The notes under the pieces: generated by a model
What the model was told of the DNA's origin: nothing
The model's database searches: none
What the model saw: only the letters and a program-made list of their open reading frames with translations
Virus record (IMG/VR): IMGVR_UViG_3300032236_001367
Span: 1-41,269 of that record
Length of the DNA: 41,269 nucleotides
Source: a virus
Reading direction: 5' to 3' (one strand)
Program-made: the position numbers and the translations under genes
In this document: positions 1-41,269 of the stretch, piece after piece
Layout of the letters: each line of letters opens with the position of its first letter
How positions within the stretch are numbered: the first letter of the stretch is position 1

Positions 1-676
1 TAGCAGATGCACTATTCGCTTGTGCAAAAGCAGCATTTGAATATGCAAAAGGTGCTGCTGCGGTATTTTGTGAAGTTCCATCTGTAAAAAATATTGGATG
101 ACCATTCACCATTTTAATACCATCACCTGTAATGATAGCAACAATGTTACTCGAATTATAACCACCAGCAATAAATTTAATCTGTGTGTTTGTAGTTGTT
201 GTTCCAATGATTAGATTACCACCACTTGCTGTTGATGGAACACCAACAGAGTTACCTTGAACATAAAGATAACCATCTAATGGACTTAATGCTGTACCTA
301 AGTTATTGAATTCTAGACCAGGTTGAACATTTTTATTTGCAAAACCCATGTCTGTGAAATATGCGGAGTCGGTACCACCAGAACCAACGTTTGCAGTAAC
401 AACAATGTCGGCGGTACCACCATCATCGGTATTAACTAAATTTGTTTGTACATAAGAAGCACCATTCGAAGCAAATTGAGCAACAGTATTTGGTAGAGTA
501 TTTGGATTATTACCAACACTCAAAGTCTCATTTGAATAAAGACCTTGTGCCAAAGTGTGTGCAGTAAACTGGAATGTTTGTGCGGATGGTATATCAACAC
601 CAACAAACAAAGTGTTTGATGTGTTTGCATTAATTTTTGTAAATGCTGGCAATTGAGAAATTTTAATTGTACTCAT
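1..676 (-). CDS. Tail fibre-like virion protein, 3' end cut by window edge
   Basis: The frame is open from the ATG at 676 to the left edge, so about 225 N-terminal residues are visible and the C-terminus is missing. The start follows AGGA by a short spacer and lies 4 nt after the stop of the 1056-aa gene, so it is the next gene of the baseplate operon. The N-terminus (MSTIKISQLPAFTKI) and the phrase FTDGTSQNTA resemble N-terminal and collar-proximal parts of phage fibre or adaptor proteins. The composition is rich in Asn, Thr, Ser, Ala and Gly with no charged catalytic motif. I infer a virion fibre or baseplate-attached protein; the exact T4 equivalent is unknown. Confidence 0.6.
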   Translation of the reverse strand, partial: MSTIKISQLPAFTKINANTSNTLFVGVDIPSAQTFQFTAHTLAQGLYSNETLSVGNNPNTLPNTVAQFASNGASYVQTNLVNTDDGGTADIVVTANVGSGGTDSAYFTDMGFANKNVQPGLEFNNLGTALSPLDGYLYVQGNSVGVPSTASGGNLIIGTTTTNTQIKFIAGGYNSSNIVAIITGDGIKMVNGHPIFFTDGTSQNTAAAPFAYSNAAFAQANSASA

Positions 677-680
677 CTTT

Positions 681-3600
681 TTATCCTATTAGAAGTGTTT
701 GACCACTTTCTGTTATTATTATGTCTCCGGTTTCTGTTCCTAATTCTGCAAAATATTGTGTTCCAACTGGGCCAAATATTTGAACATTGTTATATAGTGA
801 AGTAATACCTCTACTCACTGAAAGTAATCCGTTTGCTCCACTTGTTAAGTTTCCACTCAGTGTTATTCTGGTGAAAGGTGCTGATCCTACTGAAATAACT
901 GTTTGTGCAACACCATTAACAGAAACATTGTCACCCACTCTTATGGTATCTATGATGGGGTATGTAGTGTTACTATAAACACCTCCATTTACAGTATTGT
1001 AACTATATGTTAATGATGTTATATTTATTACCTGATTGTTGCCATTATTTGCTGCAGCAACAGCAACGTTAGCAAAATATGTCCAAATATTATCTTGTAA
1101 TGTTATTGTGTTTGATGTTTCTGTTGAATTTATTTTGATAACTAAAGATTTCACCACATCTGTTGAAATACCTGTTCCATATGAGAAAACTATTGTTGAA
1201 GAATTTGCAACAAACACGTTTGCAAGATTAGCACCATACAAATTATTTAACGTGACAATATTATTACTTGGTGTGTTTGCTGATCCGCCAGGAATTGAAG
1301 CTGTAGCAGCCGCACCAACATAATAACCTAATGTATGTCCTGACACCAATGCATCTTTTGTATAGAAATTCATCTTGTTGTTTGAAGTCATCGCAATGCG
1401 ACCAACGACTTTTAAACCAGCAGGATGCAACAAGTTCAGTAAAACATTTCTATACTTTTCAATTTCTTTTGATACTGTTAATTGATATGTGTAATTATTA
1501 TAATTTTCACTTTGCAGAACATCAAAAGAACTTGGTTGACCAGTTGAATCTAAATATTGTCCGTTACCAATAACCAAACCATTCAAGAATGTTGCATTAG
1601 CTAAAGCGGTACCGTCACCATATGTGATAATACCGTTTGCTGAATCAAATCTTGAATTTGTAATACTATTATCAAAAGTTGTATTGTGGACCGTTGTATA
1701 ATTTGAAACTAATGATAAACTTGATCCTGTTGAATCAATTTTTAGTGCAGATGAAAACGATGGTTTTGAATTGTAATTGTAAACTCTTAACTGATAAATG
1801 TTTTGACTTGTGTTTACATAGTTTTGTAGGGGCAAAATAGAATCAATATATGCTACATATGTTGCAGAACTTATATTTGCACCTTGATATATTGTGTCAC
1901 CTTGTGCCGGCAAAAAATTTATTTGTACATTTGAAACAATTAAATCTTGTACTTTAAGTGAAACTTTTGGTGAAGAGATATAATCACCACCACTAGTTAA
2001 AATATTAAGGGATGTTATTGCACCAACACGGTCAGTTGTTTGTGAGAATGTGGCGCCTGTTCCTAAAATTCCAGGAACACTTAATATTGATGTACCTAAG
2101 TAGAATGAATTTGCAACTAAATTTAATGAAGAATTCGTTGTTAAAATCATCGAATTTGCATTCACAACATTCTTAACTGTACCAATTATGACATTGGTGT
2201 TGGAAACCAAAAGAGCACCATTACTAAATTGGGTTAAGAAACTTGTTCCGTTACCTGTGACTACATTACTTGTATTGCTTGTGGTGACATTTCCTGTTGC
2301 AACGTTTGCGACAACTACAACCGGCAATACAGATTGGTAACCCATGCCACCCAAAGAAAATTTGTTGAATGTATTACTAACATAACTGACAGATAAAATA
2401 GCACCATTTGCAGCAACTGAAGTCACATTTGCGTATGCGCCGTAACCAGAACCTCCAATAAATGCAATTTTATCGTTAACAGAATAACCAGTACCTGGAT
2501 TTAAAATTTGAATTGGTGCAAGAATACCTAAATTTGAAAGTAAAGCTTGTGTATTTGCATCTGTGTTATATTCTGAAATTGCTTGTATTGTTGGTTGTGA
2601 AAGTAAACCACTACCAGTAGTTTGCACAATTACAGAAGAAATTGGGAATGTTGAGAAACTAGTAAATGTAAATGCATTAGCTAAAGTTGTGTTTGCATTA
2701 GACGATAAATTATTAGCAAATCGGTAAGAACCTTGTGTATAATAACCATTAGCACCTAATGTGTTTGCACCACTACTAGTTGCAATGTTACCAATATAAT
2801 TATTTTGTTTTAATCGAATTGTATCTGTAGGAATGAATGTAACATTTGCAATTCCATTTGGATCTAAAGTACCAACTTTCGCTGTAGGTGTTACGGGATT
2901 AGTACCTACAACATTTGTGAAATATAAATATGTATTTGCACCACCAAGTGAATTATTTGCAGGTGAATATGTATATCCATAACCACCAGAAACAACTTGA
3001 ACACCGGATAAACCACCAGAAGTCACAGAACCAACTTGAACTGTTGCACCTACAGGGTTTACAGCATTTGGATTTAAACCACCATAAATTACAACAGGAT
3101 CATTTGCTACATAAGTTAAACCTCTATTGTTCTTATTAATTGTCACTTGACTAATTTGTCCAACAATAGCAGCAGATGATAAACTTACTGCACCAACAGT
3201 TCCTGCCGGCACAACTGAACCATTTAAGAAATAAACAGTTTGATTGTTTGAATCTACAACAGTAACCACCTCACCTGTTTGGAATGTTCTTTCAATATCA
3301 GAAATGAACACTTCAGTTTTTGAACCATCAAATATTACAGTCTCAACTGTAGCTATTGCTTTGGAACTATTACCAAATAAACGTAAATTTTTAATTAATA
3401 GGAAATTTGGATCAGTTGTAGAAAGTTTTAAACTTCTAGGTACATACCATTTACCAGAAGAAGCTTTCAATACAGCATCTTTAGTATAGAACAAATCAAC
3501 TTCAGAGTTGTAAATTATACGAAATAAAAATTGATAAGATGCTGGTGTACCTTTAGATTGGTATAATTGTTTTGCTATCTTGATAGCTTTTGATTTATTT

Positions 3601-3851
3601 GCCAATATATTCTGTGGGAAATATGACATAAAATCATTAACAAAGTATTGAAGAAATTGTTGTGTGGTTGTATCCACATCCATATCTGTCAATAAACTTT
3701 TTGTAACATCTAATGTGTTGTTTTGTTCTTCCATCCATTCATAATATGCTTGCAAAAATAGAACAAAATTGGCATAGTTTGGATCATCCCTGATAAATTC
3801 AGGAAGTTGATATGGAACAAGAAGTGAAGTTTTTTGATTACTTTGTATCAT
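681..3851 (-). CDS. Large virion structural protein downstream of gp6 (1056 aa)
   Basis: The first 110 residues form a helical, charged domain (LLVPYQLPEFIRDDPNYANF, then FLQAYYEWMEEQ) that I recognise as the start of a family found next to gp6 in aquatic T4-like phages. The rest is long, Asn/Thr/Gly-rich and probably beta-structured, with recurring phrases such as GTGYSVNDKI, GGSGYGAYA and SGGYGYTYS. It starts 4 nt after gp6 and is probably translated with it. Its place after gp25-gp6 is the place of T4 gp7, so a wedge or fibre-attachment role is likely, but I see no direct gp7 similarity. No enzyme motif is visible. Confidence 0.65.
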   Translation of the reverse strand: MIQSNQKTSLLVPYQLPEFIRDDPNYANFVLFLQAYYEWMEEQNNTLDVTKSLLTDMDVDTTTQQFLQYFVNDFMSYFPQNILANKSKAIKIAKQLYQSKGTPASYQFLFRIIYNSEVDLFYTKDAVLKASSGKWYVPRSLKLSTTDPNFLLIKNLRLFGNSSKAIATVETVIFDGSKTEVFISDIERTFQTGEVVTVVDSNNQTVYFLNGSVVPAGTVGAVSLSSAAIVGQISQVTINKNNRGLTYVANDPVVIYGGLNPNAVNPVGATVQVGSVTSGGLSGVQVVSGGYGYTYSPANNSLGGANTYLYFTNVVGTNPVTPTAKVGTLDPNGIANVTFIPTDTIRLKQNNYIGNIATSSGANTLGANGYYTQGSYRFANNLSSNANTTLANAFTFTSFSTFPISSVIVQTTGSGLLSQPTIQAISEYNTDANTQALLSNLGILAPIQILNPGTGYSVNDKIAFIGGSGYGAYANVTSVAANGAILSVSYVSNTFNKFSLGGMGYQSVLPVVVVANVATGNVTTSNTSNVVTGNGTSFLTQFSNGALLVSNTNVIIGTVKNVVNANSMILTTNSSLNLVANSFYLGTSILSVPGILGTGATFSQTTDRVGAITSLNILTSGGDYISSPKVSLKVQDLIVSNVQINFLPAQGDTIYQGANISSATYVAYIDSILPLQNYVNTSQNIYQLRVYNYNSKPSFSSALKIDSTGSSLSLVSNYTTVHNTTFDNSITNSRFDSANGIITYGDGTALANATFLNGLVIGNGQYLDSTGQPSSFDVLQSENYNNYTYQLTVSKEIEKYRNVLLNLLHPAGLKVVGRIAMTSNNKMNFYTKDALVSGHTLGYYVGAAATASIPGGSANTPSNNIVTLNNLYGANLANVFVANSSTIVFSYGTGISTDVVKSLVIKINSTETSNTITLQDNIWTYFANVAVAAANNGNNQVINITSLTYSYNTVNGGVYSNTTYPIIDTIRVGDNVSVNGVAQTVISVGSAPFTRITLSGNLTSGANGLLSVSRGITSLYNNVQIFGPVGTQYFAELGTETGDIIITESGQTLLIG

Positions 3852-3855
3852 TTAC

Positions 3856-5931
3856 TTAATTCTTTTTTGATGTTACATTAACATTCACAGCAGAAGAATC
3901 GTATGGATCTATTGTTATTAATCTGTTTAATGTAGAAGAAATGATATTGGTCTTTGGTTTAACTGATAATGTTAGTTGTCCAAAAATATTATTGATTGAA
4001 TAGGGATTAAAATTATTTAGAGTAATAATTCCATCATCATAATCAATTTTTCCAACATTAGAAGAAACTATAATTTTACCATTAAGTGCATCGTTGTAAT
4101 AGCTTCTGATTATCCCATAACGACCTTGTAAATTAACCACAAGAGCAGCTGATTGTCCTGTTGTATCACCAACAGCTTTAGTAACAGTCGCTGTTGCATT
4201 TGTGTAACCTGTACCTGCATTAGTTACAGTTACTGAATATAATTTATTGTTTACAATCGTAGCCACCGCAGTTGCACCTGTACCATCACCTGTAATAGTC
4301 ACTGTTGGTGTTGCTGTATAATTATAACCTTGATTTATAATGGAAATAGAATCAACACCAAATGTGCTTTTTGGTACTTCTTCAAGATATACACCTGTTA
4401 TTGTAGAGGTTGCATCTGATGGATTCACAACTGTTATATCTGGTGTAGTCACTAGCGTGCTTGAGAAAACACCACGTTGTAATGGTCCATTAAAATATAG
4501 ATTGTATGTTGTTGGTGTTCCTAATGTTGGATTTATCTTTTTCTGAACATTGATGGTAAAATCTGAAGATGATATCGACGGATCAAAAGAATTTATCGCA
4601 GATAATAAATCATAAGAACTGAATGTAGAATTGAAAGTGTTCAAATATTTACTAGAGTAGTTGTAAATGGAATTCTGAATACCATTTTGCATATCACCTA
4701 CTGTAAGTGATGTTTTTCTTGGGTCATAAACAACATCCGCATTCACTTGAATATATGTGTAATCTGGATCAACAATTGTGGGTTCAACTGTCAACATACT
4801 TACTGGTTTAAGTACATCAGTGATTAATAATTGTTTTTGTACTGTAGTTAAGTTGTATGAACCTGTTGGCTTCAAAGAAACAAATACTTGGCCGTAAACA
4901 GGTGGAACATTTTCTTCACCGCCCCAAACTGAAATTGCATCAAATTGAATACCTAAATTGTTTTGTTGTAATATGGTGATATAGTCATTCTTATTAACTG
5001 CACGACCTTGTGCTGAGAATGCTTTTGGTGCTTGAAACTTAATTGAACTGATAGATTCTTTATCTTTACCCTGAGATGCTTTTTGATATGGAGTCACAAC
5101 TGATGATGTGTATGTACCAATATTATCCATCAATGCAAAATTATTAGCAAGACCACCGGCTGAACCTGCTGTTGATAAGTAACTGATATTAACAATGTTA
5201 CCATCAGATAAACTTGCACCCAAGATACCATCACCAAAGTATATTTGATAATTTCCGTCTACTGCTTCTTGTAAGAAGTATACTAAATCTGTTGGTCCTA
5301 ATGCTAAATAATCTGTTGTACTATTGTAAACTTGATAAGCAGTATTTGTTGAATTTTGTTGAACTGTTACTTGGATTGTCGATGAATCAATATTTGTGTC
5401 AGGTATTTCAAATATGTAATTTGGATTTGTTGATGAATCGACAATGAATCTATAGTTTGCAGGTGTCCCTTGCTTCAACTCAATTCCAGTAAATGATGCA
5501 ACATTATTAACCACAGGTACTGTTGTACTTGTGGTTGTAACATAATTGTAATTAATGTTATTAACGGCTTCAGAAAGAAAATTTGTGTACTTGGGTATAG
5601 TGAAATTTGTTGTTGTAACACCATAGAATGTTAAATTTATTTCAGCTACCGCGCCAATAGCAGACTGTGGAACATAGTTCATTAGTTTTGCATGTGAAAT
5701 TACAGATGAACGTTGCAACGCAGAATCCAAAAACATTTCATTTGCAACCATGTTCAAATAATATGCATTATACTGTGTATTATAAGAAAGAACATCCAGC
5801 AAAGTTGACAGAGCCGAACCTGAAAAGTTGTAGTCTTTGAATCTATCTTGTGATTGTAGATAAGTTATAAAGTTTTGTTTAATGTCACTAAAATCTAAAC
5901 TAGCGACTTGGATGTTTGTATTTGATGCCAT
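3856..5931 (-). CDS. gp6: Baseplate wedge subunit gp6 (J-like)
   Basis: This 691-aa protein is close to the usual gp6 length. The N-terminus (SLDFSDIKQNFITYLQSQDRF, FSGSALSTLLDVLSYNT, NMVANEMFLDSALQRSS) is the typical start of gp6/baseplate J proteins. The central part (YFGDGILGASLSDGNIV; GRAVNKNDYITILQQN) matches the conserved J core. A Gly/Thr-rich segment near residues 540-610 (VDSISIINQGYNYTATPTV) resembles repeats in the neighbouring 1056-aa protein. The start ATG overlaps the gp25 stop by one base (TAATG), so the two wedge subunits are translationally coupled. In T4 gp6 dimers form the wedge ring that joins neighbouring wedges. Confidence 0.9.
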   Translation of the reverse strand: MASNTNIQVASLDFSDIKQNFITYLQSQDRFKDYNFSGSALSTLLDVLSYNTQYNAYYLNMVANEMFLDSALQRSSVISHAKLMNYVPQSAIGAVAEINLTFYGVTTTNFTIPKYTNFLSEAVNNINYNYVTTTSTTVPVVNNVASFTGIELKQGTPANYRFIVDSSTNPNYIFEIPDTNIDSSTIQVTVQQNSTNTAYQVYNSTTDYLALGPTDLVYFLQEAVDGNYQIYFGDGILGASLSDGNIVNISYLSTAGSAGGLANNFALMDNIGTYTSSVVTPYQKASQGKDKESISSIKFQAPKAFSAQGRAVNKNDYITILQQNNLGIQFDAISVWGGEENVPPVYGQVFVSLKPTGSYNLTTVQKQLLITDVLKPVSMLTVEPTIVDPDYTYIQVNADVVYDPRKTSLTVGDMQNGIQNSIYNYSSKYLNTFNSTFSSYDLLSAINSFDPSISSSDFTINVQKKINPTLGTPTTYNLYFNGPLQRGVFSSTLVTTPDITVVNPSDATSTITGVYLEEVPKSTFGVDSISIINQGYNYTATPTVTITGDGTGATAVATIVNNKLYSVTVTNAGTGYTNATATVTKAVGDTTGQSAALVVNLQGRYGIIRSYYNDALNGKIIVSSNVGKIDYDDGIITLNNFNPYSINNIFGQLTLSVKPKTNIISSTLNRLITIDPYDSSAVNVNVTSKKN

Positions 5932-6323
5932 TATCTGGACCTTTGCAATATTAGATTAACCGCTGTTGGACTTGTATTGTTACCTATGTAAAATTCTAAG
6001 TTAACGGAAAAAGAGTTTTTATCTGGATTCGCAATAGCATTTATTGATTTTATTTGTACTCTAGGTTCAAAATTATTGATAACATTTTGTACCTCATTCT
6101 CTAATATACTAGCAGTCAAATCATTAATTGGTTCAAATAACAATGCATCTACGTTTGATCCTAATTTTGGTTGAAATGGTCTCTCATAAAAATTAGTCAA
6201 AAGTAAGTTTCGAACCGAAGCAATAACCGCTTGGTCATCATAACGCATAGCCACATCACCCGTACCAGGAAGACGGGTAAAAGTTAAATCTAAGTCTGAA
6301 TAAATCTTTAGTGTATTTGCCAT
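5931..6323 (-). CDS. gp25: Baseplate wedge subunit gp25
   Basis: This 130-aa protein fits the gp25/W family: SDLDLTF near the start, AVIASVRNLLLTNFYERPF, then PKLGSNVDALLFEP and a helix rich in acidic residues. The family has a lysozyme-like fold without lytic activity and nucleates sheath assembly at the wedge. It is followed directly by gp6 (one-base overlap). A late-promoter-like CATAAATA lies only 4 nt before the ATG, so a monocistronic transcript would have almost no leader; read-through from upstream genes is the alternative. Confidence 0.9.
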   Translation of the reverse strand: MANTLKIYSDLDLTFTRLPGTGDVAMRYDDQAVIASVRNLLLTNFYERPFQPKLGSNVDALLFEPINDLTASILENEVQNVINNFEPRVQIKSINAIANPDKNSFSVNLEFYIGNNTSPTAVNLILQRSR

Positions 6324-6327
6324 GTTC

Positions 6328-6335
6328 TATTTATG
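6328..6335 (-). promoter_or_regulatory. Late promoter core CATAAATA before gp25
   Basis: Minus strand reads CATAAATAGAACATG, with the gp25 ATG 4 nt after the core. The same CATAAATAGAACAT string occurs before gp48, which supports a motif rather than chance. T4 late promoters use TATAAATA at -10. Confidence 0.5.
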
Positions 6336-7116
6336 ACTGTAAATCTGCTATAATTTTTGGAGTACCAATAAGATTATTCAAAAGATATGTTGAAGTTACA
6401 CCCAAATTATTAAATTGCGTTATGGTATTGAAGTCTTTAACTAAAGCAATTGAATTCTGGTAGAATGAAACATCACCTGTCCGTCTTTGATAAACTGAAT
6501 TATACAAAGCTTGAACATGTTGATTAATTGTATTTATAGCGGTCACTGTGGGTGAAACATTCATAGTTGCTGCGTCAGAAGTTAATGTTATCACACCATT
6601 GGCTAATGATGGACCTAATGTTAAACTTGTAAAATTTCCTAAAATTGGTGCATTATTCTGTAGGTTATCTGTCTGATTTACAATTGTAAGAACTTGTCTA
6701 CCTATGGCTAACGCAGCTTGGTAGTCTGGATATAATGATTTATCTGGTGATGGTGTTACACCCGATAGATAATTTGTGTGTGTTGTAAATGATGGTAATT
6801 CATTTATCAATGTGTTTGCAGTCAACACCAATGTATTAGAAGCCGTAGCTAAAGTTGGATCAGTACCTCTATATGCCACACCCATACTAATAGCAGTAGT
6901 ATAAATTGTGTTTGTTATAGTTGTTAGTGAAGATAATGTACTTGTTAATGGGTTTTGAAAATAACCACTTACTGTACTATTAGCCAAGTCATTTACTTGC
7001 CATTGTTTCAATGAAGTCTGGCCCGTATACATTAATTTTTCACCGTCAGTAAAAGTACCTGCGGCACCAAACTGTGCTGTATCAAAATTATAACCTAATC
7101 TACCAAATACTGACAT
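6331..7116 (-). CDS. Conserved virion protein between spike and gp25, function unknown
   Basis: A 261-aa protein with no family I can name. It begins MSVFGRLGYNFDTAQFGAAG and then becomes Thr/Asn/Leu-rich with likely alternating helices (TSTLSSLTTITNTIYTTA; AINTINQHVQALYNSVYQRR). No signal peptide, transmembrane segment or catalytic motif is seen. It sits between the spike gene and gp25 in an unbroken baseplate operon, so I infer a baseplate component or fibre adaptor. Confidence 0.6.
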   Translation of the reverse strand: MSVFGRLGYNFDTAQFGAAGTFTDGEKLMYTGQTSLKQWQVNDLANSTVSGYFQNPLTSTLSSLTTITNTIYTTAISMGVAYRGTDPTLATASNTLVLTANTLINELPSFTTHTNYLSGVTPSPDKSLYPDYQAALAIGRQVLTIVNQTDNLQNNAPILGNFTSLTLGPSLANGVITLTSDAATMNVSPTVTAINTINQHVQALYNSVYQRRTGDVSFYQNSIALVKDFNTITQFNNLGVTSTYLLNNLIGTPKIIADLQS

Positions 7117-7128
7117 AATATAACTCTC

Positions 7129-7872
7129 TTAAAACATTGGTTGTAGGGGTGGAGTAACAGTACCACCTTGTGGATCGGCATGTGTGTGGATATTATAAGT
7201 GACTCTCATATCTACCATTGTTCCCAACATATCTTTTACCATAATACCAGAAATCCAACCAGGAACTGGTGTTAAAGGAATAGGAGAACCTGCACTTATA
7301 TAACCTGGAGTAACAAAACCTAATGCTGCTGATGATTGTAGTCCTGCTGAGATATTTTTCACCGCAGAAATACTTTGGCCTGAGGTTACACCACCAGTAA
7401 CATTCAAATCACCATTGACATTAACAGTACCTGCATATAGACCAATATCACCTGTAGAAGAAATATCAATATCATCGGTAGTTGCTATATTTGTTTTACC
7501 TGCAACTGTTTGTGTTAAATCACCATTCACGATTTGTTGCAAATTACCATCTATCTGTATTAGTCCGTCACCCAAAACGTGTATGACACACTTACCATTA
7601 ACTGTAATGTTGCATTGACCTTCAATCAATACATTGTTGTTACCTGCAACAATATGATAGTTATCTCTTAAAACTTTTGTCACAAGATCACCCTTCGGTT
7701 GAAATTCTTGAAAAGAACCATCTCTGTGTTGCAAACGTAAACGTTCTCTGGTTGGTGTGTCATCCAACTCTATAGAATTACCAGATTCACTTTGCCAACT
7801 TTTATTGTAAGGATATTCTGGAACAGTATCTGGTGTGACTATAGCTGGTTCTGTCCATAAACTAAGACTCAT
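7129..7872 (-). CDS. Central spike protein (gp5 C-terminal beta-helix-like)
   Basis: A 247-aa protein resembling a free-standing version of the gp5 C-terminal needle. Residues about 70-160 are short beta repeats (NYHIVAGNNNVLIEGQCNI, INGKCVIHVLGDGLIQI-like turns with GNLQQIVNGDLTQTV) as expected for a trimeric beta-helix. Near the C-terminus is YNIHTHADPQGG, an HxH motif; in P2 gpV and phi92 gp138 spikes such a motif binds iron at the tip. It lies 10 nt after the OB-fold hub gene, so the two halves of T4 gp5 are encoded by adjacent genes here. The iron role is inferred from the motif. Confidence 0.75.
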   Translation of the reverse strand: MSLSLWTEPAIVTPDTVPEYPYNKSWQSESGNSIELDDTPTRERLRLQHRDGSFQEFQPKGDLVTKVLRDNYHIVAGNNNVLIEGQCNITVNGKCVIHVLGDGLIQIDGNLQQIVNGDLTQTVAGKTNIATTDDIDISSTGDIGLYAGTVNVNGDLNVTGGVTSGQSISAVKNISAGLQSSAALGFVTPGYISAGSPIPLTPVPGWISGIMVKDMLGTMVDMRVTYNIHTHADPQGGTVTPPLQPMF

Positions 7873-7882
7873 TATTTACTCC

Positions 7883-8938
7883 TTAAGCCAATGCAGGTTT
7901 AATAACAGAGTTCAAACTAGAAAGTGATAGTGAACTCGCTGTTTGTGTTAACGATGTTATTTCGCTACTGACCGATGATGTTGCTTCTTTCATTGTGTTT
8001 ACAACTGATGCAATTTGTTGATTACCAACACTACTAATCGTTGCGCCAAGATTGGCAACTGTTGATGTTGTTGTTTTTACTGTGTTTATGAATGACGACA
8101 ACTCTTGATTACCAAGACTAACAATTGATGTAAATTTTGCCAAACATTCTTTCAATAAAGAAATAATATATGCAGGTAAAGATAATATGTATTTAACCAT
8201 TGCCACAGCAAATTCTATGTATTCTTTTACCGCCTTTATAGCGTCTGCAATTGGTTGCAACTCTTTTTGTATTATTTTGATTTTTTCTTTTATATAAGTT
8301 ATGGCTTGTTTTATTTGTTCAAAAACAGGAGAAGATTCTGTTCCTGCAAACAAGGCTTCAATTGCCAACCTTGCTTCTGTTACAAGTCCCATAACATACG
8401 CTTTCAATTTTGCAATTTCTTTAGAAGCCTCAATTGTAATATCACAATTGTGTGCTAAATTTTGATATGCTTTTTGATATGGAGTATTATTAAAAACGCC
8501 TCTAGCCAACGGAGATGTTGTTGGTTGACCTTGAGCAAACTGAATCTGACCTGTTGGTACTTGTGGTGCTTCGGCAACCTGTGCAGGAGTTCTTGGATCA
8601 TAAAATCCTGAACTTGTATTTGCTGTTGGTGGTGCAGTCACTATACCAGGTAAAACACCAAGCATCATAGGAAATTGACCGGATTCTCCGTCAGCAAAAA
8701 ATCCTGTTACATAAGCACCCTCACGAGGTGTACCAAAATCATCTGAGTTATTTGATGGCAATACTGGCAGTGCCCATGGCAAATCTTCTGTTGGTATTAG
8801 TTCTTTGTTATCTGTGTGCCATCCAAATATACGAACACGGCAACGACCCAATTCCAATGGATATTTTATATCCTCAATAACACCATTCCACCAAATAAAA
8901 CCATTTAGTCCAGCAAAATTATTCGTTACCTTAGACAT
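7883..8938 (-). CDS. gp5: Baseplate hub OB-fold protein (gp5 N-terminal-like), no lysozyme domain
   Basis: Residues 10-110 match the gp5/VgrG-type OB domain: FIWWNGVIEDIKYPLELGR, CRVRIFGWHT, DLPWALPVLPS, GTPREGAYVTGFFADGES, FPMMLGVLPGI. T4 gp5 continues into a lysozyme and then a beta-helix. Here residues 155-345 are instead helical (AKLKAYVMGLVTEARLAIEA, IKEKIKIIQKELQPIADAIK) and end in a Ser/Thr-rich coiled-coil-like tail. No lysozyme motif is seen. The ATG overlaps the stop of the gp27-like gene by one base. It should cap the hub and carry the separate spike encoded next. Confidence 0.8.
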   Translation of the reverse strand: MSKVTNNFAGLNGFIWWNGVIEDIKYPLELGRCRVRIFGWHTDNKELIPTEDLPWALPVLPSNNSDDFGTPREGAYVTGFFADGESGQFPMMLGVLPGIVTAPPTANTSSGFYDPRTPAQVAEAPQVPTGQIQFAQGQPTTSPLARGVFNNTPYQKAYQNLAHNCDITIEASKEIAKLKAYVMGLVTEARLAIEALFAGTESSPVFEQIKQAITYIKEKIKIIQKELQPIADAIKAVKEYIEFAVAMVKYILSLPAYIISLLKECLAKFTSIVSLGNQELSSFINTVKTTTSTVANLGATISSVGNQQIASVVNTMKEATSSVSSEITSLTQTASSLSLSSLNSVIKPALA

Positions 8939-10302
8939 TATAATATTCCTTTAACTGAATTGTTCCAATCCAAACCTTGATTTTTAGCTAAAGCATAAGG
9001 ACCAACTGTACTTTCTTTAGATAATTCCAAAACAGTTCTATATTGATGTACTGTTAATAAATGTCTCACAGCAGTAATCAAATAGTTACCTGAATAGAAT
9101 GGATCAGGTTCTTTATCTATTGGATCTTTAGATAACAGATTGAATTTTATGATTCTACCCACAGTCAATCCAGGATCACCAGGAACAGATATTTTAACTC
9201 TTGTATAGGTTGACAAAGGTATTTGTGCTGTACGATTTGGAACATACACCTCAGCAAAAATATCATGTGCAACTGAACCCGGTTTTGATTTTATATAACT
9301 TGAATCACTTTGATTAAAATTTGACAAAATTAACTTTAAACAAGCTTGATTAGTATCATAAATCCTGTCATCAAATCTATTTTTCAAATTGTTTATAATA
9401 GGATACTTGTTTAATGTTTTTATATTTGGATCTGATGTGTATGTTGAATAATCAAAGTTTGTGATTTTAAATCTTTGCAACAAAGGATCAACAGAAATCA
9501 ACTGATTTGCAAAAACTCCTTTATTGATTGCATCCAACGTATCATAAGAATCGATGATTTCATAAGTTAAAGCATTTTTTAACTTTTTGTTTAGTGTCAA
9601 ATCTTTACTATCTATGTTTTTTGGATTAAAACTATACTCATCATAGACTGTCGAAGAAAATAAAGTTTGTAAAGATTTAAAATTGAAGCCAAACTTATCT
9701 TCATAAAGTATAAAATCTGCACCAGGATTATTTTGTGATCTAGCATACGTTGACAACCAATTGATTGCATCAAAAGGTTTTAAATTGGGTACTATGAAGT
9801 CATATAAACCATAAGTATTTTCTATATTCGATGTACTTAACTTGTTATTTGGAACTTTCAAATAGTTAAACAACACATCATAAATTATGGAAGATATGTC
9901 TTTATTTTTATAAGATTTACTAACTTTATATTGTTCGGATAATACCAATTCTTCAGAACAAAAATATAAAGAATATGTCTCTGTATTACCTTCATTCAAA
10001 GGTTTTCTTTTTGCAACTTTGAATACTCTGAAAATTTTATCCACAACATTGGTGCTATTGTCAACCTTACCAAACTTCATTCTAATAAAATCATTACCAT
10101 TCAATTGTAATTTTTCAATAAATCCGGTAGAATCAGTAACCATTAAGTATCCAGAAGCTGTATTATTAAACAAATCTTCATTATATGACAATTCATCCAA
10201 AATGTTTATAAAATCAAAAACTGTAACCGATGTGATTAAATCTAGGTTGATTAATGTATAATCATTTGGGTAAATTATACCTGAACGAGTTGAACTTGGC
10301 AT
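8938..10302 (-). CDS. gp27: Baseplate hub protein, gp27-like
   Basis: A 454-aa protein between gp53 and the OB hub. The N-terminal part (VTVFDFINILDELSYNEDLF, SGYLMVTDSTGFIEKL, FRVFKVAKRKP) and the middle (SYKNKDISSIIYDVLFNYL, FDAINWLSTYAR) match the two tube-like barrels of gp27/gpD-type hub proteins. The C-terminal part (RVKISVPGDPGLTVGRIIKF, SGNYLITAVRHLL) is typical of the family. T4 gp27 is 391 aa, so this is slightly longer. It would form the trimeric hub between tube and spike. Confidence 0.75.
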   Translation of the reverse strand: MPSSTRSGIIYPNDYTLINLDLITSVTVFDFINILDELSYNEDLFNNTASGYLMVTDSTGFIEKLQLNGNDFIRMKFGKVDNSTNVVDKIFRVFKVAKRKPLNEGNTETYSLYFCSEELVLSEQYKVSKSYKNKDISSIIYDVLFNYLKVPNNKLSTSNIENTYGLYDFIVPNLKPFDAINWLSTYARSQNNPGADFILYEDKFGFNFKSLQTLFSSTVYDEYSFNPKNIDSKDLTLNKKLKNALTYEIIDSYDTLDAINKGVFANQLISVDPLLQRFKITNFDYSTYTSDPNIKTLNKYPIINNLKNRFDDRIYDTNQACLKLILSNFNQSDSSYIKSKPGSVAHDIFAEVYVPNRTAQIPLSTYTRVKISVPGDPGLTVGRIIKFNLLSKDPIDKEPDPFYSGNYLITAVRHLLTVHQYRTVLELSKESTVGPYALAKNQGLDWNNSVKGIL

Positions 10303-10303
10303 A

Positions 10304-10969
10304 TTATTTGTTCATCAATGCTTTAAGCTGTGCTTCAAATTGTGGCACATAAATTGAATTGATCAAATTTATACTTCTCATAGCTTCATTTTGTTGAACT
10401 TCATAATCATATAATGACTGGGTATATTTTTTAATATTTTGTATTACACTTGATTTGCTGCCAGTTGAAAATGTGGCGGTTGTCGTATTCTGAACTACAG
10501 TATTATATGTTGCTTGATCTAGTATATACATATTGGTATTTGAGGTTGAAGAATATGTATCTGTTGTTGTAACACTTTTAATATAATTTTTTACAGTGCC
10601 TTGTGTGTAAGCCAAAACTTGACCATAAGTTACTGTATTTGCTGAAATATTAAGTGAGTTGGCTGTGTCTGAAGTGTATTTGTCTATGATATAATCATTA
10701 AACAAGTTTGTATTCATTGGCCAGTTCCATTGTGGGTCAATGATTTGATTTGCAAACAAAACCATCCAATAACGATAAGGATCACCATAATATTTGTCTG
10801 CAATGATTTCAGGTGTATCATCATTCTGAATATCATATTGATAAAATATTAAAGGGTTGTTTAGTAAACTTGGTATCACTTCAGCACGAATCATCAGATT
10901 CGTAAGAACGATTTTATTCCCAACGTAATCTGTTGTTGCAATTTTTGGTAACGTTTGAAAGTATTTCAT
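10304..10969 (-). CDS. gp53: Baseplate wedge protein gp53
   Basis: 221 aa. The signature of gp53 is clear at residues 45-90: QNDDTPEIIADKYYGDPYRY followed by WMVLFANQIIDPQWNWP. This is a LysM-like segment. The first 40 residues hold the usual FQTLPKIA and LTNLMIRAEV. gp53 bridges gp25/gp6 in the wedge ring. The ATG overlaps the gp48 stop by one base and the next gene starts 1 nt after its stop, so it is part of the coupled operon. Confidence 0.88.
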   Translation of the reverse strand: MKYFQTLPKIATTDYVGNKIVLTNLMIRAEVIPSLLNNPLIFYQYDIQNDDTPEIIADKYYGDPYRYWMVLFANQIIDPQWNWPMNTNLFNDYIIDKYTSDTANSLNISANTVTYGQVLAYTQGTVKNYIKSVTTTDTYSSTSNTNMYILDQATYNTVVQNTTTATFSTGSKSSVIQNIKKYTQSLYDYEVQQNEAMRSINLINSIYVPQFEAQLKALMNK

Positions 10970-12150
10970 TATCTTAGACCCCTCTCATTCATGGGGTCAT
11001 TATAACCAGTTGACAATCTATTTTTATCAACAACTTCAATTTCTTTAAACGACAGAGATAATTGTGTTTGTATTGGTGCGCCATCTGTGTGTGCGGCCCA
11101 ACCATTTGGTGCATAATTAACATTAACATCTTCCAACACACAATCTGTATATTTTGGCAAATATTTGTTTTCAATACCTTTCACCATAAACTTAACATTA
11201 AAGATGGCAGGAGGAATCAAGAACATACTATCATTAGAAAGAGATTTACCTCTTTGGAAACTAGGCGCAGAGTAATATTTAAACTGGTATACGATGTTAT
11301 TAATCAATTCAGCTTCAGCACGAGATTTTGGAGTGAAAGTAAAAGCCAAAGAAAATCTTCTAAAATCCAAACCTTTATATATCATTTGCAACTGTGGGTT
11401 TGATGCATAACCGCGAGATTGTAAAGCAAGACCAGATAATTCAGAACCAGCGCCAATTTTCTTACCAAGAGAATCCAAAATTAATTTTTGCGCAGCAGGA
11501 TCACTAGAAACAGCACTAAGTGCAGCATTTAAACCGCCTTTTGCACCAAGACCAGCCATTGCCACCTCAGATATTGTTCTAAGTGTGTTGAGATTTGAAC
11601 CCAATTGATCTTTCAAACTCACTTCAGTATAACTAGCATTATAGCTTGCTGTTAGATTATCCGGCATATATAAAGAAATGACAGCTTTAGAGCTTGTTGT
11701 TTGTCTATCGGTTATCAAACCAATAATTTGTTTTTCAGCATTAGATACATATTGTACGAATTCCGTTGCTGCTTTTTGTGGATCATTACTAACTTGATCA
11801 ACTGCGCTTTTTGCTTTATTTAAAACAGAACTGGCAGCACCAGCAGCCATACCTGCAACTGAACCAATTACACCAGCTGGACCATCTTGTGCATTTGCTC
11901 GTGCAATATTGGATCCAATAGCATTCACAGTATTTTCTGCTTGAATGTTATATTGCACCGGTTCAATTTCTTTTATAGAAAATTGTACATAATGACTCTT
12001 GGTTGCATCTATTGCTAAATCTTGTGGATAATTAATAGTAGTTAAACCTTTACTACCAAATAAAGCAGCTAGAGGACCACTAGCTATTTGACCTGCTTGT
12101 CCGGGTATAGATACTCCGCCAATTGCTGTTGGTATAGAAATTATTGCCAT
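10969..12150 (-). CDS. gp48: Baseplate tail-tube cap gp48
   Basis: 393 aa against 364 in T4 gp48. The C-terminal 150 residues carry the family core: IYKGLDFRRFSLAFTFTPKS, FQRGKSLSNDSMFLIPPAIF, NVKFMVKG, CVLEDVNVNYAPNGWAAHTD and LSLSFKEIEVVD. The N-terminal part has Gly/Ala-rich stretches (GPAGVIGSVAGMAAGAASSV) that look flexible. It is the first gene of the leftward baseplate operon, 30 nt after a late promoter core. In T4, gp48 sits on the hub and, with gp54, starts tube polymerisation. Confidence 0.85.
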   Translation of the reverse strand: MAIISIPTAIGGVSIPGQAGQIASGPLAALFGSKGLTTINYPQDLAIDATKSHYVQFSIKEIEPVQYNIQAENTVNAIGSNIARANAQDGPAGVIGSVAGMAAGAASSVLNKAKSAVDQVSNDPQKAATEFVQYVSNAEKQIIGLITDRQTTSSKAVISLYMPDNLTASYNASYTEVSLKDQLGSNLNTLRTISEVAMAGLGAKGGLNAALSAVSSDPAAQKLILDSLGKKIGAGSELSGLALQSRGYASNPQLQMIYKGLDFRRFSLAFTFTPKSRAEAELINNIVYQFKYYSAPSFQRGKSLSNDSMFLIPPAIFNVKFMVKGIENKYLPKYTDCVLEDVNVNYAPNGWAAHTDGAPIQTQLSLSFKEIEVVDKNRLSTGYNDPMNERGLR

Positions 12151-12179
12151 TTGATTCCAAATTAAGAAAGTGTATGTTC

Positions 12180-12187
12180 TATTTATG
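12180..12187 (-). promoter_or_regulatory. Late promoter core CATAAATA for the baseplate operon
   Basis: Minus strand CATAAATAGAACAT lies 30 nt before the gp48 ATG in the short gap between divergent genes. Its bases also cover the gp4 start codon on the other strand. Confidence 0.6.
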
Positions 12188-12619
12188 GCCTATTCAGGAA
12201 AGTTTACCCCCAAAAATCCACACAAATATGTTGGTGATCACACCAATATTATTTATCGCTCTTCTTGGGAATGTAAGGTTATGACCTATTTGGATAAAAC
12301 CGATGAGGTGATATCATGGGCATCCGAAGAACTTATTATACCTTATATATCCCCAGTTGACAGAAAATATCATAGGTATTTCCCTGATTTTCTCGTCAAA
12401 GTCAGAACAAAAGATAATAAACTCAGAACCATACTAATTGAAGTTAAGCCTAAAAAACAAACTCAAGAACCAGAAAAGAAGAAAAGAGTTACAAAACAAT
12501 ACATTAATGAGGTTGCCACTTGGGGTGTAAATCAAGCAAAATGGAAAGCCGCAGAAGAATATTGCCTTGACCGTAATTGGGAATTTCAAATATGGACAGA
12601 AAAAGAGTTGGGATTATAG
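12185..12619 (+). CDS. gp4: Head completion protein gp4 (PD-(D/E)XK nuclease-like)
   Basis: 144 aa, near T4 gp4 (150 aa). I chose the ATG at 12185 because it gives MAYSGKF, the start shared with T4 gp4 (MAYSGKW); a longer reading from 12170 adds five residues. Conserved features are NIIYRSSWEC, YFPDFLVKV and LIEVKPKKQT. D68, E86 and K88 fit a PD-(D/E)XK arrangement, suggesting a nuclease-type fold. gp4 acts on filled heads so that tails can join. It is the first gene of the rightward tail block and diverges from gp48 with a gap of 34 nt. Confidence 0.88.
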   Translation: MAYSGKFTPKNPHKYVGDHTNIIYRSSWECKVMTYLDKTDEVISWASEELIIPYISPVDRKYHRYFPDFLVKVRTKDNKLRTILIEVKPKKQTQEPEKKKRVTKQYINEVATWGVNQAKWKAAEEYCLDRNWEFQIWTEKELGL

Positions 12620-12631
12620 ACTAAATAGTAC

Positions 12632-13255
12632 ATGGCAACATCAAAATTAACCACCCTAGCAGAAGAAAAAAGTACGATTGGTCATAAAACCATGTCGAAG
12701 GATGCTATTGCTTGGATGAATGAAAAACTTCAAGAGATAAAACGTCCAGATAAAATAGCCACAGCAATTAGTCGTGAGTCTATGAGAAATGCATTCCAAG
12801 TTAAAATTGGTATGTTGTACTGTTTCTACTATGATCCAAAAACCAAAGCGACCCTGGACTATTGGGATAAGTTTCCATTGGTTCTAGTTTTAGACCGATA
12901 TGATGATGGTTTTCTTGGGTTAAATTTACATTACTTGCCGCCAAAATTTAGAATCGCTTTTTTAACCAAATTGATGAGATATGCACAACTAAATGCAAGT
13001 GATGATATCAAACGTATGAAAATCTCTTATGAGATATTAAATGCATCTAAGCGATACGCCGAGTTTAAACCTTGTCTGAAACGTTACTTGATTACTCACA
13101 CAAGATCAAGATTGTTGATGATACAACCAAATGAATGGGATATTGCTACAATGTTACCTCTACAACAATTTAGAGGTGCAAGAGCAACCACAGTTTGGAA
13201 AGATTCAATACAAGAGTATAAAGACCACATGGCCCATTTTAATCAAGAAGAATAA
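12632..13255 (+). CDS. Conserved T4-like phage protein (possibly gp2-like DNA end protector)
   Basis: 207 aa, mostly basic. The core at residues 58-110 (KIGMLYCFYYDPKTKATLDY, then PLVLVLDRYDDGFLGLNLHY) and the helical segment with ILNASKRYAEFKPCLKRYLI recur in T4-like phages as I recall them. In T4 gene 2 lies beside gene 4, so a gp2-like role is possible, but I cannot confirm it by motif. No Shine-Dalgarno is visible: the ATG follows CTAAATAGTAC, very like the context before gp25, so a late promoter with almost no leader is possible. Confidence 0.55.
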   Translation: MATSKLTTLAEEKSTIGHKTMSKDAIAWMNEKLQEIKRPDKIATAISRESMRNAFQVKIGMLYCFYYDPKTKATLDYWDKFPLVLVLDRYDDGFLGLNLHYLPPKFRIAFLTKLMRYAQLNASDDIKRMKISYEILNASKRYAEFKPCLKRYLITHTRSRLLMIQPNEWDIATMLPLQQFRGARATTVWKDSIQEYKDHMAHFNQEE

Positions 13256-13258
13256 CAA

Positions 13259-13927
13259 ATGCCAAGTATCAATAATTTCATATCATCTTTCAGTAAAGAT
13301 GTTGCTCGTCCAAAACACTTTGATGTTAGCATACCTGTTCCTGTGGCTTTAATGCCTTATTTGGGTACAGCTAGAAACTTGTCACTAAGATGTGAATCTA
13401 CTGTATTACCAAGTAGAACTTTTTCTACTGTTGACCAAAAATTTGGTACTAATCCAGTCGAGAGACACGCACACCAATCAAACTACAATGAATTGGAAAT
13501 GACATTTATTGTGTCTGGTGATATGAGTGAGAAGATTTTCTTTGATGCATGGATGGAATATATCAATCCAACTATATCATTTGATTTCAACTACAAAGAA
13601 GATTATATTTCTACCTTGACAGTAAATCAATATGGAATGTCAAACGATTTAACATATTCAATAAATTTGATTGATGCTTTTCCCATTTCTATAAATCAAT
13701 TAGATTTAAGCTGGTCTGATGATGGTCACCATAAATTAACAGTAGTTTTTGCTTACAGATACTGGCAAAATAATTCAATCCAACAACTTGGTTCAAGTTT
13801 GTTGCAAGCAGGTATTACAAGTATATTGGATAGTGTTGGTGGTTTGAATCCATCACCGGAATTCTTTAATACTCCAGTTGCTAAACCTGTCGATAACGGC
13901 GCAAAACAAGGTTCGTACATACCTTGA
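13259..13927 (+). CDS. Tail-tube-fold protein (gp54/gp19-like)
   Basis: 222 aa. The pattern LRCESTVLPSRTFSTVDQKF, GTNPVERHAHQSNYNELEMT, FIVSGDMSEKIFFDAWMEYI is typical of the tail-tube fold shared by T4 gp19, gp54 and gp48. The following strand region (INLIDAFPISINQLDLSWSD) is also typical. At 222 aa it is longer than gp19 and shorter than gp54 (320 aa). Being between gp4 and gp26, away from any sheath gene, it is more likely the baseplate tube initiator gp54, but a tube subunit cannot be excluded. Confidence 0.75.
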   Translation: MPSINNFISSFSKDVARPKHFDVSIPVPVALMPYLGTARNLSLRCESTVLPSRTFSTVDQKFGTNPVERHAHQSNYNELEMTFIVSGDMSEKIFFDAWMEYINPTISFDFNYKEDYISTLTVNQYGMSNDLTYSINLIDAFPISINQLDLSWSDDGHHKLTVVFAYRYWQNNSIQQLGSSLLQAGITSILDSVGGLNPSPEFFNTPVAKPVDNGAKQGSYIP

Positions 13928-13962
13928 TAAATTATTAAAATGAATGAAAAGGAAACATAACT

Positions 13963-14688
13963 ATGGCTTTACCAAAAATTGACACACCTGTCTATGAATT
14001 GACTTTACCTTTGTCAAAGAAACAAATTAGATTCCGTCCTTTCTTAGTAAAAGAACAACGTAATCTTTTGATGGCAATCGAATCTGATGATAAAGAAAGC
14101 ATTGAGACTAATATTAAGCAGGTATTAACTAATTGTACCTTGACAGAGAATGTCGATATTGATTCTTTACCTATTGTCGATGTTGAATACTATTTTATAC
14201 AATTGAGAGCAAGATCAGTTGGTGAAGTTGTCAATAACAAATATCGCTGCGAAAATGAAGTTGATGGAAAAAAGTGTAACAACTCAATGGAAGTTGCTTT
14301 GAATCTTTTAGAGATTAAAGTAGATATGAATGATGAAAATGAAGATACTATTCAGTTAACACCAACCATCACAATGAAACTTAGATATCCACAGTTTTCT
14401 GTTATTGAAAAAACGTCAAAACAAACCAATTCCACTGAAATTGCTTTCAATATGATTATTGATAGCATTGAAAACATTTTTGATGGTGAACAGTATTACT
14501 ATGCAACTGAAACACCAAAGAAAGAAATGGTTGATTTTGTTGAATCATTGAACACAGAACAATTTGGTAAGATTGAAAAGTTCTTTGAAAAGTTACCAAA
14601 ACTCAACAAGAAAATTGAATGCACTTGTGGTAGATGTGGTTTCAAACACCTTATTGAGGTGGAGGGCCTTGAAAATTTTTTCGGATGA
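13963..14688 (+). CDS. gp26: Baseplate hub assembly protein gp26 family
   Basis: 241 aa. The N-terminus (LPKIDTPVYELTLPLSKKQI, RFRPFLVKEQRNLLMA) is characteristic of the T4 gp26 baseplate family. Two Cys pairs are present: CENEVDGKKC near residue 93 and CTCGRCG near residue 225, which could bind zinc together. AAGGAAA precedes the ATG by 7-8 nt. The last codons (GAA AAT TTT TTC GGA TGA) contain overlapping -1 slippery heptamers and the stop overlaps the next ATG. Its place between tube protein and tape-measure candidate is that of a tail assembly chaperone in other phages. Confidence 0.82.
   Translation: MALPKIDTPVYELTLPLSKKQIRFRPFLVKEQRNLLMAIESDDKESIETNIKQVLTNCTLTENVDIDSLPIVDVEYYFIQLRARSVGEVVNNKYRCENEVDGKKCNNSMEVALNLLEIKVDMNDENEDTIQLTPTITMKLRYPQFSVIEKTSKQTNSTEIAFNMIIDSIENIFDGEQYYYATETPKKEMVDFVESLNTEQFGKIEKFFEKLPKLNKKIECTCGRCGFKHLIEVEGLENFFG
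14673..14682 (+). promoter_or_regulatory. Candidate -1 ribosomal frameshift site (AAATTTTTTC)
   Basis: In the gp26 frame the heptamers A AAT TTT (14673-14679) and T TTT TTC (14676-14682) both fit the X XXY YYZ rule. A -1 shift enters the frame of the 62-aa gene, which is open there and continues to 14873. The product would be about 303 aa. No strong downstream stem is visible. Confidence 0.5.
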
Positions 14689-14873
14689 CCTTTCGGCATG
14701 ATAACTTAGCAAATTATTACCGAACTAATTTTGCACTTATGCAACACCACAAGTACAATTTGTCGGAGCTGGAAGGTATGATTCCTTGGGAACGTGAAAT
14801 TTACATTAGTATGCTGGCACAATATATCGAAGAAGAAAATCTTAGAATTAAACAACAACAACAAAGTAAATGA
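14685..14873 (+). CDS. Short partner of gp26 (gp51-like or chaperone T-region)
   Basis: 62 aa if started at its own ATG, which overlaps the gp26 stop (ATGA). The residues NFALMQHHKYNLSELEGMIP, then WEREIYISMLAQYIEEE, resemble the C-terminal T part of tail assembly chaperones. It lies in the -1 frame relative to gp26, right after a slippery string, so it may be made both alone and as a gp26 fusion. T4 gp51 holds a similar genomic place but is much longer. Its own stop overlaps the next ATG (ATGA). Confidence 0.7.
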   Translation: MTFRHDNLANYYRTNFALMQHHKYNLSELEGMIPWEREIYISMLAQYIEEENLRIKQQQQSK

Positions 14874-16636
14874 AAAAAGAAATATTCGATGAGTTAATGA
14901 GAAACGGTGAATTCGAAAGAATGATCGAAGATAGAAAAAGCAACGAAATAAACGAGCTTTTGAATGGTGGAGAACTATCTGTAAAACAAATCGAAAAAAT
15001 TATTGAACTTAGTAGAGAAGTGTCTAAGAAAGAGATAGAAAAACGTCAAAGGGATTTGGCGTCACAACCCGGTTATAGAGAATATATTCTTGCACCACTA
15101 ATCAAAAAGATATTAGCAGAACAGAAACGTGTAAGGGATCCAAAAACTGGTCGTTACATGAAGGCACAATCTGAAACTGCACCAGCAACACCAGAACTTG
15201 AAGATAAACCAGAACCAAAAAAAGAAACAAAACCTTTTGTTGATGCCAGTAAAACTGGCCTAAATGAGAAAAAAGTTATTGAAAAGGCTTTAGATCAACC
15301 AGAAACAAAAGAAAAGAAAACTGAAATTACTGATGACAAAAGTTCTCTGAATAAACCCACCAGAAGAATAACATCTAAAAAGACAGTTAATAATTCTTTC
15401 TACAACACCATAACACAAAGAGGTTCAACCCTAAAAAGTGGTGATAGTTTGGCTAATGTTGCAGCAAAGACTTTGATTGTTTTTCAAAATAATCGAAATG
15501 AAAAGTTGAAAAGATGGAAATCTAAAAAAGTTTCATATTCAAAACAAAGTAATGTTTCAGTAAAAGAACAAAACAAATATTCTAAAGTGAATACTAAAAA
15601 CAAGGAAGAAAAGAAATCTAGTTTCTTTAGTCCTGAAAAACTAGCACTAGGTGCAGCATTGTTACTTATACCATCGATTGCACAAGCCAATTTTGGTGAA
15701 CTGCATAATATGGTTACAAAGTTTTCAGATACAATCAAAGATTTAATAAAGCCACCACCTGAAATAAGTGAAATGCCCACAGAGACTGATATACCAAAAG
15801 AATTACCAAAAGAATTAGGAAAAGAATTACCAAAAGAATTAGGAAAAGAACCATCAAACGAAGAGATAAAAAAATTCGTATCAGTAAGAGAATCTGGTGG
15901 TAATTATGATATCTTAGCCCATGCTATACCCCATAAACCTGGTGATCCAACTAACAAAGGTGGAGATAAAAACTTACCAGAAAAATTTAAAAATAGAAAA
16001 TTAACTGAAATGAAAATTGAAGATGTCATAAAGTTGCAAAAAGATATGCATGACAGTGAACTTTTTCCTTCTACTGCTATAGGTAAATATCAGTTTATTC
16101 AAGGAACTTTAGAATATTACGTTAAAAAATTAAAACTTGATCCAAAAACAACAAATTTCTCAGAAAAAATTCAAGAAATGTTGATGGACAAATTAATTGA
16201 AGATGAAATAGAAACTGTGAAAAAGAGTGGACTTCCAGTAACTTTAAAAAACATTTATGCGGTACATTTTCTTGGTCCTGGAAATTTTTTAAAAGCAGCT
16301 GCAGCGAAACCAGATAAAACCTATGAAGAAATTTTTGGTGAATATTCGGACATCATCACACATAATCCAAGTGTTAAAGGTACAATCCCTAAATTAGATC
16401 GAAGTGTAACACCATCAACTGCTGGTGTGAATAAAGAAGAACCATCAACACCACCAAAATCAACTTCTGGTGTAAATTTGGAAAAAGAATCTAGACCAAT
16501 TATTGATAACATAAAGAAAAATAAAGTTGTAACAATAATCAAAAAAATAAACAACAATTTCACAACCGCAAGAGGTGGTGTTTCAGTTATACAAGATGAT
16601 ACACAAGAACCTAAGCCAGCGATAACACAGAACTAA
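14870..16636 (+). CDS. Tail protein with lysozyme/transglycosylase-like domain
   Basis: 588 aa. Residues 1-120 are charged and helical; about 110-260 are Lys/Glu/Pro-rich and disordered-looking; a hydrophobic helix (LALGAALLLIPSIAQANFG) lies near 262-280; a KELPKELGKE-type repeat follows at about 308-327. Residues 335-500 form a muramidase-like domain: SVRESGGNYDI with E341 as the probable catalytic acid, TAIGKYQFIQGTLEYYVKKL near 403-422, and NIYAVHFLGPGNFLKAA near 462. This may supply the wall-cutting activity missing from the gp5-like hub. Residues 170-222 resemble residues 51-105 of the next protein. Confidence 0.75.
   Translation: MKKEIFDELMRNGEFERMIEDRKSNEINELLNGGELSVKQIEKIIELSREVSKKEIEKRQRDLASQPGYREYILAPLIKKILAEQKRVRDPKTGRYMKAQSETAPATPELEDKPEPKKETKPFVDASKTGLNEKKVIEKALDQPETKEKKTEITDDKSSLNKPTRRITSKKTVNNSFYNTITQRGSTLKSGDSLANVAAKTLIVFQNNRNEKLKRWKSKKVSYSKQSNVSVKEQNKYSKVNTKNKEEKKSSFFSPEKLALGAALLLIPSIAQANFGELHNMVTKFSDTIKDLIKPPPEISEMPTETDIPKELPKELGKELPKELGKEPSNEEIKKFVSVRESGGNYDILAHAIPHKPGDPTNKGGDKNLPEKFKNRKLTEMKIEDVIKLQKDMHDSELFPSTAIGKYQFIQGTLEYYVKKLKLDPKTTNFSEKIQEMLMDKLIEDEIETVKKSGLPVTLKNIYAVHFLGPGNFLKAAAAKPDKTYEEIFGEYSDIITHNPSVKGTIPKLDRSVTPSTAGVNKEEPSTPPKSTSGVNLEKESRPIIDNIKKNKVVTIIKKINNNFTTARGGVSVIQDDTQEPKPAITQN
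15793..15850 (+). repeat. Short tandem repeat encoding KELPKELGKE units
   Basis: Repeated CCAAAAGAATTA / GGAAAAGAATTA units encode alternating KELP and KELG tetrapeptides just before the lysozyme-like domain. It is probably a flexible or helical linker that can vary in copy number. Confidence 0.7.
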
Positions 16637-16646
16637 GAGTATCAAA

Positions 16647-18275
16647 ATGGAAAACAAGAACAATATATCTGAATCTTTAGTTGATAGACTTAATGGAATG
16701 AGATCGTTTTTTAATAAAAAAGAAAAGAAAAATGATAATTCTGTCGATTTGAATACGAATGATGTAAAGTCAAATTCTAGAACGGATAAAGCTAAAAGTG
16801 CAGTTACAAATAATGCATTCTACACAACTATACACGAAGGTCAAATAAAACCACTCAAAAAAGGGGAAGGTTTAGCCAATATTTTTGCTAGAATTTATAA
16901 CTTAATGAAGTTGCAAAATGAAGAAGAAAAGAGACATTATGAGTTAGAAAGAAATTTTCAAAAAAGACAAAGTAAAGGTTTTACACCCTTTATGAGAGAA
17001 AAGAAAGATTTGACTGTAAGTAAAGAAGATAAAAAAGACGATAAAGATAAAAATGCGTCTTTGATGGGTACAATGTTTGGTTTATTGTTTAAAGGAATAA
17101 AAACCATTGTAGGTGGAATGATTGGTGTAATAACATCATCTGTTGGTTTTTTGGCAAGCACTGTTTTTTCGTTAGCAAAAGTTGCAACCAAAATCATCGG
17201 ATTTATACCATCATTATTATCAGGACTTGCAGGAATAACAGGACTTGTTACTAGCATTGTTGATAAATTGGTCACTAAAATTGCATATAATCTAATATCA
17301 AGAGTTTTCATGCCTCTTGTTTATCGTGGTATAATGTTCGTTGCCTCTAGTTTGGGTGAATTAGCTTCTATTGTTTTGGGTCCCGAACTTGCTGTTGGGT
17401 TAGCTGCAATTTTAGGAGTTTCGGCTGCATCATATGCTTACTCTAAAATTCCTGATATAAAACAATATGCTTTAGAACAAGCATTCACACAAGATAGAAA
17501 AGGTGGTCCTAAACAATCTTTAGAAGAATTGAAAAAAGAAAGAGATGAGAAATTACAAAAATTAGAAAGTAAATGGGCTTACACAAATAATTTGCGTACA
17601 GCAAATGATGTTAGAGATCCTGGCCATCCAGATTATCTAAAAGAGAGAGATAAAATTCTTAATGAGTATGCACAAAAAAAAGACCCAATAGACAAGAGAC
17701 AAGAACAATATTTTAAAGAATTCGTTTTACCAAAATTAAATGAAGAAGGTTATACAGTAGATTATAATGCTCCGGATGCAGATACCACACGTTATTCACC
17801 TAAAGGAATGGAAGGTTTAAGTATACCAAGAATATTTGATCCAAATGGTAAACCACTAACCGATTTAGAAATGGATATGTTGGCTGTAAATTTTGGACTA
17901 ACAAAAAAAGTTTCATCAATCATTGCTGATTCCGTCAATTCATTAACATCTGATGCAAAAAGTAGTCCTTTATATACTGATATCAAAAAAGCTGTAGAAG
18001 ATACTCAATCTTATTTGGAATCATTAAAAACAAAAATTACAACAGGTATTGAATCTACCACAAACACAATGGGCCAAGAACTTGATAAGTTGTTTAAAGA
18101 ATTCAATATAGCAAAAGATGAATATGATATGTTACCACCAATTGTTATAGAAGAAACCCACAACTATAACTCTAAAGGTGAAGAAACAGGTACAGTTATA
18201 GACTACTCTGCACCTGTAAGAACCGATGATGGCACACTGAAAAGACTTCAAGAAAAAAATCTAAGACCTTTTTAA
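16647..18275 (+). CDS. Probable tape-measure-like tail protein
   Basis: 542 aa. Residues 1-140 are charged and Lys-rich, including a 55-residue module (NNAFYTTIHEGQIKPLKKGE, GLANIFARIYNLMKLQN) shared with the upstream lysozyme-like protein. Residues 140-265 are strongly hydrophobic and Gly/Ala-rich (LMGTMFGLLFKGIKTIVGGM, LASIVLGPELAVGLAAILGV), like the membrane-active segments of tape measures. Residues 285-542 are charged with coiled-coil-like stretches (LEELKKERDEKLQKLESKW). It ends the rightward tail operon just before a terminator. T4 gp29 has a similar length (590 aa), but I see no direct gp29 motif. Confidence 0.6.
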   Translation: MENKNNISESLVDRLNGMRSFFNKKEKKNDNSVDLNTNDVKSNSRTDKAKSAVTNNAFYTTIHEGQIKPLKKGEGLANIFARIYNLMKLQNEEEKRHYELERNFQKRQSKGFTPFMREKKDLTVSKEDKKDDKDKNASLMGTMFGLLFKGIKTIVGGMIGVITSSVGFLASTVFSLAKVATKIIGFIPSLLSGLAGITGLVTSIVDKLVTKIAYNLISRVFMPLVYRGIMFVASSLGELASIVLGPELAVGLAAILGVSAASYAYSKIPDIKQYALEQAFTQDRKGGPKQSLEELKKERDEKLQKLESKWAYTNNLRTANDVRDPGHPDYLKERDKILNEYAQKKDPIDKRQEQYFKEFVLPKLNEEGYTVDYNAPDADTTRYSPKGMEGLSIPRIFDPNGKPLTDLEMDMLAVNFGLTKKVSSIIADSVNSLTSDAKSSPLYTDIKKAVEDTQSYLESLKTKITTGIESTTNTMGQELDKLFKEFNIAKDEYDMLPPIVIEETHNYNSKGEETGTVIDYSAPVRTDDGTLKRLQEKNLRPF

Positions 18276-18280
18276 CCAAT

Positions 18281-18306
18281 AAAAAACCCCGCACTAGGCG
18301 GGGTTT
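18281..18306. terminator. Bidirectional rho-independent terminator
   Basis: AAACCCCGC (18284-18292) pairs with GCGGGGTTT (18298-18306) around a 5-nt loop. On the minus strand the stem runs into TTTTTT, a strong terminator for gp32; on the plus strand the stem ends in TTT and closes the tail operon. It lies between two convergent genes. Confidence 0.92.
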
Positions 18307-18327
18307 GAACTTTCTGAGTGAGAGAGT

Positions 18328-19212
18328 TTAATCGTCAGCAAGACTTGCAAAGTAAGCCATATCATCTTCATCGCTGCTTGTTGCAGTGATTTCAGGTTCA
18401 ACAGATTTTACCTTTGGTGCAGACTTCAATTGTTCAACTGTAGTCTTAGGTGCAACTACTGCACCATTCAAGCCAAGAACCTTGTCCAAACGACCTTTTA
18501 GGTCATCATAGGACTTGAATTCCTTGTCAGCAGTCAACTCTTTCAAAGAGTGTTCATTCTTCCAAATCTTTTCGAGTTTTTCATCATCCTTAGACAATGC
18601 AGATGGTGCTTCAAACTCAGACTTGTCATAGTTTTGGTAACCCTCAACTTTACGAATCTTCAGTTTGAAGTTTGCACCAGTCCATAGATCAAATGGATTG
18701 ATTGCAGTTTCATCTTCAAAAGCAGGATTCATTGCTTCAGTAATCTTATCAAAGATTTTCTTACCAAACTTGAACAGTTTGATTTGTCCTTCATTCTCTG
18801 GATGTTTTGGATCAGAAATGATATAGACATTTGCAATATAGTTTAGTTTACGTTTTTGTTTACGTACAACTTCCTTGTTTGCTTCGATACCAGAATTCCA
18901 CAATGTTGAATTGTGTTCACACACAGGACATTGCTGATTCTTAGTAGTCAGACAGTTATCAATCAGCCAACCACCAGGACCTTGAAATCCATGAGAGAAC
19001 ATCTTGACCCAAGGCAACGCATCATCGCCGTCTACTGCTGGTGCAGGAAGAAAGCGGAAAGTAGCCATGCCGTTACCGGCTTTATCTACTTCTGGTCGCC
19101 AAAATTTATCTGATTTTTCACCTGTGTCGGTACCAGCACTCATTGCTTCAACAGCTTTTGCCAGTTTGTCCATATTGCCCGAAGAGCGTTTAAGATTTGC
19201 GAAATCTACCAT
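18328..19212 (-). CDS. gp32: Single-stranded DNA-binding protein gp32
   Basis: 294 aa against 301 in T4. The N-terminus has the KRSSG string matching the basic LAST-type motif used for cooperative binding. Zinc ligands are visible as H74, C87, C95 and C98 (T4: H64, C77, C87, C90). The core continues with FKFGKKIFDKI and INPFDLWTGANFKLKI. The C-terminus is acidic (SSDEDDMAYFASLADD), the usual protein-binding tail. It coats ssDNA in replication, recombination and repair. AAGGAAAAATC precedes the ATG. Its leader carries a duplicated 11-nt element and a TATAAATA core, and a strong terminator follows it, so it can be expressed alone at high level. Confidence 0.95.
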   Translation of the reverse strand: MVDFANLKRSSGNMDKLAKAVEAMSAGTDTGEKSDKFWRPEVDKAGNGMATFRFLPAPAVDGDDALPWVKMFSHGFQGPGGWLIDNCLTTKNQQCPVCEHNSTLWNSGIEANKEVVRKQKRKLNYIANVYIISDPKHPENEGQIKLFKFGKKIFDKITEAMNPAFEDETAINPFDLWTGANFKLKIRKVEGYQNYDKSEFEAPSALSKDDEKLEKIWKNEHSLKELTADKEFKSYDDLKGRLDKVLGLNGAVVAPKTTVEQLKSAPKVKSVEPEITATSSDEDDMAYFASLADD

Positions 19213-19227
19213 GATTTTTCCTTTATA

Positions 19228-19258
19228 TAACGGAGTGTAAAAAATATTAACGGAGTGT
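19228..19258 (-). repeat. Duplicated ACACTCCGTTA element in gp32 leader
   Basis: Minus strand carries ACACTCCGTTA at 19258-19248 and again at 19238-19228, exactly 20 nt apart, between the late promoter core and the ribosome binding site. It may be an operator for gp32 autoregulation or a middle-promoter element. Function is unproven. Confidence 0.55.
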
Positions 19259-19280
19259 CCACTTATTCATAATATAATTC

Positions 19281-19288
19281 TATTTATA
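19281..19288 (-). promoter_or_regulatory. Late promoter core TATAAATA before gp32
   Basis: Perfect T4-type late core on the minus strand, 69 nt before the gp32 ATG and overlapping the last codons of the HAD gene. Confidence 0.65.
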
Positions 19289-19775
19289 CACGCAATAAAG
19301 CGTCTAAAATAGAGATGGTACTCAATGCATCTTTGTGATGAATTGCGACACCACCTGCTTTTTTCCAATCATCAATAACAGATTGAGTATCATCAATGAT
19401 TATGGAATCTGGTGTTGCATATTTGTACTTGTGTTTTTTTCCAGGTACAAAGTTGCGAGGATATTTAATGTGTTTAACAGTAAGCCACACATCTTTTTGA
19501 TATGAGATTTCTTTATGGGATTCTTCTCTTGCAGTAGAGGAAAGAATCTCAACAGGAACACCACAAGTTTCAAGATGGTTCAACAAAACCACCGCATCTG
19601 GCATATAATCCAGTGTGGAAAACTGTTTTGTGCTAATGAAGTTGTCAAAATGACTATAGAATTGTTTCTTCTTATCCGCTTCATGTGGATAAATTTTATA
19701 CAATTCTTTGTAGCGTTTGCCAAAGTCGGCAATTACACCATCCATGTCCAAATAAATTTTAGTAATTTTATGCAT
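19284..19775 (-). CDS. HAD-family phosphatase (5' nucleotidase-like)
   Basis: 163 aa. Motif I is YLDMDGVIADF with D10 as nucleophile and D12 as acid/base; motif II is ILSSTA near residue 77; motif IV is IIIDDTQSVIDDW near 125. This order fits HAD hydrolases of the 5'(3')-deoxyribonucleotidase type, which could adjust nucleotide pools or remove phosphates from nucleic acid ends. A polynucleotide kinase-phosphatase relation is possible, but no kinase domain is present. The ATG overlaps the stop of the esterase gene, so they form an operon with it. A second, gp32-only transcript starts near its 3' end. Confidence 0.75.
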   Translation of the reverse strand: MHKITKIYLDMDGVIADFGKRYKELYKIYPHEADKKKQFYSHFDNFISTKQFSTLDYMPDAVVLLNHLETCGVPVEILSSTAREESHKEISYQKDVWLTVKHIKYPRNFVPGKKHKYKYATPDSIIIDDTQSVIDDWKKAGGVAIHHKDALSTISILDALLRV

Positions 19776-20296
19776 TACAATCTTTTCAAATAATCAATAA
19801 CTAATCCAAAGTGTTTGTCAAACCTGTGGTCTGCATCAGACACAATTGTAACATCAAAACCAGCATCTGTCAAGTTTTTGCTGAAGGTTTGATTATCTAT
19901 TACCTCATCATACTTTGCAAAGAAATATTTGTGTCCTTCATGTGGAGCAAATACATGATAACGTTCACAGATTTCTTCAGGCACACCATACTTTAATAGT
20001 GATGTTGCAGGATCAACTGAAGGATTGATGATAACGGCTTTTGCTTTGTATAGTTTAGCAAGTTTAGCTGCTGTCCAACCACCAAGTGAAGTGCCGACAA
20101 ATACCAATTCAACATCTTGATTCAGATGGTCGATTAGTAGGTTGTCGATCTTATTGGTGAGATACAACATAGCCTCAACAGGATCAACATCCGCTTGAAA
20201 GCAATGTGCATTAAATCCAGCAGATTTAAGTGCTTTTAGTTTTGTGCTTTTTGCGCCAGAACCGTAACCGTGGCAATATACAATTAGTTTTTCCAT
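19775..20296 (-). CDS. YqiA/UPF0227-like alpha/beta-hydrolase esterase
   Basis: 173 aa from the ATG at 20296. An oxyanion-type HGYGSG lies at residues 9-14, the nucleophile elbow GTSLGG at 68-73 with S70, and a C-terminal DADHRF supplies the likely catalytic His. The fold and size fit the YqiA esterase family; the substrate is unknown. I chose ATG 20296 because a GTG two codons upstream has no support. A perfect sigma70 promoter puts the transcription start on this ATG, so the mRNA would be leaderless. It precedes the HAD phosphatase by a stop/start overlap. Such an esterase is unusual between gp59 and gp32. Confidence 0.7.
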   Translation of the reverse strand: MEKLIVYCHGYGSGAKSTKLKALKSAGFNAHCFQADVDPVEAMLYLTNKIDNLLIDHLNQDVELVFVGTSLGGWTAAKLAKLYKAKAVIINPSVDPATSLLKYGVPEEICERYHVFAPHEGHKYFFAKYDEVIDNQTFSKNLTDAGFDVTIVSDADHRFDKHFGLVIDYLKRL

Positions 20297-20302
20297 ATAC
20301 AC

Positions 20303-20331
20303 ATTATATCACATTACAAATAACTTGTCAA
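20303..20331 (-). promoter_or_regulatory. Perfect sigma70 promoter (TTGACA-17-TATAAT), leaderless
   Basis: TTGACA at 20331-20326 and TATAAT at 20308-20303 on the minus strand, spacer 17 nt. Counting 7 nt from the -10 box puts +1 at 20296, the A of the esterase ATG. Confidence 0.85.
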
Positions 20332-20332
20332 C

Positions 20333-20884
20333 TTACTTTTTAGGGTGTCCCATCATAACTTTAGTATGCATTTCTCCACCAATCTTACGGTCATAATGCT
20401 CACCATTATCGTGAGGTTTAACTTCCTTATTCAATAACTCGCCTGCTCTATTTGAGTGAATAACTGGGACGCCCATCTTTCTTTGTAGATGTTCTGCTGC
20501 ACCTGATACCTCACCCCATGCACGTTTCTGTTCATGGTCCTCAATCTTAGTTTTCTTCCAATCTTCTTTACCTTGTTCGCTACCATCAGTAGCAGAGGCA
20601 ATTGATTTACGTCCATGTTGTTTCTTATACAGATTTACAGCAGTAATCTTACCATTACGTTTGGTCGCCTTGATTGCAGAATCTGTAATATCTTTATGAA
20701 TCGCATCAGATTCTTCTTTCGAACCAGACTTATGACCACCATAACCACCAATCTTAGGATGTGAATATGATTTGTGAATCATATCATGGATTTCTTGTCT
20801 ATGTTTTTCTCTATTAACCTCGTGTTCTGGATTAATACCAATAGATAGGACTTTTTCAGTAATAAAAGATTTGAAGTTTTGCAT
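20333..20884 (-). CDS. Putative capsid-targeted internal head protein
   Basis: 183 aa. The N-terminus MQNFKSFITE has the form of T4 capsid-targeting sequences (as in internal protein I, MKTYQEFIAE), and ITE fits the (I/L)XE cleavage rule of the prohead protease gp21. The rest is basic and hydrophilic, with conserved-looking phrases NGKITAVNLYKKQHGRKSIA, SATDGSEQGK and GAAEHLQRKMGVPVI that I recall from many T4-like phages, often behind similar leaders. I infer packaging inside the head and perhaps injection with the DNA. A GNAT-like fold is possible but no catalytic residues are clear. A late promoter core lies 22 nt upstream. Confidence 0.6.
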   Translation of the reverse strand: MQNFKSFITEKVLSIGINPEHEVNREKHRQEIHDMIHKSYSHPKIGGYGGHKSGSKEESDAIHKDITDSAIKATKRNGKITAVNLYKKQHGRKSIASATDGSEQGKEDWKKTKIEDHEQKRAWGEVSGAAEHLQRKMGVPVIHSNRAGELLNKEVKPHDNGEHYDRKIGGEMHTKVMMGHPKK

Positions 20885-20906
20885 GATAGTAAAAGTAGTT
20901 TTTATC

Positions 20907-20914
20907 TATTTATG
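20907..20914 (-). promoter_or_regulatory. Late promoter core CATAAATA before capsid-targeted protein
   Basis: Minus strand CATAAATAG, 22 nt before the ATG at 20884, within the last codons of gp59. A late promoter fits a head-protein role. Confidence 0.55.
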
Positions 20915-21518
20915 CATGTTCAGATACAGCATCCTTGAGTATACTTTTAAACTTGACCTTATCATATTGAATGAAAGGAGTGTACTTCTCAACCTTCATT
21001 TTCCAGTTTGGCCAAATGATATCTTCAGATATTTTTCTGTCCCACATTGGAAAGAAATTCATTATGTCATTCAATATAATCAAAGTCTCAATACAAATAT
21101 CATTTTGCATTGCACCCAGTAACAAATCAGGATGACCGCCAGATGGTACTTTTATCAAGTCATCAGGTTTATCGGCCTGTTCCAAGATACGTGCTATATC
21201 AGTTTCAAAACGATATGTCAAACTCTGATTAATCTTCTGCCACTTTTTGTATACCTCTTCACCATTTGGGCCAGTCATTTCACCCACCCATGATGAATCA
21301 CCATAAACAAAGTTTGCAATGTAGAAGTTTTTAAGTTCTTCCATCGAATACTTACGTGACAGTTTATAGAAACTATACTTAGATTTGTTTCTTAAAAAAG
21401 AATCTTGTGATACATTTGTTTTACCACCATACTTTATGAAATCATATGAAGTGGAAGTAAAATGCAACTTCAAAGCTGAATATAGTTTATACGCTTCAAA
21501 ACCTGTTGTTTCATTCAT
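20910..21518 (-). CDS. gp59: Helicase loader gp59
   Basis: 202 aa, close to T4 gp59 (217 aa). Matching positions include EAYKLYSALKLHF, YDFIKYGGK, KYSFYKLSRKYSMEELKNFY, IANFVYGDSSWVGE and, later, NDICIETLIILNDIMNFF. gp59 binds forked DNA and gp32 and loads the gp41 helicase. It sits 2 nt after gp33 and in the same cluster as gp32, as in T4 (32-59-33 neighbourhood). It is transcribed from the sigma70 promoter ahead of gp33. Confidence 0.9.
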   Translation of the reverse strand: MNETTGFEAYKLYSALKLHFTSTSYDFIKYGGKTNVSQDSFLRNKSKYSFYKLSRKYSMEELKNFYIANFVYGDSSWVGEMTGPNGEEVYKKWQKINQSLTYRFETDIARILEQADKPDDLIKVPSGGHPDLLLGAMQNDICIETLIILNDIMNFFPMWDRKISEDIIWPNWKMKVEKYTPFIQYDKVKFKSILKDAVSEHA

Positions 21519-21520
21519 AA

Positions 21521-21742
21521 TTAAATTGGCAGACTGTTAACTCTTTTAATAAGTGAGAGTGATTGTGCTTCTTCATGTATACGAGCCTTCAGTGATGAGG
21601 ATATAAGTGTTGCTGCTACCTCGATCTCAAGTCCTGTTTCATTACAGTAATCTATAATAGCATCGATACAATTCACCCTATGCTCATTGGCAAGTTTAAT
21701 TACATTTGTACTAAATTCAGATATTTCATCACGGGTTGGCAT
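21521..21742 (-). CDS. gp33: Late promoter coactivator gp33
   Basis: 73 aa. The sequence MPTRDEISEFSTNVIKLANE with DYCNETGLEIEVAATLISSS and the C-terminal LSLIKRVNSLPI matches the short gp33 of aquatic T4-like phages as I recall it. gp33 links host RNA polymerase to the sliding clamp during late transcription; the hydrophobic C-terminal tail is the expected clamp contact. CTGGAG lies 5 nt before the ATG. It is directly followed by gp59. The many (C/T)ATAAATA motifs in the window agree with a gp33/gp55-type late system. Confidence 0.8.
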   Translation of the reverse strand: MPTRDEISEFSTNVIKLANEHRVNCIDAIIDYCNETGLEIEVAATLISSSLKARIHEEAQSLSLIKRVNSLPI

Positions 21743-21766
21743 ATAATCTCCAGGTTTTAATGCATA

Positions 21767-21795
21767 ATCTTAACATAAAGATAATAGATTGTCAA
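21767..21795 (-). promoter_or_regulatory. Sigma70-type promoter for gp33-gp59
   Basis: TTGACA at 21795-21790, 17-nt spacer, TAAGAT at 21772-21767 on the minus strand. The transcript would start near 21760 and leave an 18-nt leader with a Shine-Dalgarno sequence. Confidence 0.8.
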
Positions 21796-22265
21796 GCATC
21801 ATCCGTATAAAATATATGTTTACCAATCTTCACCAGTTTTTTATATTTCCATTTTGGATGTACATACTCAGCATGATAGAATAATGCATTTGATTCTGCA
21901 AGTTCTTGGTGACTTATATTATTCTCAAGAGCATCATGTGCAACAGTAAAACTTCTTTGCCACATAGGAAAGTTTGTTATGGTTTTATCTTCACCAACCC
22001 AGCTGAATTGATATTTCTTACCTCTATGCTGATATACAATAGAGCATATGTCTTTTGGATATCGTGGGTCATTCAAACGATTCAATACAACTTGAGATAC
22101 TGCACGTTTACCTTCATCAGATTCAATACCTGCTTCGTGGTAAATGTTTCTCGCCATGCATAGTACGTCATCATTCAATTGAGGTACTTGCTTGTGGTGA
22201 ATTGTAGGCCATAAAATAAAAAGTGAAAGAAATACTATCAATAGTGAAATTGATTTTTTAGGCAT
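21792..22265 (-). CDS. SleB/CwlJ-like cell wall hydrolase with N-terminal membrane anchor
   Basis: 157 aa from the ATG at 22265; a TTG at 22295 would add ten residues. Residues 5-20 (SISLLIVFLSLFILWP) form a signal anchor or uncleaved signal peptide. The rest fits the Hydrolase_2 (SleB) family: LCMARNIYHEAGIESDEGKR, AVSQVVLNRLNDPRYP, CSIVYQ, QFSWVG and ALFYHAEYVHP. The conserved Glu of YHEAG is the likely catalytic residue. The anchor suggests a secreted or SAR-type endolysin able to cut peptidoglycan from the periplasm. It lies just downstream of the tmRNA on the same strand and may share its transcript. No holin is seen beside it. Confidence 0.8.
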   Translation of the reverse strand: MPKKSISLLIVFLSLFILWPTIHHKQVPQLNDDVLCMARNIYHEAGIESDEGKRAVSQVVLNRLNDPRYPKDICSIVYQHRGKKYQFSWVGEDKTITNFPMWQRSFTVAHDALENNISHQELAESNALFYHAEYVHPKWKYKKLVKIGKHIFYTDDA

Positions 22266-22290
22266 TCGGATTATTTGTAGTTTAGAAATT

Positions 22291-22321
22291 GCCAACTGAT
22301 TCGTTGATAAGGACAGTTGGC
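22291..22321 (-). other. Hairpin at the tmRNA 3' boundary
   Basis: GCCAACTG (22291-22298) and CAGTTGGC (22314-22321) form a perfect 8-bp stem with a 15-nt loop. No U-run follows on the minus strand, so it is more likely a processing or 3'-end structure than a strong terminator. Confidence 0.5.
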
Positions 22322-22456
22322 GAAACCTCAGCCTAGTTTAAGCAGCTAGGCGGTATGCGGAGTCGTTTGCATTTACGTTTTTTTACTTTTAGCGACTATC
22401 TGTGTCGAGTAGCCTAATATAATACTTGTTACCCAATCGATTACCAGAGCAGGCCC
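22322..22456 (-). ncRNA. ssrA: tmRNA coding piece (two-piece, circularly permuted ssrA)
   Basis: The 5' end GGGCCTG (22456-22450) pairs with CAGGTCC of the acceptor piece, giving a 7-bp acceptor stem with a G3-U70 pair, the alanine identity element of tmRNA. Next comes the D-like region CTCTGGTAATCGA, similar to the E. coli tmRNA start. TTGGGTA (22436-22430) and CAAGTATTAT (22428-22419) pair with UAUUCAA and GUAAACUUG of the acceptor piece to form P2. The tag frame follows at 22370-22338. GCCTAG/CTAGGC (22331-22336, 22346-22351) forms helix P5 with the stop codon in its loop. It rescues stalled ribosomes. The 3' end is approximate. Confidence 0.9.
22338..22370 (-). other. ssrA: tmRNA tag reading frame ANDSAYRLAA
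   Basis: Eleven codons read GCA AAC GAC ... GCT GCT TAA, giving Ala-Asn-Asp-Ser-Ala-Tyr-Arg-Leu-Ala-Ala and a stop. The ANDxxYxLAA form and the LAA end match proteolysis tags such as E. coli ANDENYALAA. LAA is the ClpXP degron end. Confidence 0.92.
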
Positions 22457-22531
22457 ATCATAAGTATACCCAAATCTGGAAGTACGGATTCGGTGACCGT
22501 ATCACTTGGGAATCAAACCCACATACACTTA
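22457..22531 (-). other. Intervening segment of the permuted tmRNA precursor
   Basis: This 75-nt stretch lies between the encoded CCA of the acceptor piece and the 5' G of the coding piece. UAAGUGUA (22531-22524) pairs with UAUACUUA (22468-22461) and ACCA largely with UGAU, extending the acceptor stem to about 18 nearly continuous pairs. Two smaller hairpins (GGG..CCC and ACGG..CCGT) lie inside. It is expected to be removed by RNase P and 3' processing. Confidence 0.8.
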
Positions 22532-22598
22532 TGGTGGACCTGGCCGGATTTGAACCGGCGTCTTGAATACTTTTCCTATACCAAGTTTACTACCATTA
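22532..22598 (-). ncRNA. ssrA: tmRNA acceptor piece with T-arm and encoded CCA
   Basis: From 5' to 3' on the minus strand: GUAAACUUG (22590-22582) for P2b, a GGUAUAGGAA-type internal loop, UAUUCAA (22569-22563) for P2a, a T-arm with GCCGG/CCGGC stem and UUCAAAU loop (22559-22543), acceptor strand CAGGTCC (22542-22536), discriminator A and CCA (22534-22532). The loop and T-arm closely resemble the 3' end of E. coli tmRNA. The 5' end is uncertain by several nt; a 7-bp hairpin at 22602-22620 lies just upstream. It precedes the coding piece, the hallmark of permuted tmRNA genes. Confidence 0.9.
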
Positions 22599-22730
22599 TT
22601 AGCGCACCGATTCGGTGTGCTTACCCTTTACGGATTTCTTCAGTAGTTTGAACCACAATTTTTTGGCTTTTTCTAAGTTATGGTCAAACTCTGCACGATT
22701 TAATTTCTGAATAAGTTTTTTAACTTTCAT
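22599..22730 (-). CDS. 43-aa basic peptide upstream of tmRNA
   Basis: Begins MKVKKLIQKLNRAEFDHNLE, continues with KAKKLWFKLLKKS and ends KHTESVR. It is strongly basic and likely one amphipathic helix; no family is recognised. AAAGGA lies 8 nt before the ATG. A sigma70-type promoter 27 nt upstream drives it, and its last codons form a hairpin right before the tmRNA acceptor piece, so peptide and tmRNA are probably on one transcript. RNA processing could cut the two apart. It could also be a leader that tunes tmRNA output. Confidence 0.6.
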   Translation of the reverse strand: MKVKKLIQKLNRAEFDHNLEKAKKLWFKLLKKSVKGKHTESVR

Positions 22731-22757
22731 TGATTACGTCCTTTTGAATTTTGTACA

Positions 22758-22786
22758 ATCATAACATAGAATTGCTTATGTGTCAA
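22758..22786 (-). promoter_or_regulatory. Sigma70-type promoter for the peptide-tmRNA transcript
   Basis: TTGACA at 22786-22781, 17-nt spacer, TATGAT at 22763-22758 on the minus strand. Predicted start near 22751. No riboswitch-like fold is seen between it and the tmRNA. Confidence 0.85.
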
Positions 22787-22792
22787 GCGTTC

Positions 22793-23200
22793 TTAAAAAC
22801 TAAATTTTGGATACTTAACTTTTACCGCCGCACAAGCAGCCAAGTAGTTTGCTTCTTGTTGAGCATCATTCTTGACTTTTGCATCAAGATAATCCGACAT
22901 TGGAGGATAAGATTCAGCACGTAATGTTTGTATCACACGATGAATAATATCTTCATTGATTGCAAGACCCCATGATTGTCTAAAGATAAAATCATAACCA
23001 TCAGGTACAGATGTTTGCAATTGCATTTCTTCTACAACTTGATTTGATAACAACATATAACCAGTACAATCAGGTTTTTGTCCAATCATAATTGTTTGCA
23101 AATTATTATATTTTGGTGTTATAACATCTTGACCTGGCATGCCAGGTGAACCAAAAATTGTTGAAAGGTCTTTTGAGTCGACCGTGCAAAGATAAAACAT
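22793..23200 (-). CDS. Fibre-locus accessory protein, unknown function (135 aa)
   Basis: No named family is recognised. It begins MFYLCTVDSKDLSTIFGSPG and ends with PPMSDYLDAKVKNDAQQEAN, a Tyr/Asp-rich helical tail. Its ATG overlaps the stop of the 217-aa gene, and both follow the propeller genes. Small proteins of this kind next to fibre genes often help fold or attach fibres; that is inference from position only. The C-terminal YLDAKVKND phrase looks familiar from aquatic T4-like phages. Confidence 0.55.
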   Translation of the reverse strand: MFYLCTVDSKDLSTIFGSPGMPGQDVITPKYNNLQTIMIGQKPDCTGYMLLSNQVVEEMQLQTSVPDGYDFIFRQSWGLAINEDIIHRVIQTLRAESYPPMSDYLDAKVKNDAQQEANYLAACAAVKVKYPKFSF

Positions 23201-23853
23201 TAGTCATTCTCCGAAGTTTGTAAGTTTTCGTTTTTTAACGCAATCATTGAAGGTGATTGGCGAAGTTCGATTTTTAAAGGATCGGCGTTGCCTTCCAATA
23301 GTATTGCATTTTCTGGCACTAAACCAATTTGTTGTAATGCATGAAATGTGTGTGGGTTAGACATAGCATTACGTAATTTTGCAGGTGATGGTCGACCATT
23401 TGCAATAATTTCAGCTTGAATTTCTTTACCAATCATAACAGTAAATTCGTTGGCAGCATTAGCTTCAAACATTTCATCATCTGTGTATGGTGTTCCATCT
23501 TCATGTCGTAATCTTGTTGGCTCTGCAATCTCAAACAATTCTGCTAAGAGTTTTTCAAGAGTTTTAATTTCTTTACGATTCAATTCAAAGCTTTCTGTTT
23601 GTGAAACAGTAAAAGAATCTAACTCCAAAATTTCTGCTTGTAATGTCATAATGATATGAGGCAATGCATTAATTTTTTTTGCATTTTCAAGTTCTGACAA
23701 CTTAGCCTTATATTTTAAATCAGCAACTTCTTCTAGTTTAGCTGCACGAATGCGACCTTCTAAGAAGTTTTGTAATTGTTTAATCTTCTCCCACGGTGTC
23801 TCACCGATAACTTGGTAACGATAATTAAATTCACTATTCAATCTTGATGACAT
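23200..23853 (-). CDS. Fibre-locus accessory protein, helical (217 aa)
   Basis: The N-terminus MSSRLNSEFNYRYQVIGETP with WEKIKQLQNFLEGR recurs in aquatic T4-like phages beside structural genes, as I recall. Residues 20-120 are rich in Lys/Glu/Leu and likely coiled coil (DLKYKAKLSELENAKKINAL; EIKTLEKLLAELFEIA). No catalytic motif is seen. AGGAG precedes the ATG with about 10 nt, and a late promoter core lies 25 nt upstream. A fibre assembly or attachment role is a positional inference. Confidence 0.6.
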   Translation of the reverse strand: MSSRLNSEFNYRYQVIGETPWEKIKQLQNFLEGRIRAAKLEEVADLKYKAKLSELENAKKINALPHIIMTLQAEILELDSFTVSQTESFELNRKEIKTLEKLLAELFEIAEPTRLRHEDGTPYTDDEMFEANAANEFTVMIGKEIQAEIIANGRPSPAKLRNAMSNPHTFHALQQIGLVPENAILLEGNADPLKIELRQSPSMIALKNENLQTSEND

Positions 23854-23877
23854 ATTAAAAACTCCTAATTAAAAACA

Positions 23878-23885
23878 TATTTATG
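23878..23885 (-). promoter_or_regulatory. Late promoter core CATAAATA before fibre accessory genes
   Basis: Minus strand TTCATAAATATG; the TAA is also the stop of the upstream propeller gene. It lies 25 nt before the ATG at 23853. Confidence 0.6.
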
Positions 23886-24819
23886 AACTGTATGACGCAG
23901 CAGCTAAGACTCGTCTAACAGTACCAACACCAGTAACATCGACACCAACAACTCCAATATTAGATATAAGATTTGTCATTGATACATACAAAATGCTGGG
24001 AGTAGTAGTATAACCGTATCCAAATATAGCTTTATCGCCACCATATCCAGCAGCAGCTAGCTGCCATCTAGCAGTACCAACACCAGTAACATCTGAACCA
24101 ACAACACCAACATTGGATACTAAATTAGTCATTGATACATTTGTACCGTTATAACCGTATCCAAATATAGCTTTATCACCACCGTATCCTGCGGCTGCTA
24201 AATCCTGTCTAGCAGTACCAACACCAGTAACATCTGAACCAACAACACCAACATTGGATACTAAATTAGTCATTGATACATATACACTGGTAGCAGTTCT
24301 ACCATATCCAAATATAGCCTTATCACTACCATATCCAGTAGCAGCTAAACCATATCTAGCAGTACCAACACCAGTAACATCAGTACCAACAACACCAACA
24401 TTGGATACTAAATTTGTGATTGATACATTTGAACCTGTGTTGCCATATCCAAATATTGCTTTATCACCACCATAACCAGCTGCTGCTAGAGAATATCTAG
24501 CAGTACCAACACCAGTAACATCAGTACCAACAACACCTATGTTTGATACTAAATTAGTCATCGATACATTTGAACCTGTGCTGCCATAACCAAATATAGC
24601 TTTATCACCACCATATCCAGCAGCATCTAAATAATATCTTGAAGTGCCCACACCAGTAACATCTGTGCTAACACCACCATAATTGTTTACCAAATTGGTC
24701 ATTGATACACCTGAACCACTTTCACCATATCCAAAAATAGCTCGTGTTGCAGTAACACTATTTGATATAGTTGATCCGTCGTCATATGTTACGCCGGTTG
24801 CTGTTAATATTGTAGTCAT
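23881..24819 (-). CDS. Six-repeat beta-propeller-like fibre protein, copy 3
   Basis: 312 aa: a short leader with GVTYDDGS, then six repeats of about 47 residues. Each repeat runs (K/R)AIFGYG, a variable loop, (V)S(M/I)TNL(V/I)SN, G-VG-DVTGVGTAR, a variable pair, LAAAGYGGD. The frame is almost invariant while the loop after FGYG changes (ESGSG, STGSN, NTGSN, RTATSVY, YNGTN, YTTTPSILY). Six kelch-like blades would make one propeller with variable loops on one face. It is the last of three tandem paralogues. GVxYxDGS leaders are common in phage fibre proteins, so I infer receptor or glycan binding. Confidence 0.75.
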   Translation of the reverse strand: MTTILTATGVTYDDGSTISNSVTATRAIFGYGESGSGVSMTNLVNNYGGVSTDVTGVGTSRYYLDAAGYGGDKAIFGYGSTGSNVSMTNLVSNIGVVGTDVTGVGTARYSLAAAGYGGDKAIFGYGNTGSNVSITNLVSNVGVVGTDVTGVGTARYGLAATGYGSDKAIFGYGRTATSVYVSMTNLVSNVGVVGSDVTGVGTARQDLAAAGYGGDKAIFGYGYNGTNVSMTNLVSNVGVVGSDVTGVGTARWQLAAAGYGGDKAIFGYGYTTTPSILYVSMTNLISNIGVVGVDVTGVGTVRRVLAAASYSS

Positions 24820-24828
24820 TTAAAATCC

Positions 24829-25779
24829 TTATGAACTGTATGAAGCAGCAGCCAAATAATATCTCGAAGTGCCTATACCAGTAACATCAGTACCGACAAC
24901 ACCTGTATTGGATATTAAATTAGTCATATTCACAAAAACGCCACCGCCGGTATAACCATAACCAAATATTCCTTTATCGCCACCATAACCAGCGGCAGCT
25001 AAACCATATCTAGCAGTACCAACACCAGTAACATCGGAACCAACCACACCTGTGTTTGATACTAAATTGGTGGGACTAAGGGGTGAACCGAAAACATCAC
25101 CGTATCCAAATATAGCCTTATCACCACCATAACCAGCAGCAGCTAAAGCTGATCTTGATCCTCCTACACCAGTAACATCTGTACCAACAACACCAACATT
25201 TGAAACCAAATTCGTTACATTCGTTGCAGTCCCGCCGCTGGTTGATGCATAACCATATCCAAATATAGCCTTATCACCACCATAACCAGCAGCAGCTAAA
25301 TCATATCTAGTGGTACCAATACCAGTTACATCAGTTCCTACAACACCTGTATTGGAAACCAAATTTGTTATTGAATAATAACCGGCGTTGAATCCATAAC
25401 CAAATATAGCTTTATCTCGACCATAACCAGCAGCGGCTGTAGATGAACGAGCCGTGCCGATGCCGGTTACATCTGTACCAACAACACCTACATTTGAAAC
25501 CAAATTCGTTATACTATAGTACGTTGTTCCTGCAAAACCATATCCAAATATTGCTTTATCACCACCATATCCTGCAGCAGCTGGTTGATATCTAGCAGTA
25601 CCAACACCCGTAACATCCAAACTAATACCACCATAATTATTCACCAAATTCGTCACAGCAAAATAGGTACCACCGCCAACAGCACCATATCCAAATATCG
25701 CTTTAGTTGCCCATTTTGCTGATGTTCTTATTGATCCATTTGAATACTGCACACCTGTACTAACTAAACTTGTTGCCAT
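24829..25779 (-). CDS. Six-repeat beta-propeller-like fibre protein, copy 2
   Basis: 316 aa with the same plan as its neighbours: leader with GVQYSNGSIRTSA, then six repeats KAIFGYG...TNLVSN...DVTG(V/I)G..R..(L)AAAGYGGD. The loops after FGYG are longer and differ from both neighbours (AVGGGTYFA, FAGTTYYS, FNAGYYS, YASTSGGTA, DVFGSPLS, YTGGGVFVN). It follows copy 1 by 9 nt with AAGGAT before the ATG, and its C-terminus (YYLAAASYSS) matches the other copies. Probably a virion receptor-binding or accessory fibre protein; no enzyme motif. Confidence 0.75.
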   Translation of the reverse strand: MATSLVSTGVQYSNGSIRTSAKWATKAIFGYGAVGGGTYFAVTNLVNNYGGISLDVTGVGTARYQPAAAGYGGDKAIFGYGFAGTTYYSITNLVSNVGVVGTDVTGIGTARSSTAAAGYGRDKAIFGYGFNAGYYSITNLVSNTGVVGTDVTGIGTTRYDLAAAGYGGDKAIFGYGYASTSGGTATNVTNLVSNVGVVGTDVTGVGGSRSALAAAGYGGDKAIFGYGDVFGSPLSPTNLVSNTGVVGSDVTGVGTARYGLAAAGYGGDKGIFGYGYTGGGVFVNMTNLISNTGVVGTDVTGIGTSRYYLAAASYSS

Positions 25780-25788
25780 TTTGTATCC

Positions 25789-26718
25789 TTATGAACTATA
25801 TGATGCCGCTGCTAAAGTGTTTCTAGCACTACCAACACCAGTTGTATCTGTTGCAACAACACCTTGATTGGATACAAGATTTGTAAGATTCTGTGTATTA
25901 CTTGATATAGTTATTGAACCATATCCAAATATAGCCTTATCACCACCATAACCAGCTGCTGCTAGAGCATATCTAGCACTACCAACACCAGTTGTATCTG
26001 TTGCAACAACACCTTGATTGGATACAAGATTTGTTAATGACACGTTGCTACCGGTAGTACCATATCCAAATATAGCTTTATCACCACCATATCCAGCAGC
26101 AGCTAAGTATCCTCTAGCAGTACCAACACCAGTAACATCAGAACCAACAACACCAGTGTTTGATACAAGATTAGTTAATGAAACGTATGTCGTTGTATAT
26201 CCATATCCAAATATAACCTTATCACCACCATAACCAACTGCTGTTAGAGTATATCTAGCAGTACCAACACCAGTAACATCAGTGCCAACAACTCCAGTGT
26301 TTGTTATTATGTTTGTCATTGAAACAATACTTGGTGTATATCCATATCCAAATATAGCTTTATCACCACCATATCCAGCAGCAGCTAAGTATACTCTAGC
26401 AGTACCAACACCAGTAACATCGGAACCAACCACACCTGTGTTTGATACCAAATTGGTTATTGATGTATATGATGAACCAGTGGTACCATATCCGAATATT
26501 GCTTTATCTCCACCATAACCTGCGGCAGCCAGGCTACTCCTAGTCAAACCAACACCCGTTACATCCGTACCGACACCACCATAATTATTCACCAAATTAG
26601 TCATACCTACAGCTGTGGTGGTGTAACCATATCCAAATATAGCACGAACCGGTGATTTTGATGATGTTTCCAATGAAGTGTCTGGATAGGTGACACCTGA
26701 TCCTATTGTTGTTGACAT
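25789..26718 (-). CDS. Six-repeat beta-propeller-like fibre protein, copy 1
   Basis: 309 aa: leader with GVTYPDTSLETSS, then six repeats as in the other two copies. Loops after FGYG read YTTTAVG, TTGSSYT, YTPSIVS, YTTTYVS, TTGSNVS and SITISSNTQN. Repeats 5 and 6 share the variant NQGVVATDTTGVGSAR, which suggests recent duplication inside the gene. It is first in the three-gene set, with a TATAAATA late promoter core 39 nt upstream. TTG and ATG options are not an issue: the ATG at 26718 opens the leader typical for the set. Confidence 0.75.
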   Translation of the reverse strand: MSTTIGSGVTYPDTSLETSSKSPVRAIFGYGYTTTAVGMTNLVNNYGGVGTDVTGVGLTRSSLAAAGYGGDKAIFGYGTTGSSYTSITNLVSNTGVVGSDVTGVGTARVYLAAAGYGGDKAIFGYGYTPSIVSMTNIITNTGVVGTDVTGVGTARYTLTAVGYGGDKVIFGYGYTTTYVSLTNLVSNTGVVGSDVTGVGTARGYLAAAGYGGDKAIFGYGTTGSNVSLTNLVSNQGVVATDTTGVGSARYALAAAGYGGDKAIFGYGSITISSNTQNLTNLVSNQGVVATDTTGVGSARNTLAAASYSS

Positions 26719-26756
26719 TTTTACTAAAATCTCCGGTTTTTATTGGTCTAATGGGA

Positions 26757-26764
26757 TATTTATA
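26757..26764 (-). promoter_or_regulatory. Late promoter core TATAAATA for the propeller genes
   Basis: Minus strand ATTATAAATATCCC, 38 nt before the first propeller ATG, overlapping the last codons of the nuclease gene. Confidence 0.65.
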
Positions 26765-27428
26765 ATCGTTTTTTGGTCTGATTATAGAACTCGATTGCAC
26801 CAAGTAGTCCATCAATATGATCTTCAGTCTTTTCAATGAAAACCAATGGATTCTCATCTTTAACTGCCATCAGAGTAACAATTTGATCAATTTGTGTACC
26901 AATCATTTCTTCTAACATCAATGCATATGCAGTTTCTTGCCAGAAATATGACAAAATACTATCTCTTGTTTTGATTCTGCTACTTGTTTTGAAGTCAATT
27001 ACTGATAGTTTTCCGTCCCATTCTGCAATCAAGTCTACACGACCTGCCATGCACAATGTCTTAGAAAATAATGCACACTCTTGATACCAAATGTTATTTA
27101 CATGCTTATCTAGTAGTGGTTTAATACTTAGAAACATTTCAAGTGCATCAGGCATACTCTTTTTTCTGTAATCCAAATTATTACTCAAATAATTCTCACA
27201 GATAGTATGCATATTCGTACCTCGACCTGATGCTTGCTTAGAGATACGGTTGGCTTCTACATCACCAACACGTTTACGCCAAGCAAGAATATCAGCCTTA
27301 CCCATGGCACCAATAACAGTAGTGACAGATGGCAATCTAGTGCCATCTTCCATTACATAATATCTACCATCAGGAAAGGTTTCTGCTTTAATATCTTTTA
27401 AAACAGGTACATCACAATAATCAAACAT
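26760..27428 (-). CDS. PD-(D/E)XK exonuclease (RecB/Cas4-like)
   Basis: 222 aa. Motifs in order: LPSVTTVIGAMG near 32, RGTNMHTICENYL near 69 (helical His/Glu motif), AGRVDLIAEWDG near 127 with the metal-binding Asp, LSVIDFKTSSR near 141 with the Asp-x-Lys pair, and QETAYALMLEEM near 165. This is the RecB-type nuclease layout seen in many T4-like phages. It probably processes DNA ends in recombination or degrades host DNA. The ATG overlaps the PhoH stop by one base, linking the two. Confidence 0.82.
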   Translation of the reverse strand: MFDYCDVPVLKDIKAETFPDGRYYVMEDGTRLPSVTTVIGAMGKADILAWRKRVGDVEANRISKQASGRGTNMHTICENYLSNNLDYRKKSMPDALEMFLSIKPLLDKHVNNIWYQECALFSKTLCMAGRVDLIAEWDGKLSVIDFKTSSRIKTRDSILSYFWQETAYALMLEEMIGTQIDQIVTLMAVKDENPLVFIEKTEDHIDGLLGAIEFYNQTKKRL

Positions 27429-28195
27429 TAAAATCCCATCTTATCACAAGCCACAATCCACGACTTAACTAAACTACTACGAACAATATCATCAGGTGTA
27501 AATGAAATCTCACTAAATTCATCCATGTGTCTTGCAACATTCAAAAATTCAGATAGACCAGATACATCATTTCTACTCTTAATCAAATCATTTTGTTTCA
27601 AATCACCAATAAACATAATCTTAGAACGATGACCAACACGAGACATAACCGAACTCAATTCATGGAATGTCATTGACTGACATTCATCTACAATAATGAT
27701 TGAGTTATCAATAGAAATACCACGTATGGCAGTAGTAGATATAAACCTGGCATAACCTTGTTCTTTCAATCTATCCCACGCATCTTTACGACCAAAAAGT
27801 GTCTCACAAATTTCTTTGTATGGCACTTCATATATCTCCATCTTTTCTTCCAATGTACCAGGAACAAAACCCTGATCTCTTACTTGTACAGCAGAACGAA
27901 CTACAACAACATGACTGAATGGATTATCCTTATTTAACACTTCTTCAATTGCACGATACAATGCTAAGAATGTTTTACCAACACCTGGTGATCCTAATAG
28001 GCCAATGAAGTAATCACCTTGTTTGTATGCATCGAAAAATTTTTGTTGGTTTTTTGTTAGTGCTTCAAATGTTTTTAAATGATCTAATTTGATTTTTAAT
28101 GAATTTGATACTGCTGGTTGATGTGCGTATATGTTTGAATCATTCTCAATACTATCATCACGTTTTTGAATTGCCGATCTTTTATTAGTAGCCAT
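27428..28195 (-). CDS. phoH: PhoH-family ATPase
   Basis: 255 aa from the ATG at 28195, preferred because AAGGA lies 8 nt upstream; an ATG at 28258 has no spaced Shine-Dalgarno and would overlap the 51-aa gene. Walker A is GSPGVGKT (68-75), Walker B SIIIVDECQ (165-173 region, D170 E171), followed by MSRVGHRSKIMFIGDLKQND as in PhoH proteins. The first 40 residues are basic and likely disordered. PhoH is common in marine T4-like phages; its role (RNA metabolism or helicase-like) is unsettled. It is coupled to the downstream nuclease. Confidence 0.9.
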   Translation of the reverse strand: MATNKRSAIQKRDDSIENDSNIYAHQPAVSNSLKIKLDHLKTFEALTKNQQKFFDAYKQGDYFIGLLGSPGVGKTFLALYRAIEEVLNKDNPFSHVVVVRSAVQVRDQGFVPGTLEEKMEIYEVPYKEICETLFGRKDAWDRLKEQGYARFISTTAIRGISIDNSIIIVDECQSMTFHELSSVMSRVGHRSKIMFIGDLKQNDLIKSRNDVSGLSEFLNVARHMDEFSEISFTPDDIVRSSLVKSWIVACDKMGF

Positions 28196-28226
28196 AGAAA
28201 CTTTCCTTGGTTTAGTTTTATTATTT

Positions 28227-28382
28227 TTAGGCGTAGGTTTTGTTGTTGTCAGAATCATCCTTTCTTAGTAACGCAGGTACTTTTTGTTGAATATTCTTCT
28301 TGGCTTGCTGAGGTTGTTGTGGTGGTTTTTTGTAACCACCGCCAAGAAGGGCTGCAATTGGTTGAACTCGGTCGATTACCAT
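28227..28382 (-). CDS. Small Pro/Gln-rich protein (51 aa)
   Basis: Begins MVIDRVQPIAALLGGGYKKP and continues with PQQPQQAKKNIQQ. The ATG overlaps the end of the 91-aa gene by 7 nt, with TAGAG just upstream, and the ORF ends 32 nt before the chosen PhoH start. No family is recognised. Tight packing supports it as a gene, but the composition is simple and it could be non-coding spacer. Confidence 0.45.
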   Translation of the reverse strand: MVIDRVQPIAALLGGGYKKPPQQPQQAKKNIQQKVPALLRKDDSDNNKTYA

Positions 28383-28651
28383 TCTCTAGGCAACTTTGTT
28401 TTGTGACCAGACATAGTATTACCAGGAATAGTTTCTTTCATTCGCTGAATAACACCCCTTTCGAAAGCCATATGTGCCTGACCAATGCCAGGAACACTCA
28501 TGCGTTGGCCATCGCCTAGACCAACAAGACCTTCAGGTGCAAAATAACGTTCTAAATGTGGATTATCTTCTTTGAATTTGTCGTATTCTGACAAGCGCAT
28601 AATATGCTCTTCAACTTCACCGGTATTTTTATTAAAAAATGGATATATCAT
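28376..28651 (-). CDS. Conserved small phage protein (91 aa)
   Basis: It begins MIYPFFNKNTGEVEEHIMRL and has EYDKFKEDNPHLERYF and GLGDGQRMSVPGIGQAH. The form (N-terminal short beta-type head, then a charged helix and GDG loop) is one I recall from aquatic T4-like phages, sometimes labelled regulatory, but I cannot name it. The ATG overlaps the 183-aa gene's stop (ATGA). No zinc Cys pairs or transmembrane segment. Confidence 0.6.
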   Translation of the reverse strand: MIYPFFNKNTGEVEEHIMRLSEYDKFKEDNPHLERYFAPEGLVGLGDGQRMSVPGIGQAHMAFERGVIQRMKETIPGNTMSGHKTKLPREW

Positions 28652-29199
28652 ACTGTTTGAAACCAGTCTGGCACTGGCCGAGAGTTAATCTTACCTTGCC
28701 AGTTAGCAAGGTGCTTCTTGTTATTTATGTAATAGTTACGATACGATGCAATAGAATCGCCGGCAACTTTTACCTCGACAGGCATGGCAGGTGTAGGTTC
28801 AGTAAAAGGTGCTTCTGCAATATTTGTTGGACAAAAATACAAATAGTTGTGCAAACGTTCAGTTGAATGTTTTTTACCATAGCGATAGGTGTATTCTTTC
28901 ATCAAGGCAGTCCACAAATTGAATAGCCAGTAGTAGTTTGTGGAAGATTGTCTAGCCCAAATAGCTGAAGGATGATTGGGGTGAGTAGCAGCATAAAGAA
29001 CATGCTCACGATCATCAGGGAGAATATAGGTTTGTCTTTTTCGTCCGTTAGCAGAAAGAGAAACACAAAGGTTGCCGTCAAGCAAACGGTGAGCAGTAGA
29101 AAGTAGTTGAGCATACTCGATAACCATTTTTGTTACATGACGATTCACATGCATTTCTGCACACGTTTTTGGATTTTGATGGATGTAAAAGATATTCAT
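28648..29199 (-). CDS. Conserved T4-like phage protein (183 aa), unknown function
   Basis: The N-terminus MNIFYIHQNPKTCAEMHVNR with HVTKMVIEYAQLLSTAHRLL is a pattern I recall from several phages. Later HPNHPSAIWARQSSTNYYWL and ASYRNYYINNKKHLANWQGK are notable for many Tyr, Trp and His residues, which suggests nucleic acid binding or a metal site. No known catalytic signature. A perfect sigma70 promoter places +1 on the A of the ATG, implying a leaderless mRNA, in keeping with a lack of Shine-Dalgarno. Confidence 0.7.
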   Translation of the reverse strand: MNIFYIHQNPKTCAEMHVNRHVTKMVIEYAQLLSTAHRLLDGNLCVSLSANGRKRQTYILPDDREHVLYAATHPNHPSAIWARQSSTNYYWLFNLWTALMKEYTYRYGKKHSTERLHNYLYFCPTNIAEAPFTEPTPAMPVEVKVAGDSIASYRNYYINNKKHLANWQGKINSRPVPDWFQTV

Positions 29200-29205
29200 A
29201 CCAAG

Positions 29206-29234
29206 ATTATATCACATTGTTTCATCTATGTCAA
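29206..29234 (-). promoter_or_regulatory. Perfect sigma70 promoter (TTGACA-17-TATAAT), leaderless
   Basis: TTGACA at 29234-29229 and TATAAT at 29211-29206 on the minus strand, 17-nt spacer. The predicted +1 is 29199, the A of the start codon. It shares the AATGTGATATAAT string with the promoter at 20303-20331. Confidence 0.85.
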
Positions 29235-29253
29235 CCATTAAATTGACAGTAAA

Positions 29254-29529
29254 TTACGAAAGCATCCTAATCAATCCGATTGAGTCGATGGTGACCAAAA
29301 GCAAGTAATTAGCAAGCATACCAAAGGAACGCCGACTAAAAGCACACCAAGCATAGATAGAACATCCAAAAATCCATATTGGATAGAGAATATGTAATGG
29401 GGGGTTTGGTACGGTGGTTGCCATAGTGATAGAACACCCAATAGAAATAGCCCAAGCAATGCTCTCAAGACTAAAACGAATTCTATTACTTTTGTAATCA
29501 TTAAAAATCCAACCGAAAAGTTTATTCAT
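29254..29529 (-). CDS. Small membrane protein (91 aa)
   Basis: Three hydrophobic stretches are visible: SIAWAISIGCSITMATT near 23, LHILYPIWIFGCSIYAWCAF near 45, and FGMLANYLLLVTIDSIGL near 69. The ATG overlaps the MazG-like stop by one base (TAATG), which supports translation. No holin family is recognised, although size and topology would allow it. It ends before the promoter at 29206-29234. Confidence 0.6.
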   Translation of the reverse strand: MNKLFGWIFNDYKSNRIRFSLESIAWAISIGCSITMATTVPNPPLHILYPIWIFGCSIYAWCAFSRRSFGMLANYLLLVTIDSIGLIRMLS

Positions 29530-29798
29530 TACGAGTAAATGTTAGACCATTTTTCAAGCTTTTCAATCTTTGCTTCCATTGCTTTTTCAATAGATTCACC
29601 TGATACAATATTCTTATCAACAAGAATTTCAACCATTGCAAGTAAGTCACCAATCTCTTCTTCAAGGTGCTCACGATTTGTTTTAGGTTTACCAGGTTTT
29701 ACTTGGTCTAATCCAAATCGAAAGCATTTAGAGATTGCCTGAATTACTTCTGCACATTCTTCTTGTGTAATTGACAAGATTTCACGTTCTTTATCCAT
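29529..29798 (-). CDS. MazG-like nucleotide pyrophosphohydrolase
   Basis: 89 aa. The two acidic metal-binding motifs of the all-alpha NTP pyrophosphatase fold are present: EECAEVIQ at 13-20 (EExxE) and EEIGDLLAMVE at 47-57 (ExxD). The length fits single-domain phage MazG-like proteins. It would hydrolyse nucleoside triphosphates or modified nucleotides, adjusting pools during infection. It is coupled to the small membrane protein. Confidence 0.78.
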   Translation of the reverse strand: MDKEREILSITQEECAEVIQAISKCFRFGLDQVKPGKPKTNREHLEEEIGDLLAMVEILVDKNIVSGESIEKAMEAKIEKLEKWSNIYS

Positions 29799-29814
29799 AT
29801 CTCAAAAATTCAAT

Positions 29815-30174
29815 TTAGACTGGAACATGCATTGGTGGGTCTTGCGGTGGTGTTTCAGATTTAGGTGGGCGACCTGGACCACGTTTTACTGGTTCTTCAG
29901 TAAGCAAACGAGGATGAGTTTCTTTTTCTGCAACAGGAAGATTTCTGATTCGTGCTGCAATATCATCAGGGGTAACAGTCGCTAAAGCAAATTGTTTAAA
30001 AACCAAATAAGAATCGGTAACTTTCATAGAAGTTTTACCGCCGACTGCTGCTGAATCAGGGAAGAAAATATTGCAACCACCGTCTTTTAATGGTGCAATT
30101 TCTAGAATAGATTCTAGATTGATAATAACTTTGGTGTTTTTTTCTGTTGAAAATACTTCAATAAATGTACTCAT
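29815..30174 (-). CDS. Small protein with C-terminal AT-hook
   Basis: 119 aa. Residues 1-75 look like a small alpha/beta domain (FIEVFSTEKNTKVIINLESI, LEIAPLKDGGCNIFF). Residues 95-106 hold KRGPGRPPKSE, the classic AT-hook core RGRP-type motif that binds the minor groove of AT-rich DNA, followed by a Pro-rich tail. It may target AT-rich host or phage DNA, or a nucleoid. Leader AAGGAAAAATT precedes the ATG. No family beyond the motif is recognised. Confidence 0.65.
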   Translation of the reverse strand: MSTFIEVFSTEKNTKVIINLESILEIAPLKDGGCNIFFPDSAAVGGKTSMKVTDSYLVFKQFALATVTPDDIAARIRNLPVAEKETHPRLLTEEPVKRGPGRPPKSETPPQDPPMHVPV

Positions 30175-30205
30175 AATTTTTCCTTAAAGATGGTTTGGGA
30201 TTTAT

Positions 30206-30382
30206 TTAGTCGTTGTTTTTACCTGCTGAACCCATCATATGACGGTCTACAGTTTCTGCAAACGCTTCGGCCTGAACCATTGCTTTGCGGAAAGATTTGT
30301 TTTCACCTTTGTGATGAGGTTTCAATAAAGCAGCCAGAGTCTTGGTGCGTTTAGATAGTTTAAATGTTGCTGGAATTTTCAT
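30206..30382 (-). CDS. Small basic protein (58 aa)
   Basis: Starts MKIPATFKLSKRTKTLAALL at 30382, chosen because AAGGA lies 4 nt upstream; a longer reading would overlap the previous gene. Basic and helical (SFRKAMVQAEAFAETVDRHM). No family recognised. Confidence 0.6.
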   Translation of the reverse strand: MKIPATFKLSKRTKTLAALLKPHHKGENKSFRKAMVQAEAFAETVDRHMMGSAGKNND

Positions 30383-30389
30383 ATAATCC

Positions 30390-30620
30390 TTAAAATGGGT
30401 AGTAGACATAACCAAGTGTAACACATACGGCCAAAGAAATCAAGGCCCAAATAATGAATTTTTTAGATTCATCTTTGTGGTATTCAACTTCAAGTAATAG
30501 AAAGTCACGTTGACCTAGAATCATTGGTTGACATTCATCTTCACCACCCATCATCTCAATAGTTTTGATGGACTCTTGTAGGCGAGCCTTGGCTTCAATG
30601 TAATGTAGAATAGACAACAT
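30390..30620 (-). CDS. Small protein with C-terminal membrane segment (76 aa)
   Basis: Residues 1-52 are charged and helical (LHYIEAKARLQESIKTIEMM). Residues 55-75 (FIIWALISLAVCVTLGYVYY) form one transmembrane helix at the very C-terminus, as in tail-anchored proteins. The ATG overlaps the stop of the 169-aa gene (TAATG). Function unknown. Confidence 0.65.
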   Translation of the reverse strand: MLSILHYIEAKARLQESIKTIEMMGGEDECQPMILGQRDFLLLEVEYHKDESKKFIIWALISLAVCVTLGYVYYPF

Positions 30621-31129
30621 TAGATAAAACCTTCTTCATTTTGTGCCGGTTGCCGAGGCTCTGCATTAGACCAACGATACTCATAAATTGGTTCATTTGG
30701 CACAGTGTAAGGAAATGTTACTGGTACACTACATCCAGTACCAGAATAATATGATTTGTATACATCACCATCTTCATTGGTGGCCCATTCCCAAAAGACT
30801 TTACCATCAATATCATAACAAGAACCGTCAGCATTTTTAAATACTGAACCTCTACGATTGTTTTGCCAACGCATATTTTTACCATCACCATAATCTGATA
30901 TATCATTCCATTCAGAATCTTCACCAGTCAAAGGTGTTAATGGATAAAATTTCATAAGTTTAGCTAAAACAGAAATGGCATAAGGTGCAGAGAAACCTGA
31001 ATGACCTTCATCAGCAAACTCTTTAATCATATGTAGAATATGCTTACGCATTGCGCCATTGTATTCATCATCTTCGGTTAGACCAATTAGGTCCAATTCA
31101 CGCTCTGCGTGTGATAATAGATCACTCAT
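30620..31129 (-). CDS. Conserved phage protein of unknown function (169 aa)
   Basis: The N-terminal half begins MSDLLSHAERELDLIGLTED and holds MRKHILHMIKEFADEGHSGF, a helical block ending in SAPYAISVLAKLMKFYPLTP. The second half has WNDISDYGDGKNMRWQNNRR and many aromatic residues. I recall similar proteins in large phages but no function. Coupled to neighbours by one-base overlaps on both sides. Confidence 0.65.
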   Translation of the reverse strand: MSDLLSHAERELDLIGLTEDDEYNGAMRKHILHMIKEFADEGHSGFSAPYAISVLAKLMKFYPLTPLTGEDSEWNDISDYGDGKNMRWQNNRRGSVFKNADGSCYDIDGKVFWEWATNEDGDVYKSYYSGTGCSVPVTFPYTVPNEPIYEYRWSNAEPRQPAQNEEGFI

Positions 31130-31338
31130 TAACTATCTCGCTCCATTGTACAAGCTTCTTGCACCAATACTGCCAATTGCTCAATATTTGAGCACATGAT
31201 TTTAGCACTAGTATAGTCACCTTTTTTGTTACGACCACTCACTTCGATCATATAACCATTGTCATACATATTGACTGTAAAGTTGTCATTCACTTTTGTT
31301 AGTTTGTCACTCAGATTGCTTACTTGTTTTGTTGCCAT
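31129..31338 (-). CDS. Small hypothetical protein (69 aa)
   Basis: Starts MATKQVSNLSDKLTKVNDNF and has YDNGYMIEVSGRNKKGDYTS, then a helix with CSNIEQLAVLVQEACT. It looks like a small alpha/beta fold. Its stop overlaps the next ATG. No family recognised. Confidence 0.6.
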   Translation of the reverse strand: MATKQVSNLSDKLTKVNDNFTVNMYDNGYMIEVSGRNKKGDYTSAKIMCSNIEQLAVLVQEACTMERDS

Positions 31339-31346
31339 AATATAAT

Positions 31347-31604
31347 TTATACCTCATTAAAAAGTTTATTTTGTTCCATACGTTTTTCTTGGATTGTTTT
31401 CTCACCCCATGCTTTACGTGGGTTCATGCACATCACACAATTAGGATCACCACAAGTGACAGCATTAACTTTTGCATATCGATGTGATTCATATTGTTTA
31501 ACAGGAACACCATGTGATTTAGCAATCTTCATATTGTGTTTGATTGCCGATTCTTCTTTATGAAGGCGCTTAGAATGTTTAATCTTATCTTCTTCTTTAC
31601 TCAT
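31347..31604 (-). CDS. Small basic protein with Cys-rich turn (85 aa)
   Basis: Starts MSKEEDKIKHSKRLHKEESA at 31604, with AAAAGGA 6 nt upstream; an ATG at 31610 is too close to that site. Residues about 50-60 hold CGDPNCVMC, a CxxxxCxxC cluster that may bind a metal. Highly charged helices flank it. I recall such short proteins in aquatic phages but no function. Confidence 0.6.
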   Translation of the reverse strand: MSKEEDKIKHSKRLHKEESAIKHNMKIAKSHGVPVKQYESHRYAKVNAVTCGDPNCVMCMNPRKAWGEKTIQEKRMEQNKLFNEV

Positions 31605-31740
31605 AACCATTCCTTTTCATATAAAACAATAAGTTTATATAGTATTTGAACCTAATTGGCTCATGTTCAGGATCAGGTAGTTTATCACCGAACATGGCAA
31701 CTAGGTCATTACCAATTTGTTCTAATTGCTCATCAGTCAT
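31597..31740 (-). CDS. Small acidic protein (47 aa)
   Basis: Sequence begins MTDEQLEQIGNDLVAMFGDK and has PDPEHEPIRFKYYINLLFYM. It begins 2 nt after the stop of the 85-aa gene and overlaps the next gene by 8 nt, fitting the packed operon. The DPEHEPxRFxYY phrase looks conserved among aquatic phages. Function unknown. Confidence 0.6.
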   Translation of the reverse strand: MTDEQLEQIGNDLVAMFGDKLPDPEHEPIRFKYYINLLFYMKRNGYE

Positions 31741-31742
31741 GC

Positions 31743-32000
31743 TTAGAAAAGCATTTCAGAAACTTCGATGAAAGTATCCTCATCGTAACCATCACCCTGT
31801 TTGAATTCTACATCAACACAATCAAAATCCAGCAAATCATGTTCTTCAGCGACAACCAAAAGATCATATGCTGCTTGTTGATACTTATTGCCGTTTGTAC
31901 TCAATCGTACATGACCAAGCAATGCATAAATCAATTCAAACTCGGTCTGAGTTAGTTCCAAATTGTAAGTTGGTTCGTTAATAGTCAGTTTGTCAGTCAT
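31743..32000 (-). CDS. Small acidic protein (85 aa)
   Basis: Contains LELTQTEFELIYALLGHVRL and KYQQAAYDLLVVAEEHDLLD, two helices with a strongly acidic C-terminus (VEFKQGDGYDEDTF). The acidic charge could allow DNA mimicry, but nothing proves it. No family recognised. Confidence 0.6.
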   Translation of the reverse strand: MTDKLTINEPTYNLELTQTEFELIYALLGHVRLSTNGNKYQQAAYDLLVVAEEHDLLDFDCVDVEFKQGDGYDEDTFIEVSEMLF

Positions 32001-32022
32001 AATATTTCCTTTTTAAATAAAT

Positions 32023-32235
32023 TCACTCATTAATCTTCATAAGTTGCCAAGAGTTTGAAACTCCTTCAACACCATCATCATATTTAACTCGCACATTACC
32101 CCAAAAAGAATCGGGGTAATCATAAGATAAAAATTGTTCAATAACTGTAGCTTGCTTCTTTACAGGTGCAACATATACACGTTCACCGGGTTGGTATTGT
32201 GGACCTTTCCCATCAGAATCAACTCTTTTATCCAT
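32023..32235 (-). CDS. Small SH3-like hypothetical protein (70 aa)
   Basis: Contains YQPGERVYVAPVKKQATVIE and FWGNVRVKYDDGVEGVSNSW, a strand pattern like small SH3-type barrels. It overlaps the end of the exonuclease gene by 8 nt. Function unknown. Confidence 0.6.
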   Translation of the reverse strand: MDKRVDSDGKGPQYQPGERVYVAPVKKQATVIEQFLSYDYPDSFWGNVRVKYDDGVEGVSNSWQLMKINE

Positions 32236-32680
32236 TATTATCTCTTTTTATATATGAGTCCCTAATACCACGAGCATCATGTAGTGCATTGTGTGGCACC
32301 AACGATTCATATTCAATTGACATATCCAATTCGAAATTGATTTTTGGGTCAATCAACACGATTCGTTCACCAGGACCAGTAATCATTGCTTCACAGAAAT
32401 ACCTAATATCATCAGGCCAGTCTGCAACAATAGTTACAGTTTCTGTTTTACTGAAGAATAAAGAATTTAGATACATACTTAGTAGACCTTGAAATTGATT
32501 ATATGTAACAGGTGAAGAAAACATATGTGGTACAACATTATCTTTCACCCAAGGATCAAGTTGGTCCTTCATTTCAATTTCACAATAGAATTCTTGTTGT
32601 TTAGTATCTTCTGGCACCAATGCCATAGACATTAGTTTACCACCAAAACCATTAAACTCTGTATCTAAAAATAGTTTCAT
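32228..32680 (-). CDS. DEDD-family 3'-5' exoribonuclease (RNase T/DnaQ-like)
   Basis: 150 aa. Motif Exo I is FLDTEFNG (D6, E8), Exo II is VADWPDDIRYF near residue 85, and Exo III is HNALHDARGIRDSY near 129-142 with the His and Asp of the DEDDh type. These match short single-domain exonucleases of the RNase T-like fold. It may trim RNA or ssDNA; a role in 3' maturation of the phage tmRNA pieces or tRNAs is conceivable but not shown. It overlaps the 60-aa gene by 4 nt. Confidence 0.75.
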   Translation of the reverse strand: MKLFLDTEFNGFGGKLMSMALVPEDTKQQEFYCEIEMKDQLDPWVKDNVVPHMFSSPVTYNQFQGLLSMYLNSLFFSKTETVTIVADWPDDIRYFCEAMITGPGERIVLIDPKINFELDMSIEYESLVPHNALHDARGIRDSYIKRDNNG

Positions 32681-32859
32681 TCTTTATAATCTTTCCAAAG
32701 TTTCATTGCTTTAGTGATTTGATCCATCTGTTCGAACCGAATTTGGTCCATGATGTTGAACATATCACTATTCACATTTTGTTGTGTCATCTTCCACAGT
32801 ACATCATATTTTTGTTGTAGTGTATCTAGGACAACATCATACTCTTTTTCTTCACTCAT
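32677..32859 (-). CDS. Small helical protein (60 aa)
   Basis: Begins MSEEKEYDVVLDTLQQKYDV and contains IMDQIRFEQMDQITKAMKLW; likely two helices. The ATG lies inside the stop overlap of the 55-aa gene (ATGA). Function unknown. Confidence 0.6.
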   Translation of the reverse strand: MSEEKEYDVVLDTLQQKYDVLWKMTQQNVNSDMFNIMDQIRFEQMDQITKAMKLWKDYKE

Positions 32860-32864
32860 GTCAA
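32836..32864 (-). promoter_or_regulatory. Possible internal sigma70-type promoter
   Basis: TTGACA at 32864-32859, 17-nt spacer, TATGAT at 32841-32836 on the minus strand. It overlaps coding sequence of two genes, so chance is possible, but the spacing equals that of the other promoters here. Confidence 0.4.
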
Positions 32865-33023
32865 CCTACTTTCAATATCTTCTATCAAAACCTTTAGTCT
32901 ATTAAGAAGTTCCCGAATCTCATCATGGTTTACAACTACCGGCGGCCGCGGAGGTGTTTTCATCATGGCTTCAATCCGGGCAAACACACGTTCATCTTGC
33001 TCAATGCCAATGTCTTTAGTCAT
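32856..33023 (-). CDS. Small hypothetical protein (55 aa)
   Basis: Begins MTKDIGIEQDERVFARIEAM, has PPRPPVVVNHDEIRELLNRL and ends in a Leu/Ile helix. Start and stop both overlap neighbours in ATGA form, strong support for a real gene missed by length filters. The last 25 residues could be a short coiled coil. Function unknown. Confidence 0.7.
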   Translation of the reverse strand: MTKDIGIEQDERVFARIEAMMKTPPRPPVVVNHDEIRELLNRLKVLIEDIESRLT

Positions 33024-33232
33024 TTTTGTTCCCAAAGTTTACCTTTAATACCGCAGACCGCAAAGAAATATTTGTCACGTTCATCACGACATGATGATCC
33101 GCTGATTATTGTAGCAGCCAGTGCCCAAGGGTCTTTTGAATTTACAATTGGATTTTTACAACGCAAATTCCATTCACTATTTTTTTCTGGTTCACTCCAC
33201 TTACATTCTGTGCAATATTTTGGCTTAATCAT
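33020..33232 (-). CDS. Small Cys-rich (zinc-ribbon-like) protein (70 aa)
   Basis: Starts MIKPKYCTECKWSEPEKNSE at 33232 (a TTG at 33244 would overlap the previous gene). Cysteines at CTEC, RCKNP, CRDERD and VCGIKG could form a zinc site. The spacing does not fit a standard zinc ribbon exactly. Stop overlaps the next ATG. Confidence 0.6.
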   Translation of the reverse strand: MIKPKYCTECKWSEPEKNSEWNLRCKNPIVNSKDPWALAATIISGSSCRDERDKYFFAVCGIKGKLWEQK

Positions 33233-33234
33233 TT

Positions 33235-33927
33235 TTAATTCCAAAGGTTCTGATAGTATTTACCGAAAAGACGGAAACCATTCTGATTACGTTTTTGGTG
33301 TTTCTCTAGTGCATCATAGTCACATTTGTAAGTGTTTTTAGGACCATCCTTCATCTGATACAGTTTTGGTTTACCATTCTCATCAGTTGCAGAAACTTCC
33401 CACACCATATCATGCACACCAGAACGATACTGATCTTCCCATGAATCATCAACATGGCATTCGAATGCTTGAATCATTTCATCAAGAACCCAATCCCAAC
33501 GCTTGAAGTGATTGGCATCAGTATCCCATTCATACTCACATTTATCACGAGCACCTGGTGCAGTAGAACGTAATTCTTCAGGTACATCTTCATCATCAAC
33601 AAAAGGTGCACCTTGGATGTTTTCTTTCAATTTCTTCAACATTGGCGAAATGATATAAGCCAATGTATGGTCTGCTGACCAAACATCGTAGTTGTCAATT
33701 CTCACCTTGATAGTGCGTTTACGCTTGCTTTCAATCCAAATACACAACTTCATCAACAGAGAATCTTTTTCTTCACCACCAGACAACCATGTGCCAAAGT
33801 CATGTACCCAATCTGGTTTTTTAGGATAACCAATTTCATCTTTTTGATTTGGAACCCAAAAGCAAAGTGCTTCTGCAATTTGATATGGGCCAACATAATT
33901 TTTATAGGGTCCAATAAAAACTTTCAT
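33235..33927 (-). CDS. Conserved T4-like phage protein (230 aa), unknown function
   Basis: Begins MKVFIGPYKNYVGPYQIAEA and contains WVHDFGTWLSGGEEKDSLLM, KVRIDNYDVWSADHTLAYII and DDSWEDQYRSGVHDMVWEVS. I recall this family in many T4-like phages, always hypothetical. It is rich in Trp, Asp and Tyr, and may bind a ligand. No known catalytic motif. The ATG overlaps the 69-aa gene's stop (ATGA). Confidence 0.7.
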   Translation of the reverse strand: MKVFIGPYKNYVGPYQIAEALCFWVPNQKDEIGYPKKPDWVHDFGTWLSGGEEKDSLLMKLCIWIESKRKRTIKVRIDNYDVWSADHTLAYIISPMLKKLKENIQGAPFVDDEDVPEELRSTAPGARDKCEYEWDTDANHFKRWDWVLDEMIQAFECHVDDSWEDQYRSGVHDMVWEVSATDENGKPKLYQMKDGPKNTYKCDYDALEKHQKRNQNGFRLFGKYYQNLWN

Positions 33928-34133
33928 TGTTCAACTCCAAAATTTCTTTTAATCATAAACTTTACAAAATCAATGTCACCATCTTTCATATATGATAAAC
34001 ACTCTTTGAGAATCAACTCGGCGAACTTTTCTTGGTTAAAAAATTCACGATGATGAGTAATGCCGGTATCTGGATTAAAAGTTTCCACAATATCCGTAGC
34101 CTGTTGAGCAAGTTGTTTAATTCGTTCGTTCAT
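33924..34133 (-). CDS. Small helical hypothetical protein (69 aa)
   Basis: Begins MNERIKQLAQQATDIVETFN and has HREFFNQEKFAELILKECLS, then MKDGDIDFVKFMIKRNFGVE. A short two-helix protein of a form common in T4-like genomes (FAELIVxEC). Overlaps the next gene by 4 nt and follows the phosphoesterase by 1 nt. Confidence 0.65.
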   Translation of the reverse strand: MNERIKQLAQQATDIVETFNPDTGITHHREFFNQEKFAELILKECLSYMKDGDIDFVKFMIKRNFGVEQ

Positions 34134-34134
34134 A

Positions 34135-34989
34135 TTATACCTCGATATATTTCAACTTAAATGTGTCAGCCTGATCTTCATAACCATCATAACCTCTCGG
34201 CTGGCAAACGATTCGAGTTTCACCAACCATATAATCAAATGAGTTGTGAGTATGACCATGTGTCCAAACTTTAATCTGTGGTCGATCCAAGATAAACTCA
34301 GACAAGTCGGAACTGTATGCACCATTCACCATTGTATCACGTTCATACTTTGGTTTTGTTGACAGTTTAGATGGTGAATGGTGACCAACAACAACGAATC
34401 TTCCATTTGGAATATCTTTTGTCACCTCATCAATCACCATAAGCATTGCCTTGTGTTCAGCAACAGATTTTTCTGGTGTAAACTTACCAACTCTTGTATG
34501 TGAATTGCCGGCAGCGTCACGATAGTGAACAACTTCAGAACTATCTTCAATGATACGATAATCATTCATGTAAGATTTGATACCAGAAAGAGTAAGTGGA
34601 TCTTCCTTGTTCATATCTGTCCAAAGAGTACCACCAATGAATGTCACATTGTCAAAAGTTTTGAATTCTTTCTCCATAATGTGGAGATTGGTCAAGTATG
34701 CAAGTTTTTCTTTGATATGTGCAAACGATTTAGCAAAGTCACCATGATAATACTCATGGTTGCCCATGACATAAATTACATTTTTGAATTCTTCGCAACA
34801 GTTTTGGAAGAAATTGTGATACCGCACACTTTTGTCAGTTAGGCCAAAACCAAGAATATCATCCACAGCATTCAAGTCTCCGGCAACGCAAATGTCACCG
34901 GACAAAACCAAAACATCAGCGTTCTCGGTGTTTTTGAGCATGATATCACCAAATTCCAGGTGCAAATCAGAAGCCAAGGCAAATTTCAT
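34135..34989 (-). CDS. Calcineurin-like metallophosphoesterase
   Basis: 284 aa from the ATG at 34989; an upstream in-frame ATG at 35001 is less likely because GGAG lies 6 nt before 34989. The metal-binding motifs are in order: SDLHLEF (D8, H10), LSGDICVAG (D32), MGNHEYYHGD near 79, VVGHHSPSKL near 211, and THGHTHNSFDY near 253. These match the metallophosphoesterase superfamily; substrates could be DNA/RNA 2',3'-cyclic ends, cyclic nucleotides or proteins. It is first in the leftward early operon behind a sigma70-type promoter, so it is expressed early. Confidence 0.85.
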   Translation of the reverse strand: MKFALASDLHLEFGDIMLKNTENADVLVLSGDICVAGDLNAVDDILGFGLTDKSVRYHNFFQNCCEEFKNVIYVMGNHEYYHGDFAKSFAHIKEKLAYLTNLHIMEKEFKTFDNVTFIGGTLWTDMNKEDPLTLSGIKSYMNDYRIIEDSSEVVHYRDAAGNSHTRVGKFTPEKSVAEHKAMLMVIDEVTKDIPNGRFVVVGHHSPSKLSTKPKYERDTMVNGAYSSDLSEFILDRPQIKVWTHGHTHNSFDYMVGETRIVCQPRGYDGYEDQADTFKLKYIEV

Positions 34990-35018
34990 AAAAAACTCCA
35001 TACATAAATATTACAACG

Positions 35019-35047
35019 ATCCTAACATAAACCTGACCATTTGTCAA
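35019..35047 (-). promoter_or_regulatory. Sigma70-type promoter for the early operon
   Basis: TTGACA at 35047-35042, 17-nt spacer, TAGGAT at 35024-35019 on the minus strand. Predicted start near 35012 gives a 23-nt leader with GGAG. Confidence 0.8.
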
Positions 35048-35056
35048 GTTTTTTTT

Positions 35057-35064
35057 CATAAATA
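35057..35064 (+). promoter_or_regulatory. Late promoter core CATAAATA for fibre genes
   Basis: Plus strand TTCATAAATACC, 27 nt before the ATG at 35092. A second copy of the core lies at 35003-35010. Confidence 0.6.
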
Positions 35065-35091
35065 CCAAACATTATTACAGGAAACCAACAA

Positions 35092-35637
35092 ATGAGTTCA
35101 ATTTATAGATTTTTTACTGAGCATTTGGGCGGCCAAAACTCTTCAACATTCATCAGTAGAACAGGTGATGCATGGTTTGATCCAGAAATAAATGAAATTC
35201 GATTCTCAAACGGTGTTACTCCTGGTGGTTTAGCGTTATCATTTAAGAATTTAACTGTATCAAATACAATTACTGTAGGAACTTCATCATCAGATAATTA
35301 CACTTTTGATGATATTTCATTCGCAACAGACGGTCGTAAAAATTCTTTTACTTTAAAGTACAACCAACAAACAGTAAATTTTAGTAATCCTTACAATTTA
35401 GACGTTTCAATAAATGGATTAGTACAAACTCCTTTTATTCCGTATACAACCAGCCTAATGTGGCAAAGTATGGTTTTGACGGCAAATAAAGGCTTCACTG
35501 TAGACACATCAAACAATATTAAGTTTTCAAGTAGTGTTCCTTCAGGCTCAAATGTATTGATTAGAACAAGATTTGGAAACACAAGTTCAGTTAAGAATAT
35601 ATATCCATTTAAACCACTAGATATTGTAATGGGATAA
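35092..35637 (+). CDS. Virion structural/fibre-associated protein (181 aa)
   Basis: Begins MSSIYRFFTEHLGGQNSSTF, then ISRTGDAWFDPEINEIRFSN and beta-rich segments (NSFTLKYNQQTVNFS, LDVSINGLVQTPFIPYT). The WFDPEINEIRFSNGVTPGG part resembles short phage adhesion or fibre modules. It precedes the 1012-aa structural gene by 42 nt and follows a late promoter core. AGGAAA precedes the ATG. Exact role unknown; a head-fibre or tail-fibre component is likely. Confidence 0.6.
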   Translation: MSSIYRFFTEHLGGQNSSTFISRTGDAWFDPEINEIRFSNGVTPGGLALSFKNLTVSNTITVGTSSSDNYTFDDISFATDGRKNSFTLKYNQQTVNFSNPYNLDVSINGLVQTPFIPYTTSLMWQSMVLTANKGFTVDTSNNIKFSSSVPSGSNVLIRTRFGNTSSVKNIYPFKPLDIVMG

Positions 35638-35679
35638 AACCAGCAATCGAATCATTCAACCCAAAGAAAAAGGATCATC

Positions 35680-38600
35680 ATGGCACGTAAAGTTATTTTA
35701 GACCAGTATTACACATTCACACCTTCTACGAAAACTATTGTTATTCCTAGAGCAGTTCCAAAAGAACGTTTGATGTTAATTACTGACGTTACAACAAATC
35801 AGGTTATTTTCAATTTCTCTGATCCAAACCTAACATCAACATCACACACAATTGCAACATCCGCTGATGGTTATACCACAAGCACAACAGTTGTTTTGGC
35901 GTACAATACATCAGGTTTGTCTGCAACAGATAAATTGCAAATTGTTATTGATGAATATGATGAGAAGTTTTCTCCATCTGAATCATACACAGACCCTATC
36001 AATAAATTGCGTGTTTCTACACCACAGTCTTTGATTGATACCGACTATGAGTATTCTATTCAGACTACCAAGTGGGAACAATTGGGTATGATTAACAATC
36101 AACCTTTTGCATACTACACAACAGACAAAAACTTAAACGTAACTAATGTTACTGCTACAACTTCTTCTAGAACATATGTTGCAAACGTAACAACATCAAC
36201 TGCACCTGCGGTTGGTTCACCAATTGTTATGCTTGATTCTTTGTTTGCTGGTGCAGACGGTTTGTACATTGTAGATTCAAATACAGTAATTAACGGTGCT
36301 AACACTTTCAGTTACACAGGTAAATATGCATTTACTGGTACAACAGGTTCAATCTTCAATTCTGGTGTTACAGTTGGTTATCAAGGCCAAGTATTTTCTA
36401 ATGCTGCAATTTCAATAGCTTCTGCTTCTGTAGCTACAGGTAATCTAGTTACTGTTATCACTTCTCAAGCACATAACTTGTCTCCAGGTAATGAAATTGC
36501 ATTCACTGGTGCAAATACAGCTAATGGTTCTTGGACTGTTTCAACAGTTGTTAGCCCAACAGTATTCCAATTCTATGCATCAAATGGTGTTTCTACTCCA
36601 ACTACTGGTGCAGTTACAGTAACAAATGCTTCATTGTACACACGTCCACAAGGTCTTGCAGTACATCGTGCATATGATGGTGGTGTTCGTTTCTCAACAA
36701 ACGCTACATCCCACAATCAACAATATATCCGCCAAACACGTAGATATTTCCGTTACCAATCTGGTAAAGGTATTCAAATGTCTACAGGTACAACATTACG
36801 TCCACAATTGACACTTGATGGTTTGTCTTATAACAGCACTACCAATGTAGTAACTGCTACTGTAAAAGACCCACACGATATCAATTCACCAACAGTAATT
36901 GCTATCTCTGGTGCAAATGAAACAGGTTACAATGGTACATTCACAATCTTGAATGTTATCAATGCATACCAATTTACATACAAACCAACTACTGCACCAA
37001 CTGCATCACAAGCATCTGGTCCATATTATGGTTCTGTTGTAAACTGGACTGGTGCAGAAAATCGTATTGGTATTTTTGACCAACAAAATGGTTTGTTCTG
37101 GAGATATGACGGTCAACAATTGTCTGTTGTAAGACGTTCTTCTACTTTCCAAATCTCTGGTCAAGTAAATGCAACACCAGGTTCAACATCGATTACTGCT
37201 AACGCATCATATCCAACATTCTTTAGTAAGCAATTGGCGGTAAATGACTTTATCGTTATTAAAGGTATGTCATATCGTGTTACTGGTATCTTGTCTGACC
37301 AATCTATGATTATTTCTCCTGCTTACCGTGGTATCAATGCATTGACAAATGCTACAATCAGTAAGACAGTTGATACAATCATCACACAAAGCAATTTCAA
37401 TATTGACAAGTTGGATGGTACAGGTCCTTCAGGTTACACAATTGACCTAAACAAAATGCAAATGTTGTACATCGACTATTCATGGTACGGTGCTGGTTTC
37501 ATTCGTTTTGGTGTTCGTGGTGCTGATGGTAATGTTACATATTGCCACAAAATCATTAACAACAACGTAAACTATTTGGCTTATATGCGTTCAGGTAACT
37601 TGCCTGGTCGTTATGAAACAAATACATTCAACAAAACTACGACATTGGCACAAACTATTGGTTCATCAGATACATCTTTGATTGCTACTGATTTGACCAA
37701 CTGGCCAACAAGTGGTTCTGCATGGATTAAATCTGCTAATACTGGTGGTACTGGTGCTGCTGCGTCTGAGTTTGTTACATACACAGGTATTACTGGTAAC
37801 ACAATGACTGGTCTCACAAGAGGTCAAGCTGGTGCAACAGTTACTAGTGCTGGTACAACTTTAGGTAATAACATTGTTACTGTTAGTTCTACAGCAGGTA
37901 TTCAAGTTAATCAGTATGTATTTGGTCCAAATATTCCAAACCAAGCGTTTGTAACTTCTTTTGTTCCTAGTACATCAGTTACTTTGAATCAGGCTGCAAC
38001 TGCTACTGGTACAAGTACATTGTATTTTGCTCCATTGTCAAATACTGCAACAGGATTTACTGTTACTGCAACAGCACCAACTTCAATTGAACTACACTCA
38101 CCTTTAGTTTCTCCTGAAGTTAATCACTGGGGTACTTCTGCAATTATGGATGGTGGTTTCACAAACGACAAATCATTCATCTTTACAAAAGGTATGACTT
38201 CAGGTGTTTCAGTTTCACAAGGCGCGTCACAAGCACTAATGAGTTTCCGTATCTCTCCATCTGCATCTAACGGTGTTGCTGGTGCTGCATTAGGTATTCG
38301 TGAAGTTATTAACCGTATGCAACAGTTGCCTTTCGAGGTTGACATGTATGGTAATGGTTCATTCTTGGTTACTTGTACTTTGAATGGTACAACATCAAGT
38401 ACCGCTGAATCATGGACAAACGTTGGTGGTTCAAGTCTTTCACAATACATTTTCCACGGTGCTGGTGTAACAGTATCTGGCGGTGAACCAGTATTTGGAT
38501 TCTACTTGAATTCTGCACAAGGTACATACGCTACAACTCAACAAGACTTGACACAATTGCTTGCACTTGGTACTAGTATCTTGAGTGGTGGTACTTCTGG

Positions 38601-38718
38601 TGCTGCTGTTGGTGTGTATCCAAATGGACCTGACGTACTGACGTTCTCTGTCCAGAATATCGACACTGCATCACGTAACGTCCAAGCACGTTATTCATGG
38701 AATGAAGCACAAGCTTAA
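35680..38718 (+). CDS. Large virion structural protein with Ig-like repeats (1012 aa)
   Basis: The N-terminal region has DEYDEKFSPSESYTDPINKL and RVSTPQSLIDTDYEYSIQTT, phrases I recall from large structural proteins of aquatic T4-like phages. Residues about 250-320 and 385-450 repeat an Ig-like plan with VTVITSQAHNLSPGNEIAFT and VTATVKDPHDINSPTVIAIS, each ending in YQF/FQF strands. Its codons (GGT, CGT, AAC, TTC, TCT) are more uniform than in its neighbours, consistent with very high expression. AAAGGATC precedes the ATG, and a strong terminator follows. I infer an abundant virion protein; the T4 equivalent is unclear. Confidence 0.7.
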   Translation: MARKVILDQYYTFTPSTKTIVIPRAVPKERLMLITDVTTNQVIFNFSDPNLTSTSHTIATSADGYTTSTTVVLAYNTSGLSATDKLQIVIDEYDEKFSPSESYTDPINKLRVSTPQSLIDTDYEYSIQTTKWEQLGMINNQPFAYYTTDKNLNVTNVTATTSSRTYVANVTTSTAPAVGSPIVMLDSLFAGADGLYIVDSNTVINGANTFSYTGKYAFTGTTGSIFNSGVTVGYQGQVFSNAAISIASASVATGNLVTVITSQAHNLSPGNEIAFTGANTANGSWTVSTVVSPTVFQFYASNGVSTPTTGAVTVTNASLYTRPQGLAVHRAYDGGVRFSTNATSHNQQYIRQTRRYFRYQSGKGIQMSTGTTLRPQLTLDGLSYNSTTNVVTATVKDPHDINSPTVIAISGANETGYNGTFTILNVINAYQFTYKPTTAPTASQASGPYYGSVVNWTGAENRIGIFDQQNGLFWRYDGQQLSVVRRSSTFQISGQVNATPGSTSITANASYPTFFSKQLAVNDFIVIKGMSYRVTGILSDQSMIISPAYRGINALTNATISKTVDTIITQSNFNIDKLDGTGPSGYTIDLNKMQMLYIDYSWYGAGFIRFGVRGADGNVTYCHKIINNNVNYLAYMRSGNLPGRYETNTFNKTTTLAQTIGSSDTSLIATDLTNWPTSGSAWIKSANTGGTGAAASEFVTYTGITGNTMTGLTRGQAGATVTSAGTTLGNNIVTVSSTAGIQVNQYVFGPNIPNQAFVTSFVPSTSVTLNQAATATGTSTLYFAPLSNTATGFTVTATAPTSIELHSPLVSPEVNHWGTSAIMDGGFTNDKSFIFTKGMTSGVSVSQGASQALMSFRISPSASNGVAGAALGIREVINRMQQLPFEVDMYGNGSFLVTCTLNGTTSSTAESWTNVGGSSLSQYIFHGAGVTVSGGEPVFGFYLNSAQGTYATTQQDLTQLLALGTSILSGGTSGAAVGVYPNGPDVLTFSVQNIDTASRNVQARYSWNEAQA

Positions 38719-38740
38719 TTGAATTTCTTACCATGAAATG

Positions 38741-38769
38741 AAAAAGGGACCGAAAGGTCCCTTTTTTTT
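38741..38769 (+). terminator. Rho-independent terminator with GAAA loop
   Basis: GGGACC (38746-38751) pairs with GGTCCC (38756-38761) around a GAAA tetraloop; a run of eight T follows, and flanking A and T tracts extend the stem. It closes the structural gene transcript. Confidence 0.95.
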
Positions 38770-38923
38770 ATTCCGATTTAGGTCGCATATTGACCATGCA
38801 TAGAAATGCAGCAAAAATCCACCACGGGGACCAATTGTACACCGCAACATAATACGTTGACAATGCAATCAGACAAAAGTTATAAATGTATCCTGCACAA
38901 TAAACTTTCCAATCGTCTGTCAT
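38768..38923 (-). CDS. Small membrane protein (51 aa)
   Basis: Begins MTDDWKVYCAGYIYNFCLIA and contains WSPWWIFAAFLCMVNMRPK; two hydrophobic segments. The ATG overlaps the stop of the upstream gene (ATGA), and the stop lies in the T-run of the terminator of the opposite gene. Function unknown. Confidence 0.65.
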   Translation of the reverse strand: MTDDWKVYCAGYIYNFCLIALSTYYVAVYNWSPWWIFAAFLCMVNMRPKSE

Positions 38924-39147
38924 ACAACCTTACCCAATACAGAATAAATCAAACGATCCAATTCAGAATCAAAAGGCTTATTCTCTCTACGATTCTGCCA
39001 AATCTTTTCTAGTAATTGTTTAGCATTATCATCCGCTTCTTGAGGTAATGATCCACGATCCGCTAATTCATCAAGCAAATCTTCTGTACAAAAATCGCTA
39101 ATGTCCACATCAACTTCAACTTCTGTGTATACTGTTTTGCGTGTCAT
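38920..39147 (-). CDS. Small acidic protein (75 aa)
   Basis: Begins MTRKTVYTEVEVDVDISDFC and contains EDLLDELADRGSLPQEADDN, then LLEKIWQNRRENKPFDSELD. A VDVDIxDF(C)-type strand and helices are visible; similar short proteins occur in other phages near DNA metabolism genes. Function unknown. Confidence 0.65.
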   Translation of the reverse strand: MTRKTVYTEVEVDVDISDFCTEDLLDELADRGSLPQEADDNAKQLLEKIWQNRRENKPFDSELDRLIYSVLGKVV

Positions 39148-39150
39148 ATA

Positions 39151-39441
39151 TTATTCCAATTCAATACTAAATTCTTTTACTGAATCGAAACGAAATGAAC
39201 GCCAACCTTGTGCCTCAACATCAAATACGGCCAACGAATCTGCTGGTGTTGCACGAGCAGGTTTAGTTTCATCAGATTCTTTTACCTCGACAGTAGGCAA
39301 CAATTCAGGTTTCAATGTGCAACGCATCACACGCTCAGTACCATCTTTCTTGGTAAAAATTACCTCAGCAATACCTTCATGCAGCATATCTTTCATCCAT
39401 TGCTGGGTTGCTGCTTCATCATCAATAATTTCTTCGTTCAT
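39151..39441 (-). CDS. Small protein with WYL-like/KTR phrase (96 aa)
   Basis: Contains AEVIFTKKDGTERVMRCTLK and ends SLAVFDVEAQGWRSFRFDSV. The pattern VxFTKxDGxxRxMxCTL with VFDxExxGWRSFRFDSV is typical of small SH3-like phage proteins that I recall from T4-like genomes. Possibly nucleic-acid binding. Lies 3 nt after the 75-aa gene stop on the operon. Confidence 0.65.
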   Translation of the reverse strand: MNEEIIDDEAATQQWMKDMLHEGIAEVIFTKKDGTERVMRCTLKPELLPTVEVKESDETKPARATPADSLAVFDVEAQGWRSFRFDSVKEFSIELE

Positions 39442-39443
39442 AA

Positions 39444-39668
39444 TTAACCTTTCAATGTAAACTTTTTCAAATAATCTTTTGTTTGCTCAAGTGTATCAAC
39501 TTCCATGTCCTGTTCTAGGATTTTAGCAACTACACCTGCGCGTGCTTGTGTGAATAATTCTTCAATATAACGCAAATCATCTTCTGTTGCCATACTTACA
39601 AATATCAACATATCTTCAGCAGACAAACTCAACAAGAATTTTAAATTATTAACATCCCTCTTATTCAT
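39444..39668 (-). CDS. Small helical hypothetical protein (74 aa)
   Basis: Begins MNKRDVNNLKFLLSLSAEDM and has YIEELFTQARAGVVAKILEQ. Predominantly helical, no motif. One-base overlap with the upstream gene stop. Function unknown. Confidence 0.6.
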   Translation of the reverse strand: MNKRDVNNLKFLLSLSAEDMLIFVSMATEDDLRYIEELFTQARAGVVAKILEQDMEVDTLEQTKDYLKKFTLKG

Positions 39669-39892
39669 TATTCACCACCAAAGAAACCAATTACCTTATT
39701 CAAGTAATTAATCATTGCGGCATTGTAACGATAATCTTCCGTTTCATGGTTGGGAATATCTGCACCGTCCAATTCACGTTGCTCAGTCAACTTATTTTCT
39801 TGAACGATTCGGTCCCTTGCTTCAATCAATGTAGCCAATGTGATTGCATCAGCAGCTTCATAACTCAACATAATTCCAGAACCATTACGCAT
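39668..39892 (-). CDS. Small hypothetical protein (74 aa)
   Basis: Starts MRNGSGIMLSYEAADAITLA at 39892, chosen because GGAG lies 7 nt upstream; a longer reading would begin at a TTG inside the preceding gene. It contains ELDGADIPNHETEDYRYNAA. It overlaps the winged-helix-like gene by 8 nt. Function unknown. Confidence 0.6.
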   Translation of the reverse strand: MRNGSGIMLSYEAADAITLATLIEARDRIVQENKLTEQRELDGADIPNHETEDYRYNAAMINYLNKVIGFFGGE

Positions 39893-40226
39893 ACACAATC
39901 TCCATTTCTGTTTGTTCGACAACTACATCAGGACTATTGGTTTCATCGGTATTGGTGTAACCTGTATAACGACCTTCTGCATTGAAACAATTAGGATTCA
40001 ACAATTGATATGCTGTCACTTTACGTCCGTCCTTATGTACCTTGATAACTCCACCATCACGACGGATATTATAGATGTTGGTTGCAAGACGATACAATAC
40101 TGCCTCTTGGTCTGTGTCTTTGAAACACGCCTTGATATCATCAGGCGACACAGGTTCACCAGACAATAATACAACTGCAATCTTTTCGTGGCGATTTTGT
40201 TTGCCGGAACGCACTTTCAATTTCAT
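39885..40226 (-). CDS. Winged-helix-like putative DNA-binding protein (113 aa)
   Basis: The segment GEPVSPDDIKACFKDTDQEA, VLYRLATNIYNIRRDGGVIK and VHKDGRKVTAYQLLNP reads as helix-turn-helix followed by a beta wing, a layout of small phage regulators. The C-terminal tail is acidic and variable. It could be a transcription regulator of this gene block. No operator can be assigned. Confidence 0.55.
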   Translation of the reverse strand: MKLKVRSGKQNRHEKIAVVLLSGEPVSPDDIKACFKDTDQEAVLYRLATNIYNIRRDGGVIKVHKDGRKVTAYQLLNPNCFNAEGRYTGYTNTDETNSPDVVVEQTEMEIVYA

Positions 40227-40242
40227 AATATAACTCCAATGA

Positions 40243-40401
40243 TTAACGGTTATTCAAGTATTCTTCTAGGTCAGTAAGTAGAGCAACGAATACCCAAAGT
40301 GCGGCATGCCATGTTGGCACCATTTCACCTTGATACCACAAAAACAGGTAACTGCCGAAAGCGAATGAGGTAAGCGCGAGTCTAAAAATACTATAGTTCA
40401 T
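40243..40401 (-). CDS. Small membrane protein (52 aa)
   Basis: Begins MNYSIFRLALTSFAFGSYLF and contains WHAALWVFVALLTDLEEYLN; two hydrophobic segments. AAGGAG lies 7 nt before the ATG, a strong site. It sits 10 nt after the ATPase gene. Function unknown. Confidence 0.65.
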   Translation of the reverse strand: MNYSIFRLALTSFAFGSYLFLWYQGEMVPTWHAALWVFVALLTDLEEYLNNR

Positions 40402-40411
40402 AATTTACTCC

Positions 40412-41269
40412 TTAAAATGGAACTTCTTCTTCAGGTTTGAATGGATGTTTTGCTTCTAGATTAGGAGCAATACTTACAGGTGGATTAATCTTTGCATCAA
40501 CTTTGGTGTACAAGTCCAAGAAACCAGTTTTAGTTTCTTCATCAAAACGATTCACGCAAAGTGTAATTGCTTTCATGCGGTCATTGAAAATATCAAATGC
40601 CTTTGCGATATGAACCAGACGGCGAGTAGAGATAATTTCATCAACACCACCTTCTTTGAATGTCTTACGGACGGTATCAGCCCATGTCACAAGGCACTCA
40701 ACAAAATCTGCATCTTTGATAAGCGGTGCAAGAATCTTGGTCTCAGTTTTCTTATCAGGATATTCCTGTTCAACAGTAATTGGAAAACGTTCCAAGAATG
40801 CATCATCAAGAATCTGTGACAGGTATTTGCCTTCATCAGAGCCACGACCTTTGGTGTTTGCAGTAGCAACTACATTGAAACCAGGTTTTGGATAAACCAA
40901 CTCGCCAGACTTTTTATTGTAGTATGGTTTACCTTCAAGAATACCCTGCAAGCACATTAGTTTGTTTGAACCACGGTCAACTTCATCAATCAACAGAACA
41001 GCGCCACGTTTCATGGCAATAATAACAGGACCGTCACGATTAACCACATTACCATTGACAAGAGTAGGACCGCCGAGCAAATCACTTTCGTCAGTTTCAA
41101 TTGAAATGTTGACCCGGATGCATTCACGTTGAAGTTCTGCACAAACTTGTTCCACCATGAGGGTTTTGCCATTACCACTATGACCAGTAACAAAAACAGG
41201 ATAAAACATGCTAGACTTAACGATATTACGCAAATCTTTAAAAAATCCAAAAGGAACATAATCAGGATA
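40412..41269 (-). CDS. MoxR/CobS-type AAA+ ATPase, 5' end cut by window edge
   Basis: The frame is open to the right edge (visible start YPDYVPFGFFKDL), so the N-terminus is missing; about 285 residues are present. Walker A is TGHSGNGKT, Walker B is AVLLIDEVDR, and VATANTKGRG with AFLERF gives the sensor and arginine finger. The text YVPFGxFKDxxxIVKSxxFYPVF is typical of the ATPase common in aquatic T4-like phages, often called CobS or MoxR. It probably remodels a protein complex; a role in cobalamin synthesis is unproven. A TTG at 41233 is not the real start. Confidence 0.85.
   Translation of the reverse strand, partial: YPDYVPFGFFKDLRNIVKSSMFYPVFVTGHSGNGKTLMVEQVCAELQRECIRVNISIETDESDLLGGPTLVNGNVVNRDGPVIIAMKRGAVLLIDEVDRGSNKLMCLQGILEGKPYYNKKSGELVYPKPGFNVVATANTKGRGSDEGKYLSQILDDAFLERFPITVEQEYPDKKTETKILAPLIKDADFVECLVTWADTVRKTFKEGGVDEIISTRRLVHIAKAFDIFNDRMKAITLCVNRFDEETKTGFLDLYTKVDAKINPPVSIAPNLEAKHPFKPEEEVPF

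Follow-up and report, generated by a model that had tools for sequence, protein, structure and literature searches.

Architecture of the tmRNA locus

The DNA analysed here (the window) is the whole of an IMG/VR record of 41,269 bases and is a fragment of a T4-like phage. It contains T4-like myophage genes for a gp6-like baseplate wedge, a gp32-like single-strand binding protein, a helicase loader, head closure, the tail tube, PhoH and an exonuclease. We found no close cultured relative, because the nearest isolate proteins for PhoH and for the cell-wall hydrolase described below have less than 60% identity. The tmRNA gene of the window also gave no match to isolate phages in a nucleotide search.

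Positions 22594-22284 of the minus strand form a complete circularly permuted tmRNA gene, by the combined evidence of Rfam models, ARAGORN and reading of the strand. Model RF04321 (tmRNA_permuted) aligns over its full length (1-213) to 22594-22338 (-) with 115.9 bits (E = 4e-22; gathering score 47 bits), and RF01850 (beta_tmRNA) aligns to 22666-22284 (-) with 85.7 bits (E = 1.4e-24), narrowly past its gathering score of 84 bits. E-values of this size exclude a chance match. ARAGORN calls a permuted tmRNA (tmRNA*) at 22624-22247 (-) with the tag ANDSAYRLAA. A first-pass annotation, made from the sequence alone, had described a phage-encoded permuted two-piece tmRNA with this tag and had proposed a covariance search with the two-piece models as a check; ARAGORN and both models agree with it. 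The features of the locus, in the direction of transcription, are:

22758..22786 (-): sigma70-type promoter, TTGACA-17-TATGAT (11/12 consensus)
22599..22730 (-): 43-aa open reading frame (ORF) between promoter and tmRNA, RBS AAAAGGA, gene status uncertain (ORF list)
22532..22594 (-): acceptor half, with P2 strand, T-arm, 3' acceptor strand CAGGUCC and encoded CCA (RF04321 alignment, sequence)
22457..22531 (-): intervening sequence, predicted to be excised; folds into a long hairpin that stacks on the acceptor stem (fold, arm complementarity)
22284..22456 (-): coding half, with 5' acceptor strand GGGCCUG, TCGA of the D-arm, P2 strand, tag, P5 and 3' hairpin (RF01850, sequence)
22338..22370 (-): tag frame ANDSAYRLAA plus TAA (ARAGORN)
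22332..22350 (-): P5 hairpin CCTAG/CTAGG with the tag stop codon in its loop, arms 22350-22346 / 22336-22332 (sequence)
22291..22321 (-): 3' hairpin GCCAACTG/CAGTTGGC (sequence and alignment)
21792..22262 (-): cell-wall hydrolase (Hydrolase_2, endolysin-like), the conserved neighbour of the tmRNA (PF07486, 1.9e-22; phrog_938 endolysin)

The order of the parts (3' acceptor half, intervening sequence, 5' half) is the same by strand reading, ARAGORN and Rfam, and is the minus-strand order that had been proposed, with the acceptor half upstream of the coding half. The T-arm and CCA of the acceptor half end at 22532, with ACCA following CAGGUCC, and the coding piece starts with G1 at 22456. Two of the earlier structural claims, a 7-bp acceptor stem with G3-U70 and a P5 with the stop codon in its loop, can both be read directly in the sequence, as GGGCCUG/CAGGUCC and CCTAG/CTAGG respectively. 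The tag codons, GCA-AAC-GAC-TCC-GCA-TAC-CGC-CTA-GCT-GCT-TAA at 22370-22338 (-), begin with an Ala resume codon and encode a hydrophobic end in ...AA. Only the 3' boundary had to be moved: an end at 22322 is too short, because it leaves the 3' hairpin (22321-22291) outside the gene and RF01850 extends to 22284. A 12-nt near-repeat, ACCGATTCGGTG / ACGGATTCGGTG, occurs at 22606-22617 in a hairpin before the tmRNA and at 22484-22495 in the intervening sequence.

The hydrolase gene lies shortly downstream of the tmRNA on the same strand, and we found no terminator-like site between the two. Elsewhere in the window there are three tandem paralogues of about 310 aa (23881-26718), with repeats around IFGYG...NLVSN.GVVG.DVTGVGTAR, of which the two that were scanned have no PHROGs family. 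Positions 19775-20302 encode an alpha/beta-hydrolase-like protein of family UPF0227.

Promoter, leaders and covariation

The sigma70-type promoter recognized in the first-pass annotation is real as a consensus match. Promoters matching the consensus at 10 or more of 12 positions, with a 17-nt spacer, were found within about 260 nt upstream of the tmRNA at 15 of 16 loci tested. Scores of 11 or 12 of 12 occur at 13 of the 16, each reached by at most 3 of 200 shuffles, and since many of the sixteen loci are related they do not amount to independent observations. The closest relatives of the window, L002 and L003, have the same promoter directly before the tmRNA. As for the peptide gene that had been thought to be co-transcribed, the 43-aa ORF exists, but it belongs to no recognized family (no PHROG or Pfam match) and occurs only in the window contig, with no tblastn match in 20 related loci. 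Because it has no relative in these loci, it may be a passenger.

Another group of loci has a foldable leader of about 90 nt separating the promoter from the tmRNA. In this leader a 10-bp stem encloses three hairpins (z about -2.6). It is found, for example, at L138:1587-1680 (-) and L129:3433-3530, and is also present in L130, L133, L135, L136, L139, L201 and L202. In the loci scanned it matches no Rfam family at E values up to 2, and its core pattern occurs in 9 viral stretches, each of which lies immediately before a tmRNA. L129 (3531-3628), L135 and L203 have a different foldable leader, with the closing stem ACACTATA/TATAGTGT, directly before the tmRNA. The window has no Rfam riboswitch at gathering score, and none at E up to 5 in positions 20000-25000, in keeping with the earlier statement that the glutamine riboswitch known from another phage is absent here.

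The paired strands of these genes vary together. Among 63 viral genes with delimited halves, all 441 of 441 acceptor-stem pairs are standard, whereas redealing the 3' strands among phages gives 366 standard pairs on average and 388 at most. The contrast is overstated, because candidates had to have 5 or more of the 7 pairs to enter the test (the strict pattern left 31 of 116 genes undelimited). Positions 4-7 of the stem vary on both sides together, and G3-U70 is invariant. The 3' hairpin also changes in step, from GCCAACTG/CAGTTGGC in the window to GCCGACTG/CAGTCGGC in L129 and L138 (alignment). The intervening sequence of the window folds as a long hairpin beside the acceptor stem (-38.4 kcal/mol, z -3.14). 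Across 55 viral loci, its arms form a duplex of mean energy -17.8 kcal/mol with their own partners, compared to -9.0 kcal/mol when cross-paired, a difference reached in 0 of 2000 permutations. The hairpin resembles the expected substrate for processing, and would presumably be processed.

Conservation, tags and mosaicism among viral loci

Searching with the hydrolase protein, we found six related viral loci, down to 42% identity, each of which has a permuted tmRNA on the same strand, upstream of the hydrolase. The tags read ANQEVYALAA (L002), ANDSAYRLAA (L003), ANDAYFGEERLAA (L004), ANDSVFALAA (L005), ANDAQFALAA (L006) and ANDSAYYQDLRLAA (L007). RF01850 scores in relatives, where listed, range from 79.7 to 143 bits, with L131, L136 and L138 slightly below the cut-off. 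The exact tag ANDSAYRLAA is present in 14 viral contigs, 11 of which have a hydrolase homologue downstream; in the remaining three the sequence stops a short way past the tmRNA. Viral contigs in general often carry permuted tmRNAs, with at least 120 matches to a loose pattern and, among the matches listed, at least 81 permuted genes called by ARAGORN. No permuted tmRNA was found in three large phages taken as relatives (PV558790, OQ984149 and MN094788), and the gene is therefore dispensable in some T4-like or large phages.

The conserved linkage, the proximity of the hydrolase on the same strand and the lack of a terminator-like site between the genes would all fit a tmRNA gene that serves mainly as a leader or regulatory element of the hydrolase, timing lysis. 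We consider this very improbable: a complete tRNA domain, with its G3-U70 and CCA, and a tag frame would be superfluous for regulation, several relatives have another stretch of several hundred bases between the tmRNA and the hydrolase, and the tmRNA is located elsewhere in the Menderavirus phages and in Melnitz.

All related loci called by ARAGORN have an undamaged tag frame, P5 and stop codon, and every tag so called keeps the C-terminal Ala-Ala (L001-L007, L128-L141). At position -4 the tag of the window has Arg. Ala is the usual residue there, in 62 of 74 tags of the viral sample and also in the clear examples of cellular permuted tags that we saw. A pattern for ANDSAYRLAA, requiring a TAA stop and placing no condition on the flanking sequence, had 0 matches in 84,980 bacterial and archaeal species (one genome each). 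A search of 399 genomes of one order for permuted tags with Arg at -4 gave none, but it had no power, since an Ala control pattern of the same design matched only 1 of 100; we therefore do not put Arg at this position forward as a phage hallmark. An attempt to assign a host through the tmRNA, by searching genome contigs for the 10-aa-tag pattern, gave permuted genes of Cupriavidus and Gallionellaceae, whose tags differ, and was rejected.

Since tmRNA genes are common integration sites and prophages contain fragments of them (PMC9004378), the gene could in principle be a functionless piece of a host ssrA captured by imprecise excision. We give this almost no credence: the gene is whole, it lies in a T4-like phage with no prophage context, its position is conserved across widely diverged phages, its stems show compensatory changes, and its tag is absent from the species genomes.

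Different parts of the gene give conflicting relationships among the phages. L129 and L138 have an identical 105-nt tag segment, whereas each upstream segment shows only about 57% identity. Conversely, L129 and L201 have identical acceptor halves and tag segments that are 58% identical. The window and L002 share 96% identity in the hydrolase gene and only 57-65% in the tag segment, while its own tag segment and those of L129 and L138 share 92% identity over 98 nt in the case of the window. In such phages the hydrolase genes beside the tmRNA can be aligned at only about 60% (L138; the L129 locus stops before its hydrolase, so a value for L129 is not meaningful). These conflicts contradict a single history. 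Recombination within the tmRNA gene, by which the tag and pseudoknot part would have been exchanged separately from the acceptor part, explains the sequence identities best. One could go further and propose that phage tmRNAs make up a gene pool of their own, apart from host ssrA, in which halves are swapped as cassettes and tags unsampled in bacteria redirect or tune degradation; we regard this wider proposal as possible but doubtful. If the gene works, such phages provide a natural set of two-piece tmRNAs whose halves have already been recombined by nature.

Proposed function and comparison with known systems

We conclude that the feature is very probably a complete phage-encoded two-piece tmRNA (ssrA) of a betaproteobacterial-like permuted type, working by host-dependent trans-translation. 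A single precursor would be transcribed from the sigma70-type promoter, and host tRNA-processing enzymes would excise the intervening hairpin. The products would be an acceptor RNA with CCA at its end (22532) and a coding RNA starting at G1 (22456), joined through base pairing in the acceptor stem and P2. Host alanyl-tRNA synthetase would charge the tmRNA via G3-U70, and host SmpB and EF-Tu would deliver it to ribosomes stalled on broken mRNAs. The stalled protein would then gain ANDSAYRLAA, a putative Clp-type degron, and the ribosome would be freed. Host SmpB would be needed because we found no SmpB in the phages examined: neither the window nor any of 14 further phage records, several of them 140-170 kb long, gave a match, whereas the control search detected the protein in 10 of 14 named genomes.

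Most likely, the phage would use the RNA for ordinary trans-translation while the host is being shut off. As host RNA and DNA are destroyed in the takeover, the phage would probably benefit from ribosomes that stay free and from the removal of truncated proteins. The functions suggested in the first-pass annotation, tagging of proteins from stalled ribosomes and protection of the phage's own translation, are plausible. During T4 infection the host SsrA is stable while host mRNAs and tRNAs are degraded, and the authors of that study suggest that stable SsrA keeps ribosomes available (PMC9697503). A phage copy would secure this availability and add a tag of the phage's choosing. We found no paper on the experimental function of a coding phage tmRNA in the literature searched. 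A tmRNA of phage DS6A that has no coding part inhibits the host tmRNA when expressed in E. coli (PMC11915505), which, together with the unusual Arg at -4 of the window's tag, would fit an RNA whose main role is to compete with host trans-translation or draw it away as a decoy, or to alter the tag, so that proteins escape degradation or are degraded differently. A pure decoy, however, would need none of the tag frame, P5, stop codon and C-terminal Ala-Ala that the ARAGORN-called relatives keep intact, and we think such a role unlikely. The mosaic halves and a tag that the cellular genomes searched do not show raise the question of whether phages supplement host ribosome rescue by trans-translation or change the fate of the tagged proteins.

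Two-piece tmRNAs in phages are not a new class. The first-pass annotation correctly named a two-piece ssrA in phage Melnitz, described in 2022 in a paper that counts 53 two-piece tmRNAs among isolate phages; marine or aquatic samples were the source of 50 (PMC9004378). Its remark that the class was not wholly new was right but understated the case, given these 53 and the annotated records of Stenotrophomonas phages. A 2025 tmRNA database contains 79 bacteriophage sequences of all gene forms (PMC11915505). The gene in the window thus belongs to a known kind, because Melnitz, other isolate records and Menderavirus already carry permuted tmRNAs.

Melnitz (MZ577097) resembles the window phage in being a large T4-like myophage of an aquatic bacterium with a permuted tmRNA (RF04321, 113.4 bits) and no phage SmpB. 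Its tag is ANDNYVPVDYALAA, compared to ANDSAYRLAA in the window, and the authors who described it grouped its gene with Alphaproteobacteria (PMC9004378), whereas the window gene matches the beta model. Melnitz has a predicted glutamine riboswitch and an adjoining transcription coactivator gene; in the window we found no riboswitch, and the adjoining gene is the cell-wall hydrolase.

The Menderavirus phages of Stenotrophomonas (Bhz51, Marzo and Moby), T4-like as the window phage is, have a permuted tmRNA that scores about 118 bits with RF04321 and above the cut-off with RF01850, and a distantly related hydrolase. The tmRNA is annotated in some of their records and unannotated in that of Moby. 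Their gene differs from that of the window in lying in a tRNA cluster before nrdA and in its tag, read as VAANDDSYTVRIAA (L177, L178, L181). The ssrA of the Stenotrophomonas host is, we assume, one-piece, with a tag similar in style to that of Menderavirus.

Cellular permuted tmRNAs of betaproteobacteria (RF01850; Cupriavidus, Gallionellaceae) share with the window the gene order, the tRNA domain and the 10-aa tag class. The tags that we saw in them (ANDEKFALAA, ANDENFAMAA, ANDENYAIAA, ANDERFALAA and similar) differ from ANDSAYRLAA, and their intervening sequences are 30-37 nt long, compared to 75 nt in the window. Only 3 of 60 sampled genomes of the Cupriavidus order have a permuted tmRNA above the cut-off, so a host among the betaproteobacteria could itself lack the two-piece form. 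One Gallionellaceae metagenome-assembled genome (L196, genome G010) has both forms on one contig and strand, about 280 bases apart: a one-piece tmRNA at 819-1188 (ANDEKYALAA) and a permuted one at 1471-1802 (ANDENFAMAA). What is new in the phages described here is a beta-like lineage in uncultured T4-like phages, a tag absent from the bacterial and archaeal species genomes searched, and mosaicism within the gene. Phage two-piece tmRNAs thus reach past the marine SAR11/OM43-type phages to a beta-like lineage at a lysis locus.
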